NCBI RefSeq assembly: GCF_029688865.1
Contig: NZ_JARUKV010000027.1
Location: 1 to 64,000 of the forward strand
Direction of reading: 5' to 3'
Origin: Natronococcus sp. A-GB7
Lineage (GTDB): Archaea > Halobacteriota > Halobacteria > Halobacteriales > Natrialbaceae
Length of the DNA: 64,000 nt
Part shown: positions 1-64,000 of the stretch, piece by piece
How the letters are laid out: each line of letters opens with the position of its first letter
Numbering within the stretch: position 1 is the stretch's first letter
Made by a program: the position numbers and the translations under genes
The notes under the pieces: generated by a model
Database searches by the model: none
What the model saw: the letters and a program-made list of their open reading frames with translations, nothing else
What the model was told of the DNA's origin: nothing

Positions 1-229
1 AGGAGCGACTCGCCGCTCTAGAGCCGTAGGTCGGTTCGACGAGACGGCTCTCGTCGACGACCTACCCGAACCTTCGCGAGAAGTACGGTGTAAAGAACCC
101 TCGTTTGCCGTGCGGAAACGGTGCCAGCGGAGAGGAGCGACGTTTTTGCCAGTTTCATCCTCTCGCCACCCCTATCAGTATTCGTATGAGAATCTCTCGA
201 TACTACCACAACGTTATTACTCCCGACGT

Positions 230-247
230 GTTATGCCACGTGGTAAC
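230..247. promoter_or_regulatory. Palindrome just before the Usp start codon
   Basis: The sequence holds a perfect 8-bp palindrome CCACGTGG (236-243) flanked by GTTA on the left and TAAC on the right, ending three bases before the ATG at 250. A dyad in this place would overlap the transcript start of a leaderless gene and could act as an operator. The role is inferred. I see no gene in 1-229. Confidence 0.35.
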
Positions 248-249
248 AG

Positions 250-753
250 ATGTACGACTGCATTCTCGTCCCGACCGACGGTTCGCCGGAGGGCGAGCGC
301 GCGCTCGAGTACGCCTTCGAGCTCGCGCGTACTCACGACGCGACGGTGAAGGCGATCTACGTCGCCAACGTCGCCAGCTACGGCGGACTGCCGATGGAGA
401 CCGCCTGGGAAGGCATCGGGGAGGCGCTGCGCTCGGAGGGCCAGGGCGCGCTCGCGCGGGTCGAGGAGCTCGCACCGCCGGACGTCGACGTCGAGACGGA
501 GATCCTCGAGGGGTCGCCGAGCCAGGTGATCGTCCGGGAGGCGACCCCCGACAGCTGCGACCTCGTCGTCATGGGGACCCACGGCCGCGGCGGGATCGAC
601 CGGCTGCTGCTGGGCAGCGTCGCCGAACGGGTCGTCAGACAGTCGCCCGTCCCGGTGCTGACGGTCAGGCTGGGCGAGGACGAACCGGTTCCGAACTCCG
701 AGCGCCAGGCCGAAACGGCCGAGGGAGAAACGCCGGAGCCCTCGGACGTTTAG
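250..753 (+). CDS. Universal stress protein (UspA family)
   Basis: A 167-residue cytoplasmic single-domain Usp protein. It begins with the family's beta strand (YDCILVPTDGS) and near residue 115 carries the ATP-binding signature G-x2-G-x9-GS (GTHGRGGIDRLLLGS), so it is probably of the ATP-binding class. The acidic tail after about residue 145 is dispensable-looking and typical of haloarchaeal versions. Usp proteins buffer stress responses, but the partner is not known here. Its 3' end overlaps the convergent biotin ligase gene by four bases. The start follows a palindrome that could be its operator. Confidence 0.93.
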   Translation: MYDCILVPTDGSPEGERALEYAFELARTHDATVKAIYVANVASYGGLPMETAWEGIGEALRSEGQGALARVEELAPPDVDVETEILEGSPSQVIVREATPDSCDLVVMGTHGRGGIDRLLLGSVAERVVRQSPVPVLTVRLGEDEPVPNSERQAETAEGETPEPSDV

Positions 754-1688
754 GTCGGCCGCAGGTGCTCGCAGTCGCCGGCCGAGACCGTCTCCCGGCC
801 GTCGTCGGTCTCGACGACGAGCGCCCCGCTATCGGTGACATCGACTGCTTCTCCGACCAGTTCGTCGGTCGGTCGCTCGACTCGGACGCGCTGGCCGAGC
901 GTCAGCGCCAGCTCGCGCCAGGCCGGGACGACCGCCTCGAGGTCGGTCCGCAGATCGTCGAACTCCTCGAGGAGTCGCTGAACGAACGCGCGTCGGTCGA
1001 CGTCACCGGCTTCGGCGCGGATCGAGGTCGCTTCCGCGGGCAACGCACCGGCGTCGACGTTCGCGTTGACGCCGATTCCGACGACGAGCCACGCGATGCG
1101 ATCGGTCTCGCCCTCCATCTCCGTGAGGATCCCCGCGAGCTTGCGGTATCCGCCCTCGTCGTCGACGGGAACGACGACGTCGTTGGGCCACTTGATCCGG
1201 GCGTCGACGCCGGCCTCTCGAGCCGCCCGCGCGGTCGCGACCGCCGCCGCGAGCGTGTACAGGGACGCGCGGGCCGGCGCGACCTCGGGCCGGAGGACGA
1301 TGCTCAGCCAGACCCCGCCCGAGGGGGACGTCCACTCGCGTTTCAGCCGACCCCGACTCCCGGTCTGTTCGTCCGCGAGGACGCCGACGTCGCTCGCCCC
1401 GTCGGTCGCCAGCTCGCGGGCGCGGTCGTTGGTGCTCCCGATCGACTGGTGGTAGTCGATCGAGAACGGCGCCTCGAGCCCGAACTCGACTGCGGGGGCG
1501 TTGTAGGCCGCGACGCCGGTCAGCTCGTAGCCCGTCGATCCGCCCTCGATCTCGAAGCCGGCCTCGCGCAGCCCGTCGATCTGCTTCCAGACGGCCGCCC
1601 GCGAGATCCCGAGCGACTCGGCCACGTCCGGCCCCGAGACGGGGCCGTCGGCGATGGCCTCGAGGATGGCTCGTCGCGTCTCGTTCAT
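750..1688 (-). CDS. birA: Biotin--[biotin carboxyl-carrier] protein ligase with N-terminal HTH
   Basis: A 312-residue protein that activates biotin with ATP and attaches it to carrier proteins of biotin-dependent carboxylases. Residues 1-60 form a winged helix (ISRAAVWKQIDGLREAGF), as in repressor-type BirA. The catalytic core follows, with the biotinyl-AMP loop GSRGRLKREW near residue 120 and KWPND near 175. A C-terminal SH3-like domain ends the protein. I chose the ATG at 1688 because the sequence upstream of it in this frame has no family similarity and the winged helix starts right there. The HTH suggests it may also regulate biotin genes, none of which lie nearby. Confidence 0.92.
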   Translation of the reverse strand: MNETRRAILEAIADGPVSGPDVAESLGISRAAVWKQIDGLREAGFEIEGGSTGYELTGVAAYNAPAVEFGLEAPFSIDYHQSIGSTNDRARELATDGASDVGVLADEQTGSRGRLKREWTSPSGGVWLSIVLRPEVAPARASLYTLAAAVATARAAREAGVDARIKWPNDVVVPVDDEGGYRKLAGILTEMEGETDRIAWLVVGIGVNANVDAGALPAEATSIRAEAGDVDRRAFVQRLLEEFDDLRTDLEAVVPAWRELALTLGQRVRVERPTDELVGEAVDVTDSGALVVETDDGRETVSAGDCEHLRPT

Positions 1689-1852
1689 ACGGAGGAAAGG
1701 GACGGGACCGTACTTGAATCGGCTGGATCGGCTCTCGAGCGGGTCGCGGTTCGATTCTCTCTCGTCGTGACTGGTCGTTCGACCGTCCGATCCGGAGGCT
1801 TTTGCCGCTCGCTCTCGGAACGTCGACCGAATGAGGTGAGCTAGCACGACAC

Positions 1853-2023
1853 ATGAAAATCGGCACGCGCTGTACGACCTGCGGGACACGACCCGTCGAG
1901 GGCGAGATCACGACCTGCGAGACCTGTGGACGCGGGGTCCACGAGCCCTGCGAGGAGTACGAGACGACCTTCGAGTGTCAGTACTGCGGCGACGAGCCGT
2001 GGATCGACGCGGTCGAGTTCTGA
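1853..2023 (+). CDS. 56-aa Cys/His-rich zinc-binding protein with a C4HC3 pattern
   Basis: The reading frame begins at ATG 1853 (KIGTRCTTCGTRP) and ends with TGA at 2021-2023. Its 56 residues contain eight regularly spaced potential zinc ligands: C7-x2-C10, C22-x2-C25, H30-x2-C33 and C42-x2-C45. The order C4-H-C3 and the spacing fit two interleaved zinc sites. Haloarchaea encode many tiny CxxCG zinc-finger proteins, mostly with four Cys; eight ligands in this order is unusual. It lies between the divergent birA and the convergent tyrS and is probably transcribed alone. The function is unknown; DNA, RNA or protein binding are all possible. Confidence 0.75.
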   Translation: MKIGTRCTTCGTRPVEGEITTCETCGRGVHEPCEEYETTFECQYCGDEPWIDAVEF

Positions 2024-2094
2024 GCCGGGCGGCGACGGCGCGGCGGGCGAGCCGCTCGGCTCTCGCGGGACCGAGAACCCGGCAGTGCTGGGTC

Positions 2095-3075
2095 TTAGCC
2101 TCGCAGCTCGCGGAGCTTCTCGCGGCCCGGCGCGATCAGCTCGTCGAGGTAGGTCGCGAGGGTGCCCTTCGCGTCGGCGGGATGGAGTTCGCCGGACTCG
2201 AGATCCGCCGCCAGGTCCTCGTACTCCTCGTAGGTCAGGTCGCCACCGTACTTTTCGGGGCGATCGACGACGATCTCCTCGAAGCGCGGGAAGACGTGGT
2301 ACTCGAACAGCTCGAGCACGGGGTTCTCGAGGTCGCCCTCCGGGTCCCGCGTGGGCGGACAGAAGGCCGAGTTGACCTTCTCCTCGAGTTCGTCGGTGGA
2401 GTCCTCCATCGAGATCGTGATCCCCTCGCTCGAGGACATCTTCCCCTCGCCGCTGGTGAGGTCGGCGACGATCGGCGTGTGTAGACAGGGGCGGGCCTCG
2501 TAGCCCAGGTCGGGCAGCTCCTCGCGGTGGAGCATGTGGACCTTGCGCTGGTCCAAGCCGCCGACCGCGAGGTCGAGGTCGAGGTACTCGATGTCCAGGG
2601 CCTGCATCAGCGGGTAGACCAGGTGGCTGACCTTCGCCGTCTCGCCCGACTGGAGCTCGGCCATCGCGCGCTGGGCGCGGTTCATCGTCGTCGAGAGCTC
2701 GAGTTCGTGGAGATCGAGGGTGTACTCCTCGTCGAGCTGGAACTCCGAGCCGTAGACGAACTCGGTGTTCGACTCGTCGAGCCCGTAGGCGGTAAACTGC
2801 GCCTGCATCCGTTCTGCGGTCTCGCGGATCTCCTCGAAGCTGCCCTTCCCGTTGAGGTAGGCGTGGACGTCCGCGAGCAGGACGACGACCTCCATGCCGG
2901 CGTCCTGAAGGTCGATCAGCTTGTTGGCCGTCAGCAGGTGTCCCAGGTGCAACACGCCGGAGGGCTCGTAGCCGACGTAGACGCGTTTCCCCTCGGGGTC
3001 GGCCGCGAGTTCGCGCACCTCCTCGTCGGTGACGACTTCCTCGGCGTTTCGCGTGATCAGCTCGTAGGCGTCCAT
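2095..3075 (-). CDS. tyrS: Tyrosyl-tRNA synthetase (archaeal type)
   Basis: A 326-residue class I aminoacyl-tRNA synthetase that charges tRNA-Tyr. The class I signatures are visible: HLGH at residues 43-46 (the HIGH motif) and KMSSS at 212-216. The tyrosine-pocket region VGYEPSG (34-40) is also present. The length matches the short archaeal/eukaryotic TyrRS without a bacterial S4 tail. The ATG at 3075 lies about 30 bases after a TATA box, so the transcript is probably leaderless or nearly so. Confidence 0.97.
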   Translation of the reverse strand: MDAYELITRNAEEVVTDEEVRELAADPEGKRVYVGYEPSGVLHLGHLLTANKLIDLQDAGMEVVVLLADVHAYLNGKGSFEEIRETAERMQAQFTAYGLDESNTEFVYGSEFQLDEEYTLDLHELELSTTMNRAQRAMAELQSGETAKVSHLVYPLMQALDIEYLDLDLAVGGLDQRKVHMLHREELPDLGYEARPCLHTPIVADLTSGEGKMSSSEGITISMEDSTDELEEKVNSAFCPPTRDPEGDLENPVLELFEYHVFPRFEEIVVDRPEKYGGDLTYEEYEDLAADLESGELHPADAKGTLATYLDELIAPGREKLRELRG

Positions 3076-3102
3076 CTCTATCTCATCGGACCCGGCGAAC
3101 GG

Positions 3103-3111
3103 TTTTATAAT
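3103..3111 (-). promoter_or_regulatory. TATA box of tyrS
   Basis: On the minus strand the sequence reads TTATTATAAAACC, an AT island in GC-rich surroundings. It is centred 32 bases before the tyrS ATG, the spacing expected for a leaderless haloarchaeal promoter. Confidence 0.6.
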
Positions 3112-3139
3112 AACCGACCCGCGACCGCGGGAGGCCGGA

Positions 3140-3418
3140 TCAGACCCCGGCGTTCGTCACCGTCGTCGTTCCGTCCTGTCGGACCCGGAACTGGTAGCCC
3201 TCGTAGGTGAACTCGAGGGCGGCGTTGGCCGTCGTTCGCGGCGGCGAGGAGAAGAGGTCCGCGAGCAGCTCGTTGACGGTGTAGTAGATCGGTGCGAGGT
3301 CGGTCACCTCCCGACTCTCGAGTTCGGCGACGAGCTCGGCGACCTGCGTCGCGGGCGTCTCCTGATCGGTGTCGAGCGTGCGTCTCGTAATGACGTCCTC
3401 GTTATCTGTCGTGCTCAT
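3140..3418 (-). CDS. HalOD1 output-domain protein
   Basis: A 92-residue acidic protein that matches the haloarchaeal output domain 1 (HalOD1). The core (residues 23-90) has the family layout: a helix with alternating Val/Ala, LAPIYYTVNELLADLF, then beta strands ending in a Gly/Asn-rich turn (FRVRQDGTTTVTNAGV). HalOD1 occurs alone or at the end of sensor histidine kinases and receiver proteins, and its biochemical role is not established. The first 20 residues are unstructured-looking. It is divergently placed from the gene at 3569. Confidence 0.8.
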   Translation of the reverse strand: MSTTDNEDVITRRTLDTDQETPATQVAELVAELESREVTDLAPIYYTVNELLADLFSSPPRTTANAALEFTYEGYQFRVRQDGTTTVTNAGV

Positions 3419-3568
3419 TTAAGTGTGCGTACTACCAACTTGAAGGATCCTAACAGTTTCACCGGCGTATGCACATACGCGTCGCTTGCTGCCGATTCGG
3501 ATCCCGGTGCCGAATGCGGCCACTGCCTGCCAAAGATTCATATCGACTTCGGCGTATCACTCGGTCGT

Positions 3569-4231
3569 ATGGGCTATCGAGAGGATGCGATCAACGCCGC
3601 TCGACGGACCGTCTACCCGCAGATTCACTACCTTCTGCGGGGGACCTTCGGAGGGTACGCCGTCACGCACACTACTGCAGACGAGTACGCGCTGACCGCC
3701 AACTGTTCGGAAGCAGAGATCGAGGAGTTGCTCGACGAACTCAGGTTTTCGCGTAACCCGATCTCCGCGGTGAAGGTTCGGATGGACGGCAACACCGCAG
3801 AGGGGTCGTGGGTGTGGCGGCCGTCGCCGCTGGCGTCGTATCAGCTCCACGTTATCCTCCACGAACTCGAGAACACCGAGGAGGTCGATATCTACGCCCA
3901 CTGGGAGTGTTCGTGGATCCGCCACCCCTACAGACACTACGTCGCCCGCGGCTACGACGCCCAGAAGGGCGTCGAGCTAACTCGCCGCTGGCTGATCGAC
4001 GACGACGGCGAGACGCTTCGAGGAGAGAACTGTGACATCCGCTACGAGGTCGACGACTCGTTCAGTCGGCGAGCCAGCGAGTACTTCTCGCTGTCGTACT
4101 ACCGCGTCAAGGAGCTCACCGCCTCGATCAGCTCTCGAGTGCCGTTCCTCGACGGTGGCGACGGCGACCACATCACCGAAGCCGATGACGGCCGCGATAC
4201 CCTCTCGCCGCGGATCACCGATCGCTTCTAG
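3569..4231 (+). CDS. Conserved-looking haloarchaeal protein of unknown function
   Basis: A 220-residue soluble protein that I do not recognise. I chose the ATG at 3569 (GYREDAINAARR), because the sequence before it has untypical composition and a stretch of low-GC intergenic DNA. The protein is rich in aromatic residues and His (HYLLRGTFGGYAVTHTTADE; WECSWIRHPYRHYV), with two Cys far apart and no membrane segment. Its 3' end overlaps the convergent phosphopantothenate synthetase stop codon by three bases. Codon use is normal for the window, so it is very likely a real gene. Confidence 0.8.
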   Translation: MGYREDAINAARRTVYPQIHYLLRGTFGGYAVTHTTADEYALTANCSEAEIEELLDELRFSRNPISAVKVRMDGNTAEGSWVWRPSPLASYQLHVILHELENTEEVDIYAHWECSWIRHPYRHYVARGYDAQKGVELTRRWLIDDDGETLRGENCDIRYEVDDSFSRRASEYFSLSYYRVKELTASISSRVPFLDGGDGDHITEADDGRDTLSPRITDRF

Positions 4232-5007
4232 AGCTCGCCGTCTCGGATCCTGCGCTCGGCCTCCTCGAGCGCCGCCTCCCGATCGAACGCCTGGATAATT
4301 TTCCGGAGCTCGGCCTCGTCCGCGTCGGCCAGGTCCCGCGCGTGAGCCGTCACGTTCGGCACCGCGCGGATAATGTTGTCTACGATCGGGACCTCCGCGA
4401 CCTGGGGCGACCGCGAGAGCGGATTGAGATCGATCACGATCTCCGTTTTCCCCATCGCCTCGAGGGCCTCCGCGCGGTCGCCGTCCTCGAGGGGGACGAC
4501 CACGACGTCGGCCGCGTGGATCCCGTCGGCGTCGACCTTCGCGCGCTGGTGATCGAGGTTCGGGATCCGGGCGTCGGCCTCGAGTCCCTTCACGTCCTCG
4601 GCGCCGTGCTCGCGGAGGTGGTCGGCGATCGCCTCGATCCGCTCGGGGGTGCGGTTGAAGAGGTTGACCTCGAGGTCGGCGTCGACGGCGTCGGCGAGTT
4701 CGACCATCTCGCCGGGCACCAGTGCGGCGACGTTGCCGTTAATCGAGAGCACCGGCCGATCGGCGAGCAGCAGGTGGGCCGCGGCGGCCCGTTCGGCCTC
4801 GTCGGCGCTTGGGATCGTCTCCTCGCCGAGCAGGTAGTCGAAGGCACTGCCCCGTCCCTCGGCGTGCATTCCCTGCAGATGGGTGATCCCCTTCTCGACG
4901 CCCCGCTCGATCCGGTGGCGGGTGAGCAGGTCCTGGTATCTGGGGTGGTCCTCCGGGATCTCCTCCTCGTGCTCGACGTCGGCGGAGACGGTGTCGTAGT
5001 CGGTCAT
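4228..5007 (-). CDS. 4-phosphopantoate--beta-alanine ligase (phosphopantothenate synthetase)
   Basis: A 259-residue archaeal enzyme that condenses 4-phosphopantoate with beta-alanine using ATP to give 4'-phosphopantothenate, in CoA biosynthesis. It replaces bacterial PanC in the reversed archaeal order. Family hallmarks seen are HPRYQDLLTRHRIERGVEKG near residue 20, SINGNVAAL near 90 and DLNPLSRSPQ near 195. It lies 41 bases downstream of the pantoate kinase gene on the same strand, so the two consecutive CoA-pathway steps are probably one operon. Confidence 0.92.
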   Translation of the reverse strand: MTDYDTVSADVEHEEEIPEDHPRYQDLLTRHRIERGVEKGITHLQGMHAEGRGSAFDYLLGEETIPSADEAERAAAAHLLLADRPVLSINGNVAALVPGEMVELADAVDADLEVNLFNRTPERIEAIADHLREHGAEDVKGLEADARIPNLDHQRAKVDADGIHAADVVVVPLEDGDRAEALEAMGKTEIVIDLNPLSRSPQVAEVPIVDNIIRAVPNVTAHARDLADADEAELRKIIQAFDREAALEEAERRIRDGEL

Positions 5008-5048
5008 GATCGATCCCTCGAGACCGTCGATGAAAAGGCGACCGATCC

Positions 5049-5882
5049 CTACTTCAGCACCGCACCCGAGGGGTGGGTTCGACAGACCGACGGCTCGTAG
5101 CCGGCGTCGGAGAGCCCGGTTCCGAGCGCGAAGACGGTCTCGCCGAGCATCGCCATCGACGCCTCCCCGCCGGCACCCGTCACCTCTTCGATCGCCTCCT
5201 CGAGCGTCGGGGTCAGCAGTTCGGCCTCGCGCGCGAACTGACGCGAGGCGTCCATGAACCGATCGAGGGTGGGCTCCTCGACGAGCCGGGAGAGTGCCGC
5301 CTCGCCGGCTCGCGAGAGCTTCGCAGTCTCGCCCGCGAGCACGTCGGCCGTCGAGAGCTCGCCGAACGCGACGTACTCGATCCGGGCCCGGGCGGGAACC
5401 GCGTCGAGTTCGTTGACCGCGGGGCCGCCCGGCTCGAGTCGGATCGGGATCCCGCCCTGGGCCTGGGCGACGACGTCGCCCAGGCCCGTTCCGGCCTCGA
5501 CCTCCGCGGCGTGGGCGATCGCGACCAGCTCGTTTCGCGAGCGCCGTCGCTCGAAGACCTGGTTCGCCGCGAACGCCGTCCCCAGCGCCATCGCCCCCGA
5601 GACGCCGAAGCCGGCCCCCAGCGGAAGCTCAGACTCGGCCTCGACCCTGGCCGGCACCTCGAGCGCCTCGAGGACCGTCCGAACCGGATCGATCTCGATC
5701 GGTTCGCCGTCGAGGACGACCGCCGTCTCGGTTGCGGGTTCGACGGTCACCTCGACGCCGTCGGTCAGCGTCAGTCCACCCCCACGTGAGCCGGCCTTCG
5801 TCGGGTCCGCGTCCGGATGGGCGCTGAAGAATCCGGTTACGTGGCCCGGCACGAACGCCGTCGCCTCCTCGCGCATCATCAT
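5049..5882 (-). CDS. Pantoate kinase (GHMP family)
   Basis: A GHMP-superfamily kinase of about 277 residues that phosphorylates pantoate, the first dedicated step of archaeal CoA synthesis. The ATP-binding GHMP motif is PLGAGFGVSGAMALG, around residue 90. Three ATG codons in a row (5882, 5879, 5876) precede REEATAFVPGHVTGFF, the usual family N-terminus, so the start is within that trio; a longer frame to 5921 adds 13 unlikely residues. It is followed at 41 bases by the phosphopantothenate synthetase gene, its pathway partner. Confidence 0.91.
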   Translation of the reverse strand: MMMREEATAFVPGHVTGFFSAHPDADPTKAGSRGGGLTLTDGVEVTVEPATETAVVLDGEPIEIDPVRTVLEALEVPARVEAESELPLGAGFGVSGAMALGTAFAANQVFERRRSRNELVAIAHAAEVEAGTGLGDVVAQAQGGIPIRLEPGGPAVNELDAVPARARIEYVAFGELSTADVLAGETAKLSRAGEAALSRLVEEPTLDRFMDASRQFAREAELLTPTLEEAIEEVTGAGGEASMAMLGETVFALGTGLSDAGYEPSVCRTHPSGAVLK

Positions 5883-5983
5883 CCGGTTGTCACTCGCCCG
5901 GTATAACGTTGCAGGTTCCACACCGACGGCTCAGGACACTTCATGGTCCCGGCTTTTCCGTTCGGAGCCTCAAGGAACGCGCA

Positions 5984-6070
5984 ATGAGCGAACAGTCCTC
6001 GCCGCGGCCCGTCGACCCGGTGGTCGGCAGCGACAGCGAGCGCTCCCTCCTCGAGGACGGGTGGGGCTGA
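5984..6070 (+). CDS. Possible 28-aa leader peptide before the beta-propeller gene
   Basis: ATG at 5984 opens a 28-codon frame (SEQSSPRPVDPVVGSDSE...) that stops at 6068-6070, three bases before the next ATG at 6074. It has the acidic and Pro/Ser-rich composition of haloarchaeal proteins and near-perfect coupling distance to the following gene. No family is recognisable. It could be a genuine microprotein or part of the leader. Confidence 0.35.
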   Translation: MSEQSSPRPVDPVVGSDSERSLLEDGWG

Positions 6071-6073
6071 GCG

Positions 6074-7558
6074 ATGGCGACGAACACGGAACCCAGCGGT
6101 TTCGGCCGGTTCTTCCAGCAGTACACGAAAACCTGGATGCACGCCGTCGCGACGGCCGGGCTTACGGCGTTCGGACTCCTCTCGTTCGTCCACCGCGGGT
6201 TCGTCCTCCTGGCGCTCGCCTGCTATATCGTCCCGCCGATCGTCCTCTACATCACGCGACGCGGCGACGACGCAGCCGGGAGTTCGATGTCGCCGACCGA
6301 CGCGGCACTCGCGGAGCACGAGGAGCCGGACGGGAGCGAGCGGATCGAGCCCGAGGACCGGTCCGCCCCGGAGTCGGGAGCCGATTCGCTCGGGCCGCCG
6401 CCGGCAGAGCCGGACGCTCGAGCCGAGTCCCCGAGCGAGGACGGCCGGGAGTCGCTCGAGGGCGCGTCGACGACCGACCGCGAACCAGAAGTCGAACCGG
6501 AGCCACGGCCCTCGAGCGAGCCGGCAGCCGACGCCGAACCGTCGACCGAGTCGACGGATGCAGCCGCGTCGGAATCCGAAGTAGACGAGTCGGCCGGCGA
6601 GCCCGAGCCAGCGACTGAGGACACCGCAGCGGTGTCCGAACCACACGACGAGGACGAGATCGACTCCGAGTCCGAACCCGAACCCGAGTGGCGGCCCGCG
6701 GACGCGCCCACCGACGCGACCCTGCTCGACGCCGCGGTCGCCGGGCGCTCGAGCGCCGTCGCCGTCGGCAAGGATGGCGTGGTCGCAACGACGGACGGCG
6801 AGGAGTGGTCCATCACCCTCGAGGACGGCCCCGCTGCCCAGGGCCAGACCCTGCACGGCGTCGACGTAACCGAGGACGGCCAGGCTACCTGGGTCGCCGG
6901 CGACGGGGGCGCCGTCGGTCGACTCGAGCTCGACTCGGGCCGCCACACCGACTACTCGGCGCCCGACGACCGCACGGACAACCTCGCTGGGATCGCCGTT
7001 GCTGGCAGCGAGGGCGACGAGACCGTCCTCCTGATCAACGGCTCGGGCGAGGTGCTTCGCGGCCGGTACCGCGACGGCGACTGCAGCTGGGACGAGCCCG
7101 CGACGCCGGGCAGCGGCTCGAGCCTGAGCGACGTCGTTCTCGTCGATTCGTCTGTCGGCTACTGCTGTGACACGAACGACGGCGTCTTCGCGACCGAGGA
7201 CGGCGGCGAGCGCTTCGAGTCGATCGGGATCGACGGCGCCGACGGCACCCCGACCGGGCTCGCCGCGGGCGAGGACGGAACCTGTTACCTCTGTACCGAC
7301 GCCGGCGTCGTCCACCGCTACGACGGCTCGCGGTGGACCCCCGAGCGGGTCTGCGAGGAGGCGCTCGCGGGGGTCGCTCGAGTCGGGGACCGACTCGCCG
7401 TCTGTACCGCCGACGGAGCGATCCACGAACGCGACGGGCCGACGGCCGACTGGAAGCGAGCCGATGCGGACGCGACGGCGGGACTCGAGGCGATCGCGCT
7501 CGGCGACGAACTCGGCGTCGCCGTCGGAAGCGAGGGGACGGTGATCGAGCGACGATGA
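6074..7558 (+). CDS. Membrane-anchored beta-propeller protein with long acidic linker
   Basis: A 494-residue protein in three parts. Residues 20-60 carry two hydrophobic segments separated by a short turn. Residues 65-215 are an extremely acidic Ser/Pro/Glu linker with almost no hydrophobic residues. From about 216 to the end there are repeated blades with GVFATEDGGERF and VAGDGGAVGRLE type motifs, like the BNR/Ycf48 propellers used as assembly or scaffold proteins. The propeller is probably held away from the membrane by the linker; orientation cannot be told. Vicinal Cys pairs (YCCDT, CYLC) occur in the propeller. It lies about 95 bases before the antiporter pair and may belong to it functionally, but that is inference. 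Confidence 0.78.
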   Translation: MATNTEPSGFGRFFQQYTKTWMHAVATAGLTAFGLLSFVHRGFVLLALACYIVPPIVLYITRRGDDAAGSSMSPTDAALAEHEEPDGSERIEPEDRSAPESGADSLGPPPAEPDARAESPSEDGRESLEGASTTDREPEVEPEPRPSSEPAADAEPSTESTDAAASESEVDESAGEPEPATEDTAAVSEPHDEDEIDSESEPEPEWRPADAPTDATLLDAAVAGRSSAVAVGKDGVVATTDGEEWSITLEDGPAAQGQTLHGVDVTEDGQATWVAGDGGAVGRLELDSGRHTDYSAPDDRTDNLAGIAVAGSEGDETVLLINGSGEVLRGRYRDGDCSWDEPATPGSGSSLSDVVLVDSSVGYCCDTNDGVFATEDGGERFESIGIDGADGTPTGLAAGEDGTCYLCTDAGVVHRYDGSRWTPERVCEEALAGVARVGDRLAVCTADGAIHERDGPTADWKRADADATAGLEAIALGDELGVAVGSEGTVIERR

Positions 7559-7653
7559 GTTTCGGGCGACGCCGAGACCGCGAGGACCGCCGAGAACAAC
7601 GACAGTTGCCGACGACCAGCCGCCTACGATCGAGTATGTGGAGGACCTAAGAG

Positions 7654-9372
7654 ATGCCGACCGGAGGGATCGCACTCGCGGCAGACTTTGCGCTGTTGAT
7701 CGCCGCGGCAACGCTACTGAGTTATATCGCCCGACTGACGGGACAGCCGACGATCGTCGCCTACATCATGACCGGCGTCGTCGTCGGGCCGATCGGCCTC
7801 GGGATCGTCGCCGAGGATCAGTTGATCGAGGTGATGGCCGAACTCGGGCTCGGCTTCCTGCTGTTCCTGCTCGGGATCGAGATGCGTTTCGACGACATCA
7901 AGGAGATCATGCGCCCCGTCGGGGCGATCGCGGTCGGGCAGGCGCTCCTGCAGGCGATCGCCTCGACGAGCGTTGCACTCTTGCTCGGCTTTACGCTCTA
8001 TCAGTCGCTGATGATCGCGCTGGCGACGACGTTCGGCGCGACGCCGATCATCGTCAAGGTGCTCGGCGACAAGGACGACCTGAAGACGCTGTACGGCAAG
8101 ACCGACGTCGGGATCCTCATCTTCCAGGACATCTACCTCGTGCTGGCACTCGCGATCCTGGCCGTCGGCACCGTCGACGACGTCACCGAGGTCGCGTTCA
8201 GCATCGGACAGGTGCTGTTCCTGATGGGCGTCATCGGCGTCGTCGCCTACCTCGGGAGCAAGTACTTCCTGCCCGCGCTGTTGCGGGCCAGCGCCGCGAA
8301 CAAGAGCACCCTGTTTACCGTTGGCATCGCCTGGGCGTTCCTCTTCATCTTCGCGGCCGAGACGCTCGACCTCTCGGTCGAGATCGGTGCGTTCCTCGCG
8401 GGACTCGCGCTCGCACAGCTTCCCTACAGCACGGAGCTCAAAGAGCGGATGCGACCCGCGACGAACTTCTTCATCGCGGTCTTCTTCGCGAGCATCGCCC
8501 TCCAGATGGAGGTCGACCAGCTGCTCGCCTACTGGCAGGAGGCGCTGATCGCGAGCGTCGCCCTGATCGTGATCAACTTCTTCATCGTCTTCGGGCTGTT
8601 CTACAGCCAGAACTTCGACATGGAGACCTCCTTCCTGGGGACGATCTCGATGCTCCAGGTCAGCGAGTTCTCGGTCGTGCTTGGCGCCCTCGCTGTCGAG
8701 GAGGGGTTCATCGAGGAGGGGCTGCTCGGCTTCTTCAGCCTGATGGCGCTCGTCACGATGCCGATCTCGACGTACTACGTCCGGTACAACCGCGAGATCT
8801 ACGCGCACGTCAAACCGTACCTCGAGCGATTCGAGCCCGACGACCCCATTCAGGCCGAACCGGTCGAGTACGAGAACCACGCCGTCGTCGTCGGCTACAA
8901 CCGACTCTCGAGCGAACTCATGAACGTACTGGATGACCACGTCGAGGAGATCGTCGTCGTCGAGGATAGAGCCGAACACGTCGAAGAACTCCAGGAGGCC
9001 GACCACGGCTTCATCTTCGGCAACGCTAGACACGGCGAGATCCGCCAGGAGGCGAACCTCGCCGGCGCGGAGGTTCTGATCACCGTCGCCGACCGGGTCG
9101 ACGTCAACGAGCGCCTCGTCGAGGAGTCGCCGGAGACGCTTTCGATCGTGAGAGCCAACACTGAACTCGAAGCCACGCGGCTCACCGAGGCCGGGGCGGA
9201 CTACGTGGTCATGGAGCGTGGGCTCGTTGGCGAGGAGCTGGCGGACCTGCTCCAGACGCTCGACGACCGCGAGGCGTTCGAGGACCGCCTTGCGGAGCTC
9301 AACGCGCGGGCCCGCAGCGAGCCGAGGCGGACCAGCGAGCCCGCCAGCACCGGAGGTGAGACCGATGTATGA
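7654..9372 (+). CDS. CPA2-family cation:proton antiporter with TrkA-N domain (type A of pair 1)
   Basis: A 572-residue membrane protein. Residues 8-385 form 12-13 hydrophobic segments of the KefB/C type, with QPTIVAYIMTGVVVGP at 31-46 and the antiporter acidic site FQDI at 157-160. Residues about 405-545 form a cytoplasmic TrkA-N Rossmann domain, normally the nucleotide or ligand sensor. Its glycine loop is degenerate: GYNRLS instead of GxGxxG. It probably exchanges K+ or Na+ for protons. The next antiporter gene starts inside its last codons (8-base overlap), so the two proteins are made together. Confidence 0.9.
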   Translation: MPTGGIALAADFALLIAAATLLSYIARLTGQPTIVAYIMTGVVVGPIGLGIVAEDQLIEVMAELGLGFLLFLLGIEMRFDDIKEIMRPVGAIAVGQALLQAIASTSVALLLGFTLYQSLMIALATTFGATPIIVKVLGDKDDLKTLYGKTDVGILIFQDIYLVLALAILAVGTVDDVTEVAFSIGQVLFLMGVIGVVAYLGSKYFLPALLRASAANKSTLFTVGIAWAFLFIFAAETLDLSVEIGAFLAGLALAQLPYSTELKERMRPATNFFIAVFFASIALQMEVDQLLAYWQEALIASVALIVINFFIVFGLFYSQNFDMETSFLGTISMLQVSEFSVVLGALAVEEGFIEEGLLGFFSLMALVTMPISTYYVRYNREIYAHVKPYLERFEPDDPIQAEPVEYENHAVVVGYNRLSSELMNVLDDHVEEIVVVEDRAEHVEELQEADHGFIFGNARHGEIRQEANLAGAEVLITVADRVDVNERLVEESPETLSIVRANTELEATRLTEAGADYVVMERGLVGEELADLLQTLDDREAFEDRLAELNARARSEPRRTSEPASTGGETDV

Positions 9373-11026
9373 TATTCTGTTCGCGCTGACGCTGATCTTC
9401 GGCGTCGCAGCGCTGCTGTTGCTCGTCGCCGCCCAGCGAGATCTCCCGGTGATTCCGTTCTACCTGATCGCGGGAGTTCTCATCGGCTTCGCGATCGACG
9501 AGAGCGAGCTGCTCGATCTGGCCCAGTGGGGGATCGCCTTCCTCGTCTTCCTCTTCGGGACCAACGTCGACCTCGAGTCGTTCCGCTCGACCGGGCGAAC
9601 CAGCGTCGTCATCGGCGTCGTGCAGGCGATTGTCGTCGGCGGGCTGGCCGGTGGCGGCGCGCTCGCGTTCGGCGTCGATCCGCTGAACGCCGTTTACTTC
9701 GGCGTCGCCGCGGCCCTGAGCTCGTCGCTCGTCGCGACCAGCTACCTCGACACCGACGAGGGCGTTCGACCGACCCACGCGCAGGTCGCCGAGTCGATCC
9801 ACTTCACGGAGGACCTGCTGGGCGTCCTCGTCGTGTTGGGTCTGAGCGCGTTCGTCTACGCGACCGAGCCGGCCCCCTCCCAGCTCGCGGTCGGCGCCGG
9901 GCTGTTCGTGCTCGCACTCGGCGTGCGGTACCTCGCGTTCCACCGCATTACGAGCAGGCTCCGGGGGGATTCCGAGGTGATGATGCTGTTCGGGATCACG
10001 CTCGCGATCGGCTTCATCGCGCTCGCTGAAGTTGCGAACCTCTCGATTATCGTCGGCGCGTTCGCCGCCGGAATCGCCGTCGCCGACGACTACCCACACT
10101 CGCTCGAACTGGTCGACACGATCGACGACCTCGAGGACTTCTTCACGCCGATCTTCTTCGTCACCGTCGGCGCTCTGCTGGCGATTCCGACGCTCGAGAC
10201 GATCGGTTATACGGCCGCGCTGGTCACGGCGGTGCTCGTCCTCAATCCGCTGATCGTCGGGTTCCTCCTGCTTCGCGCCGGATTCGACGGACGGACGGCC
10301 GTCCTGACGGGGCTGACACTGGATCAGGTCAGCGTGTTCAGCCTCTTCATCGCGATCGAGGCGCTCATCGCCGAGACGATCGCGCGGCCGCTGTTCGACG
10401 CGATCGTGCTCTCGGCGGCGATCACGATGTTCGCGGCGACGTATACGGCCCGCAACGCCGAGGACATCAACCGCTGGCTCCGCGAGCGCGGGCTCGTTCG
10501 TGCCGTCGGCAAACCGATCGGGGAGAAGACGAACGTCGACGACGGGCTCGAGGACCACGTCATCGTTACCGACTTCGAACACGGCGGCGAGCACGTCCTC
10601 AAGGCCTGCTCGGAGCTCGATCGACCGGTCGTCGTCGTCGAGGACAACCCGACGCGGTTCGACGACGTCCGCGACCTCGCCGACAACTACGTCTACGGTG
10701 ACGTGTTGAACGATCGGACCTGGGACGTCGCGGGACTCGAAACGGCGGCGCTCGTCGTCTCGCTCTCGCCCGAACTCGCCCGCGCCGAGGCGATCGCCGA
10801 TCTCGAGACGGACACCCCCCGGGTCATCCGGATCGATTCGGCCGACGACGCCGGGACGTTCCTCGAGCGCGAGGCGACCGGCGTCGTCTACCCCGAGGCG
10901 ATCACGGCCGAGCGGGTCGGGGACGATCTCGAGGCGTTGCTTACCGACGACATCTCTCACGAGGAGTTCCTCGAGCGTAGCCGGACATTCTTCGAGGACC
11001 CGCCGTACCCAGATCAGGAATCGTAG
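9365..11026 (+). CDS. CPA2-family cation:proton antiporter with TrkA-like C-terminus (type B of pair 1)
   Basis: A 553-residue protein from the ATG at 9365 (YDILFALTLIFGV), which overlaps the preceding antiporter gene by eight bases. A much longer upstream frame exists, but it lies inside the previous gene. About 12 membrane segments occupy residues 1-370. At the acidic site it has FTEDLL where type A has FQDI. The C-terminal domain (395-553) has the TrkA-N fold pattern, but its glycine loop reads DFEHGG, so nucleotide binding is doubtful. Likely partner of the type A protein. The last ~69 bases of its gene recur at 15769-15837. Confidence 0.9.
   Translation: MYDILFALTLIFGVAALLLLVAAQRDLPVIPFYLIAGVLIGFAIDESELLDLAQWGIAFLVFLFGTNVDLESFRSTGRTSVVIGVVQAIVVGGLAGGGALAFGVDPLNAVYFGVAAALSSSLVATSYLDTDEGVRPTHAQVAESIHFTEDLLGVLVVLGLSAFVYATEPAPSQLAVGAGLFVLALGVRYLAFHRITSRLRGDSEVMMLFGITLAIGFIALAEVANLSIIVGAFAAGIAVADDYPHSLELVDTIDDLEDFFTPIFFVTVGALLAIPTLETIGYTAALVTAVLVLNPLIVGFLLLRAGFDGRTAVLTGLTLDQVSVFSLFIAIEALIAETIARPLFDAIVLSAAITMFAATYTARNAEDINRWLRERGLVRAVGKPIGEKTNVDDGLEDHVIVTDFEHGGEHVLKACSELDRPVVVVEDNPTRFDDVRDLADNYVYGDVLNDRTWDVAGLETAALVVSLSPELARAEAIADLETDTPRVIRIDSADDAGTFLEREATGVVYPEAITAERVGDDLEALLTDDISHEEFLERSRTFFEDPPYPDQES
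10943..11011 (+). repeat. Antiporter C-terminal coding segment, copy 1 of a direct repeat
   Basis: These 69 bases encode TDDISHEEFLERSRTFFEDPP near the end of the antiporter. They match 15769-15837 in the same orientation at about 63 of 69 positions by hand alignment. The two copies are 4.8 kb apart and bracket the transposase remnant and the second antiporter pair. Confidence 0.85.
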
Positions 11027-11238
11027 CTTACCGTTTGCACGCTTCGGGTCGGATTCCATTTATGTCGAATGCCCAATCACTCTCTAGTTGAGCCAGATTG
11101 AGGAACGAGCAGGTCGTTGGATTGACTTGGACTACTGCTCGCAGCCTGCTCAGCGAGAGCTACGGCGCGGATTTAGGAGAAGTTTGGGAGAACGAGCGGA
11201 CGGCGACGTTCACGAGAGCAAAGCTCTTGTGCAGCCAA

Positions 11239-11259
11239 TCAGAACGCGAAGCGTTCTGA
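11239..11259. other. Perfect 9-bp hairpin in the IS-remnant region
   Basis: TCAGAACGC and GCGTTCTGA pair perfectly around a GAA loop. It lies in non-coding, less GC-rich DNA between the antiporter gene and the transposase remnant (11027-11463). I see no other intact feature there. It may be a relic of a mobile-element end. Confidence 0.4.
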
Positions 11260-11463
11260 GGACACCGGTCAGGACGTTCGCGTCCAACTCCACGCCATTG
11301 GTTATTGATCCGAGAGATGAACGATTCTCGAGGAAAGAGGCGTTGAAACCCCTCACAGAGCCGCCTGTCACGAGGTTCCTCAGATGGTTGACATCCTTTC
11401 TGGCCCGCCGTCAGCTTCGCCGACCCGGGGCGCGGTTGACAAGAACGGTGCCCAAATCAGTGG

Positions 11464-11825
11464 TGAACTGTCTTAGTGCAATAGACCTCGACACGAAGCT
11501 AATTCTTGACGTCCAGGTATTCGGACGCCACGGCACCGATCCGGCAGCTGCGTTCCTGTATGGACTCCGTGAGAAACACGATCTCTCCGGGGCAGTGTTT
11601 CTCGTCGATCAGTTTGGCTATCGGACTGCCCCTGTCCGGTTAGGAATGAACGGTCGAGTAGACTACATCGACCGAAACCTCGGTCGAAAAGTGGTTTCCT
11701 ACGCTCAAAATCCGGATCGACCGGTTCCATAACTCAGCGATCGGCAGCAAAACGTCACAGCACACTTTAATCGACGGAGCACCGTGCAGACGCTGCTCAA
11801 TCGAGAGTTGACGGCGACGGAATGA
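11464..11825 (+). pseudogene. Degraded IS6-like transposase remnant
   Basis: The first part encodes AIDLDTKLILDVQVFGRHGTD and VFLVDQFGY, matching the first two Asp positions of the DDE core of haloarchaeal IS6-type transposases. After about 11700 the match continues in another frame (VEKWFPTLKIRIDRFHNSAIG, with the Glu of the triad), then in a third frame (HFNRRSTVQTLLNRE), ending at the TGA at 11823. At least two frameshifts and the missing N-terminal third show it is dead. Terminal inverted repeats are not identifiable. 11826-11995 holds nothing I recognise. Confidence 0.75.
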
Positions 11826-11995
11826 TCGGAAATGATACCAGTTTTAGGGCTCAGACAGTCCACAACAGGTGTTCCACGCCTAATCCGTCTCAGTTGTGTT
11901 TGATAGTGGAATTATGAGGGGAGAAAGCGCAAGTGTTGTGTCCCCTCTCATACGCTAACAAAAGACGATACCATACATTTGAGCTGCGGAGAATG

Positions 11996-13807
11996 TTAGC
12001 TGTCGAGATCTCCGGTGTGCGACGTCGATTCCGCAGCGGAAGACCGAGGTGGTGCACGCTCCGTGTTCAGTTCGTTCATGCTCTCCGCTCGTAGTTCGTC
12101 GGGATCGTACTCCCCCTTCAAGAGTGCCCCGAGGCTGTCGGTGAGCTGGTCGGCTGCGAGGAGGCCCGGAACGATGACGTACGTAGCCCCTCGCTCGATG
12201 AGCTCGGCGGCCATCGGCAACTCGCTGGTCCGGACGACGACGTCAGTGGTATCGGCAAACGACAGGAAGTGTTCCGTGGCTGACTTTGATTCAGCGGTGG
12301 AGATGATTAGTTGCGCCGCCTCGAGGTTGGACACGTCCGTCGTTTCCGGTTCGATTGCGTCGGCGAATACGTAGGCATCGCACTCGGCCCGGAGATCGGA
12401 CAGTGCATGCGGATTGTTCTCGATCACGACGTACGGCTGGTCAATCTCCTCGCAGAATTCGACGAGTCGTCGGCCGTGTCGGCCGTACCCAACGATGACG
12501 ACGTGGTCGGAAATATCCTCAGGGACGAAGTTCCAGTCGTCGACATCGTGATACGGCTGACCGAGCCAGCCGCGACTGGCCATGATCTCGTAGATTTCCT
12601 CGTCGTACGTGTGAGTTAGATTCGAGAGGATCATCGACACTGCTGCCGCAAGGATGATCGCTTCGAACACCGGCTCGATCAGGAATCCGAGGACGAGCGC
12701 CTCGATGGCCACGATGACACCGAACTCACCGACGTGGTCCAGATTGAGTCCCGTAACCGTCGCCGATCGCCTGTCGTACCCGTTGTATACGAGCAGGACG
12801 CCGATGACGATCGGCTTGATAACGACCGTCAGGACAACGAGCCCGAGAGCGATCGTGGCGACGGGGACGAAGGGAGCTATGGCAGCCGACGGATCGGCCA
12901 CTACCGCGGTCAGCGGGGGTAGTGTGACTAAGGCTCCAACAGTGGCGAAGAAGATCGCAACGAAGAATTCCTGGATCGAGTTCAACCCGTTGAACACCTC
13001 CGAGTACTCGACTGGGTTGTCTCTGATTGCCAGTCCGGCGGCGAACGCGCCGACGACGATCGATGTTTCGAGGAACTCCGCTGCAGCGAGGAAGGCGATC
13101 AACAACGCTACGATGCTGATGAGCATCGCCTCGTCGGAACCACTGGTGAGTCGTTCCATGAGACCGAACAGGTACCGATTGATGGCGATTGCTGTACCGA
13201 CGAGTAGGACACCGTACCCGAGCTGTGTTGCGATCGGATCCAGCGCGAAGGTGCCGGCGCTGACGACGAGTAACAGCATCACCGCCAAAAAGTCGTTGAC
13301 CGAATCGATCTCGTTCGAAAGATAGTCGTGGACGATGTCGGACTGCGGTTCGGTAAACAGCGTCGTTCCAACGATCATCGACGAGAGGGCGGCTACGATC
13401 CCGACGAAGAGCGCCTGTTCGAGCGTCAGTGTATCTATGACTCCTCCGTCTGTGAGGATCCCGTACTCCAGTGCGATGCCGACCACGAGCGCGAAGGCAA
13501 GTCCGAGGACGCCGAGGACGAGCGCCTGAACGATCGCGACGACTTCGGTATCCGAGGTGACTGTACGGACGTGTTCAGTCTGAATCTGCACGCTGAAACT
13601 GAAGACGAGGAACGCGATTCCGAGCCGGGCGAGCTCGAGCATGAGCTCCTCGTCGATGAGACCCAGCTGTCCGACGAACAACCCCGCCAAGATGAGCGAC
13701 GGGATGATCGACAGCTGCAATCCCTTCGCGATCAGCAACAGCGGCCCGGCGACGACGAAAAGGATCGCCATTGCGGTGAGCAATGCGACGTCAGTCATCG
13801 TCACCAC
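11996..13807 (-). CDS. CPA2-family cation:proton antiporter with TrkA-N domain (type B of pair 2)
   Basis: A 603-residue protein (600 if the ATG at 13798 is used). It has 12-13 membrane segments in residues 5-400, then a TrkA-N domain (about 425-560) with an intact glycine motif GYGRHG, so this one can probably bind a nucleotide. At the antiporter acidic site it has VNDFLAV rather than QD. Its N-terminus (LSIIPSLILAGLFVGQLGL) resembles the type B protein of the first pair. It follows the type A gene of pair 2 with a 17-base overlap on the minus strand. Codon use and GC are lower than in pair 1, pointing to a different origin. Confidence 0.9.
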   Translation of the reverse strand: MVTMTDVALLTAMAILFVVAGPLLLIAKGLQLSIIPSLILAGLFVGQLGLIDEELMLELARLGIAFLVFSFSVQIQTEHVRTVTSDTEVVAIVQALVLGVLGLAFALVVGIALEYGILTDGGVIDTLTLEQALFVGIVAALSSMIVGTTLFTEPQSDIVHDYLSNEIDSVNDFLAVMLLLVVSAGTFALDPIATQLGYGVLLVGTAIAINRYLFGLMERLTSGSDEAMLISIVALLIAFLAAAEFLETSIVVGAFAAGLAIRDNPVEYSEVFNGLNSIQEFFVAIFFATVGALVTLPPLTAVVADPSAAIAPFVPVATIALGLVVLTVVIKPIVIGVLLVYNGYDRRSATVTGLNLDHVGEFGVIVAIEALVLGFLIEPVFEAIILAAAVSMILSNLTHTYDEEIYEIMASRGWLGQPYHDVDDWNFVPEDISDHVVIVGYGRHGRRLVEFCEEIDQPYVVIENNPHALSDLRAECDAYVFADAIEPETTDVSNLEAAQLIISTAESKSATEHFLSFADTTDVVVRTSELPMAAELIERGATYVIVPGLLAADQLTDSLGALLKGEYDPDELRAESMNELNTERAPPRSSAAESTSHTGDLDS

Positions 13808-15545
13808 CTACTCGATCCGTGATATCGGGGAACAGCCGCCCGCTTCGCAACAGTTCCATGTCGCCGGCAATCTCTCGGTCGAAGGTCGATCTGTCCGCGA
13901 AGTACGACTCGAGGTATTCGATGAACTGTGCGACGCCGAGCTGTGGCGCCAGAATAACGTACTTAGCACCCGAATCGTACAACTGCTCTGCCTCCTCGGC
14001 AGTCGCTGCCTCGACGAACACCGTCGTCTCCTCCGTTGTCTCTCTGAGCAAGATCTCGTTAGTCTCCAGTTGATCCGACGACGAGAACACGAAGTCGGCG
14101 TACTTCACACCGGCGTCCTTGCGAATCTTCTCGTACCGGACGTCACCGAACAGGGTATCGTACCCTGCGTCTTCGACCGCTTCGATGTGCTCGACGTTTC
14201 GGTCGATGACCACGATCTGGTCGTACTGGTCCTCGAGGATTCGCAACGCCCTACGCGCAATCTCGTCGTAGCCGATGACAACGACGTGGTTTCGATACTC
14301 CGTATCGGCCGGCTGGACGGGGTCAGATTGCTCCCATCGCGAGAGGTACGGTTCCACGCGCTCGAACAGCTGTCGGTTGTACTGAATGAAGTACACCGAG
14401 ACGCTCATCGTCATCAGCGCGACGAGGGTGATGAAGCCGAGCTCAGCTTGGCCGATAAACGGAGGCTCGCTCTCGACCGCAGCGACAGCGACGACGATGC
14501 CGAACTCACTGACCTGAATCATCCCGATGCTGCCGAGGAACGTCGTCTCGAGATCGAATCGCTGCCAGTTGAGAAGGAGGAAGAAGACGACAAACTTGAC
14601 GATCATCAATCCCACGGCGACGGCGACCGCTTCCTGCCAGTATGCGAGGAGATCGCTCGCTTCGAAGTCGAGAGCGACGGAGACGAAAAACACCATCACG
14701 AACAGGTCCGTCAACGGGTTGACCCGACCCTGGAGATCCTTGCTGTAGGGCAGCTGGGCGATCGCCAGCCCGGCGAGGAACGCCCCCATCTCGATTGAGA
14801 GGTACGCGTCGACCCCGATCGGCGACAGGAGGACGTTGATCTGGTCGGATACGAGGACGAACAGAAAGAGCCACGAAATAGCGACGAGAAAAAGCAGCCT
14901 CGTATCGTCGGCGATTCGTCTAAAGAGCGACGGGAGCACGTATCTGGACGCAGCGATCGCCGCAACGGTAGTGACCGTGACGAGCACCATCACGATTCCA
15001 AGCGTCATCGCGACGTCGGCGATACCGTCGGGCCGGCCTGCGGCCAGCACCGCGAGAATAATGACGACAACGATGTCCTGGGCGAGGAGTACGCCGACAT
15101 CGATCTTGCCGTGCAGCGACGTCGCCTCGCCCTTGTCGTTGAGCATTTTGATCACGACGGCCGTCGAACTGTACACCACCGCCAGCCCGATGATCACCGC
15201 CTCCTCGAATGAAAATGGGAGAAGGACTGCAAAACCAAACCCGACGGCTCCGACCGCGATCATCTGGGGAATAGATATCTTTACGATCGGTGCGATGAGA
15301 TGGCGGATTTCATCGATTCGCATCTTGATACCGAGCAAAAACAATAGAAACGCGAGCCCGAGTTCGGCCATCGTGTCCGTGATGATGCTCGGTTCCACGA
15401 GTCCGAGTCCGACCGGGCCGATCACGACGCCGGTAAGAATATATCCGATGATCGTCGGCTGTCCCAATCGAACCGCAAGAACCCCGACGAGTGCAGCAGC
15501 GACGAGGATAATAGCTACATCATTCGCGAGGCCGACATCGACCAT
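13791..15545 (-). CDS. CPA2-family cation:proton antiporter with TrkA-N domain (type A of pair 2)
   Basis: A 584-residue antiporter and the first gene of the inverted pair. The N-terminus QPTIIGYILTGVVIGPVGLG and the site AQDIVV match the type A protein at 7654. The C-terminal TrkA-N domain (from about 425) has a degenerate glycine loop, GYDEIA. The DNA is visibly less GC-rich: 15301-15360 has 29 G/C of 60 by hand count, against about 60 percent or more in the neighbouring genes. Substrate probably K+ or Na+ against H+. Its promoter would lie in 15546-15633. Confidence 0.9.
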   Translation of the reverse strand: MVDVGLANDVAIILVAAALVGVLAVRLGQPTIIGYILTGVVIGPVGLGLVEPSIITDTMAELGLAFLLFLLGIKMRIDEIRHLIAPIVKISIPQMIAVGAVGFGFAVLLPFSFEEAVIIGLAVVYSSTAVVIKMLNDKGEATSLHGKIDVGVLLAQDIVVVIILAVLAAGRPDGIADVAMTLGIVMVLVTVTTVAAIAASRYVLPSLFRRIADDTRLLFLVAISWLFLFVLVSDQINVLLSPIGVDAYLSIEMGAFLAGLAIAQLPYSKDLQGRVNPLTDLFVMVFFVSVALDFEASDLLAYWQEAVAVAVGLMIVKFVVFFLLLNWQRFDLETTFLGSIGMIQVSEFGIVVAVAAVESEPPFIGQAELGFITLVALMTMSVSVYFIQYNRQLFERVEPYLSRWEQSDPVQPADTEYRNHVVVIGYDEIARRALRILEDQYDQIVVIDRNVEHIEAVEDAGYDTLFGDVRYEKIRKDAGVKYADFVFSSSDQLETNEILLRETTEETTVFVEAATAEEAEQLYDSGAKYVILAPQLGVAQFIEYLESYFADRSTFDREIAGDMELLRSGRLFPDITDRVGGDDD

Positions 15546-15696
15546 CTCTTATTTCACCACTACCCCTGCTTTTCTTGAAAGGCTCAAAAGTCCACGGCAT
15601 GATTTGCCAAAGGACAAAAACGGTGATCGGTCGGTGTTTGTCGTACGGAACGGCGCCGCTCAGTCGGCTGGGTACACCGTTCTATCCAGAAGACTC

Positions 15697-15768
15697 GGAA
15701 TCGCTACAGAGGACGCCGGCCCAGCGAGTTCGACCTCCTTTGCGATCGCGGGACTGGCCGCGCTGCCT
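15697..15768 (+). repeat. Direct repeat of the permease gene segment 16149-16220
   Basis: 72 bases align without gaps to 16149-16220 inside the permease gene, with about 59 identities by hand count, in the same orientation and reading frame. The match ends exactly where the antiporter-tail repeat begins. Confidence 0.8.
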
Positions 15769-15837
15769 ACCGGCGACATCTCTCACGAGGAGTTCCTCGA
15801 GCGTAGCCGGACGTTCTTCGGGGGCCCGCCGTATCCG
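15769..15837 (+). repeat. Antiporter C-terminal segment, copy 2 of the direct repeat
   Basis: Copy of 10943-11011 (about 63 of 69 identical). It directly abuts the permease-derived repeat, so the junction at 15768/15769 records a recombination between a permease gene and a type B antiporter gene. Confidence 0.85.
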
Positions 15838-16046
15838 AGCGGAGAACGTACCTGACTCCTTGCATATTACAAGTCGGTACGTATCCATCGGGAAACCCAC
15901 TGTTCGGTTACTGTGTTATCGCACGCGTTCGGCGGTCGTCTTCTCGAGCGATCTGTTTGTCGGGTCGTACAGCCATCTTCGGGTGCTGCAAACACGGAAC
16001 GAACGGGCCACGCTCGCTCGCACGTCGCCTCCGACGGGTGGTGCTC

Positions 16047-18314
16047 GTGAGCGACACCGAGGGAGAACTCGCCCGCAACCTCGGTTTCACCGAGGCGATG
16101 ACGATGGGTGGCGGAACGATGATCGGCGCCGGAATCTTTATTCTTCCCGGAATCGCTGCGGAGGGCGCCGGTCCGGCAAGTTCGATCTCCTTTGCAATCG
16201 CCGGGCTCGCCGCTCTGCTTGCGGCGATATCGCTGTCGGAACTGGCGACCGGGATGCCGATCGCCGGCGGGAGCTACCACTACGTCAACCGCGCGCTCGG
16301 CAGTCTCTTCGGCAGCATCGTCGGCTGGGGGATGTGGACCGGACTGATGTTCGCGAGCGCGTTCTACATGATCGGGTTCGGGCAGTACCTCGTCGAACCG
16401 ATCCCGTTCTTCAGCGGCCGCGCGCTGGTGATCCTGTTCGGACTACTCGGGCTCGCCTTGCTCGTTGGCGTCAACTACTACGGCACCGAGGAGTCGGGAT
16501 CGTTCCAGAACGTCATGATCGGCCTGGAACTCGTCGTGATCGTCGTCTACCTCGTCGTCGGCTTCTTCTATATCGACGCTGCGAACCTCGAGCCGTTCGC
16601 GCCGACGGGGCCGAGCGGGATCATCGCGACGACCGGGCTCGTCTTCGTCACGTTCCTCGGGTTCGAGATCATCGCCACCGTCGCCGAGGAGGTCAAGAAC
16701 CCCGGCAAGAACATCCCGCTGACCATGATCCTCTCGGTCGTCTCGGTGACCCTGCTGTACGTGATCGTCATGATCGTCAGCACCGGGGTCGTGCCGTTCG
16801 ACGAACTGGGTGACTCGCTCGTCCCGGTCGGCGACGTCGCCGAGGTGTCGATGGGGGCGGCTGGCGTCGCCGCGATCGTCGCCGCCGCGGCGCTGGCGGC
16901 GATCTCGAGCTCGAACTCGTCGATCCTCGCGGCCGCACGGGTCGTCTTCGCGATGGGGCGAGACAACCTGATGCAGGACTGGTTGAACACGACCCACAGC
17001 CGGTTCCGAACGCCACACCGCGCCGTCATCGCGACCGGACTCCTGACCGGACTGCTGGTCGCCGCCGGCCTGCAGGTCGAGGCGATTATCGAGGTGCTGG
17101 CCGAGGTGGCCAGCTTCAGCTTCCTCGTCGCGTACTCGCTCGTCCACGCCGCCGTCGTCGTCATTCGGCGTGCGGAGCCGGAGGACTACGAGCCCGACTT
17201 CGAGATCCCGTCCGTCCTCTACCCGTGGGTACCGATCGCCGGCATCGCACTCTCGATGCTGGTCATCACACAGATGAACCTCGCCGTCATCGGAATCGGG
17301 ATCGGAATCATCGTCCTCGGGATCGTCTGGTACTTCCTGTACGCTCGACGCCAGGATATCGACCAGAGCCTCGTCGGCGACGCAATCGTGAACGGTTCAG
17401 AGGGAGGCAGCGTCGACGTCGACGAGGACCGATACAGGGTCGTCGTTCCGATCGCGAACCCGGAGACCCAGAAAAACCTGCTTCGGCTCGCCGCGGTCAG
17501 CGCGCGCACTCACTCCGAGGGCGAGACGCCGGAAATCGTCGCCGTCAACATTACCCGGGTTCCGACCCAGACGGCGCTCGAACAGGAGCTTCAGTTCGAG
17601 GAACAGCGCGTCGAAACCCAGCGCGAACTGCTTCAGAGTGCCCGCGAGGCGGCCGCCGATCTCGACATCAGCCTGCGAACGCGGGCGATTCTCGGACGCG
17701 ACATCGGTCAGACCCTGCTGACGGTGCTCGAGGAGGAAGCGGCTGACCAGGTGGTGCTCGGCGATCGCGGGCACGGACGGCGGACGAAGGAGTACATCTT
17801 CGGGTCCACGATCGACCCCGTGTTAAAAAACGCTCCGTGTGACGTAACGATCGCCAACCTCCGGCGGGACGAGATCGGCGATGTCGTCGCGCTCGCCGGT
17901 CCCGGACCGCACGCGCCGGTGGCCGCCCGGCGCGCAGCCGAGTTCGCGACGCTCTCGGGAACGACGCCGACGCTGCTGAACGTTCAACCACCCGGCGACG
18001 GAGACGAAGACGACGATCCGATCGCGCAGGGCGAAGCGGTGATCGAGGACGTCGCAGAGACGGCTGGGGTCAAGAACTACGAGAGCAAGGTGCTCGTTTC
18101 CGAGGACGCCCAGTCGGCGATCCTCGAGGAGGTCGACGGCTACGACACCGTCTGTGCTGGCGTCTCGGAGAAAAGCAGCGTCTCGAAAATCCTGTACGGA
18201 TCGATCGCTGAGACGGTCAAGCAACAGACCGACGGCAGCGTCGTGATGGTCCGCGGGCCGTACGAGACCCACTGGGAGATCACCGAGGCGGTCGCCGAAC
18301 GGCTCTCCGCGTAG
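16047..18314 (+). CDS. APC-family amino-acid permease with two C-terminal Usp domains
   Basis: A 755-residue protein that starts most likely at GTG 16047 (SDTEGELARNLGF), where similarity to other permeases begins; GTG 16041 is the alternative. Residues 10-440 form 12 membrane segments of the APC superfamily, with GGGTMIGAGIFILPG near residue 20. Residues about 465-610 are a complete Usp domain with the ATP signature GDRGHGRRTKEYIFGST. A second Usp domain (about 615-745) lacks a clear ATP loop. The Usp parts are probably cytoplasmic and regulate uptake. A segment of this gene (16149-16220) recurs at 15697-15768. The substrate cannot be told. Confidence 0.9.
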   Translation: MSDTEGELARNLGFTEAMTMGGGTMIGAGIFILPGIAAEGAGPASSISFAIAGLAALLAAISLSELATGMPIAGGSYHYVNRALGSLFGSIVGWGMWTGLMFASAFYMIGFGQYLVEPIPFFSGRALVILFGLLGLALLVGVNYYGTEESGSFQNVMIGLELVVIVVYLVVGFFYIDAANLEPFAPTGPSGIIATTGLVFVTFLGFEIIATVAEEVKNPGKNIPLTMILSVVSVTLLYVIVMIVSTGVVPFDELGDSLVPVGDVAEVSMGAAGVAAIVAAAALAAISSSNSSILAAARVVFAMGRDNLMQDWLNTTHSRFRTPHRAVIATGLLTGLLVAAGLQVEAIIEVLAEVASFSFLVAYSLVHAAVVVIRRAEPEDYEPDFEIPSVLYPWVPIAGIALSMLVITQMNLAVIGIGIGIIVLGIVWYFLYARRQDIDQSLVGDAIVNGSEGGSVDVDEDRYRVVVPIANPETQKNLLRLAAVSARTHSEGETPEIVAVNITRVPTQTALEQELQFEEQRVETQRELLQSAREAAADLDISLRTRAILGRDIGQTLLTVLEEEAADQVVLGDRGHGRRTKEYIFGSTIDPVLKNAPCDVTIANLRRDEIGDVVALAGPGPHAPVAARRAAEFATLSGTTPTLLNVQPPGDGDEDDDPIAQGEAVIEDVAETAGVKNYESKVLVSEDAQSAILEEVDGYDTVCAGVSEKSSVSKILYGSIAETVKQQTDGSVVMVRGPYETHWEITEAVAERLSA

Positions 18315-18433
18315 TCGGAACGGTTTCGATCGCTCGAGTTCGTCGCTTTTCACGATCGTTCCGGACGCCACACGCAAAAACCGGTTACGAGCGTCCGGGA
18401 CGCGTGTACTCCTCGGAGCTGACCACACTGGGC

Positions 18434-18571
18434 TCAGAACACGTAGTGGGCGATCTCCTGTGACCCGCAGTGAGGACACTCGTCGTGGTCGTCGAGCTTC
18501 CGACCGCAGTTTCTGCACTCGTACAGCTCTGTGCCACGTCTACCGGTTCGTAGCGCGTCGAGTACCCCCAT
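18434..18571 (-). CDS. 45-aa zinc-ribbon protein
   Basis: ATG at 18571 gives 45 residues (GVLDALRTGRRGTELYECRNC...) with two CxxC knuckles: C-R-N-C and C-P-H-C, ten residues apart. This is a rubredoxin-like zinc ribbon, one of many tiny zinc proteins in haloarchaea. A longer frame to 18649 would run into the promoter AT island and is less likely. The stop is at 18434. The function is unknown. Confidence 0.78.
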   Translation of the reverse strand: MGVLDALRTGRRGTELYECRNCGRKLDDHDECPHCGSQEIAHYVF

Positions 18572-18609
18572 CCGTAGTAGACGTTGTAGGTACACTATTA
18601 TTAATCCTA

Positions 18610-18630
18610 CTCTCGATTCCGGAACGAGAG
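18610..18630. promoter_or_regulatory. Dyad upstream of the zinc-ribbon gene
   Basis: CTCTCG and CGAGAG arms surround TTCCGGAA, with one unpaired A on the left side, giving a ten-base-pair dyad. It sits just upstream of the AT-rich TTATTAAT (18597-18604) that looks like the zinc-ribbon gene's TATA box. It may be a binding site; the regulator is unknown. Confidence 0.35.
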
Positions 18631-18747
18631 ATAAAAACGAGATGTGCATGCGTGAGCTGCGAGGCCGTACAGTTGCGGGAGTCCGTGAAACCGTGCTCTT
18701 CGCTGTCCGCAGCTTCGGAACCGAGCGTGCCGACTCTACGGAAGCGA

Positions 18748-18765
18748 CGGTCTCAATCGAGACCG
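18748..18765. terminator. Hairpin after the Lrp-TrkA_C gene
   Basis: CGGTCTC and GAGACCG pair perfectly around an AATC loop, 16 bases beyond the stop codon of the minus-strand regulator gene. No U-tract follows, so the terminator role is tentative. 18631-18747 shows nothing else. Confidence 0.35.
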
Positions 18766-18780
18766 AACTCGACGGCCGTG

Positions 18781-19524
18781 TTAGTCGTCGACCCCCTCGA
18801 ACGCTCTCAGGGCGGACTCGTCGAAGTCACTCCGGGAGAGGACCGTGAGGATGTCGCCGGCCCGAACCTCGGTGCCGCCCGTCGGCGTCAGGACGTCGTC
18901 GGTGCGCTCGATCGAGACCACCAGTGTGTCGTCCTCGAGCAGTCCCTCGTCGTCGGCCTGCTCCAAGGACTTGCCGACGATGGGCGCGTTGTCGTCGACG
19001 GTGATCTCGACGACCTCGTTCCCGCCCGCGAGGCTGATATAGTCCGAGAACTGCTGGTGGGTTTCCGCGGGTCCGAAGGCGTGGTAGGCCTGAAACTGCT
19101 CGGTCCGGACGAGCTTCTCGTCGTCGATCTCGAGGCCGAGCTTCGCCAGCTCGCGGGCGACGTCGTTCAGCGCCTCGACGTCCGGTCCGGTAGCGAGGAC
19201 GTGGAGGTTCTCCTCGCCCGCCACGAACTCGCGGACGTTGACGACGCCGGTGATCGTCCGTGCCTGCTGGGCGAGCCGCGGGCGCTCCTCGATCGGGGCC
19301 GTCGCCGTGTACAGCGTCGTGAGCATCTCGTCGGCGGCCTCGAAGTCGACGTTCGCGTGGTAGCCCCGGATAACGCCCGCGTTCTCCAGCTGGTCGATCC
19401 GGTTTCGGATCGTCGCCGGCGAGACGCCTACGTCCTCGGCGATCATCGGCGCGGAGGTGTTCCGTGCGTCCTGCATCAGCGCGTGGATGATGCGTTTGTT
19501 GACGTCGTCGAGACGAATGCCCAT
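18781..19524 (-). CDS. Lrp/AsnC-family regulator fused to a TrkA-C (RCK_C) domain
   Basis: A 247-residue protein that starts at ATG 19524 (GIRLDDVNKRIIHALMQDAR). Residues 1-60 are the Lrp winged helix (GVSPATIRNRIDQLENAGVI). About 65-150 is an Lrp-type ligand and assembly domain. From about 165 to 243 there is a TrkA-C domain (DNAPIVGKSLEQADDEGLLEDD ... VRAGDILTVLS). TrkA-C domains bind small ligands, c-di-AMP in several K+ systems. The gene is divergent from a TrkA-type channel gene, and a nested palindrome lies between them. It probably controls K+ transport in response to a ligand. Confidence 0.9.
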   Translation of the reverse strand: MGIRLDDVNKRIIHALMQDARNTSAPMIAEDVGVSPATIRNRIDQLENAGVIRGYHANVDFEAADEMLTTLYTATAPIEERPRLAQQARTITGVVNVREFVAGEENLHVLATGPDVEALNDVARELAKLGLEIDDEKLVRTEQFQAYHAFGPAETHQQFSDYISLAGGNEVVEITVDDNAPIVGKSLEQADDEGLLEDDTLVVSIERTDDVLTPTGGTEVRAGDILTVLSRSDFDESALRAFEGVDD

Positions 19525-19670
19525 ATCTGGGGTAACCGAGGGGACGAGATGGTTCCTCCCTTTCGGTTGCTGCCGCGGTCCGTAATCCAGACGCGATACC
19601 CCTACAGGAACGGACCGTTTGCCACCCTTCATCTCGATTTCGAATCCGCAATTGAAGGCCTAAGTAGTTC

Positions 19671-19698
19671 CGCAATACGAATAATATTGCGTCGTATT
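19671..19698. promoter_or_regulatory. Nested palindromic operator between the Lrp-TrkA_C and channel genes
   Basis: Two overlapping dyads share this segment. CGCAATA (19671-19677) pairs with TATTGCG (19685-19691), and AATACGA (19674-19680) pairs with TCGTATT (19692-19698). Both are seven-base perfect arms. The site is about 40 bases before the channel ATG, at the promoter, and about 150 bases from the regulator's start. Lrp proteins bind such dyads as dimers and higher oligomers. Binding by the neighbouring regulator is inferred. Confidence 0.5.
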
Positions 19699-19738
19699 TA
19701 CCGAAAGCCTAATAGCTCCCGTCTGATACCAGAGAACG

Positions 19739-21379
19739 ATGAAGGACTGGCGTCGCCGAATCGGGTACGCACTTCTGACTGTCGCCGCGATCATCGTCGT
19801 CTACTCGACGGTGTACCAGTGGGCGATGCTGACCTTCGAGGGACGCGAGATTCCCTTCTACAAGGCCGTGCAGGTCGTCATCGAGTCGCTCACGACCGCC
19901 GGGTTCGGCGGCCACGCGCCGTGGGAGAGCACGGTGTTGAACCTCTTGGTGATCGGGATGAACCTTACCGGCGTCCTGCTCGTCTTCCTCGGGCTACCGC
20001 TGTTCGCGATCCCCCTGCTTCGACAGGCCCTCGAGTCGGAACCGCCGACGACCAGCGCCCTCACCGATCACGTGATCGTCTGTGGTCACTCGACGCTCGA
20101 CGACGTACTCCGGAAGGAACTCGACGAGGTCGGGATCCCCTATCTCTTCGTCAGTCCCGACCCCGAGCTGGTCTCGGAGCTCGACGATCGGGGGATCGAC
20201 GCCGTCCACGGCGATCCGGAGCAGATTCAGACGCTCCGGAATGCCAACGCCGCGGAAGCGCGCGCCCTCGTCGCGGACGTCGACGACGAGGCGAACCCGA
20301 CGATCATCCTCTCGGCGCTTCGAATCAACCCCGAGATGCGGATCGTCAGCGTCGTCCGGGACTACAAGACGGCGACGTACCACGAGTACTCCGGCGCCGA
20401 CGAAATCGTACTGGCTCGCCAGCAACTCGGCGAAGCGTTCGGGAGGCGGGCGACGATCTCCTTCGCCGAGAAGCTCCGGAGCGTGATCGAGGTCGAAAAC
20501 GACTACGAGATCACCGAACTCCTGATCGAGGAGGGCAGCGATCTCGCCGGCTGCACTATCAGGGAGGCCGAAATCTTCGACCGTGAGGGGATCACCATCG
20601 TCGGCGTCTGGCTCGGCGGCAAGTTCGTGATCTCCCCCGATCCCGACACCGTCCTCGAGGAGAACACGATCCTCCTCGTCGCGGGCGGTCACGGCGGGTT
20701 CGAGGACGTCACCGCCCGGTCGATCCCGACTCACCACCACCCGTCCCGCGTCGTCGTCTGCGGGTACGGCACCGTCGGCTGGTCGGTGACCGAGACGCTC
20801 CGGGACGCGAACATCGACACCACCGTCATCGACCACGAGGACCGGGAGGGCGTCGACGTCGTCGGCGACGCGACCGATCCAGAGACCTACGAGAACGTCG
20901 ATATCAAGGACGCCGAGACAGTCGTTCTCGCGCTGGACGACGACACGACCACGATCTACGCGACGCTCGTCATCCGGGAGCTCGATCCCGATATCGAGAT
21001 CATCGCCCGCGCGGACGATCCGGACACCGTCTGGAAGCTGTACAACGCTGGCGCCGACTACGTCCTCTCCCTGCCGACGGTGACCGGCGAGATCCTGGCC
21101 TCGCATCTGATCGAGGAGGTCGAGATCGTCACGCCCCAGGTCCAGTTCGAGTTCGTCCGGTCGGCAGCGCCGTCGCTCGCCGGGATGAGTCTCAGCGACG
21201 CGGACCTTCGGGCCCGAACCGGCTGTACCGTGATCGGCATCGAACGAGACGGGGAGCTTCGAACCGACCTGACCGCCGAGTTCGTCGTCCGAGAGGACGA
21301 TATCCTCATCGCCGGCGGGAGCGAGGACGCCATCGAGCGGTTCGAGGACGCCGTCACGCCGGACCGGATCGCTCACTGA
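19739..21379 (+). CDS. Two-TM potassium-channel-like protein with two TrkA-N/TrkA-C modules
   Basis: A 546-residue protein. One membrane helix (10-31), a pore loop and a second helix (68-92) are followed by two complete RCK units: TrkA-N from about 108 (HVIVCGHSTLDD), TrkA-C from about 255, a second TrkA-N from about 340 (VVVCGYGTVGWS), and TrkA-C from about 470. The architecture is MthK-like with a doubled gating ring. The filter position reads TAGFGG (53-58) rather than TVGYGD, closer to the TxGF type of Trk/Ktr pores. It probably moves K+, with altered selectivity. It is divergent from the Lrp-TrkA_C regulator gene. Confidence 0.9.
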   Translation: MKDWRRRIGYALLTVAAIIVVYSTVYQWAMLTFEGREIPFYKAVQVVIESLTTAGFGGHAPWESTVLNLLVIGMNLTGVLLVFLGLPLFAIPLLRQALESEPPTTSALTDHVIVCGHSTLDDVLRKELDEVGIPYLFVSPDPELVSELDDRGIDAVHGDPEQIQTLRNANAAEARALVADVDDEANPTIILSALRINPEMRIVSVVRDYKTATYHEYSGADEIVLARQQLGEAFGRRATISFAEKLRSVIEVENDYEITELLIEEGSDLAGCTIREAEIFDREGITIVGVWLGGKFVISPDPDTVLEENTILLVAGGHGGFEDVTARSIPTHHHPSRVVVCGYGTVGWSVTETLRDANIDTTVIDHEDREGVDVVGDATDPETYENVDIKDAETVVLALDDDTTTIYATLVIRELDPDIEIIARADDPDTVWKLYNAGADYVLSLPTVTGEILASHLIEEVEIVTPQVQFEFVRSAAPSLAGMSLSDADLRARTGCTVIGIERDGELRTDLTAEFVVREDDILIAGGSEDAIERFEDAVTPDRIAH

Positions 21380-21408
21380 CGAGCCCGCTCGAGCGTCGAC
21401 CGGTTCCC

Positions 21409-22674
21409 TCAGCGCTCCACGAGCCGATTCATCGCCGGCGTCGCCAGCACGCCGTGACCGACGACCGAGACGAGGACGACGAGGCCGACGATCGCCCACA
21501 GTAGTTCGGCTTCGCGGAACGGTGCGGCGTTGAGTCCCCACGAGAGGTAGAAGAACGAGCCGATCCCGCGGATGCCGAAAAACGAGATGACGGCCCGTTT
21601 GCGGAACGCGAGTTCGGAGCCGAGAAACCCGACTATCCCCGCGATCGGACGAACGACCAGCAGGATCCCAAGGACGACGACGGTCGCCTCGAGCGTCAGC
21701 GGCGCGAGCAGCCCGTTCGCGAGCGCGCCACCGAACAGCACCATGATCGCGACCATCAGCAGGTGTTCGGCCATCTCCGCGACGCCGTGGAGTGCCTCGT
21801 GGTACTCGTGGCTGCGCTCGTACTCCCGGATCGTCAGCGCGGCGACGAACACCGCGATGAAGCCGTAGCCGCCGACGAGTTCGACCGCCGCGAACGCGAT
21901 CAGCGTTCCCGCGACGGCCTCGAGTCCCTGCACCGACCGCGAGAGCGGCGAGTCGGCCGAGAACCGGAAGACGACGACGGCGAGCAGCCAGCCGACGACG
22001 ATTCCTCCCACGACGCCGACGACGATCTTGTAGGCGACGTAGACGAGCAGCCACTGCCCGAGCCACCGACTCGGCGCGTAGCCGACGAACGCGAGGAGGA
22101 CGGCCAGGTAGGTAAACGGGAACGCGAGGCCGTCGTTGAGGCCCGCTTCGGAGGTCAGCGCGAACCGAACGTCGTCAGCGTCGTCACCGTCCGTCCCGCT
22201 TCCGTCCGAGTTCGACGGCGAGCTCCGGCCGGGGGGTCCGACCTGCACCTCCGAAGCGAGAACCGGATCGGTCGGCGCGATCGCCGCCCCGAGCAACAGC
22301 GCCGTCGGGAGCAGGAGTCCGGCGACGCCCCAGCCCAGCAGCGCCGCGCCGGCGATCGACAGCGGCATCGTGATCGCGAGCAGCCGAGTCGTCGACGCCC
22401 AGGCCGGCCAGCCGACGCGACGATCGATCTTCAGCCCCGCGCCCATCAGCGCGACGATCACGCCCAGTTCGGTCAACCGCTCGGCCTCGTCGGCGTGCTC
22501 GATCGGGTCGGGATACGGCAGCTCCGGCACGAGCGTGAACGCGACCGCACCCAGCGCGAGGTAGAAGATCGGCAGGGAGAGCGCGCGCTCCTCGAGGAGG
22601 CGAGTTAGCACGATCAGGGCGAGGATCGCGATACCCGCGACCAGCAAGCCGGCGACGAAGCCGTCGAGGACCAT
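21409..22674 (-). CDS. CPA1-type Na+(K+)/H+ antiporter
   Basis: A 421-residue membrane protein with about 12 hydrophobic segments. The CPA1 signatures are visible: APTDPVLASEV near residue 140 and SEAGLNDGLAFPF near 175, whose acidic residues form the ion site. A 20-residue Ser/Gly/Asp-rich insertion lies between them in a loop. There is no cytoplasmic TrkA domain, unlike the CPA2 antiporters upstream. It ends 29 bases from the convergent channel gene, so it closes the cation-transport block. Confidence 0.88.
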   Translation of the reverse strand: MVLDGFVAGLLVAGIAILALIVLTRLLEERALSLPIFYLALGAVAFTLVPELPYPDPIEHADEAERLTELGVIVALMGAGLKIDRRVGWPAWASTTRLLAITMPLSIAGAALLGWGVAGLLLPTALLLGAAIAPTDPVLASEVQVGPPGRSSPSNSDGSGTDGDDADDVRFALTSEAGLNDGLAFPFTYLAVLLAFVGYAPSRWLGQWLLVYVAYKIVVGVVGGIVVGWLLAVVVFRFSADSPLSRSVQGLEAVAGTLIAFAAVELVGGYGFIAVFVAALTIREYERSHEYHEALHGVAEMAEHLLMVAIMVLFGGALANGLLAPLTLEATVVVLGILLVVRPIAGIVGFLGSELAFRKRAVISFFGIRGIGSFFYLSWGLNAAPFREAELLWAIVGLVVLVSVVGHGVLATPAMNRLVER

Positions 22675-22764
22675 CCGTTGGCGGTATTACCATCCGCCAC
22701 ATAAACGGAGGACTTGCACGTTCTCGGCCAGCGGTTTTGTCTCGTCCCCGAGTACGGAACCGGG

Positions 22765-23328
22765 ATGGACCGTCCGAGTACGTTCTCTCGGCGAACGCTC
22801 CTCGCGACCGTCGGGACGGTCGGACCGCTGACGTTCGCCGGCTGTACCGTCGACCACGACGAGGGGTACGAGCCGGAACCGGACCCCGTCGAGGATCACA
22901 CGCCGATCGGGTATCGGCTTCCGGACCTTCCCGTTCGCGAGTTCACCGACGAACTCGACGCCGGCCTCGAGGCGGGGCTCGAGGCCACCGCCACCGATAC
23001 GGAGAGCTTCGGAACGGCCCTCGAGCGCGACGGGATCGCCGTCGACCGTCTCGTTCGCGAGCGTAATTACCTCTACCTCGAGTACGTTGCTGATGCGCCC
23101 GAGACCGGCGTGCTGCGAGAGGTCGGTTACGTCGCCGGCGCGTACGTCCCCTACGTGCTCGCGAGTACGGATCCGGCCACGCTCGACGCGACGATCCTCG
23201 AGCGCGACGGGATCGACTTCGGTCGGTTTACGGGGTACGTCAACTGGGTTCGAGCGGTCGACGCGAGCGAGGAACCCCTTGCGGCCTACGGCGAGCGCGT
23301 GCTCGAGACGTTGAAGACGAAGCGATAG
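22765..23328 (+). CDS. Tat-exported lipoprotein of unknown function
   Basis: A 187-residue protein from ATG 22765. The N-terminus has a twin-arginine signal (FSRRTLLATVG) and a lipobox (LTFAGC), so it should be folded in the cytoplasm, exported by Tat and anchored outside by a lipid on Cys. The mature part is acidic, with no repeats and no recognised domain. It contains repeated LERDGI (D/A)-type phrases (ALERDGIAVDRL, ILERDGIDFGRF). The promoter lies in the short gap to the divergent antiporter. Confidence 0.8.
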   Translation: MDRPSTFSRRTLLATVGTVGPLTFAGCTVDHDEGYEPEPDPVEDHTPIGYRLPDLPVREFTDELDAGLEAGLEATATDTESFGTALERDGIAVDRLVRERNYLYLEYVADAPETGVLREVGYVAGAYVPYVLASTDPATLDATILERDGIDFGRFTGYVNWVRAVDASEEPLAAYGERVLETLKTKR

Positions 23329-23391
23329 CGCCGCTACCCGTACTCCGAGACGCCGCCCGCTCGAGGTCGCACTTTTCGTGTCGCGTTCGCC

Positions 23392-23988
23392 TCACTCGAG
23401 CGGGTCCTCGCCGTCGGCTTCGGGTGGCGTGACTCCGAGGCGTCCCTCGACGAACGACGCGACGTCGGCGGCGAACGCCTCGACGGCCGCCCAGTCGGTG
23501 AACTCGACGTCCCCAGCGTCGTCGGCGTCGGGCAGCTCCGAGATCGTTCGCGAGGCGATCAGCTTCATCAGCTGTCGCTTGAGGAAGCCGTACTCCGAGT
23601 AGCGCAATGCGCCGCCGAAGTAGCCGATCCGATCGGGGTGCCAGTCGGTCTCCTCGAAGAACCGCTCGACGTACTCCGCGGCCTGCTCCGCGCCCTGCTC
23701 CTCGGCCGAGGAGAGCGACACCTGGAAGAACGCCGTGGGCATCGCGTTCAGGACGTCGCGGTTGGCTCGCACGAACTCGCGGACAGCCGGTTGCTGTTTC
23801 CCGGCGTGGACGGACGCGCCGACGAGGACGGCGTCGAACGTCTCCAGTTCGAGGTCCGGCGGAAGCTCGCTCGCGTCGACGGTCGTCGCGTCGTGTCCTC
23901 GAGCCGCCAGCGCGCCGCCGATCCGATCGGTGATCTTCGCGGTCTGTCCCTCACCGGTGCCGTAACAGACGAGAAACGAGAGCATCAT
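23392..23988 (-). CDS. Flavodoxin-domain protein (HemG-like)
   Basis: About 198 residues. The start LSFLVCYGTGEGQTAKI is the FMN phosphate-binding loop of flavodoxins. The middle (LVGASVHAGKQQPAVREFV) and FFQVSLSSAE match menaquinone-dependent protoporphyrinogen oxidase-like flavodoxins. It may carry electrons or oxidise protoporphyrinogen, but no haem genes are adjacent. An AT island (CTTTATTG, minus strand) about 27 bases before ATG 23988 supports this start; ATGs at 23985 and 23997 are alternatives. Confidence 0.85.
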   Translation of the reverse strand: MMLSFLVCYGTGEGQTAKITDRIGGALAARGHDATTVDASELPPDLELETFDAVLVGASVHAGKQQPAVREFVRANRDVLNAMPTAFFQVSLSSAEEQGAEQAAEYVERFFEETDWHPDRIGYFGGALRYSEYGFLKRQLMKLIASRTISELPDADDAGDVEFTDWAAVEAFAADVASFVEGRLGVTPPEADGEDPLE

Positions 23989-24066
23989 GCCTCGCACGAC
24001 GGCGGTTGCAATAAAGGAACGCGGGAAAACGGAGCGTCGTCCTGCTCGTTCTCAACGGCTTCGCCC

Positions 24067-24093
24067 TTATGGGCTCAGACGTTGGCGATCCCG
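24067..24093 (-). repeat. Duplicated 3' end of aspS
   Basis: On the minus strand these bases encode RDRQRLSP followed by TAA, the same eight residues that end AspRS (24141-24167), in a different frame and with several synonymous changes. The two copies are 74 bases apart. 23989-24140 otherwise has no gene; it holds short hairpins such as GAGCC/GGCTC at 24113-24127. Confidence 0.65.
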
Positions 24094-24131
24094 CAAGACT
24101 CTCACTTCGTTCGAGCCTTGCTGGCTCTCAG

Positions 24132-24154
24132 GTTTGTCGCCTACGGCGACAAAC
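24132..24154. terminator. Strong hairpin spanning the aspS stop codon
   Basis: GTTTGTCGCC and GGCGACAAAC pair over ten bases around a three-base loop. The aspS stop codon (24141-24143) occupies the last stem base and part of the loop. It could end transcription or protect the mRNA 3' end. There is no clear poly-U. Confidence 0.45.
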
Positions 24155-25445
24155 GCTGGCGATCTCGCGGGAAGAGAACGGCCTCACGGATGTTCTCGAG
24201 GCCGAGAATCGTCATGATCAGGCGCTCGCCACCCAGCCCGAAGCCGGCGTGGGGCGGCATCCCGTACTTGAACATCTTCGTGTAGTAGTCGAACTGCTCG
24301 GGGTCGAGCCCCTGCTGTTCGAACCCTTCGATGAGCTGCTCGTAGCGGTGTTCGCGCTGGCCGCCCGAAACGAGCTCCATACGCGGGTGCATCAGGTCGA
24401 AGCCAGTCGAGAGCTGCTCGTCGTCCTCGTGGTCCTGGATGTAGAACGGCTTGATCTCGCTTGGCCAGTCGGTGATGAAGTAGTGGCCGCCGACGTCGTC
24501 ACCCAGGGCCTTCTCGCCCTCGGTCGGCAGGTCGTCGCCCCAGACGAGCTGCTCGTCGAGCTCGCCGGTCGCGTTGATACGCTCGATAGCCTCCTCGTAG
24601 CTGAGTCGCGGGAACTCGCCGTCGGGAACCTCGAAGGTCTCCTCGAGGCCGAGCGCCTCGAGCTCCTCGCTGCAGTTCTCGTTGACGGCCTCGTAGGCCG
24701 CACGGACGACCCCCTCGGCGACGTCCATCGCGTCGTGTTCGTCACAGAACGCGCCCTCGAAGTCGATCGAGGTCGCCTCGTTGAGGTGGCGAGGCGTGTT
24801 GTGCTCCTCGGCGCGGAAGATCGGGCCGATCTCGAAGACGCGCTCGACGTTCGAGCCCGCGATCAGCTGCTTGAACAGCTGCGGGGACTGGTTCATGAAG
24901 GCCTCCTCGCCGAAGTACGTGATCGGGAACAGCTCGGTGCCGCCCTCGGTCCCGGTGGCGACGATCTTCGGGGTCGTGATCTCCGTACAGCGGAACTCGC
25001 GGAACGCATCGCGGGCCGCACGCAGGATCTCCGAGCGGATCTCGAAGACCGCCTGCACCTCGTCCTTCCGGAGGTCGAGCGTGCGGTTGTCCAGTCGCGT
25101 CGAGAGATCGGCGTCGACCTTTCCGGACGGGTCCAGCGGCAGCTCGGGGTCAGCGGGGCCGACGACCTCGAGCGACTCCGGCGTGACCTCGACGCCGGTC
25201 GGCGCGCGCGGTTCCTCCTCGACGGCGCCCGAGACCTTCACGACGCTCTCGCGGGAGACGTCGAGGCCGGTTTCGACGAGCTCGTCGTCCATCTCGTCTT
25301 TCTCGAACTTGATCTGAATCTTGCCCGTCGTATCCCGGAGAATCAGGAAGGCGATCCCGCCGAGGTCGCGGATCTCGTGGACCCAGCCGGCGACCGTCGC
25401 GTCGTCGCCCGGCTCGGCGTCGGCAGTGTAGGTTCTGTTCTGCAT
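24141..25445 (-). CDS. aspS: Aspartyl-tRNA(Asp/Asn) synthetase
   Basis: A 434-residue class IIb synthetase. Residues 1-105 form the OB-fold anticodon-binding domain ([21 protein letters not shown]). The catalytic core has class II motif 2 ([20 protein letters not shown]) near 205 and motif 3 ([14 protein letters not shown]) near 400. The length and features are archaeal. Such enzymes are often non-discriminating and also charge tRNA-Asn; this cannot be decided by eye. The start at 25445 (QNRTYTADA) is the usual N-terminus. The C-terminal RDRQRLSP is repeated downstream. Confidence 0.96.
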
Positions 25446-25673
25446 ACCACCCGATTTCGGTCGCCGGAACTTAAGCGCAATCGTTCCGGATCGGCGGTTC
25501 GGATGCGGTCGGTGCGGTGCCATCGAGGCGGTCGTTCGCCAGCCCCCATGACGGTCCGCACGGCTACGGCTCGTCGATTTCGATCGCCACAGGAACCGAT
25601 ATCGACTCGTTCCGTCCGTCGACCCGTCCGACCCCGCGGACTCTTTGCGAGGGCCGGAGTACCGTCGCTTCGC

Positions 25674-26153
25674 ATGACGAACGCCATCGACGAAGCCGAC
25701 CTCGAGTGGACCGAGTACGACCGGGGATCGTCCCGGTTCCGGCGCAAGCAGCTCTCGAGCGCCGTCGACGCGACCGATCTCGGCTGTAGCCTGTACGAAC
25801 TGCCCGCTGGCGAGCGATCGTGGCCCTACCACTACCACACCGCCAACGAGGAGGCGATCTTCGTCCTCGCGGGGGAGGGGATCTTGCGGTGTGAACGCGG
25901 GGAGCTCCCGCTCGAGGACGGCGTCTTCGCGGCGCTTCCGGCGAACGAGGACGGCGGACACCAGATCGTCAACGACAGCGATGGGGTGCTCCGGTACCTG
26001 ATGGTCTCGACGATGACCGAACCCGACGTCACCGTCTACCCCGAAATGAACAAGTTCGGCGTCTTCGTCGATTCCCCGCCTGGCGGGGAGGGGGAGCGCT
26101 CGCTTCACGGCTACTACCGGCTCGACGAGGACGTCGAGTATTGGGAGGACTGA
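25674..26153 (+). CDS. Cupin-domain protein
   Basis: A 159-residue protein with one cupin barrel. Motif 1 is [17 protein letters not shown] near residue 50, with the two His and the Glu that usually hold a metal. Motif 2 lies around [11 protein letters not shown] near 95. The start is ATG 25674; the open frame continues far upstream only as antisense to aspS. The substrate is unknown; sugar or small-molecule binding is typical for this subgroup. It is convergent with the cytochrome P450, 13 bases apart. Confidence 0.85.
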
Positions 26154-26166
26154 GTCTCGATCCGGG

Positions 26167-27543
26167 TTACCGCTCCCGGACGGTCATCGGAATCTCGTGT
26201 TTCGGACGGGCGGTGATCGTCGCCATCAGATCGAGCTCCTCCGTTCCGGGAACGAGCTCGAGGTGGTACTCCTGGTAGATCGTCGCGAGGAGGAGTCGGG
26301 CCTCGAGCATGGCGAAGCGGTCGCCGATGCACCGTCGCGGCCCCGCGGCGAACGGGAAGTAGGCCAGTTTCGGCAGCTCGGACTCCATCTCGTCGGTCCA
26401 GCGCTCGGGATGGAAGGCGAGGGGATCGTCGTACCAGCGCGGATCGCGGTGGACGACCCACTGGTGCATCCGGACGGTCGCCCCCGGTTGGATCTCGTAG
26501 CCGCCGACGATGTCGGGCTTGACGGGCTCGCGGACGATCCCCGGCACGGGCGGGTAGAGCCGCATCGATTCCTTGACCACTCGTTCCGTGTACTCGAGGG
26601 CGGGGAGATCCGCCATCGTCGGCGTCTCCCCGCCGAGTTCGGTCTCGAGCTCCTCGACCAGTCGCCGTTCGACGGCCGGGTTCCTCGCGAGGAGGTGGGC
26701 GGTAAACGTCAGCGACAGGGCGGTCGTCTCGTGGCCGGCCAGCAGCAGCGTCACGACCTCGTCGCGGATCCCCTCGTCCGAGAGGGCGTTCCCGCGCTCG
26801 TCGGTCGTCTCGAGCAGCTTCGAGATGACGTCCCGATCGGTCGGGTTCGTCCGTCGCTCCTCGATCAGCGGATAGATGACGGCGTCGAGCCTCTCGCTCG
26901 CGCGTCGGATGCGCCGCCTCGATGGGGTCGGCACCCCCGACGGAAGGACGAGATGCGAGAGGCTCTCGGTGGCGAGCATGAACTCCTCGAGACTCTCGCC
27001 GATCGTGTCGACGTGGTCGTCGATGTCGACGCCGAACAGCGCTCGGGCGACGATCCGCAGCGTCACCTCCATCATGTCTTCGTGGAACGGACGGGTCTGG
27101 CCGTCCTCCCACTCCTCGAGTGCGTCCTCGGTGAACCCGGTCATCATCCCGGCGTACTCCTCGATCCGGTCGGGGTTGAACGCCGGCTGGATGAGGTGGC
27201 GGTTTCGCCGCCAGACCGCGCCCTCGCTGTTGAGGATACCGTTTCCGGTAACCGGTCGGAGTATGTGCTGGAACTGGTCGCCCTTGACGTAGTTCTGGTT
27301 GTTCCCGACCAGCACCTGCTCGATGTAGTCGGGGTGGTTGAGCTGGTACACCGTTCCCATCGGATCCTCCCACGAGGCGATGTCGCCGTACTCGCGAGCG
27401 GTCTCGGTCATGAACCCGTACGGATCACGGAGGAAGGCGAGCTGGTTTCCGACGAGGGGGAGGCCGTCGGGTCCGGGCGGGCGATCGGCGGTCGAGCCGG
27501 GGCGGTTGTCGGCCATGCGACGGACCACGGAGTCGACGACCAT
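26167..27543 (-). CDS. Cytochrome P450
   Basis: About 458 residues (449 if ATG 27516 is the start, which fits the proline-rich [13 protein letters not shown] entry better). The I-helix motif AGHETT is near 265, the K-helix ExxR is ESMR near 325, and the haem loop [10 protein letters not shown] has the ligand Cys near 405. It is a soluble haem monooxygenase; no ferredoxin or reductase gene is next to it. A strong palindrome overlaps the promoter. The substrate is unknown; haloarchaeal P450s of this type act on fatty acids or terpenoids in some cases. Confidence 0.94.
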
Positions 27544-27569
27544 TAGCGTCCTGCTCGATCCCCTCGTTG

Positions 27570-27587
27570 TTTTAGGCCGACCTAAAA
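27570..27587. promoter_or_regulatory. Perfect palindrome over the P450 promoter
   Basis: TTTTAGGCCGACCTAAAA has 7-bp perfect arms and a 4-base spacer. On the minus strand it supplies the AT-rich promoter element 27-44 bases before the P450 ATG, so a bound protein would block transcription. The half-site TTAGG/CCTAA resembles iron-box sites of DtxR-family metal regulators. The regulator is inferred. Confidence 0.5.
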
Positions 27588-27624
27588 TGATTGTACCCGT
27601 CCTCCGTGTTGACACTTGCAATGA

Positions 27625-27936
27625 TCGGCACGACGCTCGGACGCATCCGACGACACCCCGCGGCTCCTCGAGCTCGGCTTCGAGGAGCTCGCTGCTCGCC
27701 ACGAGACGCTTCGGCGCCAGCGAACCCACTGTGAGGAGCTCGCGCGGGAGCGACAGCGAACGTTGCGGACGACGACGAACCGCGGCGTCGTCGGGGTGGA
27801 TCACCGGCCGCTCGTCGACCGACTCTACCGCGACCGCTCGACCGCACACCCGGTGTTGACGGCCGTCGCCCGCCTGTCCGATCGCTGCGAACGTCGCGAA
27901 CGGGCGGTTCGGGATCAGCTCGTCCGGCGCGTCTGA
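27625..27936 (+). pseudogene. Truncated haloarchaeal coiled-coil protein (DUF7260-like C-terminus)
   Basis: From the TGA at 27622-27624 to the TGA at 27934-27936 a 103-codon frame shows strong haloarchaeal codon bias and a plausible protein: helices rich in Arg/Glu (LLELGFEELAARHETLRRQR) and a C-terminus (LVDRLYRDRSTAHPVLTAV) like the end of DUF7260 proteins. There is no ATG or GTG at its head, and the expected N-terminal half is absent. The 474-base gap 27544-28017 otherwise holds only the palindrome at 27570. Confidence 0.45.
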
Positions 27937-28017
27937 GTTCCTGCAGCGACTCGCGACCGTCGCCGCGGTTCGGCACGTCCCGTCTCGCTTTTGTCGATTC
28001 GGTTCCCACCGTCCGCT

Positions 28018-28809
28018 ATGAACGACCTCGAGACGCTCGCCGAGGCGATTCGGAACGCCGACACCGCGGCCGTCCTCACGGGCGCCGGCATCTCGGCGCC
28101 CTCGGGAATCCCCACGTTCCGGGGCGACAACGGCGTCTGGGACCGCTTCGACGAGGGACAGTTCACCTACGGCCGCTTCCGGAGCGACCCGGAGGGGTTC
28201 TGGACCGATCGCCTCGAGCTCCAGGAGGCGATGTTCGGCGGCGAGTACGAACCCAACGCGGGCCACGAGGCGCTGGCGGCGATGGAGCGGGACGGCTCCC
28301 TCGACGCGGTCTGCACTCAGAACACGGACGGTCTCCACCGGGACGCCGCAGCTGCCGTTCGGGACGGCGAGACCGACGCGCCGAACGTCGACGGCGACGG
28401 CTCCGTCCTCGAGCTCCACGGCAACGCCCGCCGGGTCCGATGCACCGACTGCGGTCGACGTCGCGAGGGCGAACCGATCTTCGCGCGGGCCACCGACGGC
28501 GAGCTCCCGCCGACCTGCGACTGCGGCGGCGTCTACAAGCCCGACGTCGTCCTCTTCGGCGAACGGCTTCCGGGCGCCGTCATCCAGCGCGCGCAGTCGC
28601 TGGCCCGCGAGAGCGACGTCTTTCTCGCCATCGGCTCCTCGCTGGTCGTCGAGCCCGCGGCCTCCCTGCCCCGGCAGGCCGCCTCGAGCGGCGCGACCGT
28701 CGGCGTGATCAACCTCGAGTCGACGCCGTGTGACGAGACGGCCGACGTGGTCCGCCACGAGGACGTGACCGAGGTACTCCCGCGGCTGCGAGAGCTCGTC
28801 GACGCGTGA
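28018..28809 (+). CDS. Sir2-family NAD-dependent protein deacylase
   Basis: A 263-residue sirtuin. The NAD-binding GAGISAPSGIPTFRG is at about 22-36, TQNTDGLH near 100, and the catalytic His in LELHGN near 135. A zinc module with C-x2-C (CTDC) and C-x-C (CDC) follows, then KPDVVLFGE. It removes acyl groups from lysines with NAD+, in archaea including chromatin proteins such as Alba. The second Cys pair is CxC rather than CxxC. It is transcribed alone, with the ATG at 28018. Confidence 0.94.
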   Translation: MNDLETLAEAIRNADTAAVLTGAGISAPSGIPTFRGDNGVWDRFDEGQFTYGRFRSDPEGFWTDRLELQEAMFGGEYEPNAGHEALAAMERDGSLDAVCTQNTDGLHRDAAAAVRDGETDAPNVDGDGSVLELHGNARRVRCTDCGRRREGEPIFARATDGELPPTCDCGGVYKPDVVLFGERLPGAVIQRAQSLARESDVFLAIGSSLVVEPAASLPRQAASSGATVGVINLESTPCDETADVVRHEDVTEVLPRLRELVDA

Positions 28810-28860
28810 GCTCGGTCGTCGACGAACGGGCTCGAGGCCGCCACTCGAGGGGTCGCTTCG

Positions 28861-29385
28861 TCAGGAGGCGTCGTACTCCTCGCCGAGGTCCTCGTAGATC
28901 TCCGGATCGGTCCGGAACTTGAGCACGTTGTGGACCGCCGAGTTGCGGACGTTGGCGATGACGTTGCCGTACTCGGTGTAGCAGTCGTGGATCCACCGGG
29001 AGACCTGCTCGCGGTTCCGGAACATCATCACCGTCTTCCACTGGTACTCGCCGTCCGAGAGGAAGAAAAACAGGGTGTGTTTGTCCTCGCGGATGTGCTC
29101 CATCGCCTCGCGCCAGCCGTCGGCGAAGCCGTCGGTGTTGAACTTGAACTCGAACAGCGCGAAGATGTAGTACTCCTCGTTGGGGATGATCGCCTCCCGG
29201 AAGACGCCCTCGTTGCGCATCCGTCGGATCGACTCGCTGACGGTGACGTGGGAGACGTCGATGTCGTAGTCGGCTTCGAGTACGTCGGTCAGCTCCCGCG
29301 AGGAGAGCTGCGGGTCCTCCGCGAGCTCACAGAGGATCGCGATGTCGCGGTCCTTGAACTCCCAGTTCGGGGGGTCGTCGCTCAT
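28861..29385 (-). CDS. Winged-helix transcription regulator (Lrp-like)
   Basis: A 174-residue protein from ATG 29385. The N-terminal winged helix (about 8-70: DRDIAILCELAEDPQLSSRELTD) resembles Lrp/AsnC regulators, with an unusually long turn before the recognition helix (DVSHVTVSESIRRMRNEGVF). The second half is rich in aromatic residues (FFFLSDGEYQWKTVMMF) and lacks a normal Lrp ligand domain. It is probably a regulator with an unknown signal. The neighbouring lhr gene is on the same strand, 160 bases upstream. Confidence 0.82.
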   Translation of the reverse strand: MSDDPPNWEFKDRDIAILCELAEDPQLSSRELTDVLEADYDIDVSHVTVSESIRRMRNEGVFREAIIPNEEYYIFALFEFKFNTDGFADGWREAMEHIREDKHTLFFFLSDGEYQWKTVMMFRNREQVSRWIHDCYTEYGNVIANVRNSAVHNVLKFRTDPEIYEDLGEEYDAS

Positions 29386-29545
29386 GGTTCCTACTAACGT
29401 GGTTTCCACTGTTTACGTGTTCGGTTCGCGCAACGGCTCGGAGTAGCGAGCGAATCGGTCGATCGGTCACCCGTCCGCCCCGTCGTAGGTGACGCGACCG
29501 CTTCCACTGTTAACTGCCGCTGGTAAGGGCCCGTCTCGGCGTTTC

Positions 29546-32380
29546 TCAGTTCTCCGTCGAGAGCCGCCCGAGCGACTCCTCGCCGATCTCTTCGAGGACG
29601 CGCTCGTGGAACGCCTGCAGGGCGGCACTCTCGTCCTCGGCGAGGACGACGTCGCTGGCCGACAGGGTCGCCAGTCCGAACGCCCGCGGGGTCGGCGAGT
29701 CCAGCAGCTGGCGCTCGACCGCCAGCTCGCCGGCGTCGATCGCCGCGACGATATCCTCGATCTCGGCGACGTTGAGCTTGTCCTCCAGAATTTCGCGGTA
29801 GGTCTCCTCGATCACCGCGAACTCCTCGAGGTCCTGCGCGAAGCCCAGCAGCATCTCGCTCGAGACCTGCTGCTCGCTGGCCGACTTCTCGTAGCCCTTG
29901 TACCGTTTGAGGATCATCAGCGCCCGCGTGGCGTTGATCCGGAAGTACCGCTGCAGGAGGTCCGTGCCCTCGAGCGCCGAGCGCAACTCCTCGCGGACGG
30001 TCGACGGATCGAGGTCGTCGAGGATCCCCTCGAGATCGATCTTGCGGTTCAGCGGCATCGAGAGGGCGAACCCGTTGTCGGCGACGGCGACCTTGACGTT
30101 GGCCGTCGCCTCCTGGGCGCAGTGGTACGCGAGCAGCCGGGAGAGGCCGTCGTTGACCTTCCGCCCGTAGTTCGAGTGGACGTAGTAGTGGCGCTCGTAC
30201 TCGTTTCGGTCGCGTTCGACCTCGATCGCGAGTCGCTCGTCGGTGCTGACGCTTTCGACGCCCGCGTACCGAAGCTGGTGGTCGAACAACCGCGCGATCG
30301 CCCGGACGCTGTCGTCGTCCAGCGGAAACCCGCGCAGCCAACCGCGAACGCGGGAGGGGCCGCCCTCGGCGTAGTGCTCGAGCAGCTGGCGTTGAAACGC
30401 CAGGATCTCACAGCCCAGGTCGTACGACAGCGGCAGTCGCTCGGAGTACCAGGAGGGGACCGTCGGCCGGGCGCTCGTGTGGTCGACGTACACCTTCGAC
30501 CCCCGGCGGTAACGGTACTCGAAGTGGTTCCCGCCGAGGACGAAGACGTCGCCCTTCTCTAAGGTGTCGAGGTAGTTCTCGTCTAACTGGCCGACCCACT
30601 CGTCGCTCGCACGGGTGTGGACGTCGCAGGTGAACGAATCGGGAATCGTCCCGATGTTGGTCATGTAGATCACCCGGGCGAGCCGGCCGCGCTTGCCGAT
30701 CAGGGGTTCGCCGACCGGGAACCCCTCGTGGTGGTGTTCTCCGCCGGGCGGGTCGTTCTCGTCGCGCCAGATCTTCGCGTAGACGTTCTTCTCCTCGAGC
30801 CCGGCGTACTCGGCGGTGAGGTACCGACAGAGCGACTCCCACTCCTCGTCGCCGTACTCGCGATAGGGGTACGCACGCTCGAGGATCCCTCTCACCTCGC
30901 TCTCGGGACGGATCTCGGCGATCGCCATCCCGTAGACCTGCTGGGCGGCGACGTCCTGGGCGTTGCGCGGGATCGACACCGAGTCGACGAACCCGTCCTC
31001 GGCCTTCTTCAACATGACCGCACACTCGAGCAGTTCGTCCCGATCCAGCGCGATCACCCGGCCCGTGACGGTCTGGCCGACGCGGTGGCCCGCCCGTCCG
31101 ACCCGCTGGAGCAGGGCGGCGACCGACTTCGGCGAGCCGACCTGCACCACGAGATCGACGTGTGGCATGTCGATCCCCAGCTCGAGACTGGTCGAGGACG
31201 TGACCACCTCGAGGTCGCCGCTCTTCAGCCGTCCCTCGACGTCCTGGCGGACCTCCTTCGAGAGGCTGCCGTGGTGACAGCCCGAATTGTCCTCGTCGTA
31301 GGCGTCGAAGCGCTCCCGGAGGTTGTGCAGGACCCGCTCGGCGCCCGACCGGGTGTTCGTAAAGACGAGCGTGTTCGTGTGGCTCTGCACGTGCTCGTGG
31401 AGCATCTCGTAGAAGCGGTCCTGGACGACCTCGCGGGGGGTGTGGATCAGGTCGTCGGTCGGCGACTCGAGTTCGATGTCGAACTCGCGGGCGAAGCGGG
31501 CGTCGACGATCTCGTACTCTCGGGGTGCGCCCCTCGGCTCCTTCTGCCCGACCAGAAACTCCGCGACCTGCGAGAGCGGGTCGATCGTCGCCGAGCAGCC
31601 GATACGCGTGATCTCGCCCGTGGCCATCGCCTCGAGTCGCTCGAGGCTCACCGAGAGGTGGGTTCCGCGCTTCCCGCCCGCCAGCGAGTGGATCTCGTCG
31701 ACGATGACGTACTCGACGGTGCGAAGCTTCTCGCGGAACTTCGGGGAGTTCAGCAGGATTGCGAGCGTCTCCGGCGTCGTATTCAGGATGTGGGGCGTCT
31801 CCTCGAGCATCTTCTGGCGCTCGCTCGAGGGGGTGTCGCCGTGGCGGATGGCGTGGCGGATCTCGCCGACGTCCTCGCCGTTCCTCGCGGTTTCACCGCC
31901 CGGATCTTCCGCGGCGCCACGCGCCGCGCGGTCCTCCGCTATGGACTCGATTCCCTCGAGGGGGAGTTCGAGGTTGCGGTGGATGTCGTTGGCCAGCGAC
32001 TTCAGCGGCGAGACGTAGAGACAGTAGACGGAGTTCTCGAGGCCGGCGGACTCGTCCGTCGCCGCGGCCTCGGCTTCCCGATCGCGTCGATAGAGTTCGT
32101 TGATGATCGAGAGAAACGACGCCAGCGTTTTGCCCGAACCGGTCGGCGCACAGATCAGCGTGTTCGTCCCGCCGTGAATCTTCGGGATCGCACCCTTCTG
32201 GGGCGGCGTAAAGAAGCCATCGTTCTCGGGAACGAACTCGCCGAACTCCTCGAGCCACCACTGCTGGACCGCGGGCTCGAGCAGCTCGAAGACGTCGCGG
32301 TCCTCGATCGTGGCGGCGTCCGGATCGAAGGGCAACTCCTCGTCGGCGAGCGGCAACTCGAGCCCGTCGGTCCCGTCCAT
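29546..32380 (-). CDS. lhr: Lhr-type DEAD/DEAH helicase
   Basis: A 944-residue superfamily 2 helicase from ATG 32380. Walker A is APTGSGKT near residue 77, the DExH box DEIHS near 200, SAT near 240 and the motif VI region QRVGRAGHRVGQ near 420. The long C-terminal part is the winged-helix and beta-sheet region characteristic of Lhr proteins, which unwind DNA and DNA:RNA in repair. The full length agrees with archaeal Lhr. It is apparently a single-gene unit. Confidence 0.93.
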   Translation of the reverse strand: MDGTDGLELPLADEELPFDPDAATIEDRDVFELLEPAVQQWWLEEFGEFVPENDGFFTPPQKGAIPKIHGGTNTLICAPTGSGKTLASFLSIINELYRRDREAEAAATDESAGLENSVYCLYVSPLKSLANDIHRNLELPLEGIESIAEDRAARGAAEDPGGETARNGEDVGEIRHAIRHGDTPSSERQKMLEETPHILNTTPETLAILLNSPKFREKLRTVEYVIVDEIHSLAGGKRGTHLSVSLERLEAMATGEITRIGCSATIDPLSQVAEFLVGQKEPRGAPREYEIVDARFAREFDIELESPTDDLIHTPREVVQDRFYEMLHEHVQSHTNTLVFTNTRSGAERVLHNLRERFDAYDEDNSGCHHGSLSKEVRQDVEGRLKSGDLEVVTSSTSLELGIDMPHVDLVVQVGSPKSVAALLQRVGRAGHRVGQTVTGRVIALDRDELLECAVMLKKAEDGFVDSVSIPRNAQDVAAQQVYGMAIAEIRPESEVRGILERAYPYREYGDEEWESLCRYLTAEYAGLEEKNVYAKIWRDENDPPGGEHHHEGFPVGEPLIGKRGRLARVIYMTNIGTIPDSFTCDVHTRASDEWVGQLDENYLDTLEKGDVFVLGGNHFEYRYRRGSKVYVDHTSARPTVPSWYSERLPLSYDLGCEILAFQRQLLEHYAEGGPSRVRGWLRGFPLDDDSVRAIARLFDHQLRYAGVESVSTDERLAIEVERDRNEYERHYYVHSNYGRKVNDGLSRLLAYHCAQEATANVKVAVADNGFALSMPLNRKIDLEGILDDLDPSTVREELRSALEGTDLLQRYFRINATRALMILKRYKGYEKSASEQQVSSEMLLGFAQDLEEFAVIEETYREILEDKLNVAEIEDIVAAIDAGELAVERQLLDSPTPRAFGLATLSASDVVLAEDESAALQAFHERVLEEIGEESLGRLSTEN

Positions 32381-32454
32381 CACCCCGACCTGGGAGGCCG
32401 CGGTGTAAGAGGGTTTGGCCAGCGGAGTGAAAGTGGTGCGGTTGGCAGTCGAGA

Positions 32455-32664
32455 TCAGATGTCTGCACCTGCAAGTCCCACGTATATCTGCCCGTTCGGT
32501 GCGAGAAAGAGACGAACCGCGTCGCGCAACGACGTGAACCGCAATCCCGGATCGGGAGTTTCGGCCCGCCAGGAGTCGTCCGCGACGACGTACTGCAGCC
32601 GCACTCGAGCGGTCGACGGGCTCGAACTCGCCTCGAAGGTTTCCGAAACTATGACTCGAATCAC
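32455..32664 (-). CDS. Possible 69-aa protein overlapping the divergent Tat gene start
   Basis: A frame starting with GTG 32664 encodes VIRVIVSETFEASSS... and ends at 32455. It is protein-like, with alternating hydrophobic strands (ARVRLQYVVADDSW, IYVGLAGADI) and normal codon bias. Its first 14 bases overlap the start of the divergent gene at 32651, which is unusual, and no family is recognised. It fills the gap between lhr and the Tat protein. Confidence 0.3.
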   Translation of the reverse strand: MIRVIVSETFEASSSPSTARVRLQYVVADDSWRAETPDPGLRFTSLRDAVRLFLAPNGQIYVGLAGADI

Positions 32665-33559
32665 TCGACGCGCTCTGCTTTGCGGTCTCTCGCTGTCGGC
32701 TGGCGTCGGCGCGCTGTCGGCGGCGTCGCTGAAGCGATCGAGGTCGACGTCGGACACCGGAGCCGTGGCCGACGGACTCGAGTTCGACCCTCGCGCCGAC
32801 GCGTTCGGCTTCGATAACTACGCGACGCCGCCGGTTCCGCCGGAGCCGACGGAGTTCGTTTCGAGACGCGACCTCCGCGAGGAGCTGACGGGCCGGCTCG
32901 AGACCCCGCTTGGAACGCGAGTAACCGACACCTTGCAGGCCAGCTCGGGACCCCGGCTCCGGACGGTCGTCGACGAACTCTACGCGAACGCCAATCGACT
33001 GTTCGGCACGAGGGGGTACTGCTACGGAATGGTCGCGACCGCGCAGTGGTACTGCGAGGAACCGACGGCTGTCCCGCTCGAGCGCGAGTCCGCCAGCGAG
33101 ATCGAACACGTGAACGAACCGCTCGAGGACGACGCAGCCGCGCCGGTTCGGGACGACATCGAGCGGTTCCACCGCCAGCAGTTCCTCGACGCCGAGTCGT
33201 GGCTTCGGCGGTGGGCGCTTCTCGATCCCGACTGGATCGACTACGAGGCCCAGGAGCGCCACCTTCGCGCCGCGATCGACGAGTTCGGATCTGCCGGGAT
33301 AACGATCTCCGGCGCGGACGTCCTCAACGGTCACTACGTGTTGCTGTACGACTACGACGCGAACGATGACGACGTCGTCTTCGCCGTCTACGATCCGAAC
33401 GACGCGGCCGACCGGTACGTCTCGGACGATCCTCCCGTCGTCGGGATCGAGACGGCTACCCACGAACCGCTGCTCGGATCGTACGCGGGGACGTACGACC
33501 GGTTCCTGTTTATTCCAGCCGACAGGACGATCAGCGCCCGCGGCAGGGTCGATCGGTAG
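32651..33559 (+). CDS. Tat-exported protein of unknown function
   Basis: A 302-residue protein. It has a twin-arginine signal (TRITRRALLCGLSLSAG) with cleavage or anchoring near residue 26. The mature part contains GYCYGMVATAQWYC near 120 and SGADVLNGHYVLLYDYDANDDDVVFAVYDPND near 225. The pattern Cys-...-His-...-Asp/Asn in these contexts resembles papain-fold (NlpC/C39-like) proteins, so a peptidase-like fold is possible but unproven. It is extracellular by prediction and otherwise unassigned. Confidence 0.78.
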   Translation: MTRITRRALLCGLSLSAGVGALSAASLKRSRSTSDTGAVADGLEFDPRADAFGFDNYATPPVPPEPTEFVSRRDLREELTGRLETPLGTRVTDTLQASSGPRLRTVVDELYANANRLFGTRGYCYGMVATAQWYCEEPTAVPLERESASEIEHVNEPLEDDAAAPVRDDIERFHRQQFLDAESWLRRWALLDPDWIDYEAQERHLRAAIDEFGSAGITISGADVLNGHYVLLYDYDANDDDVVFAVYDPNDAADRYVSDDPPVVGIETATHEPLLGSYAGTYDRFLFIPADRTISARGRVDR

Positions 33560-33573
33560 CACCGCGAACCCCG

Positions 33574-34635
33574 CTAAAAGTCGGTGACGACCTCGACGCC
33601 CCGCGTCTCGTAGTCGGACATCGCCGCGAGCCGATCCGAGACATCCTCGAGCCCGACCTCCCTCGTGACGAGCGCGTCGGGCTCGAGCCGACCCGACGCA
33701 ATCAGCCGGAGCAGTTCGTCGTACCGGGAGGGCGGCATCCCCCGCGAGCCGACGACCGTGACGTCCCAGCGGGTGAGTTCGTCCATCGGCAGGGCGATCT
33801 CGCCGCGCTCGGCGTCAGTGGTGAGCCCGACCTGGACGTGGGTCCCCCGGGTGCGGAGACAGTCGACGCTGTTCCGACAGGTCTCGGCGCGGCCGAGCGC
33901 GTCGACGGAGACGTGGGCGCCTCCGTCCGTCGCGGACTCGACCTCGGCCGGAACGTCGACGCCGTCGCCCGCGGTCACCGTCGCGTCGGCGCCCAGTTCG
34001 GTCGCCAGCTCGAGGGGGTCCTCGCGGATGTCGACCGCCACGACGTTGGCCCCGAGTGCGCCCGCGATCTGGACGGCTGCGAGGCCGAGCCCCCCGCAGC
34101 CGTGGACGGCGACCCAGTCGCCGGCGGCGAGGTCGGCACGGTGGGCCAGCGCGTGGAAGGCCGTGACGTAGCGACAGCCCAGCGCGGCTGCCTCGGTCGT
34201 CGAGACCGCGTCGGGAAGCGCGACGGCGTTGAAGTCGGCGTGTGGAACGCCAACCTGCTCGGCGAACGCGCCGGGGACCGTCTCCTCGAATCCCAGGGCG
34301 TAGCCGTCCTCACAGACGTTTCCGTGGCCGTTCCGACACTGCGGACAGGCGCCCTCGCCGAGGTTGAAGGGGATCGCGACGCGGTCGCCGAGCTCGAATC
34401 GGTCGACGCGGTCGCCGACGCTGGCGACGGTTCCGGCGGGTTCGTGACCAAGGATCTGTCCGATCGGCACCTGATCGTCGGCCCACTCGCCGTGGCCCTT
34501 CCAGGCGTGCCAGTCACTCCGGCAGATTCCGCAGGCATCAACGTCGACGACGACGCCGTGGGGATCGGGCTCTGGACCCTCGACCGACTCGATCGACAGG
34601 GGCTCGCCGTAGGCTTCGAGTACTGCAGCGCGCAT
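33574..34635 (-). CDS. Zinc-dependent alcohol dehydrogenase (MDR family)
   Basis: A 353-residue medium-chain dehydrogenase. The catalytic zinc ligands sit in CGICRSDWH (near 37) and GHEPAG (near 65). The Rossmann domain has GCGGLGLAAVQIAG near 175. The structural-zinc lobe reads CPQCRNGHGNVC: the usual third Cys is replaced, with Gly-His in its place, so that site may be lost or use His. It uses NAD(P)H; the substrate is unknown. The true start is ATG 34635 (RAAVLEAYGEP). It is divergent from the metallo-beta-lactamase gene. Confidence 0.92.
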   Translation of the reverse strand: MRAAVLEAYGEPLSIESVEGPEPDPHGVVVDVDACGICRSDWHAWKGHGEWADDQVPIGQILGHEPAGTVASVGDRVDRFELGDRVAIPFNLGEGACPQCRNGHGNVCEDGYALGFEETVPGAFAEQVGVPHADFNAVALPDAVSTTEAAALGCRYVTAFHALAHRADLAAGDWVAVHGCGGLGLAAVQIAGALGANVVAVDIREDPLELATELGADATVTAGDGVDVPAEVESATDGGAHVSVDALGRAETCRNSVDCLRTRGTHVQVGLTTDAERGEIALPMDELTRWDVTVVGSRGMPPSRYDELLRLIASGRLEPDALVTREVGLEDVSDRLAAMSDYETRGVEVVTDF

Positions 34636-34723
34636 ACCGAAGCGTCGCGGGCGAGCGAGTAATCGCTGACGGATGCGGCGACCGAGAGCCAGCCTTATCG
34701 GGTGTGCGGTCCCAGAGTCGGAC

Positions 34724-35458
34724 ATGCGCGTCACCTTTCTCGGCACGGGCAGTGCGATGCCCACGGGCGAACGCTTCCAGACCGGGCTCCTCGTCCAGGA
34801 CGAGGGCCGATCGCTGCTGGTCGACTGCGGCTCCGGCGTCCTCCACCGGCTCCAGCAGTCCGGCGTCGGCTACGAGAGCGTCTCGACGGTTCTGTTGACG
34901 CACCATCACCTCGACCACGTCGCCGACCTGCTGCCGCTGATGAAGGCCCGCTGGCTCGCCGGCGAGGAACACCTCGAGGTCGTCGGCCCACAGGGTACCA
35001 AGTCGCTGGTCGACGGCCTGCTCGAGGTCCACGAGTACATGCAGGGCAAACTCGAGTTACAGGTCCGGGAGGTCCACCCCGGAGAGTTCTCGGTCGCAGG
35101 GTTCGACGTCTCGGCCTACGAGACCCGTCACTCGCTGCCGTGTCTCGCCTACCGGTTCGACGACCGCTTTACGTTCAGCGGCGACAGCGAGGCGTTCGCC
35201 GGACTGGCGAACTTCGCTGAAGGGTCCGCGATCCTGGCTCACGACTGCTCGTTTCCAGACGACGTCGACGTCTCGAACCACCCGACGCCCGAGACGCTCG
35301 GGCGCGAACTGGCCGGCCGGGAGATCGGTCGGGTCTATCTCACGCATCTCTACCCCCACACGGAGGGCCGCCACGAGGAGATGCTCGAGTCGATCGGCGC
35401 CCACTACGACGGCGACGTTCGCTTCGCCGAGGACCTGACGACGGTCTCGATCGAGTAG
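34724..35458 (+). CDS. Metallo-beta-lactamase fold hydrolase (RNase Z-like)
   Basis: A 244-residue protein. The start RVTFLGTGSAMPTGERFQTG and the metal motif LLTHHHLDHVADLL (H-x-H-x-D-H) near 60 are as in RNase Z and related nucleases or arylsulfatase-like enzymes. Further ligands are ETRHSLPCLAYRF near 130, FSGDSEA near 150 and HLYPHTEG near 220. It is shorter than true RNase Z and lacks its exosite arm, so it may be a different phosphodiesterase or hydrolase. It is cytosolic and transcribed alone. Confidence 0.88.
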   Translation: MRVTFLGTGSAMPTGERFQTGLLVQDEGRSLLVDCGSGVLHRLQQSGVGYESVSTVLLTHHHLDHVADLLPLMKARWLAGEEHLEVVGPQGTKSLVDGLLEVHEYMQGKLELQVREVHPGEFSVAGFDVSAYETRHSLPCLAYRFDDRFTFSGDSEAFAGLANFAEGSAILAHDCSFPDDVDVSNHPTPETLGRELAGREIGRVYLTHLYPHTEGRHEEMLESIGAHYDGDVRFAEDLTTVSIE

Positions 35459-35520
35459 CTCACGGCGCGAATTTCCTCCGCTCAGCGCTCTCTGACCAGC
35501 GACGGTGCTGCCGACCGCGG

Positions 35521-35536
35521 GTTCGGAGATCCGAAC
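35521..35536. promoter_or_regulatory. Palindrome upstream of the MMPL-TrmB operon
   Basis: GTTCGGAGATCCGAAC has two perfect seven-base arms with a two-base centre, followed by ATATGC-type AT-richer DNA. It is 98 bases before the transporter ATG. The co-transcribed TrmB regulator is the obvious candidate to bind it. Confidence 0.45.
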
Positions 35537-35574
35537 AGGTATATGCGGCGAGTTTGTAGGATCGTAACAACAGA

Positions 35575-35622
35575 ATGTCCCTCCCAACCCGATCCGCCCG
35601 CACTCCCGAGGTGAGCGGATGA
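35575..35622 (+). CDS. 15-codon upstream open frame overlapping the MMPL start
   Basis: ATG 35575 encodes SLPTRSARTPEVSG and stops at TGA 35620-35622. The stop overlaps the MMPL start codon as ATGA. Like the transporter it begins MSLP. It may be a leader peptide that couples translation, or chance. Confidence 0.25.
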   Translation: MSLPTRSARTPEVSG

Positions 35623-38600
35623 GCCTTCCGTATCGGCTCTCGGAACTGATTACGTCGTACTCCAAAATCGTCATCGTCGCGTTGCTGTTGACCACGGCGC
35701 TCGTCGGTGCGGGAATGCCGATGGTCGACGACGACTCCTCGCTCGATCAGTTCGAGGGCGAGTCCGCAGAGGCCGAGGCTCTCGAGGAGATGGACGACAA
35801 CTTCGCCGCGGACGGTGACGAGAACACGACTTCGGTCCAGCTGATACACAGAGACGAGGGCGGGAACGTTCTCTCACAGGAGTCGCTGATCACCTCGCTC
35901 GAGTTCCAACAGGAGATCCGCGATAACGAGTCGATCAACGCGACGCTGGCCGACGACGACCCGATCACCGGCGTCGAGAACATCCTCGCGATAACCGCGA
36001 TCACGAACGAGGAGATCGACGAACTCGAGGAGCGCGGCGAGGAGCTCGAGGACCGCGAGGCCGAACTCGAGAACCGCAGCGACGTCCTCGAGGAGGGGCT
36101 CGACGAGGTCCTCGAGCTCCAGCGCGAGTACGAGGAGGCGTCGGCCGACGGCGACGAGGCGACCGCCGACGAGCTCGAGGCGGAGATCGAGGCGACGGTC
36201 GACGGGACGGTCGACGAGGCCGAACTCGACGCCGACCAGGCTGACGAGTACGAGGCGTTCGTCGAGGACGCCCGTGAAGTCGAGACTAACCGCTGGACCC
36301 TCGAGCGACAGGCCGAGTTGCCGCCCGAGGAGCTCCCCGAGTACCAGGAGCTCGAGGAGGCCCTCGACGAGGTCTACACCGGCGCCACGGTGGGCGTCCT
36401 CGCCGAGGAGTTCGAGGCCCTCGAGGAAGACGCCGCAGCGCTCGAGGAAGAGCAACAGGAGCTCGAGCAACGCGGCGAGGAGCTCGAGGAGCGCGAAGCC
36501 GCCCTCGAGCAGCGAAGCGAGACCCTCGAGGACGGACTCGAGGAGGCACTCGCGATCCAGCGCGGAGCGCTAAACGAAGGTGGCGACGCCGCCGTCGCCG
36601 AGGTCGACGACGAGATCGACGCGACGGTCGAGGCGGCAGCGACCGAGGCCGAACTCGACGCCGAGCAGACCGCTGAGTACGAGGAGTTCGTCGATCAGGC
36701 ACTCGGAATCGACGCTACTCGATGGGGGATCGAACAGGCGAGCGACGATCCCGAAAACGCCCCCGGCTACCAGGAGCTGACCCAGAACCTCGAAGAGGTG
36801 ACGCTCGGCGCGACCGTCGGCGTGCTCGAGGACGAGTACGCACAGCTCGAGGCCGACGCCGCCACGCTCGAGGCGGACGGACAGGAGCTCGAAGAGGACG
36901 GACAGGAACTCGAACAGCGGGAGTCCGAGCTCGACGACCGCGCGACGACGCTCGAGGAGGGGCTCGACGAGGTCCTCGACCTCCAGCGCGAGTACGAGGC
37001 GGCCGCCGAGGCCGGTGATGACGCGGAGGCCGAGGAGATCGAGGCCGAAATCGAGGCGACGATCGAGAACGCCGCGGCCGAAGCGCAGCTCGACGCCGAG
37101 CAGACCGACCAGTACGAGGAGCTCGCCGAGCAGGCCCGCGAGATCGAGTCCAACCGCTGGACGATCGAGCAGCGACCGGACGATCCCGAGGAGATTCCCG
37201 AGTACCAGGAGCTGAACGAGGCTCTCGAGGGGATCTACGCCGGCGCGACGATGGGCGTCCTCGAGGAGGAGTACGAACAGCTCGGCGACGACGCGGAGGC
37301 GCTCGAGGAGGCCTGGGACGAGTTCGAAGAGGACGACGAGACGCCGTCGCTCGACGAACAGATCGAGGCTCTCGAGGGCTTAGACGACGAGGAGTTCGAG
37401 GATCTCATCCGGGAGGTTCTGGACGAGGATGACGACGGCAACGAGGGGGCGGCGCTCGGCTTCATGCCCTCGGATTACGAGCCCGGCTCGACCGAAGCCG
37501 ACGCCCGAATGACGCTCGTCAGCCAGGAGACGGCCGGCGGCGACGACATGGAGATGGGCGGCGAGATGGACGCGACGCTCGAGACCCAGCTCGATCTCCG
37601 CGAGCTCGCGACCCAGCACGAACAGGAGTACGTCGTTTTCGGTGCCGGGATCATCACCGACGAGATCGAGAACTCGATGGGCGACAGCTTAGCGATCGTC
37701 GGTCCGCTGGCACTGCTGTTCGTCGTCGGCGCGCTGGCGATCGCCTACCGCGACCCCCTCGACATCGTCATGGGGGTCGTCGGGATCGGCGGCGTGTTGA
37801 TCTGGACGTTCGGCTTCATGGGGTGGGCGGGGATCGCGTTCAACCAGATGATGATCGCCGTTCCCGTGCTGCTGATCGGGCTCTCGATCGACTACGCGAT
37901 CCACGTCTTCATGCGGCATCGAGAACAGCGCGAGGCCGACGGGGAGACCAGCACCGTCCGCGGCTCGATGACGATCGCGCTGGCCGGCGTCGGCGTCGCT
38001 CTCGTCTGGGTGACGGCGACGACCGCGATCGGCTTCCTCGCGAACCTGGTGAGTCCGATCGCTCCGATCCAGGAGTTCGGCATCGTTAGCGCGTTCGGGA
38101 TCGTCGCCGCCTTGATCATCTTCGGTGGCCTGATCCCGGCGCTAAAAGTCGAGATCGACTCGCTGCTCGAGTCGCGGGGCTGGGATCGGCGCAAGCGGGC
38201 GTTCGGGACCCGAGAGGGCGGGTTCACGAGCGCGCTGACGGTCGGTTCGGAGGCGGCCCGGAAGATCCCGGTGATCGTCCTGATCGCCGCGCTCTTGCTC
38301 ACGGCGGGCGGCGTCTACGGCGCGACCCAGGTCGACACCAGCTTCGAGGAGGAGGACTTCCTCGCGGAGAGTCCGCCCGGCTGGACCGAACACCTGCCCG
38401 GACCGATGGCGCCCGGCGAGTACCAGGCCGCCGACGACCTCGAGTACATCAACGACAACTTCCAGCGCGAGGACACGCAGGCGCAGATATTAGTCGAGGG
38501 TGATATCACCGACGACGGGGCCTTACAACGGCTCGAGCAGACCCAAAGCGAGGCGGCCGACAGCGACGTCGTCTACACGCTGCCGAACGGCGAGGCGGAC

Positions 38601-39599
38601 GTTCGGGGGCCGCTGTCGGTGATGGAAGACACCGCCGCGGAGAACGAGTCGTTCAACGAGTCGTTCCAGGCCGCGGATACGAACGGCGACGGCGTTCCCG
38701 ATCAGAACGTCGAGGCGCTGTACGACGAGCTGTTCGAGGTCAACGAGGACGAAGCGAGCAGCGTCATCTATCGGACCGACGGCGGCGAGTACGAGTCGGC
38801 TCGGCTGATCGTCGCGACCGACGGCGGTGCAAACGTCGGCGACGTCACCACCGAGTTGCGATCCATCGCCGGCGAGCTCGACGCCGCCGGCACGGGTGAC
38901 GAGCGCAACCTCGATGCGGGTGAGGGCGAGCTCAACGCCTTCGCCACCGGCGATCCGATCGTCAACTACATCGTCGAACAGGACCTGCTCGAGACGGTCC
39001 TGCAGAGCCTCATGATCACGCTCGTGGCCGTCTTCGCGTTCCTGACGGTCGCGTACAAGCTAACCGGCAACAGCGCGACCCTCGGGGCGGTGACCCTGCT
39101 CCCGGTCGCGTTCGCGGTCAGCTGGATCCTGGGGACGATGTACCTGCTCGGGATGCCGTTCAACGTGCTGACGGGGATGATCACCAGCCTCACCATCGGG
39201 CTCGGAGTGGCCTACAGCATTCACGTCAGCGCCCGGTACACGCTCGAACTCGAGCGCCAGGGCAACGTCTGGTCGGCGATGCGGACGACCGTGACGGGAA
39301 CCGGCGGTGCGTTGCTGGGTAGCGCCGCGACGACCGTCGGCGGCTTCGGCACCCTCGCCTTTGCGATCCTGCCGGCGCTGCGGCAGTTCGGGATCATCAC
39401 CGGGATGACGATCATCTACTCGTTCCTCGCGAGCGTGATCGTCCTGCCGACGCTGCTCGTACTGTGGACGCGGTACTTCGGCCCGGACGTCTCGTTCGAT
39501 CGCTCGAGGGCGGGAGCGACGACGCCGGCCGCCAGCGACGGCGGGACCGAAATGGAAACGGACACGTCGCCCGAGCACGCAGGGGAGGACGAACCGTGA
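35619..39599 (+). CDS. MMPL/RND-family transporter with three-fold repeat in its exterior domain
   Basis: A 1326-residue membrane protein. Helix 1 (about 14-33) is followed by a huge loop (35-685), then helices 2-6 (about 690-840) with the patched/RND motif GLSIDYAIH (inside a sterol-sensing-domain-like block). Helix 7 is near 885, a second loop runs 905-1120, and helices 8-12 (with GLGVAYSIHVS) follow before an acidic tail. Normal haloarchaeal MMPL proteins are about 800-900 residues; the surplus is three tandem ~145-residue repeats of coiled-coil type in loop 1 (135-574). Likely exporter of lipids or hydrophobic compounds. The TrmB gene overlaps its stop. Confidence 0.9.
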   Translation: MSLPYRLSELITSYSKIVIVALLLTTALVGAGMPMVDDDSSLDQFEGESAEAEALEEMDDNFAADGDENTTSVQLIHRDEGGNVLSQESLITSLEFQQEIRDNESINATLADDDPITGVENILAITAITNEEIDELEERGEELEDREAELENRSDVLEEGLDEVLELQREYEEASADGDEATADELEAEIEATVDGTVDEAELDADQADEYEAFVEDAREVETNRWTLERQAELPPEELPEYQELEEALDEVYTGATVGVLAEEFEALEEDAAALEEEQQELEQRGEELEEREAALEQRSETLEDGLEEALAIQRGALNEGGDAAVAEVDDEIDATVEAAATEAELDAEQTAEYEEFVDQALGIDATRWGIEQASDDPENAPGYQELTQNLEEVTLGATVGVLEDEYAQLEADAATLEADGQELEEDGQELEQRESELDDRATTLEEGLDEVLDLQREYEAAAEAGDDAEAEEIEAEIEATIENAAAEAQLDAEQTDQYEELAEQAREIESNRWTIEQRPDDPEEIPEYQELNEALEGIYAGATMGVLEEEYEQLGDDAEALEEAWDEFEEDDETPSLDEQIEALEGLDDEEFEDLIREVLDEDDDGNEGAALGFMPSDYEPGSTEADARMTLVSQETAGGDDMEMGGEMDATLETQLDLRELATQHEQEYVVFGAGIITDEIENSMGDSLAIVGPLALLFVVGALAIAYRDPLDIVMGVVGIGGVLIWTFGFMGWAGIAFNQMMIAVPVLLIGLSIDYAIHVFMRHREQREADGETSTVRGSMTIALAGVGVALVWVTATTAIGFLANLVSPIAPIQEFGIVSAFGIVAALIIFGGLIPALKVEIDSLLESRGWDRRKRAFGTREGGFTSALTVGSEAARKIPVIVLIAALLLTAGGVYGATQVDTSFEEEDFLAESPPGWTEHLPGPMAPGEYQAADDLEYINDNFQREDTQAQILVEGDITDDGALQRLEQTQSEAADSDVVYTLPNGEADVRGPLSVMEDTAAENESFNESFQAADTNGDGVPDQNVEALYDELFEVNEDEASSVIYRTDGGEYESARLIVATDGGANVGDVTTELRSIAGELDAAGTGDERNLDAGEGELNAFATGDPIVNYIVEQDLLETVLQSLMITLVAVFAFLTVAYKLTGNSATLGAVTLLPVAFAVSWILGTMYLLGMPFNVLTGMITSLTIGLGVAYSIHVSARYTLELERQGNVWSAMRTTVTGTGGALLGSAATTVGGFGTLAFAILPALRQFGIITGMTIIYSFLASVIVLPTLLVLWTRYFGPDVSFDRSRAGATTPAASDGGTEMETDTSPEHAGEDEP
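36021..37340 (+). repeat. Three tandem ~145-residue repeats inside the MMPL protein
   Basis: Units begin at residues 135, 281 and 430 (36021, 36459 and 36906; lengths 146, 149 and about 145). Each has a Glu-rich coiled coil (ELEQR..ELEERE), a middle part with ELDAEQT..YEEF, a RW..EQ stretch, and ends with GATVGVLEEEY. The third unit resembles the first more than the second in parts such as LDEVL(D/E)LQREYE. Confidence 0.88.
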
Positions 39600-40360
39600 C
39601 CGACGACGAGAGCGAGGCCATCGACGCGTTCGAGCGACTCGGCCTCACGAGCTACGAGGCCAAGGTCTTCATCGCGCTCCACCGGCTGGGGTCGGGGACC
39701 GCCCGCGACGTCGCGAGCGTCACCGACGTCCCGCGATCGCAGGTGTACAGCGTCGCCGAAAGTCTCGAGGATCGGGGACTGCTCGAGGTCCAGCAGTCGA
39801 GCCCGATCCGGTATCGACCGGTCAGTATCGACGAGGCGGAGGAGACGCTTCGAAACCGCTTCGAGCAGGAACGGGAGCGAGCCTTCGAGTTCGTCGACTC
39901 GGTCACGCGGGAGTCGACGACCGAGGAGACCCAGGAGGACATCTGGACGGTGCGGAGCCGCGATCGGGTCGACGACCGCGTCGTCGACCTCCTCTCGCAG
40001 GCCGACGAGGAGATCCTCTTCGGGACCCGCCTGACGGAGCTCGTTACGCCCGACATCGAACGGACCCTCGAGGAGCAAGCGACCAACGGCGTCTCGATCA
40101 CCGTCATCAGCAGAAACGAGGCCGTCCGGGACCGCCTGGGTGCGATCGACGGCGTTGCGACGGCCGTTCCGCCGGCACACCGCGACGACGATCAGCGTTC
40201 GGGCCGGATCGTGATCGCCGACGAGGACAGTCTCCTGTTGAGCGTCGTCGACGACGACGACAGCGAGACGGCGATCTGGAGCGCGGGATCGCTGTTCGCC
40301 TCCGTGCTTATTCAGCTCATCGAGGCGAGCACGGCGACGCCCGAGTCGGAAACGAGGTAA
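39596..40360 (+). CDS. TrmB-family transcription regulator
   Basis: A 254-residue regulator starting at GTG 39596, which overlaps the transporter stop by four bases (GTGA). The N-terminal winged helix (about 10-75: LTSYEAKVFIALHRLGSGTARDVA) is the TrmB helix-turn-helix. The C-terminal part (105-250) is the phospholipase-D-like ligand domain of TrmB proteins (VVDLLSQADEEILFGTR). In haloarchaea, TrmB proteins sense sugars or redox state. It is coupled to the transporter and probably controls its operon. Confidence 0.9.
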   Translation: MTDDESEAIDAFERLGLTSYEAKVFIALHRLGSGTARDVASVTDVPRSQVYSVAESLEDRGLLEVQQSSPIRYRPVSIDEAEETLRNRFEQERERAFEFVDSVTRESTTEETQEDIWTVRSRDRVDDRVVDLLSQADEEILFGTRLTELVTPDIERTLEEQATNGVSITVISRNEAVRDRLGAIDGVATAVPPAHRDDDQRSGRIVIADEDSLLLSVVDDDDSETAIWSAGSLFASVLIQLIEASTATPESETR

Positions 40361-40418
40361 CCGTCGCCGCGCCGCGCTCGAGCCGTAGTAGCCACCGAAC
40401 GTCAGCGCACAAATAATT

Positions 40419-41804
40419 TCAGTCGTTACGACGGTGGCCCTCGCGGCGCATCCGCCAGAGATCGTCGATGTCGATGACCTCGACACCGTCCTCGCTATCG
40501 ATGTGCCCCAGGAGCTCCTCGTAGTCGTCCTCGTCCATCGTGTTCTCCAGGTCGAAGGCGTGGAAGTTCAGGATCGTACACTGGCGGTGTTCGGCGGCGA
40601 GATCGACACACCGCGTCGCGATCTCGAGGTCGTGGCCGATCGTTCGCGGGAGCACCAGCGGATCGAAGCCGTAAACGCCGGTGAGGTTGACGTCGCCGGC
40701 CTGGTTGAACCCGCCGGCGTAGTAGTAGTCCGTCGCGACGTCGAGGACCGTCTGATCGAAGCTGTTGTGCGGGTACGTGATGTAGTGACCGCCCTGCAGG
40801 TCGTTGTCGACGGCCCACTGCTTGTCGCCCTCGAGGGATTCCCTGAGCTGGTCCTCCTCGAGGTCCTCGAGGAAGACGTGAGAGCCGTGGGCGATGATCT
40901 GATCGCCGGCCTCCTGGCGTTCCTGTAGCTGCTCGAGGGTCAGGACGTCGTCCCGGGACCCCTGGGTCCACTGCCGAACCGCCGACTGGACCGCGTTGAC
41001 GCCGTACTCGTCGTGGAGCGGACTCGCGGTGTCGTAGAAGTCGGGGGTCCCGTCGTCCCAGCAGAGCACGACGTACCCCGTCTCGGGTTTGTCGTGAACC
41101 CGGAGGTCGTCGACCCACACCTCGGCCTCGTCGGTGTTGTAGACGAGCAGCTGGATCCGTTCGACAGCGTCGCGCTCGAGCGGCGTCGACCCCTCCTCGA
41201 AGACGCCCGGGTTCGTCCGGAACCAGCCGACGTCGGACGCGCCGTACGAGACCGAGCGGAGCTGGTGGTGTGTCGATCCGCCGGAGGCGTCTACGAGCCG
41301 GACGTCGATCGCGACGTTTCCCGGCGTGGTCGTTCGCACGGCGAGCGAGAGCTCGCGGTCGGTGAGGTCCGTCGATTCGATCTCCCGCTCGACGATGACG
41401 TCCTCGCCATCCTCGGCGGTAAGCCGGAGGCTCTGTGAGCCCTCGAACGTGATCTCGTCGTCGGGCTCCGCCGACCCCCGAACGACGTCCCACTCGTCGG
41501 CGTCCTCGAAGTCGTCGAACGCCTCCCCGGGCTGGCCGAACTCCTCGCGGCTATCGTACTCGGTCTCGAGTGCGAGTTCGGGAGACTCGATCTCGTCTTC
41601 GTCCTCCTCGTCTTCGTCTTCGGGTTCGTCGTCACCCTCGTCCTCGGTATCGTTCTCCGGCGGGTCATCGTCATCGTCCGGTGTCTGATTCGTCGTCTCG
41701 TCGTCCTCGGACGCGTCGGAGTCGGAACAGCCGGCCAGACCGGTGGCCATCGTCGCTCCGGACAGCGCGAGGAATCGTCGGCGAGTGTTCGGTCGGTCCG
41801 TCAT
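40419..41804 (-). CDS. Secreted polysaccharide deacetylase-like lipoprotein
   Basis: A 461-residue protein. A Tat signal (RRRFLALSGA) with lipobox LAGC is followed by a very acidic linker (26-80). Residues about 80-235 are a beta-rich, carbohydrate-binding-like domain. The C-terminal NodB-type domain has VVLCWDDGT (about 243) for the metal Asp pair, AHGSHVF (about 295) with the His ligands, and ends near DDLWRMRREG. It is anchored to the cell surface and may deacetylate exopolysaccharide. The final His of the family's motif is not certain by eye. Confidence 0.85.
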   Translation of the reverse strand: MTDRPNTRRRFLALSGATMATGLAGCSDSDASEDDETTNQTPDDDDDPPENDTEDEGDDEPEDEDEEDEDEIESPELALETEYDSREEFGQPGEAFDDFEDADEWDVVRGSAEPDDEITFEGSQSLRLTAEDGEDVIVEREIESTDLTDRELSLAVRTTTPGNVAIDVRLVDASGGSTHHQLRSVSYGASDVGWFRTNPGVFEEGSTPLERDAVERIQLLVYNTDEAEVWVDDLRVHDKPETGYVVLCWDDGTPDFYDTASPLHDEYGVNAVQSAVRQWTQGSRDDVLTLEQLQERQEAGDQIIAHGSHVFLEDLEEDQLRESLEGDKQWAVDNDLQGGHYITYPHNSFDQTVLDVATDYYYAGGFNQAGDVNLTGVYGFDPLVLPRTIGHDLEIATRCVDLAAEHRQCTILNFHAFDLENTMDEDDYEELLGHIDSEDGVEVIDIDDLWRMRREGHRRND

Positions 41805-41984
41805 ATTCTAATACTAGTTGAAATTCAATAAATATTATACTTTTGTCCGATTCGTTGACGAATCGGCTCGCATCGGCGAGAGTCGAGATTCGAAGTCCCG
41901 AGGCCGATCCGAACGGGTTTTCCGGGCTCTCCTTCCACACGAAAGCCCCGCCCTCTTCCCGTTGCCGGCGCTACGACAAGCGCT

Positions 41985-42377
41985 ATGATTGGCGCACTCA
42001 CCGTCGGGAAGAAGGCCGTCACGTTCGGGTACAAACGCTTCGGCGTCCCGGGAGCCGTCGCCTCCGGAGGAATCGCACTGGCGGGATACGTCGCCGTCCG
42101 TCGAGCGCTGCAGTCGGCCTCGGAGTCGGGCGACGTCGATTCGGCCATCGACGCGACGACGATCGAATCCGCGGTCGAGGACGACGGTATGGGCGCGGTT
42201 ACCGACGCCGAGGTTCTCGAGGACGCGATCGACCGGGACGAACTCGAGTCGGACGTCGAGATGGACGACGTCCAGTCGGACGTCGAGGACGAGGCCGACG
42301 CGGCCGAGGACGAACTCGACGACGTCGAAGACGAGGACGACGCCGATGCGACGGACGAAGCGGACGACAACAGCTAA
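41985..42377 (+). CDS. Small acidic protein with one membrane segment
   Basis: A 130-residue protein. A short basic N-terminus and hydrophobic segment (GAVASGGIALAGYVAV, about 24-39) anchor it, followed by a tail of about 85 residues that is almost all Asp, Glu, Ala and Val (DVEMDDVQSDVEDEADAAED). It is low-complexity and no family is recognised. The upstream gap (41805-41984) is a divergent promoter region with an AT stretch near 41825-41840. Confidence 0.7.
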   Translation: MIGALTVGKKAVTFGYKRFGVPGAVASGGIALAGYVAVRRALQSASESGDVDSAIDATTIESAVEDDGMGAVTDAEVLEDAIDRDELESDVEMDDVQSDVEDEADAAEDELDDVEDEDDADATDEADDNS

Positions 42378-42383
42378 ACTCCG

Positions 42384-42839
42384 TCACTTTACGAGCGTCA
42401 GTAGCTCGCAGGAGAGCGCAACCGACCCGTCGTCCGCCACGAGGCGCGTCTCGTAGCGGGCGAGCCCGCTGCCCACGGGGTGATCGCGGGGCTCTTTCTC
42501 GAGGAGTTCGGACTCGGCGTGGACCGTCGTCCCCATCGTTACGGGCTCGGTAAAGCGCAGCGAGTCGACGCCGTAGAACGCCACCGTCTCGGGTCGCTCG
42601 TGGCGGTGCTGCCAGAGCAGCCCCGTCGTCACGGCAAACAGCAGCGCGCCGTGGGCGATCGGCTCGCCGAACGGCAGGTCGGCCGTGTAGCTCTCGCTCA
42701 GATGGAGCGGGTTGAAGTCCCCGCTAACGCCTGCGAACTCGCGTACGTCAGCTTCGGTGAGCGTCCGCGAATGGGTAACGACCTCGTCGCCGACCTCGAG
42801 GTCGTCGAACCGAACCCGATCGTCGTTCGCGTCGCCCAT
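42384..42839 (-). CDS. MaoC-like acyl-CoA hydratase
   Basis: A 151-residue hot-dog protein. The hydratase 2 motif near residues 40-62 is DFNPLHLSESYTADLPFGEPIAHG, with the catalytic Asp and His. It hydrates enoyl-CoA or its reverse. It starts directly at the end of the dehydrogenase gene on the same strand, with no gap, so both are in one transcript for acyl-CoA oxidation. A second MaoC gene lies at 44915. Confidence 0.92.
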   Translation of the reverse strand: MGDANDDRVRFDDLEVGDEVVTHSRTLTEADVREFAGVSGDFNPLHLSESYTADLPFGEPIAHGALLFAVTTGLLWQHRHERPETVAFYGVDSLRFTEPVTMGTTVHAESELLEKEPRDHPVGSGLARYETRLVADDGSVALSCELLTLVK

Positions 42840-44801
42840 CTACCGGCCCTCGAACTCCGGCTCGCGATCCTCGGCGAACGCGGCGGTGCCCTCGCGGACG
42901 TCGTCGGTGCCGAGCAACAGGCCAAAGCCCTGACTCTCCATCGCCAGCGCCGCCTCGAGGCTTGCGTCCTCGCCCCGGTTCATCACCTTCTTTGCAACCT
43001 CGAGGCCCAGCGGCGGCCCCTCGCGCAGGTCGTCGACGAACGCCTCGACCGTCTCGTCGAACGCCTCGCGGTCGACGGCCCGGTTGGCGAGCCCCCAGTC
43101 GGCGGCCCGCTCGGCATCGATGTGGTTCCCGCGGAAGACCAGCTCCTTCGCTCGAGTTTCCCCGAGGACGCGCATGAGTCGCTGGGTCCCGCCCCCGCCC
43201 GGAATCAGCCCGAGGCCGATCTCCGGGGCGCCGAACGACGACCGTTTCGTCGCGATCCGCAGATCGCAGGCAAGCGCGAGCTCGAGACCCGCGCCGAGAC
43301 AGTAGCCGTCGACCTTCGCCAGTACGGGTCGGGGGAACTCGCTGACCGTCTCGAAGGCGGGCGTGACGTCCATCGCGTCGGTGGGCTCGAGCGAGCCGAA
43401 GCCGCCGATGTCGGCCCCGGCGCTGAAGGCCCGGTCGCCGGTGCCCTCGATCGTCGCGCAGCGAATCTCGTCGGTGTCGACCGTCGAGAAGAGGTCGTCG
43501 ATCTCCTCGAGCAGATCCGCCGAGAGAGCGTTCATCCGCTCGGGGCGGTCGAGCTCCACCTGCAGGACGCCGTCCTCGACTGTGGCGTTCAGGTAGCGGT
43601 AGGAGTCGAGGTCGCTCGCGCCGCCGTCGCCGTACTCGTGAAAGCCCGCGCCGGCGTTCTCGCCGGTCTTTCCCGCCGCGACGAGCTCGCGCAGGTACGG
43701 GTGGGGCTCGAACCGGTCGTCGCCGCTCTCCTCGAGGCGGCTCTCGAGGGTCTCGAGGACGGCATCGAGCCCGATCTTGTCCGCGCGACGGCAGATCCCC
43801 TCGGGGAAACCGAGACCGAGGCGGACGCCGATATCGATCGCCTCCGGCGTCGCGACGTCCTCGCCGACGAGGTACGCCGCGCGGTTGATCATTCGGGCCT
43901 CGACCTGGAGCGTGTCGAACCCCTCCCCCTGGCCGGGTTCGTAGTCGGGACCGTCCCCCTCCTCGTAGTCGTAGAACCCTTTGCCAGTCTTCTTCCCCAG
44001 TTCTTCGGCCTCGACTTTCTTGGCCATCACCGGGGGAACGTCGTCGCCGGCTTCCTTGCGGACGTGGTAGCCGACGTCGATCCCCGTCAGGTCGGCGAGT
44101 TCGAACGGTCCCATCGGGTAGCCACGTTCGTGGACCATCGCGGCGTCGGCCTGGCGAATGTCGGCGTCGCCCTCCGAGACCATCCAGGCGGCCTCGCCGA
44201 TGAACGGGCCGACGATGGTGTTGACGACGAAGCCCCGCACGTCCTTGCGGACGTAGATCGGCGTCTTGCCGATCGACTCGACCCAGTCGTGGCCGGCCTC
44301 GGCCGCCTCGTCGCTCGTCTCTGCGCCGTAGATGACCTCGACGAGATCCATCTTCACCGGCGGGTTGAAGAAGTGCAGGCCGAGGACGCGCTCGGGGGTG
44401 TCGACCGCCTCCGCGATGTCCGTGATCGGCAGGCTCGAGGTGTTCGTCGCCAGCAGGGCGTCCTCGTCCGTGTAGCGCTCGAGGTCGGCGAAGATGTCGT
44501 GTTTCAGCTCGAGGTTCTCCGGCGCGGCCTCGATCACGAGATCCGCGTCGGCGACGGCGTCCTCGAGGTCGGTCGTCGTCTCGATCCGCTCGAGGATCCC
44601 GTCGGCGGACTCGTCGAGACGGTCTTTCTCCTCGAGTTTCTCGAGACTCCAGCGAATCGACTCGTAGCCGTCCTCGACGTACTCGGGCTCGATATCCCGG
44701 AGGGCGACGTCGTACCCTGCGATCGCGGTTACCTCGGCGATTCCGTGACCCATGTTCCCCGCGCCGAGGACGGCGACGCGTTCGATGGTGTCGTCTGACA
44801 T
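42840..44801 (-). CDS. 3-hydroxyacyl-CoA dehydrogenase / enoyl-CoA hydratase fusion
   Basis: A 653-residue bifunctional enzyme for two steps of beta-oxidation. The N-terminal part (1-290) is the NAD-linked dehydrogenase (VLGAGNMGHGIAEV at 10-23, HFFNPPVKMDLVEV near 142). A further dehydrogenase C-domain ends near 385. From about 405 comes an enoyl-CoA hydratase (AFSAGADIGGFGS, APEIGLGLIPGGGGTQRL with the catalytic Glu). This order (dehydrogenase first) is the reverse of bacterial FadB. The start is ATG 44801. It sits in the acyl-CoA cluster and may also serve short-chain hydroxybutyryl/crotonyl substrates. Confidence 0.95.
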   Translation of the reverse strand: MSDDTIERVAVLGAGNMGHGIAEVTAIAGYDVALRDIEPEYVEDGYESIRWSLEKLEEKDRLDESADGILERIETTTDLEDAVADADLVIEAAPENLELKHDIFADLERYTDEDALLATNTSSLPITDIAEAVDTPERVLGLHFFNPPVKMDLVEVIYGAETSDEAAEAGHDWVESIGKTPIYVRKDVRGFVVNTIVGPFIGEAAWMVSEGDADIRQADAAMVHERGYPMGPFELADLTGIDVGYHVRKEAGDDVPPVMAKKVEAEELGKKTGKGFYDYEEGDGPDYEPGQGEGFDTLQVEARMINRAAYLVGEDVATPEAIDIGVRLGLGFPEGICRRADKIGLDAVLETLESRLEESGDDRFEPHPYLRELVAAGKTGENAGAGFHEYGDGGASDLDSYRYLNATVEDGVLQVELDRPERMNALSADLLEEIDDLFSTVDTDEIRCATIEGTGDRAFSAGADIGGFGSLEPTDAMDVTPAFETVSEFPRPVLAKVDGYCLGAGLELALACDLRIATKRSSFGAPEIGLGLIPGGGGTQRLMRVLGETRAKELVFRGNHIDAERAADWGLANRAVDREAFDETVEAFVDDLREGPPLGLEVAKKVMNRGEDASLEAALAMESQGFGLLLGTDDVREGTAAFAEDREPEFEGR

Positions 44802-44914
44802 GGCCGTGTGATCGATCGGAGTCGTCTTAACTCCACCGAACCGAGTTACCAATGTTAACTGATTAGCTGTGCGGGCGTACGAGCTGTGTAAAATTCGTCC
44901 AAGCGCGTACGACG

Positions 44915-45370
44915 CTAACTGTCGTCGTCCCGTCGGCGATAGATCGTGTCCGCGACCCAGCTCATGACGAGGTCGCCGTCCTCGTTGTAGGTCTCGAGGC
45001 GGCTCTTGACGTACCCTCGATCCTCGCGGCTCTCGGAGGGACGCTTCTCGAGCACTTCGGTTCGTACCGAGAGGGTGTCGCCGGGTTTGACGGGCCGGTG
45101 CCAGCGCAGTTCGTCCACGCCGGGCGATCCCATCGCGGCTCGGTCCTCCATCCCGTCGGGACCCTCGACGAGCAGCCGCATCGACATCGCGGCAGTGTGC
45201 CAGCCCGAGGCGACCAGCTCGCCGAACATCGACTCCTCGGCGGCCTCCCCGTCGACGTGGAACGGCTGGGGATCGTACTGCTCGGCGAACTCGACGACCT
45301 CCTCCTCGGTCACCTCGTACTCGCCGAACTCGTGGGTCTCGCCGACCTCGACGTCCTCGAAGTACCGCAT
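44915..45370 (-). CDS. MaoC-like acyl-CoA hydratase
   Basis: A 151-residue hot-dog protein. The motif QYDPQPFHVDGEAAEESMFG near 30 is followed by LVASGWHTAAM. In the usual hydratase 2 motif the His follows AHG; here it is GWH, as in many MaoC paralogues. Its start codon (45368-45370) overlaps the stop of the preceding kinase gene as TGATG. It lies in the same transcript direction as the dehydrogenase fusion, 113 bases upstream of it. Confidence 0.9.
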   Translation of the reverse strand: MRYFEDVEVGETHEFGEYEVTEEEVVEFAEQYDPQPFHVDGEAAEESMFGELVASGWHTAAMSMRLLVEGPDGMEDRAAMGSPGVDELRWHRPVKPGDTLSVRTEVLEKRPSESREDRGYVKSRLETYNEDGDLVMSWVADTIYRRRDDDS

Positions 45371-46482
45371 CAGAGCGGCTCCTCCCCCTCGATGATCCGG
45401 ACCGCACGCGCAGCCAGCGCGGGAACCCGCTCCTCCATCTTCGGGTACATCGGGTCGTCGCTGTTGCCCTCGAGGTAGCGCCGGAAGAACATCTCCCCGA
45501 GCGCCGCCAGCTTGTACACCGCGAGCGTGCGGTAGAACCGCTCGTGCTCGAAGGCGAGCCCCGTCCGATCCTCCCAGCGTTCGACCAGTTCGAGCCGGCT
45601 CGAGTACCCCTCCCGCTCCATGAACGTCGCCGTCAGCTCCGGCACGGCCGGGTCGGGGTCCTTGGGGTCGCGCCAGTACGACAGCATCCAGCCCAGGTCG
45701 GCGCGGGGGTCGCCCAGCGTGGCCATCTCCCAGTCGAAGACGCCGACGAGCTCCGGAGTGGATTCGGGCTCGCGGACGTCGTCCGCTCGCTCCTCTCGGG
45801 ACGCGTCGCGTCCCGCTGGCCCGTACATCACGTTGTCGAGCTTGTAGTCGCCGTGAACCAACGTGTGCGGATGCTCCTCCGGAACGTTCTCCTGGAGCCA
45901 CGAGCCGACCTCGTAGAGGTCCGGGACCTCCCGCTCTTCGACCGTGGTCTCGAACGCCCACATCAGCTGCTGGCCCCAGCGTTCGACCTGGCGCTCGGTG
46001 TAGCCGGGCGGATAGCCGAACTCCTCGAGGCCGACGGCCTCGTAGTCGACCTCGTGGATCGCCGCCAGCGTGTCGACCAGCTCCTCGCCGATCCGCTCGC
46101 GGGCGGCGGGGTCGGCGAAGCGGTCGGGTTCGCCGTCCCGGAGGACGTCGCCCTCGAGTCGCTCCATCACGTAGAAGTCGCTGCCGATGACGTCGTGGTC
46201 CTCGCAGGCCAGCACGGGTTCGGGGACGGGGACGTCGGTATCCACCAGCGCCTTCGTCACGCGGTACTCTCTGAGCACGTCGTGGGCCGTGTCGGCCGTC
46301 TCGCCCGGCGGGGGCCGCCTGATCACCAGCTCTCGGTCGCCCCAGGTGAGAAGCAGCGTCTCGTTGGAGTGGCCCTCACGGTGGCGCTCGATCTCGTAGC
46401 GCTCGACGGTCCCAAGCTCGTTCTCGAGGTAGGCTGCCAGCGCCTCCTCGTCGACCAGCCGCTCGTAGTAGGTGTCGGTCAT
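45370..46482 (-). CDS. APH-like phosphotransferase of the ACAD10/11 type
   Basis: A 370-residue aminoglycoside phosphotransferase-like kinase. The catalytic loop is LVHGDYKLDNVMY near 215 and the metal site FDWEMATLGDP near 255, the features of kinases linked to acyl-CoA dehydrogenases in fatty-acid degradation of hydroxyacyl-CoAs. It overlaps the MaoC start and faces the acyl-CoA dehydrogenase gene across a divergent promoter, as expected for a 4-hydroxyacyl-CoA pathway; this assignment is inference. Confidence 0.9.
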   Translation of the reverse strand: MTDTYYERLVDEEALAAYLENELGTVERYEIERHREGHSNETLLLTWGDRELVIRRPPPGETADTAHDVLREYRVTKALVDTDVPVPEPVLACEDHDVIGSDFYVMERLEGDVLRDGEPDRFADPAARERIGEELVDTLAAIHEVDYEAVGLEEFGYPPGYTERQVERWGQQLMWAFETTVEEREVPDLYEVGSWLQENVPEEHPHTLVHGDYKLDNVMYGPAGRDASREERADDVREPESTPELVGVFDWEMATLGDPRADLGWMLSYWRDPKDPDPAVPELTATFMEREGYSSRLELVERWEDRTGLAFEHERFYRTLAVYKLAALGEMFFRRYLEGNSDDPMYPKMEERVPALAARAVRIIEGEEPL

Positions 46483-46637
46483 GGCTCGAGCCGATCGGCT
46501 CGCTGGTCCGTCGAGGCGTCCCGGTTCGTCGGCTGCGTCGAGTGGGGGGTTGCACGCGGCATGGTACTACCCGCGGTCCGATTAACGAAAATAGTTACGA
46601 CCGAAACCTTATCTTACAATGTTCGTGTAGCTAGGGT

Positions 46638-47852
46638 ATGGAGTACCACGACAGCGATCGGGCGCGCGAGCTGGCCGCGGAGGTTCGGGAGTTCGTCGAC
46701 GAGGACGTGATCCCCGCCGAGCGCGAGCAGCTCGGGAACGGCCCCGTTCCGGAGGACGTCGTCGACGACCTGCGCGAGACCGCCCGCGAGCGCGGGCTGT
46801 ACGCCCCGCAGGTTAGCGAGGAGTACGGCGGGCTCGGCCTCGAGTTCCGCGACGTGTTGCCGGCGTTCGAGGAGGCGGGCCGAAGCCTGCTCGGCCCGCT
46901 GGCGATTCGGGTCGACGCCCCCGACGAGGGGAACATGCACACCCTCGAGATGGCGGGCACCGACGAACAGAAGGAGCGGTGGCTCGAGCCGCTGGTCGAG
47001 GCCGATATCCACTCGGGATTCTCGATGACTGAGCCGATGCAGGGCGGCGGGTCGGATCCGAAGATGATCAAGACCGAAGCCAGAAAGGAGGGCGACGAGT
47101 GGGTGATCGACGGCCACAAGTGGTGGACCACCCAGGGCAGCGAGGCCGACGTCCTGCTGGTGATGGCCCGCACCGACCAGGAGGCCCACCCCTACGAGGG
47201 GTGTTCGATCTTCCTCGTCCCCAGCGACGCCGACGGCGTCGAGTACCAGCGGGACATTCCCCACGTCGGCGGCGAGGTGACGGGGACGAGCCACGCCGAG
47301 ATCGTCTACGACGGCGTGCGGGTTCCCGAGGAGAACCTGCTTGGCGCCGAGAACGCCGGTTTCGCCATCGCCCAGAAACGGCTCGGCCCCGCGCGGCTCA
47401 CCCACTGCATGCGCTTTTCGGGGATGGCCCAGCGCTCGCTCGAGGTCGCGAAGGCCTACACGAGCGAGCGGGAGGGCTTCGGCAGCACGCTCTCGGAGAA
47501 ACAGAGCCTGCGCTACGGAATCGCCGACGCCGAGACGCGACTTCACGCCGCCAGAACGATGGTTCGCCACGCCGCCCGCGAGATCGGCGAGGGACGGGAG
47601 GCCCGCGTTCCGGTCTCGATGGCGAAGGTCTTCACGGCCGACGTCGTCCAGGACGCCGTCGATCTCTCGATCCAGTGCTGTGGCGCCAACGGGATCGGGA
47701 AGGACCTGCCGCTGGCGGACTTCTACGAGAACGTCCGCGCGTTCCGCCTCGTCGACGGCGCCGACGAGGTCCACAAGCGCGTTATCGCCCGCGACGCCTT
47801 CGAAGACGTCGACGAGAGCGAGCTCGATCCGGTGACGCGATTCCGCGGCTGA
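46638..47852 (+). CDS. Acyl-CoA dehydrogenase
   Basis: A 404-residue FAD enzyme that makes the first double bond in acyl-CoA oxidation. It has the N-terminal helical domain, the middle beta domain with GFSMTEPMQGGGSDP near 135, and the C-terminal helical domain with QRSLEVAKAYTSEREGFG near 265 and CCGANGIGKDLPLADFYENV near 350. It is divergent from the APH kinase gene and close to MaoC and the hydroxyacyl dehydrogenase, so the region encodes a short acyl-CoA pathway. The catalytic base cannot be assigned without alignment. Confidence 0.93.
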   Translation: MEYHDSDRARELAAEVREFVDEDVIPAEREQLGNGPVPEDVVDDLRETARERGLYAPQVSEEYGGLGLEFRDVLPAFEEAGRSLLGPLAIRVDAPDEGNMHTLEMAGTDEQKERWLEPLVEADIHSGFSMTEPMQGGGSDPKMIKTEARKEGDEWVIDGHKWWTTQGSEADVLLVMARTDQEAHPYEGCSIFLVPSDADGVEYQRDIPHVGGEVTGTSHAEIVYDGVRVPEENLLGAENAGFAIAQKRLGPARLTHCMRFSGMAQRSLEVAKAYTSEREGFGSTLSEKQSLRYGIADAETRLHAARTMVRHAAREIGEGREARVPVSMAKVFTADVVQDAVDLSIQCCGANGIGKDLPLADFYENVRAFRLVDGADEVHKRVIARDAFEDVDESELDPVTRFRG

Positions 47853-47868
47853 GGACCGTGAGCCCCGC

Positions 47869-48990
47869 TCAGGTCGTGTCGAGATCGAGCCGCGAGAACG
47901 TCCAGTCGTCGATCGAGCTGTTTTCGACCGCGGCGCTGGCGTCGAGGTCCCGCGCCAGCAGCGTCCGCGACGACGGCCGGATCACCGTCGAGAGGGGCGC
48001 TTGCGTGTCGGGGAAGAACCGGAATCGAATCGGTCTCGGAAGCGTCTCGCCGAAGGCCGTGACGAACTCCCGGCTCTCGCGGTCGGCGAGCGCGGCGACG
48101 AGCAGGCGCTCGAGTGCCCTCCGTTCGGCCTCGAGCGCTCGCGGGACCGCCTCGACGATTCGAACGCGGTCGTCGACGGTCGCGGTGACGAGCGCGGCCA
48201 CGGGCTCACCGTCGCGTCTCGCGACGTACGTCGTGTACGTGTGCTCCGGGTTGGCGAGCCGCCAGCGGTAGAACGTCGCCGTTCGGTTCGTGTGCATCGC
48301 CTCGGGAATCGCCCGCTTGTAGGCCGCCGCGAGCGCCTCGGCGGGCGTCGACTCGTGGCGCTCGAGGGTGACCTCGGCGTCGGGTGCCAGCAGTCGATCC
48401 CCTGTGCGGTGGACGCCCTCGACGATCCGGCTCGCGGCTGATTTCGCAGCCGCGGTCGCAGCGCGTCCGTCGGTCCGCACCGGCGATTCGGCTCCCGATC
48501 CGTCGGTCCACCGCTCGAGGGCGCCGACGGGATCCCGAACCCGGTAGTACAGCGGGACGGTGCCGATCTCTCGCCAGCCGTGGTTGAGATTCCCGCGCTT
48601 CGAGGCCTCGTTCGGGAAATTAAAGAGGAAGGCGGGGCCGCCCTCGGCGTACCGCTCGAGGGTCCGCTCGTTCATCCGGTCGAACAGTCCGCGCCTGCGG
48701 TACTCGGGGTGAACCATCGTGTCGCAGGGTTGGTACGCCGTTCGAACTGCACCGTGGCCGCGCATCTCCTGGGCGAACAGCGAGCGACAGCCGACGAGGT
48801 CGCCGTCGTCCTCGGCGACGACGATGGGGACGTGGTCGGCGTAGGGGTTGTCCTCGTACTTCCAGCGAAACCAGGCGGGCGATCGCCCGCGACCGAACAC
48901 TCGCTCGTACAGCGAGAGGAACGCCTCCCGATCGCCGGGCTCGAACTGCCGGATCGTAACCCGCGACGTCGATCGACTGGCCGTGTTCAT
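47869..48990 (-). CDS. GNAT-family N-acetyltransferase
   Basis: A 373-residue protein. The N-terminal GNAT domain (about 10-165) contains the CoA loop HPEYRRRGLFDRM near 100 (RxxGxxx type). The C-terminal part (190-373) has a beta-strand pattern that could be a second, divergent GNAT domain, suggesting a bilobed acetyltransferase. The substrate is unknown. Two near-identical 18-base repeats lie directly upstream of its ATG. Confidence 0.82.
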   Translation of the reverse strand: MNTASRSTSRVTIRQFEPGDREAFLSLYERVFGRGRSPAWFRWKYEDNPYADHVPIVVAEDDGDLVGCRSLFAQEMRGHGAVRTAYQPCDTMVHPEYRRRGLFDRMNERTLERYAEGGPAFLFNFPNEASKRGNLNHGWREIGTVPLYYRVRDPVGALERWTDGSGAESPVRTDGRAATAAAKSAASRIVEGVHRTGDRLLAPDAEVTLERHESTPAEALAAAYKRAIPEAMHTNRTATFYRWRLANPEHTYTTYVARRDGEPVAALVTATVDDRVRIVEAVPRALEAERRALERLLVAALADRESREFVTAFGETLPRPIRFRFFPDTQAPLSTVIRPSSRTLLARDLDASAAVENSSIDDWTFSRLDLDTT

Positions 48991-48995
48991 GGTGG

Positions 48996-49031
48996 GTAGT
49001 GGACTTACCGCGGGTGGTGGTCTTACCGCGG
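48996..49031 (-). repeat. Tandem 18-bp repeat before the acetyltransferase gene
   Basis: 48996-49013 and 49014-49031 differ at two positions; each ends in CTTACCGCGG on the plus strand. They lie 6-41 bases upstream of the ATG on the minus strand, in the promoter/leader position, and could bind a regulator. 49032-49194 has no visible gene. Confidence 0.5.
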
Positions 49032-49194
49032 TTCATTCGGACCCGAGCGCGCCACCGATCACGTTCGTTCTCCACCCGACTCGCAGATAGACCTTGAGCC
49101 TGAATACGCCGGAATCTACGGGATAGAGAACTTCTGAAGTCGATCGACGTCCGTTTCGCGTACACGTTTTCGATCGGGTCGTGTCCCCGAACGG

Positions 49195-49929
49195 TCAGGC
49201 GTCTCGCTCTCCGTCGACGATCTCGAGGATCTCGGGCGGAGACTCGATCCGGTACGACACTGCGGGGCCGTCCCCGGCGCCGAACGCGACCCCGTGCAGT
49301 CCCGCCTCGTCGGCCCCGCGAACGTCGTGGTCGTAGCGGTCGCCGATCATCAGCGATCGCTCGGCCGGGACGCCCGCCTTCTCGAGAGCCGTCTCGAACA
49401 TCGCGGGGTCCGGCTTCGTTCGTCCGACCTCCTCGGAGGTCGTGATCGAGTCGAACCGCTCGCGAACGCCGAAGCGCTCGAGCATCCACTTTCCCTCGTC
49501 GTCGTCGACGTCACTGACGACGCCGACGTGGAGCTCCCGCTCGGCGAGACGCTCGATCGTCTCCACGGCGCCGGGAACGGGTTCGATCGACTCTCTGGCG
49601 GCTGCCCGAAACGCCGGCTCCCACTCCTCGCGGGGAACCGGATCGCCGACGACCGCCTCGACGCCCTTTTCGTAGCCGTCACGGGCAGCCCGGAACTCCG
49701 TCCCCTCACGCCCGCGAAAGTGGTCGCCGACCGTCGACCGCCAGGTCGCGATCGCCTCCTCTACCGTCGCGTCGACCGCGTGGCGCTCGAGGAGATCCGC
49801 GACGAACGCGACGTGGGCGCTCCGGACCGACTCGAGATCGAGGATGACGCCGCCGATGTCCCAGAAGACGGCCTCCCACTTCTCGGGTGCGCCCGGCTCG
49901 CCGGTGCCGGCGTGTGAATCCGGACTCAT
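49195..49929 (-). CDS. HAD-superfamily phosphatase
   Basis: A 244-residue hydrolase. Motif I reads FWDIGGVILDLES (Asp-x-Gly type found in several HAD-IA proteins), KPDPAMF is motif III near 170, and MIGDRYDHDVRGADEAG is motif IV near 195. The cap is helical. Substrates are probably small phosphate esters such as nucleotides or sugar phosphates. Its start codon overlaps the stop of the hydroxyacid oxidase gene (ATGA), which points to joint transcription. Confidence 0.88.
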   Translation of the reverse strand: MSPDSHAGTGEPGAPEKWEAVFWDIGGVILDLESVRSAHVAFVADLLERHAVDATVEEAIATWRSTVGDHFRGREGTEFRAARDGYEKGVEAVVGDPVPREEWEPAFRAAARESIEPVPGAVETIERLAERELHVGVVSDVDDDEGKWMLERFGVRERFDSITTSEEVGRTKPDPAMFETALEKAGVPAERSLMIGDRYDHDVRGADEAGLHGVAFGAGDGPAVSYRIESPPEILEIVDGERDA

Positions 49930-51107
49930 CGCTCGGCCAGTCGGATCGTCGATCGGTCGAGTTCGTCGACACTTGCACAGCCCGAGAGCCCGACGGTGAG
50001 ATCCAGATCGGCGAGAAAGTTTCGCAGCACGGCCTCGACGCCGTCGGCCCCGCCGATGCCGAGCCCGTAGGCGTACGGTCGTCCGAGCAGGACGGCGTCG
50101 GCGCCGAGCGCGATCGCCCGGACGGCGTCGCTGCCCCGACGAATTCCGCTGTCGAACAGCACCGGGACGTCGTCGCCGACGGCCTCGGCGATCTCGGGGA
50201 GGGCCTCGAGCGCCGGAATCGCGCCGTCGACCTGACGACCGCCGTGGTTCGAGACGATCAGGCCGTCCATCCCGCACTCGATGGCGCGGGTGGCGTCGTC
50301 GGGGTGGAGCACGCCCTTGAGGACGATCGGCAGGTCGGTGTGTTCCCGCAGGAACGAGAGGTCGTCCCAGGTGAGCGACGCGTCACCGAAGCAGTCGATA
50401 AACGACTCGAGCGAGGCCTCGGGGTCGGCCCACGGGTCGTCTTCGAGGCGATCGCAGAACGCATCGTCCTCGAAGTAGTTTCTGATCCCCTGGCCCTCGA
50501 GGAAGGGGAGGTAGGCGAGGTCGATGTCGCGTTCGCGCCAGCCCATCTTCGGCGTGTCGAGGGTGACGACGATCGCTTCGAATCCCGCGTCTTCGGCGCG
50601 CTCGAGGAAACTCGCGGCCACGTCGCGGTCGGCGCTCCAGTAGAGCTGGAACCAGCCCGTCGTCTCGAGTTCGTCGGCGATCTCCTCCATCGTGTACGAG
50701 GAGACGGAACTCGAGATCATCGGGACGCCGACCGCGTTCGCCGCGCGGGCGACGGCAAGTTCGGCCTCGTCGTGGAGGATCCCCTGGACGCCGATCGGTG
50801 CGAGCAGGACGGGTGCGGAGAACTCGCTGCCGAACAGTTCGACCGAGAGGTCCCGGTCCGAAACGTCCCGCAGGATGCGCGGGACGATCTGCCAGGCGTC
50901 GAAAGCGCGATCGTTCGCTTCGACGGTCGACTCCGAACCCGCTCCGCCGGCGACGTACGCGAACGCCTCCTCGTCGAGCTCCTCGCGGGCGCGCTCCTCG
51001 AGCTCCTCGTAAGCCACCGGGAACTCGGGCGGCTCGCCCTCGAGCATTCCCTGTCGGTACACTGTCTCCTGTCGATCCGGCCCGTAGTTGGTATCTTCGC
51101 CTGTCAT
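49926..51107 (-). CDS. FMN-dependent alpha-hydroxyacid oxidase (lactate monooxygenase-like)
   Basis: A 393-residue TIM-barrel flavoenzyme. The barrel carries LLAPIGVQG near 98, the active His in VSNHGGRQVDG near 285, and GIRRGSDAVRAIALGADAV near 325. The long insertion around 195-245 and the overall length resemble lactate 2-monooxygenase more than glycolate oxidase. It oxidises a 2-hydroxyacid, probably L-lactate, with O2 or another acceptor. It is upstream of and overlapping the HAD gene, and divergent from the SDR gene. Confidence 0.9.
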   Translation of the reverse strand: MTGEDTNYGPDRQETVYRQGMLEGEPPEFPVAYEELEERAREELDEEAFAYVAGGAGSESTVEANDRAFDAWQIVPRILRDVSDRDLSVELFGSEFSAPVLLAPIGVQGILHDEAELAVARAANAVGVPMISSSVSSYTMEEIADELETTGWFQLYWSADRDVAASFLERAEDAGFEAIVVTLDTPKMGWRERDIDLAYLPFLEGQGIRNYFEDDAFCDRLEDDPWADPEASLESFIDCFGDASLTWDDLSFLREHTDLPIVLKGVLHPDDATRAIECGMDGLIVSNHGGRQVDGAIPALEALPEIAEAVGDDVPVLFDSGIRRGSDAVRAIALGADAVLLGRPYAYGLGIGGADGVEAVLRNFLADLDLTVGLSGCASVDELDRSTIRLAER

Positions 51108-51269
51108 AGTGGTGTGGAAGCGACGAGCGTCGCCAGGGTGTGCGTACTGGTGACGATTCTCCTCGACTCCCTTAACGATACGGGGGTTGTACCTATCTTT
51201 ATTAACAGTGTCTTCCTATTGTCTAATGGATCTAACAATGGTAAGCACACTCGCAGCGGGTGACCGCCG

Positions 51270-52046
51270 ATGAGCACCGACCAGTTCGGCGTCGACGGCG
51301 ACGTCGCGATCGTCACGGGCGCCTCGAGCGGGATCGGTGCGGCGATCGCAAAGGGCTTTGCCGACGACGGGGTCGACGTAGTGATCTGCTCGCGCGAGCA
51401 GGACAACGTCGATCCCGTGGCCGAAGAGATCGAGGAGAGCGATCGACCGGGCGGGGCCCTGCCCGTCGAGTGCGACGTCACCGACCGCGAAGCCGTCGAC
51501 GCGCTGATCGAGGCGACCGTCGAGGAGTTCGGCGGACTCGACGTGCTCGTCAACAACGCCGGCGCCTCGTTCATGGCGAACTTCGACGATATCTCCGAGA
51601 ACGGCTGGAAGACGATCGTCGACATCAACGTCCACGGCACCTACCACTGCACCCAGGCCGCCGCCGAACACCTCAAAGATGGGGGCGGGATCGTGATCAA
51701 CCTCGCCAGCGTCGCGGGCCAGCTGGGATCGCCGTACATGAGCCACTACGGCGCCGCGAAGGCCGCGGTCGTGAACCTGACGACGACGCTGTCCTACGAG
51801 TGGGCCGCCGATGGAGTACGGGTCAACTGCATCGCACCCGGCTTCGTCGCGACGAAGGGCGTCGAGAACCAGATGGGGATCTCGGCCGACGAGGTCGACC
51901 GCACCGAGGTCGAGCGCCGGATGGGGACTGTCGACGAGATCGCCGACCTCGCGCAGTTCCTCGCGAGCCCCGCGTCCTCCTATATCGTCGGGGAGACGAT
52001 CACCGCACAGGGGGTTCCGCGCGTCGAGGAGTCGCCCGAGATATGA
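51270..52046 (+). CDS. Short-chain dehydrogenase/reductase
   Basis: A 258-residue classical SDR. TGASSGIG near 17 binds NAD(P), NNAG near 92, and the catalytic Ser-Tyr-Lys in YGAAKAA near 157 with the Ser in LASVAGQ. It reduces a ketone or oxidises an alcohol of unknown identity. The last codons overlap the start of the F420-type oxidoreductase (ATGA), so the two belong together. Confidence 0.93.
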   Translation: MSTDQFGVDGDVAIVTGASSGIGAAIAKGFADDGVDVVICSREQDNVDPVAEEIEESDRPGGALPVECDVTDREAVDALIEATVEEFGGLDVLVNNAGASFMANFDDISENGWKTIVDINVHGTYHCTQAAAEHLKDGGGIVINLASVAGQLGSPYMSHYGAAKAAVVNLTTTLSYEWAADGVRVNCIAPGFVATKGVENQMGISADEVDRTEVERRMGTVDEIADLAQFLASPASSYIVGETITAQGVPRVEESPEI

Positions 52047-53053
52047 CCGAGCGGGACGTCCACCTGCCCGTCGCGGCCCAGCCGAGCGTCGACTCGCTGG
52101 CCGACTACGCCGGACGGGCCGAGGGCGGCGGGTACGACTGCGTCTGGCTGCCAGAGACCTGGGGGCGGGACGCGGTGACGGTACTGGCGACGATCGCCGA
52201 GCGAACCGACGAGGTCGACCTCGGCACCAGTATCGTCAACGCCTACTCACGGTCGCCCGCCCTGCTGGGCCAGACCGCCGCGACGCTCCAGGAGGCCAGT
52301 GACGGTCGGTTCCGGCTCGGGATCGGCCCGAGCGGTCCCGTCGTGATCGAGAACTGGCACGGCCTCGAGTACGGGAACCCGCTCAAGCGGACCCGCGAGA
52401 CCGTCGACATCGTTCGCCAGGTGCTGTCGGGCGAGCCCGTCGACTACGACGGCGACGAGTTCTCGCTGTCGGGCTTTCGGCTCCGCTGCGGGGCACCCGA
52501 CCCCGCCCCGCCCGTCGAGGTGACGGGGATGGGACCGAAGGCCGTCGAACTCGCGGGGCGGTTCGCCGACGGCTGGCACGGGATCATGCTCACTCCCGAC
52601 GGCGTTCGAGATCGGCTCGCGGACCTCGAGCGCGGCGCCGACCTCGGCGACCGTGACCCTGAGGACCTCGCGGTCACCGTCGGCGTCACCTGCTGTGCCC
52701 TCGAGGACGAAGAGCGCGCCCGCGAACTCGCCCGCCAGCACGTCGGGTTCTACGTCGGCGGGATGGGCACGTTCTACCGGGACGCCCTCGAGCGCCAGGG
52801 GTACGACGAGGCCGAAACGATCCACGACGCCTGGCAGGACGGCGATCGAGAACGGGCGCTCGAGAAAGTTTCCGACGAGTTGCTCGACGATCTCTGTGCC
52901 GTCGGCGATCCCGAGACCGCCCGCGAGCGACTCGAGCGCTTCGAGGCCGTCGACGGGATCGATGCCGTCGCGGTCAGCTTCCCGCGGGGCGCCGAGGAGA
53001 GCGAGGTCGAGGCGACGATGGACGCGCTGGCACCCGGTTCGAGCGGAGACTGA
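52043..53053 (+). CDS. F420-dependent-type LLM class oxidoreductase (TIGR04024-like)
   Basis: A 336-residue luciferase-like TIM-barrel protein beginning TERDVHLPVAAQPSVDSL at ATG 52043, which overlaps the SDR stop. It has the LLM family pattern (CVWLPETWGRDAV, GTSIVNAYSRSP, EVTGMGPKAVELAGRFADGW). It resembles the haloarchaeal TIGR04024 family of predicted coenzyme F420 oxidoreductases. The substrate is unknown, but coupling with the SDR suggests two steps on one compound. Confidence 0.9.
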   Translation: MTERDVHLPVAAQPSVDSLADYAGRAEGGGYDCVWLPETWGRDAVTVLATIAERTDEVDLGTSIVNAYSRSPALLGQTAATLQEASDGRFRLGIGPSGPVVIENWHGLEYGNPLKRTRETVDIVRQVLSGEPVDYDGDEFSLSGFRLRCGAPDPAPPVEVTGMGPKAVELAGRFADGWHGIMLTPDGVRDRLADLERGADLGDRDPEDLAVTVGVTCCALEDEERARELARQHVGFYVGGMGTFYRDALERQGYDEAETIHDAWQDGDRERALEKVSDELLDDLCAVGDPETARERLERFEAVDGIDAVAVSFPRGAEESEVEATMDALAPGSSGD

Positions 53054-53101
53054 GCGGTCCGGAGACGGACGACGAGCGGGCGAGTCCGCCCGTCGCGGTT
53101 T

Positions 53102-54097
53102 TTAACTCCTCTCCGGGCGGATCGACGAATCGATCGGCCACCAGCCCCGATCGGCGATCCCCGTGTGGATTTGCGCGATCACGCCGAGCAGCGGCAACTC
53201 GAGCAGCGGTCCGATGACCAGCGCCAGCGGGATCAGCGGCTCGTGGGGGAAGGCGACGACCGCGATCGCGAGCGCCGTCGGCGAGTTCCGCGAGAGGATC
53301 GTGTTGTTGAAACAGACCATCTCACTGTAGGAAAACGAGAGGACACGGCCGATCCCGAACCCGATCGCGAGGTTCAGCGCGTAGAACGCGATCACCGGAA
53401 CGGCGAGCAGGGCGAGCAGCCCTGGGTTCTCGAGGACCTCCTGGCCCTGCGAGGCGAACATCGCCCCGATGGCGAGACTGAGGAAGACGATCTGAACGGG
53501 GCCGAGTTTCGGCAGGAACGTCCGGCTGAACCACCGGTCGCCCCGCCAGCGGATCAGCCCTTTCCGGGCGACCCCCGCGAGGACGAGCGGGACGAGCAAC
53601 ACGAGCGCGACGCTCTCGAGCAGCAACGCCAGCGGCAGTTCGACGAGTTCGCCCGCGAAGACGTAGAGGTAGACGGGTAGCAAGACGAGCTGCAACACGA
53701 GGTTGTAGGGAAGGATCGACGTCGCCAGCGGGACGTCGCCGTCGGCGATGTCGGTGAAGATCAGGTACCAGTCCGTACACGGCGTCACCATGAGCATGAG
53801 CAGCCCGACCCACAGCGCGGGGTGGTCGCTGAGGAAGACGGCGCCGAGACCGACGGCCAACAGCGGGTTCCAGACGAAGTTCACGAGGAGGCTCGAGCCG
53901 GCGACCCGGCGGTTTCCGAAGGCCGATCGGAGCTTCGAGAGCGGCATCCCGGCGAACGCGCCGAACAGCATCACCATCAGGAAGGGGAGGATGAGCGCGT
54001 CGGCGACGGCGGGAACGCCCTCGAGCTGGCCGAGCGCGAGACCGACGACGATCGCCGCGAGAACCACGGCGGTCTGATACTTCTCGAGGACGTTCAC
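53102..54097 (-). CDS. Arsenite/bile-acid:sodium symporter-family permease (ACR3-like)
   Basis: A 331-residue protein with ten membrane segments, starting at GTG 54097. The motif TPCTDWYL near 120 matches the arsenical-resistance branch of the bile acid:Na+ symporter superfamily, where a membrane Cys binds arsenite. Its neighbour on the other strand is an arsenate-reductase-like protein, so arsenite export is the likely role. The 97-base divergent promoter may carry an ArsR-type site, but I could not identify one. Confidence 0.85.
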   Translation of the reverse strand: MNVLEKYQTAVVLAAIVVGLALGQLEGVPAVADALILPFLMVMLFGAFAGMPLSKLRSAFGNRRVAGSSLLVNFVWNPLLAVGLGAVFLSDHPALWVGLLMLMVTPCTDWYLIFTDIADGDVPLATSILPYNLVLQLVLLPVYLYVFAGELVELPLALLLESVALVLLVPLVLAGVARKGLIRWRGDRWFSRTFLPKLGPVQIVFLSLAIGAMFASQGQEVLENPGLLALLAVPVIAFYALNLAIGFGIGRVLSFSYSEMVCFNNTILSRNSPTALAIAVVAFPHEPLIPLALVIGPLLELPLLGVIAQIHTGIADRGWWPIDSSIRPERS

Positions 54098-54194
54098 GGT
54101 GATGGGTTTAGCGGGACCGAGGTGGAATGGGTTGGGATTCCGACTCGGGCTCGCCGGGCAAATACTGGTAAGGATCGCGGGTGTAGGGCGGTCG

Positions 54195-54605
54195 ATGACG
54201 AAAATCGTGTTCGCCTGTGTCGGAAACGCGGGCCGCAGCCAGATGGCGACCGCCTACGCCGAACGAGAGCGGGATCGACGCGGACTCGACGTCGAACTCG
54301 TTACCGGCGGCACCGAACCGAAGGAGTCGATCAGCGAGGACGCGCTCGAGGCCCTGGAGGAGGACGGCCTCGACGTCGGCGGCCGAACGCCGCGACGGAT
54401 CACGTCGGACGACGTGGTCGACGCCGAAACCGTCGTGACGATGGGCTGTTCGGCCTCGGAGTTCGTCCCCGAGGACTGGGGCGGCGAAGTCCGAATCTGG
54501 TCGCTCGAATCACACGGCGGTGGGATCGAGGCCACCCGCGAACAGCGCGACGAGATCGAGCGCCGCGTGACGGCGCTGTTCGACGACCTCGAGCGGACGG
54601 CCTGA
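54195..54605 (+). CDS. Low-molecular-weight phosphatase / arsenate reductase ArsC-like protein
   Basis: A 136-residue protein of the LMW tyrosine-phosphatase fold. The P-loop C8-V-G-N-A-G-R14-S is intact. The only other Cys is C85 (VVTMGCSASEF); the second resolving Cys of thioredoxin-coupled arsenate reductases is absent. Its place opposite an ACR3-like permease gene suggests arsenate reduction, possibly using a small thiol instead of thioredoxin. A protein phosphatase is the alternative. Confidence 0.85.
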   Translation: MTKIVFACVGNAGRSQMATAYAERERDRRGLDVELVTGGTEPKESISEDALEALEEDGLDVGGRTPRRITSDDVVDAETVVTMGCSASEFVPEDWGGEVRIWSLESHGGGIEATREQRDEIERRVTALFDDLERTA

Positions 54606-54694
54606 CGCAGCCCCCCTCTCTTCGAAACCGGCTTTCGGAGAGCGCGTCGACCGCGGTCGACAGCTACAAACCGCCGATCAGCCCAGTTCGTAGT

Positions 54695-55702
54695 ATGCCC
54701 GGAAAGGTACCGCCGGCGGAGCTGCTCGAGCACGTGTTCGGTCGCACGGGGACCGCGAGCGACGACGAGTCGGTGATCCAGGGCCCCGCCGACGGCGAGG
54801 ACGCCGCGGCGATCGCCTGGCCCGAGGGCGAGGGCACCCTCGTCGTCAGCTCCGATCCGATCTCGCTTGCAGCCTCCCAGGTCGGTCGCCTCGGCGTCCA
54901 CGTCGCCTGCAACGACGTCGCGGCATCCGGCGCCGATCCGCGCTGGCTCACGACCGTCATCCTGCTTCCCGACGAAGCGTCGCCCCTCGAGGAGATCACG
55001 GTCGACATCGACGCCGCGGCTCGCGAGGTCGGGGCGTCGATCGTCGGCGGCCACTCGGAGTACGTCGACCAGCTCGAGCGCCCGCTGGTCTCGCTGACCG
55101 CGATGGGATCGACCGACGCCTTCGTCCCGACCGGGGGCGCCGAGCCCGGCGACCGCGTCGTCATCACGAAAGCCGCGGGAATCGAGGGAACGGCCATCCT
55201 CGCGGCCGACTTCGGCGACGAGCTGGGCGTCGATCCCGACGTCCGCGGGCGCGCGGCCGACTTCCTCGAGGAGATCAGCGTCGTCCCCGACGGCCGCGTG
55301 CTGCGGGAGTACGCGACCGCGATGCACGACCCGACGGAGGGTGGCGTCGCGGCCGGCCTGCTCGAACTCGCCCGCGCCTCCGGGGTCCGGCTCGCGGTCG
55401 ATCGCGATGCGGTTCCGATCCGTCCGGAAACCGAGACCCTGTGTGCGGCGGCGGGCGTCGACCCCCTCCGGATCTTCGGCTCCGGTGCCCTGGTCGCGAC
55501 CGTTCCCGACGACGCGCTCGACGACTGCCTCGCGGGACTCGAGTCGGCCGGGCTCGAGGCCGCGGCGATCGGAACGGTCGAAGAGGCGGGACGGAGCGAC
55601 GCCGACGGCGAATTCGCCCTCGAGCTCGGTTCCGAGACGATCACCGAGCCGATCGAGGACGACCTCTACCCGCTGTGGGAGGCCGCCGACGCCGACGACT
55701 GA
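54695..55702 (+). CDS. AIR synthase-like ATP-binding protein (HypE/PurM fold)
   Basis: A 335-residue protein from ATG 54695 (PGKVPPAELLEHVF). It has the PurM/HypE two-domain layout: SSDPIS near 55, CNDVAASGADPRW near 80, then MHDPTEGGVAAGLLELA near 210. The C-terminal Cys signature of HypE is missing, and no hydrogenase genes are nearby. It is probably an ATP-dependent enzyme of unknown substrate. Its 3' end overlaps the convergent channel gene by 37 bases. Confidence 0.88.
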   Translation: MPGKVPPAELLEHVFGRTGTASDDESVIQGPADGEDAAAIAWPEGEGTLVVSSDPISLAASQVGRLGVHVACNDVAASGADPRWLTTVILLPDEASPLEEITVDIDAAAREVGASIVGGHSEYVDQLERPLVSLTAMGSTDAFVPTGGAEPGDRVVITKAAGIEGTAILAADFGDELGVDPDVRGRAADFLEEISVVPDGRVLREYATAMHDPTEGGVAAGLLELARASGVRLAVDRDAVPIRPETETLCAAAGVDPLRIFGSGALVATVPDDALDDCLAGLESAGLEAAAIGTVEEAGRSDADGEFALELGSETITEPIEDDLYPLWEAADADD

Positions 55703-56799
55703 GCAGCGGCATCGGGTCCGCCGAGTGTTGCGTCGGTGACCGCGTCGGCGACGATCGCTCGCGGATCGATGACGACCTCCGCGTCGACTCTCGGCTCGGA
55801 CTCGGTATCGGGATCGAGGACGGCTACGAGCCGTGCGTCCGTCGCGGCTCGCACGGCGGTCGCGGTATCCGCTCCCTCGCTACCGGCGAGGACGACCGCG
55901 TCGGCCGTCTCGAGGGCAGCCCGCTCGAGCGCTTCGGCGGACGGTAGCTCCCCGACGACGACGTCGACGACACCGGGGAGGGCCCGCAGCTGTCGTTCGT
56001 CGCTCGCCACGACCGTTACGTTCACCCGGTCGGCGAGCCGCTCGACGACCGACGCGGTGGTCTCGTCGTAGCCGAGGACGACGACCCGGTTCGTCTCGTC
56101 GTGATGGTTCGTTACCCGCCGACCAGTCCGCGTGAGTCGCGTCTCGATCGCGGGCCCGAACAGGCTGCCGGCGGCGACGGCGACCGTCGTCGGTCCGAGA
56201 ACGACGAGCGAGACGGCGAACAGCCGCGCCGTCTCGGTCGCAGGGTGGATATCGCCGTAGCCGACCGTGCTCGCGGTGACGAGCGTGAAGTAGACGGCGT
56301 CGACAGCGGTGTCGAGACCGTCGAAATCGCCTCGGAGAGCGTACGCGCCCGCGGTCCCGTAACAGCAGACGCCGAGGATCGCGACGAGCGCGCCGAGCTG
56401 CGTCGCCGAGAGCTCGAGGCGACTCGAGCGCGTAAAGCGCTCGCTGGTCAACGCCAGGATCGCGAGTCCGCCGAGGGAAAGGACGATCAGCGGTACCGAC
56501 AGTAGCCGCGACTGGGCGACGCCGTGGGCCGCCGCGAGAAAGACGAGCGCCGCCGCGGCGAGGTACGCCACCCGGTAGCCCCGACGCATCCCCCACGCGG
56601 CCACGAGCAGCGCGAAGCCGATGACGGTCCCGGTGAACTCGGCCGCCGCCTGGAGATCGGCGAGCAGTCCGCCCGCGGCGAGTTCGGGATCCGTGAGCAT
56701 CGCGACGATACCGGTCACGATGGAACCGAGCGCGACCACGACGACGATTCTGACGGCGAGATTGCCGTCGGGTCGGAAGCGGGCGAAACGTTCCAGCAT
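55666..56799 (-). CDS. Potassium channel with TrkA-N domain
   Basis: A 377-residue membrane protein. Six hydrophobic segments lie in residues 15-205, with the canonical filter TVGYGD between the fifth and sixth near 176-181. A TrkA-N domain follows from about 240 (VVVLGYDETTASVVERL), with glycine loop GYDETT, so nucleotide binding is uncertain. It probably conducts K+. Unlike the channel at 19739 it has the normal filter and one RCK unit. Confidence 0.92.
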   Translation of the reverse strand: MLERFARFRPDGNLAVRIVVVVALGSIVTGIVAMLTDPELAAGGLLADLQAAAEFTGTVIGFALLVAAWGMRRGYRVAYLAAAALVFLAAAHGVAQSRLLSVPLIVLSLGGLAILALTSERFTRSSRLELSATQLGALVAILGVCCYGTAGAYALRGDFDGLDTAVDAVYFTLVTASTVGYGDIHPATETARLFAVSLVVLGPTTVAVAAGSLFGPAIETRLTRTGRRVTNHHDETNRVVVLGYDETTASVVERLADRVNVTVVASDERQLRALPGVVDVVVGELPSAEALERAALETADAVVLAGSEGADTATAVRAATDARLVAVLDPDTESEPRVDAEVVIDPRAIVADAVTDATLGGPDAAAQSSASAASHSG

Positions 56800-56859
56800 A
56801 CCCCTCTCGACGACGTCGAACGGGGTAAAGCTGAAGCAGGGACGGCCGGTGCAGTGCGG

Positions 56860-58086
56860 CTACCGCCGCTCGACCAGTAGCGTGTTCAACGCGTCGGGAA
56901 CGAGAAGGACGTCGCTTCCGGGCTCGACGGCGTCGCACACGCCGGGTTCGGCGCGCATCAGACACTCCTCGACGACGTCGGGCGCCTCGCTGTTCGTCAC
57001 GACGATCTCGTGTTCGCGAAGGACGCGAGCGACGACGAACGCCCGCTGTGCGCCGGGGTCGTACCCCTCTCGTAGCTCGCTGTACAGCGACTCGGCGTCG
57101 TCGGCCTCGCTGAGTCGGCGGTAAAAGCGTCGCTCGCCGGTGCCCTCGCCGGCACCTTCCGACAACGCGGCCGGAACGACCAGTTTGCCGCCCTTCCGCA
57201 GCGGGTTTCGGTCCCCGAGAGCGACGTAGGTCGCACCGCGGGTCGCCTGATAGAGATTCGCGTCCTTCGGCGCGCCGACGCCGCAGACGACGGCGTCGTA
57301 CTCGCGCTCGACGGGGACGGAGAGGGCGTCTCGAGCCACCGTCGCGAGTTCACGGACGATTCGACGGTCGTCGCCGGCTCGGACGCCGAGGACGCCGGTC
57401 GGACCGTGGGTCAGGTTGAGCGAGAAGTCGATCCCGACGAGGTCGCCGGCCTCGTCGAGCAGTTCGCGGAACGGGTTCCCCTCGACCCGCCCGAGGCGAA
57501 CGCCTTCACGGGCGAGCGTCTCCGGACCGTGCGTGTACCGGATCAACGACTCGCTCCCTGCACCGATAGCAACTGTCTTCGCACCGCCGCTGAAGCCGGC
57601 GTACTGGTGGGGCTCGACGACGCCTGTCGAGAGGACCGCGTCGGCGTTCGCGACGGGGGTCCCGATCTCTACGGGGACGCCGTCGACCCTGCCGACCTCG
57701 ACGACCGACTCCGGGTCGTGGTTCACCGCCAGATCGGCGTGGGGACCGAGCATCGCCTCGAGTTCCGCGTCGGTCATCGGACGGTGGAGGCCGAGTCCGA
57801 CGACGACCGTCACCTGCTCGCGGGCGACGCCGAGGTCGGCGAGGCGCTCGAGCAAGACGTCGAGCAGAACGTCGTCCGGCGCCTCGCGCGTCAGATCGGT
57901 GACGACGATCACAACGTCGTCACCCGCGTCGATCCGCTCGGCGAGCGGCGATCCGAGCGGCTCCTCGAGCGCTCGCTGGGCGGCCGCCTGGACGTCGACG
58001 ACCTCGCCGCCCGGCGGCTCGGCGACCGTCACGTCGCAGTTGGGGAGGGAGACGTCGATCGACCCGCTCCCGAGTGGCACGTTCAC
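56860..58086 (-). CDS. LarA-like nickel-dependent racemase/epimerase family protein
   Basis: About 408 residues, most likely from GTG 58086 (NVPLGSGSIDVSLP), which matches the N-terminus of LarA; a frame to 58119 adds 11 residues. The family signatures are visible: VTDLTREAP near 65, GLGLHRPMTDAEL near 100 and EPHQYAGFSGGAKTVAIGAG near 165, with the His and Lys of the cofactor site. The larBCE maturation genes are not in the window. It may racemise lactate or another hydroxyacid. The FMN hydroxyacid oxidase lies about 6 kb away. Confidence 0.9.
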   Translation of the reverse strand: MNVPLGSGSIDVSLPNCDVTVAEPPGGEVVDVQAAAQRALEEPLGSPLAERIDAGDDVVIVVTDLTREAPDDVLLDVLLERLADLGVAREQVTVVVGLGLHRPMTDAELEAMLGPHADLAVNHDPESVVEVGRVDGVPVEIGTPVANADAVLSTGVVEPHQYAGFSGGAKTVAIGAGSESLIRYTHGPETLAREGVRLGRVEGNPFRELLDEAGDLVGIDFSLNLTHGPTGVLGVRAGDDRRIVRELATVARDALSVPVEREYDAVVCGVGAPKDANLYQATRGATYVALGDRNPLRKGGKLVVPAALSEGAGEGTGERRFYRRLSEADDAESLYSELREGYDPGAQRAFVVARVLREHEIVVTNSEAPDVVEECLMRAEPGVCDAVEPGSDVLLVPDALNTLLVERR

Positions 58087-58163
58087 GAACCACGTTCGAA
58101 GCCGATCGACAAAAATCACCCCGGTCCGACACTCCGTCGATCGCCCGGAGGCTGCGGTCGTGG

Positions 58164-58391
58164 CTACCCTGACGATCCGTCGTCACGGTAGTCGTCGATG
58201 AACAGTCGCACGCCCATCACCGGGATAAAGAGCAGGAACGCCATCAGGACCGTCCCCGCCAGGACCGAGACCGCGAAATCGAACGCGAGCGCGGGCGGTA
58301 GGGTCCAGGCCGCGAGCAGGAATCCGCCGATTACCGAGACGACGATGAGGACCAGAATGTCGGTCGCGTGTACCGGAACCTCCTCTGACAT
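58164..58391 (-). CDS. Two-TM small membrane protein
   Basis: A 75-residue protein with two hydrophobic helices (about 12-34 and 38-60) and an acidic C-terminus (DDYRDDGSSG). No family is recognised. It is probably transcribed together with or before the LarA-like gene on the same strand, 77 bases upstream of it. Confidence 0.68.
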   Translation of the reverse strand: MSEEVPVHATDILVLIVVSVIGGFLLAAWTLPPALAFDFAVSVLAGTVLMAFLLFIPVMGVRLFIDDYRDDGSSG

Positions 58392-58497
58392 ACTCGAACT
58401 TGCGGACGGGGATACATAACGCTGCGCGGTTTCGATCGCAGCCGGCGCCCCGTCGGTCCCGAGCGATGGCTTCGGAACCGACGTACGGGGGTCCGTC

Positions 58498-61203
58498 TCA
58501 GCGCCGCGCCCACTCGAGCATCCGTCCGTACACCGGATCGGACGACAGCGCCCGCGAGTCGCCGACGAGTACGAGCGCGCGCTTCGGACGGGTGAGCGCG
58601 ACGTTGATCCGCCGGTAGTCCTCGAAGATCGGCCCCTCGAGCGTCCCCGTCGCCGTGAAAGAGACGATGATGACCTCCTTGCTCGAGCCCTGGAAGCGGT
58701 CGACGGTGTCGACGGCGACGCCCTCGGGAACGTGGCTCGAGATCTCCGAGACCTGGGCGCGGAAGGGTGCGATGACCCCGATGTCGGCTCGGTCGACGCC
58801 CGCGGCCTCGTAGGCCGCGATCAGCTCCGCGATGCGGGCCGCTTCCAGGCCGTCGGTGTAGCGCTCGTCGTCGCCCTCGACGTCGACGAACGCGACGGGA
58901 TCTCGGAGCTCGGTGGGCAGGTCGTCCCGGGAGACTCCCTCGAGGTCGTCGAGCGTCCGGGCGGCGACCTCGGGTTCGGCGGGCCGTAGCTTCCCGTCGT
59001 AGAACTCCCGCGAGGCGAACGCCTGGATGCGCTGGTTCATCCGGTACTGGCGGTCGAGCATCACGCCCGCCTCGGGGTGGAGTTCGACGAGTCGTTCGAA
59101 CAGCGACTCGGTGAGCTCGTTTTCGGCGCGCACGACGGGCGGGAGCTGCTCGTGGTCGCCCACCAGGACGAACCGCTCGGCGAGGTTGATCGCCGCGAAC
59201 GTTCCGGGCTCGGTGAGCTGGGCCGCCTCGTCGACCAGAGCCGCGTCGAACGACTGCTCTTTCATAATCCGGGAGCCACAGGTCGCCGTCGTCGCGGCGA
59301 CGACCTGCGCGTTCTCGAGTTCCGCGAGCCGTTCCTCGGGGTCGCCCGCCCGCTCGAGGCGGTACGGTTCCATATCCTCGCGAACACCGCTCTCGGAGCC
59401 GACGCGGACGATTCGATCCTCATCGATCACGCCTTCGAGCTGCTCGAGCAGCGCCTCGAGGGCGTTGTCGACCGCCCGGTTCGTAAACGCCGACAGCAGC
59501 ACGCGCTCGCCGCGCTCGACCATCGCGCGGATGGCCCGTGCGATGGTGTACGTTTTGCCCGTTCCGGGCGGGCCGTGGATCAGCGCGCAGTCCCGGGCGC
59601 CGACGGCCTTCCGGACGGCTTCGTCTTGAGCCTCGTTGTTGTCGATGAACGTCTCCTCGATCTCGTTGAACTCGGGCTCGGCGCGATCGAACAGCACGTC
59701 CTTCCGTCGCTCGCTGCCCTTCAGGAGCGTGTCGTGGAGCGCGACGAGCAGTCGGTCGGTCGTCAGCTCCGAGGGGTAGACGTCGAGCCGAGTGACTTCG
59801 ACTGGTTCGTCGGCCGTCAGCACGACCTCGTCCTCGTCTAAGCGCTCGATCCGCGCCAGCTCCGACTGGCCCCGAACCGGGTGGCCGTCGCTCGCGAGCA
59901 CCAGGTCGCCCTCCCGGAGCTTGGAGCTCGCCCCGCCCGTTCGACGGGCTCGGAGCTCCCAGCGCCCCTCCTCGAGCGGGCGTTTCTCCGCGAACTCGAG
60001 GTCGATCAGCGCGCGGTCGTCGTCGGCCCGCTCCTGGGCGTCTTGCTCCCAGAGCTTGGCGTACTCGCGGTGAACCTCCCGTCGCTCTTCCTCGATCGCG
60101 CGGGAGAAGCGCTCGAAGAACTCGCGCTCCTCGGCGGGCAGGGGTTGGCCGATCTGGCCGGCCTTCGACTCCTGGTCGAGCCGACCCGAGACGACCATGC
60201 AGGTGTCCTGCTCGAAGCAGTACTCGCACTTGGCGTTGCCCTCGTAGCCCGTCGGGATATCGCCCGCGACCTCGGCCGCCGCGATCTCGTTTCGCAGCCG
60301 GACGACGTACTTCAGCAGGCCGTCGCCCATCGAGAACTCCTTGGCTGGCGTGAGGTCGCCGGTCTCCTCGTTGCGGTCCAGCGCCGAGTTCTTCGTATAG
60401 AGCAGCGTCCCGGTGTCGACGTCCCCGCCGTGTTCCTCGAGCAACAGCGCGTAACAGGCGGCCTGGACCTTGTCCTTGAACCGGGGCTCCTTCTTCAGGT
60501 TCTTCCCCGTCTTGAGCTCGACGGGGGCACCCCGTCGGATGGCGTCCGCGCGACCGCGGATGCCGAACGTCTCGCTGATCAGCAGCTGTTCGGAGCGCCA
60601 GGAGTCTTCCTCCGTCAGGCGTCCCTGTTCGAGCCAGCCCTCGATCGCCGACGCGTTCTGTCTGACGTCCTCGGCGACCGACTCCGGCTCCTCGCCGAGC
60701 AGGCCCAGCTGGAGGCCCCGCTCCTCGACGCGGGCGTCGATCGACTCCTCGAGCTCCCGACCGCGAAGCAGGTCGCCGAACACCTCGTGGACCAGCGTCC
60801 CCTTCACGACGGGGTAGTTCAGCGGCACGCCCGAGAGCTTGTTCAGGTAGTACAGCCGAGGGCACTCGGTCCAGTTTCGGATCGCCGTCACGTTCACCAG
60901 AAAACTCGGCTCGACGACGACATACGAGTCGCCCGTCGTCTTGTACCGCGTTTCACCCCGGTACTCGTCGGTTTCCGCGTCGGTAACGAGCAGTTCCATC
61001 CCGGGCTCGAGCAGTTCGGCCGACTCGGTCCACTTGTTCCACAACGTCACCGTGATCGGTTCGTGGGCCTCGATCGGGCGGTCGTCCCCGCTCGCTGGGC
61101 CGTCGTCGGTCACCAGCCGGACCTCGGCGAGGTCGCTCTCGCCGTAGCTGGTCGATACCGAGCGAACCTCGACCTCGTCGGCGACGGTTCCGCGTACGTC
61201 CAC
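58498..61203 (-). CDS. Dna2-like nuclease-helicase
   Basis: A 901-residue protein from GTG 61203. The N-terminal half is a RecB/Cas4-type nuclease with H139, D220 and E229-x-K231, and an Fe-S set C114, C326, C329 and C335. A linker with a beta domain (about 400-470) precedes an SF1 helicase: Walker A GPPGTGKT at 544-551, VDEAAQL near 655, DRQYRMNQ near 710 and VDTVDRFQGSSKEV near 825. This is the Dna2 architecture, nuclease then helicase, used for flap and end processing in replication and repair. Confidence 0.93.
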   Translation of the reverse strand: MDVRGTVADEVEVRSVSTSYGESDLAEVRLVTDDGPASGDDRPIEAHEPITVTLWNKWTESAELLEPGMELLVTDAETDEYRGETRYKTTGDSYVVVEPSFLVNVTAIRNWTECPRLYYLNKLSGVPLNYPVVKGTLVHEVFGDLLRGRELEESIDARVEERGLQLGLLGEEPESVAEDVRQNASAIEGWLEQGRLTEEDSWRSEQLLISETFGIRGRADAIRRGAPVELKTGKNLKKEPRFKDKVQAACYALLLEEHGGDVDTGTLLYTKNSALDRNEETGDLTPAKEFSMGDGLLKYVVRLRNEIAAAEVAGDIPTGYEGNAKCEYCFEQDTCMVVSGRLDQESKAGQIGQPLPAEEREFFERFSRAIEEERREVHREYAKLWEQDAQERADDDRALIDLEFAEKRPLEEGRWELRARRTGGASSKLREGDLVLASDGHPVRGQSELARIERLDEDEVVLTADEPVEVTRLDVYPSELTTDRLLVALHDTLLKGSERRKDVLFDRAEPEFNEIEETFIDNNEAQDEAVRKAVGARDCALIHGPPGTGKTYTIARAIRAMVERGERVLLSAFTNRAVDNALEALLEQLEGVIDEDRIVRVGSESGVREDMEPYRLERAGDPEERLAELENAQVVAATTATCGSRIMKEQSFDAALVDEAAQLTEPGTFAAINLAERFVLVGDHEQLPPVVRAENELTESLFERLVELHPEAGVMLDRQYRMNQRIQAFASREFYDGKLRPAEPEVAARTLDDLEGVSRDDLPTELRDPVAFVDVEGDDERYTDGLEAARIAELIAAYEAAGVDRADIGVIAPFRAQVSEISSHVPEGVAVDTVDRFQGSSKEVIIVSFTATGTLEGPIFEDYRRINVALTRPKRALVLVGDSRALSSDPVYGRMLEWARR

Positions 61204-61368
61204 GCCTCGTTGTCACGCGCGAGGCGTCAAAAACGCTATCGGTCACGGCCCGCGAGGCGACCGTCGGTTCCGTTTCGGCCGTAACCTCGGATTACCTCGG
61301 GGACGGCCCGTTCGCGCAGCGTAACGGTCGCGGCCCTTTTGCAACCTCGAGGCGAACCGTTGTCCGCT

Positions 61369-61890
61369 ATGAACGACTCCAACAGTGACGACGCTCGGCA
61401 CGATGCCCCGGAGAACCACACGCCCACCGAGACCGATTCGGGAACCGGCGCGGGCGACCGAAACGATCGCGGACGCGACCCACGGGACGACTCGACCCAG
61501 ATCGCAAACGAGGAGCGACGCCGTCACACGCCCTTCATCAGCGCGATCGTCGCCGCCATCGGCGCCTGGGTCGCGCTCTCGGTGCTCATCTACGACGTCG
61601 GCGCGGCCGGCCTCTGGAACAACGTCCTCGTCGGCGGCGCCGTCTTCGTCGCAGGTGCGTACAACTACTACCGGCTGGTCAACGACGTCCCGCTCTCGGT
61701 CGGCGTCGGCTCGCTAGTCGCGATTCTGGGAATCTGGCTGATAATCGCACCGGCCCTGCTCGAGATGGTCAGCGGGTTCTGGAGCACGCTCGTCTCCGGG
61801 CTGCTCATCGCCGGACTGGCCGGCTACAACGCCTACGAGGCCCGCGAGGCGAGATCGGTCGCGACCGAACCCGACGCCGGAGCGCCGTAA
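61369..61890 (+). CDS. SPW-repeat membrane protein
   Basis: A 173-residue protein from ATG 61369. The first 55 residues are polar and Asp/Arg-rich, then four membrane helices follow (about 58-160), arranged as two SPW-type repeats (IGAWVALSVL ... LWNNVLVGGAV; LGIWLIIAPAL ... FWSTLVSGLL). SPW proteins are short and of unknown function. The gap 61891-62005 has nothing else. It is divergent from the Dna2-like gene. Confidence 0.8.
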   Translation: MNDSNSDDARHDAPENHTPTETDSGTGAGDRNDRGRDPRDDSTQIANEERRRHTPFISAIVAAIGAWVALSVLIYDVGAAGLWNNVLVGGAVFVAGAYNYYRLVNDVPLSVGVGSLVAILGIWLIIAPALLEMVSGFWSTLVSGLLIAGLAGYNAYEAREARSVATEPDAGAP

Positions 61891-62005
61891 GCTCTCAAAC
61901 AGCGTCCTCGATATCGACGAGGAAGCGTCGAACTCACGCAGACGACCGACCGAGTTCGTCGGTGGTCTCTCCAGACGCCTGGTGGTAGACCGTTCGAAGC
62001 AGTCA

Positions 62006-62770
62006 TCAGTAGACCAGCTCGCCGTCGATGAACTTCCGGGTCCGCTCGTCGGTCGGATCCTCGAAAACGGTCTCGGTACGGCCGATCTCGATGATGTCGT
62101 TCTCGAGAAGCACCGCGACCCGATCCGCGATGCGCTCGGCCTGATGCATGTCGTGTGTCGCGACGACGACGCCGATGTCTCGGTTGCGGGCCTCGAGAAC
62201 GGCGTCCTCGATGAGCGCGGTGTTTCGCGGGTCGAGGTCGGACGTCGGTTCGTCGAGCAGGAGGATCTCAGGGTCGTACGCGAGTGCGCGAGCGAACGCG
62301 ACGCGCTGTGCCTCGCCGCCGGAGAGCGACGAGGCGTCCTGATCGACCTTCTCGCCCAACCCGACCGTCTCGAGCGCTTCGATCTCGGCGCCGGTGCCGT
62401 TCGTCCGTCCGACCAGGCTGGCGAACTCGTGACGGAGCCGATCCGTCCAGGGTTGACGGACGCGCAGTCCGTACTCGGCGTTGCGACGGACGCTCGCGTC
62501 GAATAGGCTCGCCTCCTGAAACACCATGCCGATCCGGCGTCGGAACTCGAGTCGCCGTTGTTCCGAGACCCCCCACACGTCGGTGTCGCCGTACTCGATC
62601 GTCCCTCGGTTCGGCGAGTCGAACAGCGCGAGCAGCCGAAGGAGCGTGGACTTGCCGACGCCGGACGGGCCGATGATCGCGACGACTTCGCCCGGCGTTA
62701 CCGACAGCGAGACTGATTCGAAAACGGTCTCGGCACCGTAGCCGTGGTGGATGTTTCGTGCGTCGAGCAT
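62006..62770 (-). CDS. tupC: Tungstate ABC transporter ATP-binding protein
   Basis: A 254-residue ABC ATPase. Walker A is GPSGVGKST near 37, the signature LSGGEAQRV near 155 and Walker B ILLLDEPTSDLD near 175. It overlaps the permease gene by one base (TAATG) and follows the binding protein gene, giving the order tupA-tupB-tupC on the minus strand. It energises uptake of tungstate for tungsten or molybdenum enzymes; molybdate cannot be excluded. Confidence 0.9.
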   Translation of the reverse strand: MLDARNIHHGYGAETVFESVSLSVTPGEVVAIIGPSGVGKSTLLRLLALFDSPNRGTIEYGDTDVWGVSEQRRLEFRRRIGMVFQEASLFDASVRRNAEYGLRVRQPWTDRLRHEFASLVGRTNGTGAEIEALETVGLGEKVDQDASSLSGGEAQRVAFARALAYDPEILLLDEPTSDLDPRNTALIEDAVLEARNRDIGVVVATHDMHQAERIADRVAVLLENDIIEIGRTETVFEDPTDERTRKFIDGELVY

Positions 62771-63486
62771 TATCGATGTCCTCCGTTACCGCTACCCAAT
62801 CGAACCACGATCGCGTTGACGAGTAAGACGAGCACGACGAGGATCGCCCCGAGGATCATCGCGGTCTCGAACCGACCCTGTCGGGCCTCGAGCTGGATCG
62901 CGGTCGTGAGCGTTCGTGTGTACGATTCGCCGTCCGCACCGGCGATGTTCCCGCCGACGATGAGCACGGAACCGACCTCGCTGATCGCCCGGCCGAAGCC
63001 GGCGAGCAGCGCCGTCGCGATCCCGTAGCGGGCTTCCTTGATCGTGACGAGGGCGACGTCGAACCGCGTCCCGCCCATCGCGTACGCCGCGTCGCGGACG
63101 TTTTGCTCGACGCTGCTGACCGCCGCGAGGCTCACGCCCGTAATCACCGGCGTCGCGAGGACGAACTGGGATATGATCATCGCCTCCGGCGTGAAGACGA
63201 GCTCCAGCGAGCCGAGCGGACCCTGGCCCGAGACCGCAAACAGGACGACCAGTCCGACGACGACGCTGGGAAACCCCATCCCGGTGTTGATGATCGACGT
63301 GAGCAACGCCTTCCCGCGGAACTCCTTGAAACCGACGAGGAGCGCGACCGGGAGGCTGAACAGGGTACTCAGCGTCACCGCGACGAAGCTCACGTACAGC
63401 GAGACGCGGGTAATGCTTCGAATGTAGTTCCACTCGAAGGGAAACTCGGCAAACAGCGGAAGAAGCGACGTTGGCTCGAGTGGCAT
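62770..63486 (-). CDS. tupB: Tungstate ABC transporter permease
   Basis: A 238-residue membrane protein with about six helices and the ABC permease contact loop ([18 protein letters not shown] near 180). The layout and N-terminus ([21 protein letters not shown]) match TupB/WtpB-type permeases. The start ATG 63486 lies nine bases after the binding-protein stop. Confidence 0.9.
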
Positions 63487-63495
63487 CGGTTTGAC

Positions 63496-64000
63496 TCAGT
63501 CGTCGGTCTCCGAGGGATCCCAGTCTTCGGGCACGTACTGCTGGAAGTTCGGATCCTCCGAGATCGCTTCCGGGAAGAACAGCTGCTCGTCCTCGACGGT
63601 GTACTCCTCGATGATCTCCTGGCCTTCGGGACTCGTCAGGTAGCCGATGTAGGCCATCGCCAGGTCGTACTCGACGTTGTCGTGAACCCCAGGGTTGACC
63701 GCGACGATCCCGTACGGGTTCGCGAGCAGCTCGGGCCCGCCCTCGATCGGACCCTCGACGTGGATCTCGAGGTCGATCTCGGACTGCATCGAGAGGACGG
63801 TTCCGCGGTCGGCGAGCGCGTAGTCGCCGGTCTGGGCGACCTGCGTCAGTACTTCGCCCATTCCCTGACCGGCCTCCCGGTACCACTCGCCGAACTCGTC
63901 GACGCCGGAAGCCTCCCAGATCTCGAGTTCCTTCGCGTGGGTTCCGGAGTCGTCGCCACGCGAGACGAACGTCGCGCCCTCCTCGGCGATCGTGGCGAAC
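63496..64000 (-). CDS. tupA: Tungstate-binding protein, cut by the window end
   Basis: The C-terminal 167 residues are present; the start lies beyond 64000. The visible part begins [19 protein letters not shown] and contains THAKELEIW, the anion-binding signature of TupA proteins, then GVLTQVAQ-like helical parts and [15 protein letters not shown] signal peptide would be in the missing part. It is the first gene of the tupABC operon. Confidence 0.88.

Follow-up and report, generated by a model that had tools for sequence, protein, structure and literature searches.

The closest described relatives of the proteins considered here are CPA2 antiporters, some of which carry a regulatory RCK domain. 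KefC forms a homodimer that resembles NapA (PMC11150392). In Kef systems generally, a single protein whose GFGRFG loop is intact forms the homodimer, with KefF or KefG helpers and glutathione gating; in Escherichia coli, KefB is activated by a glutathione conjugate formed from methylglyoxal (PMC10224563). Methylglyoxal is also the link in KhtT-KhtU of Bacillus subtilis, a two-gene system in which KhtT is a soluble regulatory protein and KhtU a K+/H+ antiporter for methylglyoxal resistance (PMC5270733). YbaL/RosB-like CPA2 proteins with a KTN/RCK domain, a class named for both bacteria and archaea in a review of Kef systems (PMC10224563), are single genes. NapA and the other electrogenic CPA2 antiporters have no RCK domain and carry a Lys at position 8 of the CPA motif.

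Here we describe paired genes, A followed by B, in a 64,000-nucleotide stretch of Natronococcus sp. A-GB7 DNA (hereafter, the window). Their products belong to a known kind, the Kef-type CPA2 antiporter with an RCK domain; judged from sequence, the best-supported reading of the pair is that one cation/proton antiporter is built from both proteins, A and B each being an obligate and specialised subunit, probably of an A:B heterodimer with the architecture of KefC and NapA. In the open-access literature searched, we found no account of a two-subunit CPA2 antiporter in archaea, nor of an obligate form in which one of the two subunits has a dead regulatory site.

A and B resemble KefC and KefB in fold and domain order, and A resembles them in its Q-D ion site as well. 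KefC is the top match to A1 and B1 by sequence and to A1 and B2 by structure—a PDB search with AlphaFold models of moderate confidence (A1, pLDDT 75.9 and pTM 0.65; B2, pLDDT 78.5 and pTM 0.75) placed it first for both proteins (E 2.8e-19 and 2.5e-15, respectively), with NapA second. However, A and B are two diverged subunits, and A lacks the loop that is intact in Kef. The pair proteins reach at most 175 bits with the NCBIfam KefB/KefC equivalog models, the cut-offs of which are 752-804, and five named plasmids show no annotated KefF/KefG ancillary oxidoreductase gene next to the pair. YbaL/RosB-like proteins have the length and domain content of A and B, but come without a partner gene, and the E. 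coli YbaL loop is intact (GYGRVG), unlike that of A. KhtT-KhtU shares with A-B its two genes and its place behind mgsA, the methylglyoxal synthase gene; however, A and B are both full membrane transporters.

The gene pairs of the window

A1-B1 lies on the forward strand (7654-11026) and A2-B2 on the reverse strand (15545-11996), so that the pairs converge. All four reading frames are open and full length, and all four products combine a Na_H_Exchanger domain with a C-terminal RCK (TrkA_N) domain, well over Pfam cut-offs (PF00999 plus PF02254; PF00999 scores of pair proteins are 89-178 bits against a cut-off of 26.2). The first-pass annotation had proposed two inverted A-then-B CPA2 pairs at 7654-15545 that face opposite ways and differ in GC content, and this is borne out: GC is 0.640 in A1 and 0.662 in B1 versus 0.582 in A2 and 0.594 in B2, in a window of 0.664. 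Identity is 41% between A1 and A2, 33% between B1 and B2, and 24% between A and B inside one pair.

A1 (7654..9372, forward strand; 572 aa) has a CPA2 transporter domain followed by a degenerate RCK/TrkA_N domain; read from its sequence, it carries FGAT (8032-8043), FQDI (8122-8133), INFF, in which Asn replaces Lys (8572-8583), and a broken RCK loop, GYNRLS (8893-8910). B1 (9365..11026, forward; 553 aa) has an E-D ion site within TEDL (9806-9817), followed by LNPL (10241-10252) and by DFEHGG (10571-10588), which stands where the RCK glycine loop is missing—a loss common to the subclade of B1. On the reverse strand, A2 (13791..15545; 584 aa) combines a Q-D ion site with YSST and Lys, its motifs being YSST (15162-15173), AQDI (15072-15083), VKFV (14589-14600), and the broken loop GYDEIA (14256-14273). 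B2 (11996..13798, reverse; 600 aa from the ATG at 13798) has an N-D ion site in VNDF (13289-13300), retains the Lys in IKPI (12809-12820), and has an intact RCK loop, GYGRHG (12473-12490). The motifs listed in the first-pass annotation, GQPTIVAYIMTGVVVGPIGLG and GQPTIIGYILTGVVIGPVGLG together with FQDI, AQDI, FTED, and VNDF, were all found again.

A third pair, A3-B3, lies on another contig of the same genome, so that each of three types is represented there by a single pair. Type I (A1-B1) has FGAT/QD/N in A and LSSS/ED/N in B, with the loop lost in both; type II (A3-B3) has FGAT/QD/N in A and LSST/DD/N in B, with the loop intact in B; and type III (A2-B2) has YSST/QD/K in A and LSSM/ND/K in B, again with the loop intact in B. 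The transporter domains of A and B share the fold of NapA, as the D-D site of type II B shares its ion-site residues; however, types I and II have Asn at position 8 in both subunits, where the NapA group has Lys.

The stop of A1 and the start of B1 overlap by 8 nt (ATGTATGA; 9365..9372, forward), as do those of A2 and B2 (ATGACTGA; 13791..13798, reverse); the two window pairs share the overlap ATGNNTGA, and A3-B3 also overlaps by 8 nt. Overlaps of 8 and 17 bases had been proposed earlier. The first figure stands, whereas the second becomes 8 nt when B2 starts at the ATG at 13798, 17 requiring the upstream GTG at 13807. Of 67 distinct pairs, 58 overlap by exactly 8 nt and three by 4 nt, the rest ranging from a 32-nt overlap to a 28-nt gap; in the RefSeq annotation of the five named plasmids it is 8 nt in four and 4 nt in the fifth. 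A fixed stop/start overlap is the usual sign of coupled translation, from which we infer that A and B may be translated together, at a ratio that would be close to 1:1.

The surroundings of the pairs hold several further features. An IS6-family transposase remnant lies between the convergent pairs (11088-11732; NF033587, 36.8 bits, below the cut-off), and two related clusters of the genus lack 11041-11503 but contain a counterpart of the sequence from 11504 onward. Debris at 15696-15836 joins a copy of an amino-acid permease N-terminus (83% to 16148-16218) to a copy of the B1 C-terminus (91% to 10934-11010). The repeated B1 tail (15760-15836) might suggest that A2-B2 was inserted recently in this genome, but we rejected this because two other genomes of the genus are collinear with it from 11504 to beyond 16000; for the same reason the debris itself is not recent. 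Beside the pairs is an ion-transport island (16041-22674) with an amino-acid permease fused to Usp domains (16041-18314), a TrkA_C-like regulator (18781-19632) and a channel-like protein with RCK-like domains (19739-21379), the last two assigned from sequence only, and a CPA1-type antiporter (21409-22674).

Pairing and inheritance of A and B

Profiles for A and for B were both run on the same 101 Natrialbaceae genomes. There, A-then-B pairs on one strand account for 113 of the 117 A genes and 113 of the 118 B genes; frequent single genes, which by the first-pass annotation would have spoken against its proposal, were not seen. Unpaired genes occur only in assemblies of 170-290 contigs, where contig ends may have cut off their partners, and in one decayed A/B chimera. 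The latter (genome G064; locus L128, 7034-8747) has an A-type N-terminal part, an in-frame amber codon (TAG), and a B-type remainder, and it scores equally with both profiles; its genome has retained mgsA with KhtT/KhtU-like genes. This single gene (C1:2755046) was weighed as a counter-example to pairing and rejected on account of its chimeric structure and in-frame TAG.

A is present in 43 of 92 high-quality Natrialbaceae genomes, with the same tally for B at a looser threshold; across the order A occurs in 46 of 293 genomes, and across the phylum B occurs in 11 of 295. Pairs are also found in metagenome-assembled genome records labelled Salinibacteraceae, Thermoplasmata, and one bacterium, where mis-binning is possible. 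Where pairs adjoin each other, 28 arrangements are convergent, 11 tandem, and none divergent; a small number of events probably gave rise to most of these clusters.

In a tree built by a quick method, which took E. coli KefB, KefC, and YbaL together with further CPA2 proteins as outgroups, A forms one clade (support 99) and B another (99), and the two are joined (92) apart from KefB, KefC, and YbaL. The first-pass annotation had proposed a single tree as a test of whether A and B separate, and no intermixing was seen. Nanohaloarchaeal A proteins lie at the base of the A clade and nanohaloarchaeal B proteins at the base of the B clade, so the duplication is old or the pair has been transferred as a unit. 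The A tree and the B tree match across 67 pairs (Mantel r 0.92), and swapping partners within genomes in 2000 trials gave at most r 0.60 and never 0.92. The matched trees show that pairs travel as units, although a match alone is no proof of physical contact. A and B appear to descend from an old duplication and are inherited together, mostly with the fixed 8-nt overlap.

Conserved adjacency and overlap would also fit two independent homodimeric antiporters needed in a fixed ratio, co-required in one operon and differing in ion or stoichiometry (for example, A exchanging K+ and B exchanging Na+ for H+). KefC itself is organised as such a homodimer (PMC11150392), and both A and B have complete transporter domains, with the TM5 Asp in nearly all of them and a differing residue before it. 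However, lineages with only one of the genes would be expected, and the 101 Natrialbaceae genomes contain no clear case; partners are not exchanged among paralogues either, though physical linkage alone could yield that. The regulatory domain, taken up below, bears on the same question; B1-type proteins lack the RCK loop as A proteins do, but the RCK domain of KefC works as an AMP-bound dimer, and an A homodimer would be without an intact loop in every lineage, back to Nanohaloarchaea. We regard two separate homodimers as improbable.

Ion site and nucleotide loop

Within the eight-position CPA motif (PMC6181914), A has Q-D at the ion site in all but two of 73 proteins, along with FGAT or YSST, and B has D, E, N, or Q before the Asp, with mostly LSST or LSSS in TM4. 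The TM5 Asp is present in nearly all A proteins and invariant in the B alignments. Q-D with Ser-Ser-Thr is a K+-type motif in a published CPA analysis (PMC6181914); measured against the full K+ motif, L-S-S-T/Q-D/Lys, A2 has YSST, QD, and K, the A proteins of types I and II have FGAT, QD, and N, and type III B proteins have LSST, LSSS, or LSSM with QD or ND and K. In the reading preferred here, the antiporter would exchange K+ for H+, as Kef does.

Position 8 (Lys307 of KefC, in TM10) is Asn in 48 and Lys in 25 A proteins, and Asn in 56, Lys in 38, and Ser in one of the B proteins; it is Lys in type III. By pair, 36 of 67 are Asn in both subunits, 22 are Lys in both, and nine are mixed. Covariation at this position was rejected as proof of coevolution; it may rest on few events and gives only weak support. 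Lys or Arg occupies position 8 in 95% of the superfamily (PMC6181914), so that Asn is unusual for CPA2, but it does not exclude membership.

The nearly invariant Q-D of A, the variable site of B, and a regulatory loop found only in B could together mean that only one subunit transports and that its partner, though transporter-like, serves regulation or assembly. B, however, retains the invariant, essential Asp and a small, Ser-rich TM4 motif, and is not visibly dead; we consider a single transporting subunit rather unlikely.

The strongest asymmetry between A and B lies in the glycine loop of the RCK domain: none of 73 A proteins has an intact GxGxxG, whereas 74 of 95 B proteins do. In complete pairs, nearly every B protein that lacks it is of the E-D type to which B1 belongs, and Nanohaloarchaea show the same split, with the loop broken in A and intact in B. 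Additionally, Arg496, which contacts the AMP phosphate in KefC (ligand contacts in PMC11150392), is kept in 92 of 95 B proteins and is mostly Glu in A. This asymmetry is independent support for a division of labour. The earlier proposal that A and B differ in their jobs, and may work as a two-subunit antiporter, is accordingly strengthened by the separate clades, the rarity of orphan genes, the matched trees, and the loop.

In the preferred two-subunit arrangement, the RCK domains of A and B would pair across the dimer, with nucleotide (AMP in KefC) bound only by the site in B and gating transport. A would supply the K+-type Q-D pathway, and regulation would come from B along with a second pathway that differs in character. 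With both loops lost, type I pairs such as A1-B1 are expected to be unregulated by nucleotide or otherwise regulated.

Methylglyoxal, alkaline habitats, and the purpose of the pair

Clustering of flanking reading frames showed that methylglyoxal synthase adjoins many pairs (NCBIfam NF003559 and TIGR00160, over cut-off). mgsA occurs in 81 of the 101 Natrialbaceae genomes; in 35 of the 40 that have both A and mgsA it lies within 10 kb of A, and in 25 directly upstream on the same strand at less than 800 bp. It is absent from eight genomes with A. In the genome of the window it lies 173 bp upstream of A3; A1-B1 and A2-B2 have no adjoining mgsA. A glyoxalase-family (VOC) gene is often found on the far side of mgsA, and TrkA_C-type proteins adjoin only eight of the loci compared.

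Where A-B is missing, many genomes carry behind mgsA, in this order, a TrkA_C protein, a roughly 430-aa CPA2 antiporter, and a HAD hydrolase. This looks like a haloarchaeal operon, mgsA - KhtT-like - KhtU-like - HAD hydrolase (L138, 6286-9366; L149-L151), the KhtT- and KhtU-like proteins being assigned by domain content and size, not by orthology. Other genomes have mgsA-A-B-HAD or mgsA-A-B-khtT-khtU in the same place; Natronorubrum bangense, for instance, has VOC-mgsA-A-B-HAD. The distributions of A-B and KhtU-like genes are complementary: 14 genomes have both, 35 only A-B, 47 only KhtU, and five neither (Fisher p 8e-11, a value that ignores kinship). We found no description of an exchange of A-B with KhtT-KhtU behind mgsA in the open-access literature searched.

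The link to methylglyoxal is drawn from gene position and from analogy with the known roles of KhtU and KefB, and it covers the mgsA-linked pairs, not the two window pairs directly. In pairs behind mgsA, K+ efflux coupled to H+ entry would acidify the cytoplasm, giving Kef/Kht-like protection against methylglyoxal; A-B would stand in for KhtT-KhtU in many Natrialbaceae, among which haloalkaliphiles are numerous. Tentatively, and with somewhat less than an even chance of being right in full, we propose an obligate heterodimeric CPA2 family, each dimer having a live and a dead nucleotide site, that displaced KhtT-KhtU behind mgsA as a methylglyoxal-linked K+/H+ exchanger, mainly in haloalkaliphilic archaea.

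Habitat suggests another purpose, one that leaves the subunit question aside. In a contig scan for relatives of A, most hits were soda-lake metagenome bins or species whose names point to alkaliphily, the names being our source for the phenotypes; the lakes behind the CSSed, T1Sed, and B1Sed series have a pH of about 10 (PMC6146748). This association is a lead and not a test, and we rejected alkaliphily as an absolute marker of the pair, as Natrinema plasmids carry it. The pair could thus serve general pH and salt homeostasis in haloalkaliphiles, such as Na+/H+ antiport at high pH, with the mgsA site a favoured landing site in a K+-transport region; the window pairs, set in an ion-transport island without mgsA, agree with this, as do the neighbours of the pair on Natrinema plasmids (mechanosensitive channel, Usp, and diadenylate cyclase). 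Against it stand the substitution of KhtT-KhtU downstream of mgsA with its complementary distribution, and the K+-type Q-D with Ser-Ser-Thr (PMC6181914). We hold a pH or salt purpose to be possible but on the doubtful side; both purposes may hold, for different pair types.

At three plasmid loci of Natrinema and Natronosalvus (L176, L179, L180), A-B lies within a few kb of genes for diadenylate cyclase, a mechanosensitive channel, and Usp; this grouping may be a c-di-AMP-linked osmotic or K+ module.

The genome paper of Natrialba magadii reported that genes needed for alkaline survival were not identifiable (PMC3403918). This species carries an A-B pair, and the distribution of the pair bears on that question. 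KefC, the RCK-bearing CPA2 antiporter of known structure, is built from two copies of one protein; a natural and widespread two-subunit form with one lost regulatory site would let us ask which protomer transports and which senses. Heterodimeric ABC exporters have served a like role in their own field. Finally, the link to mgsA offers a concrete physiological test in archaea.
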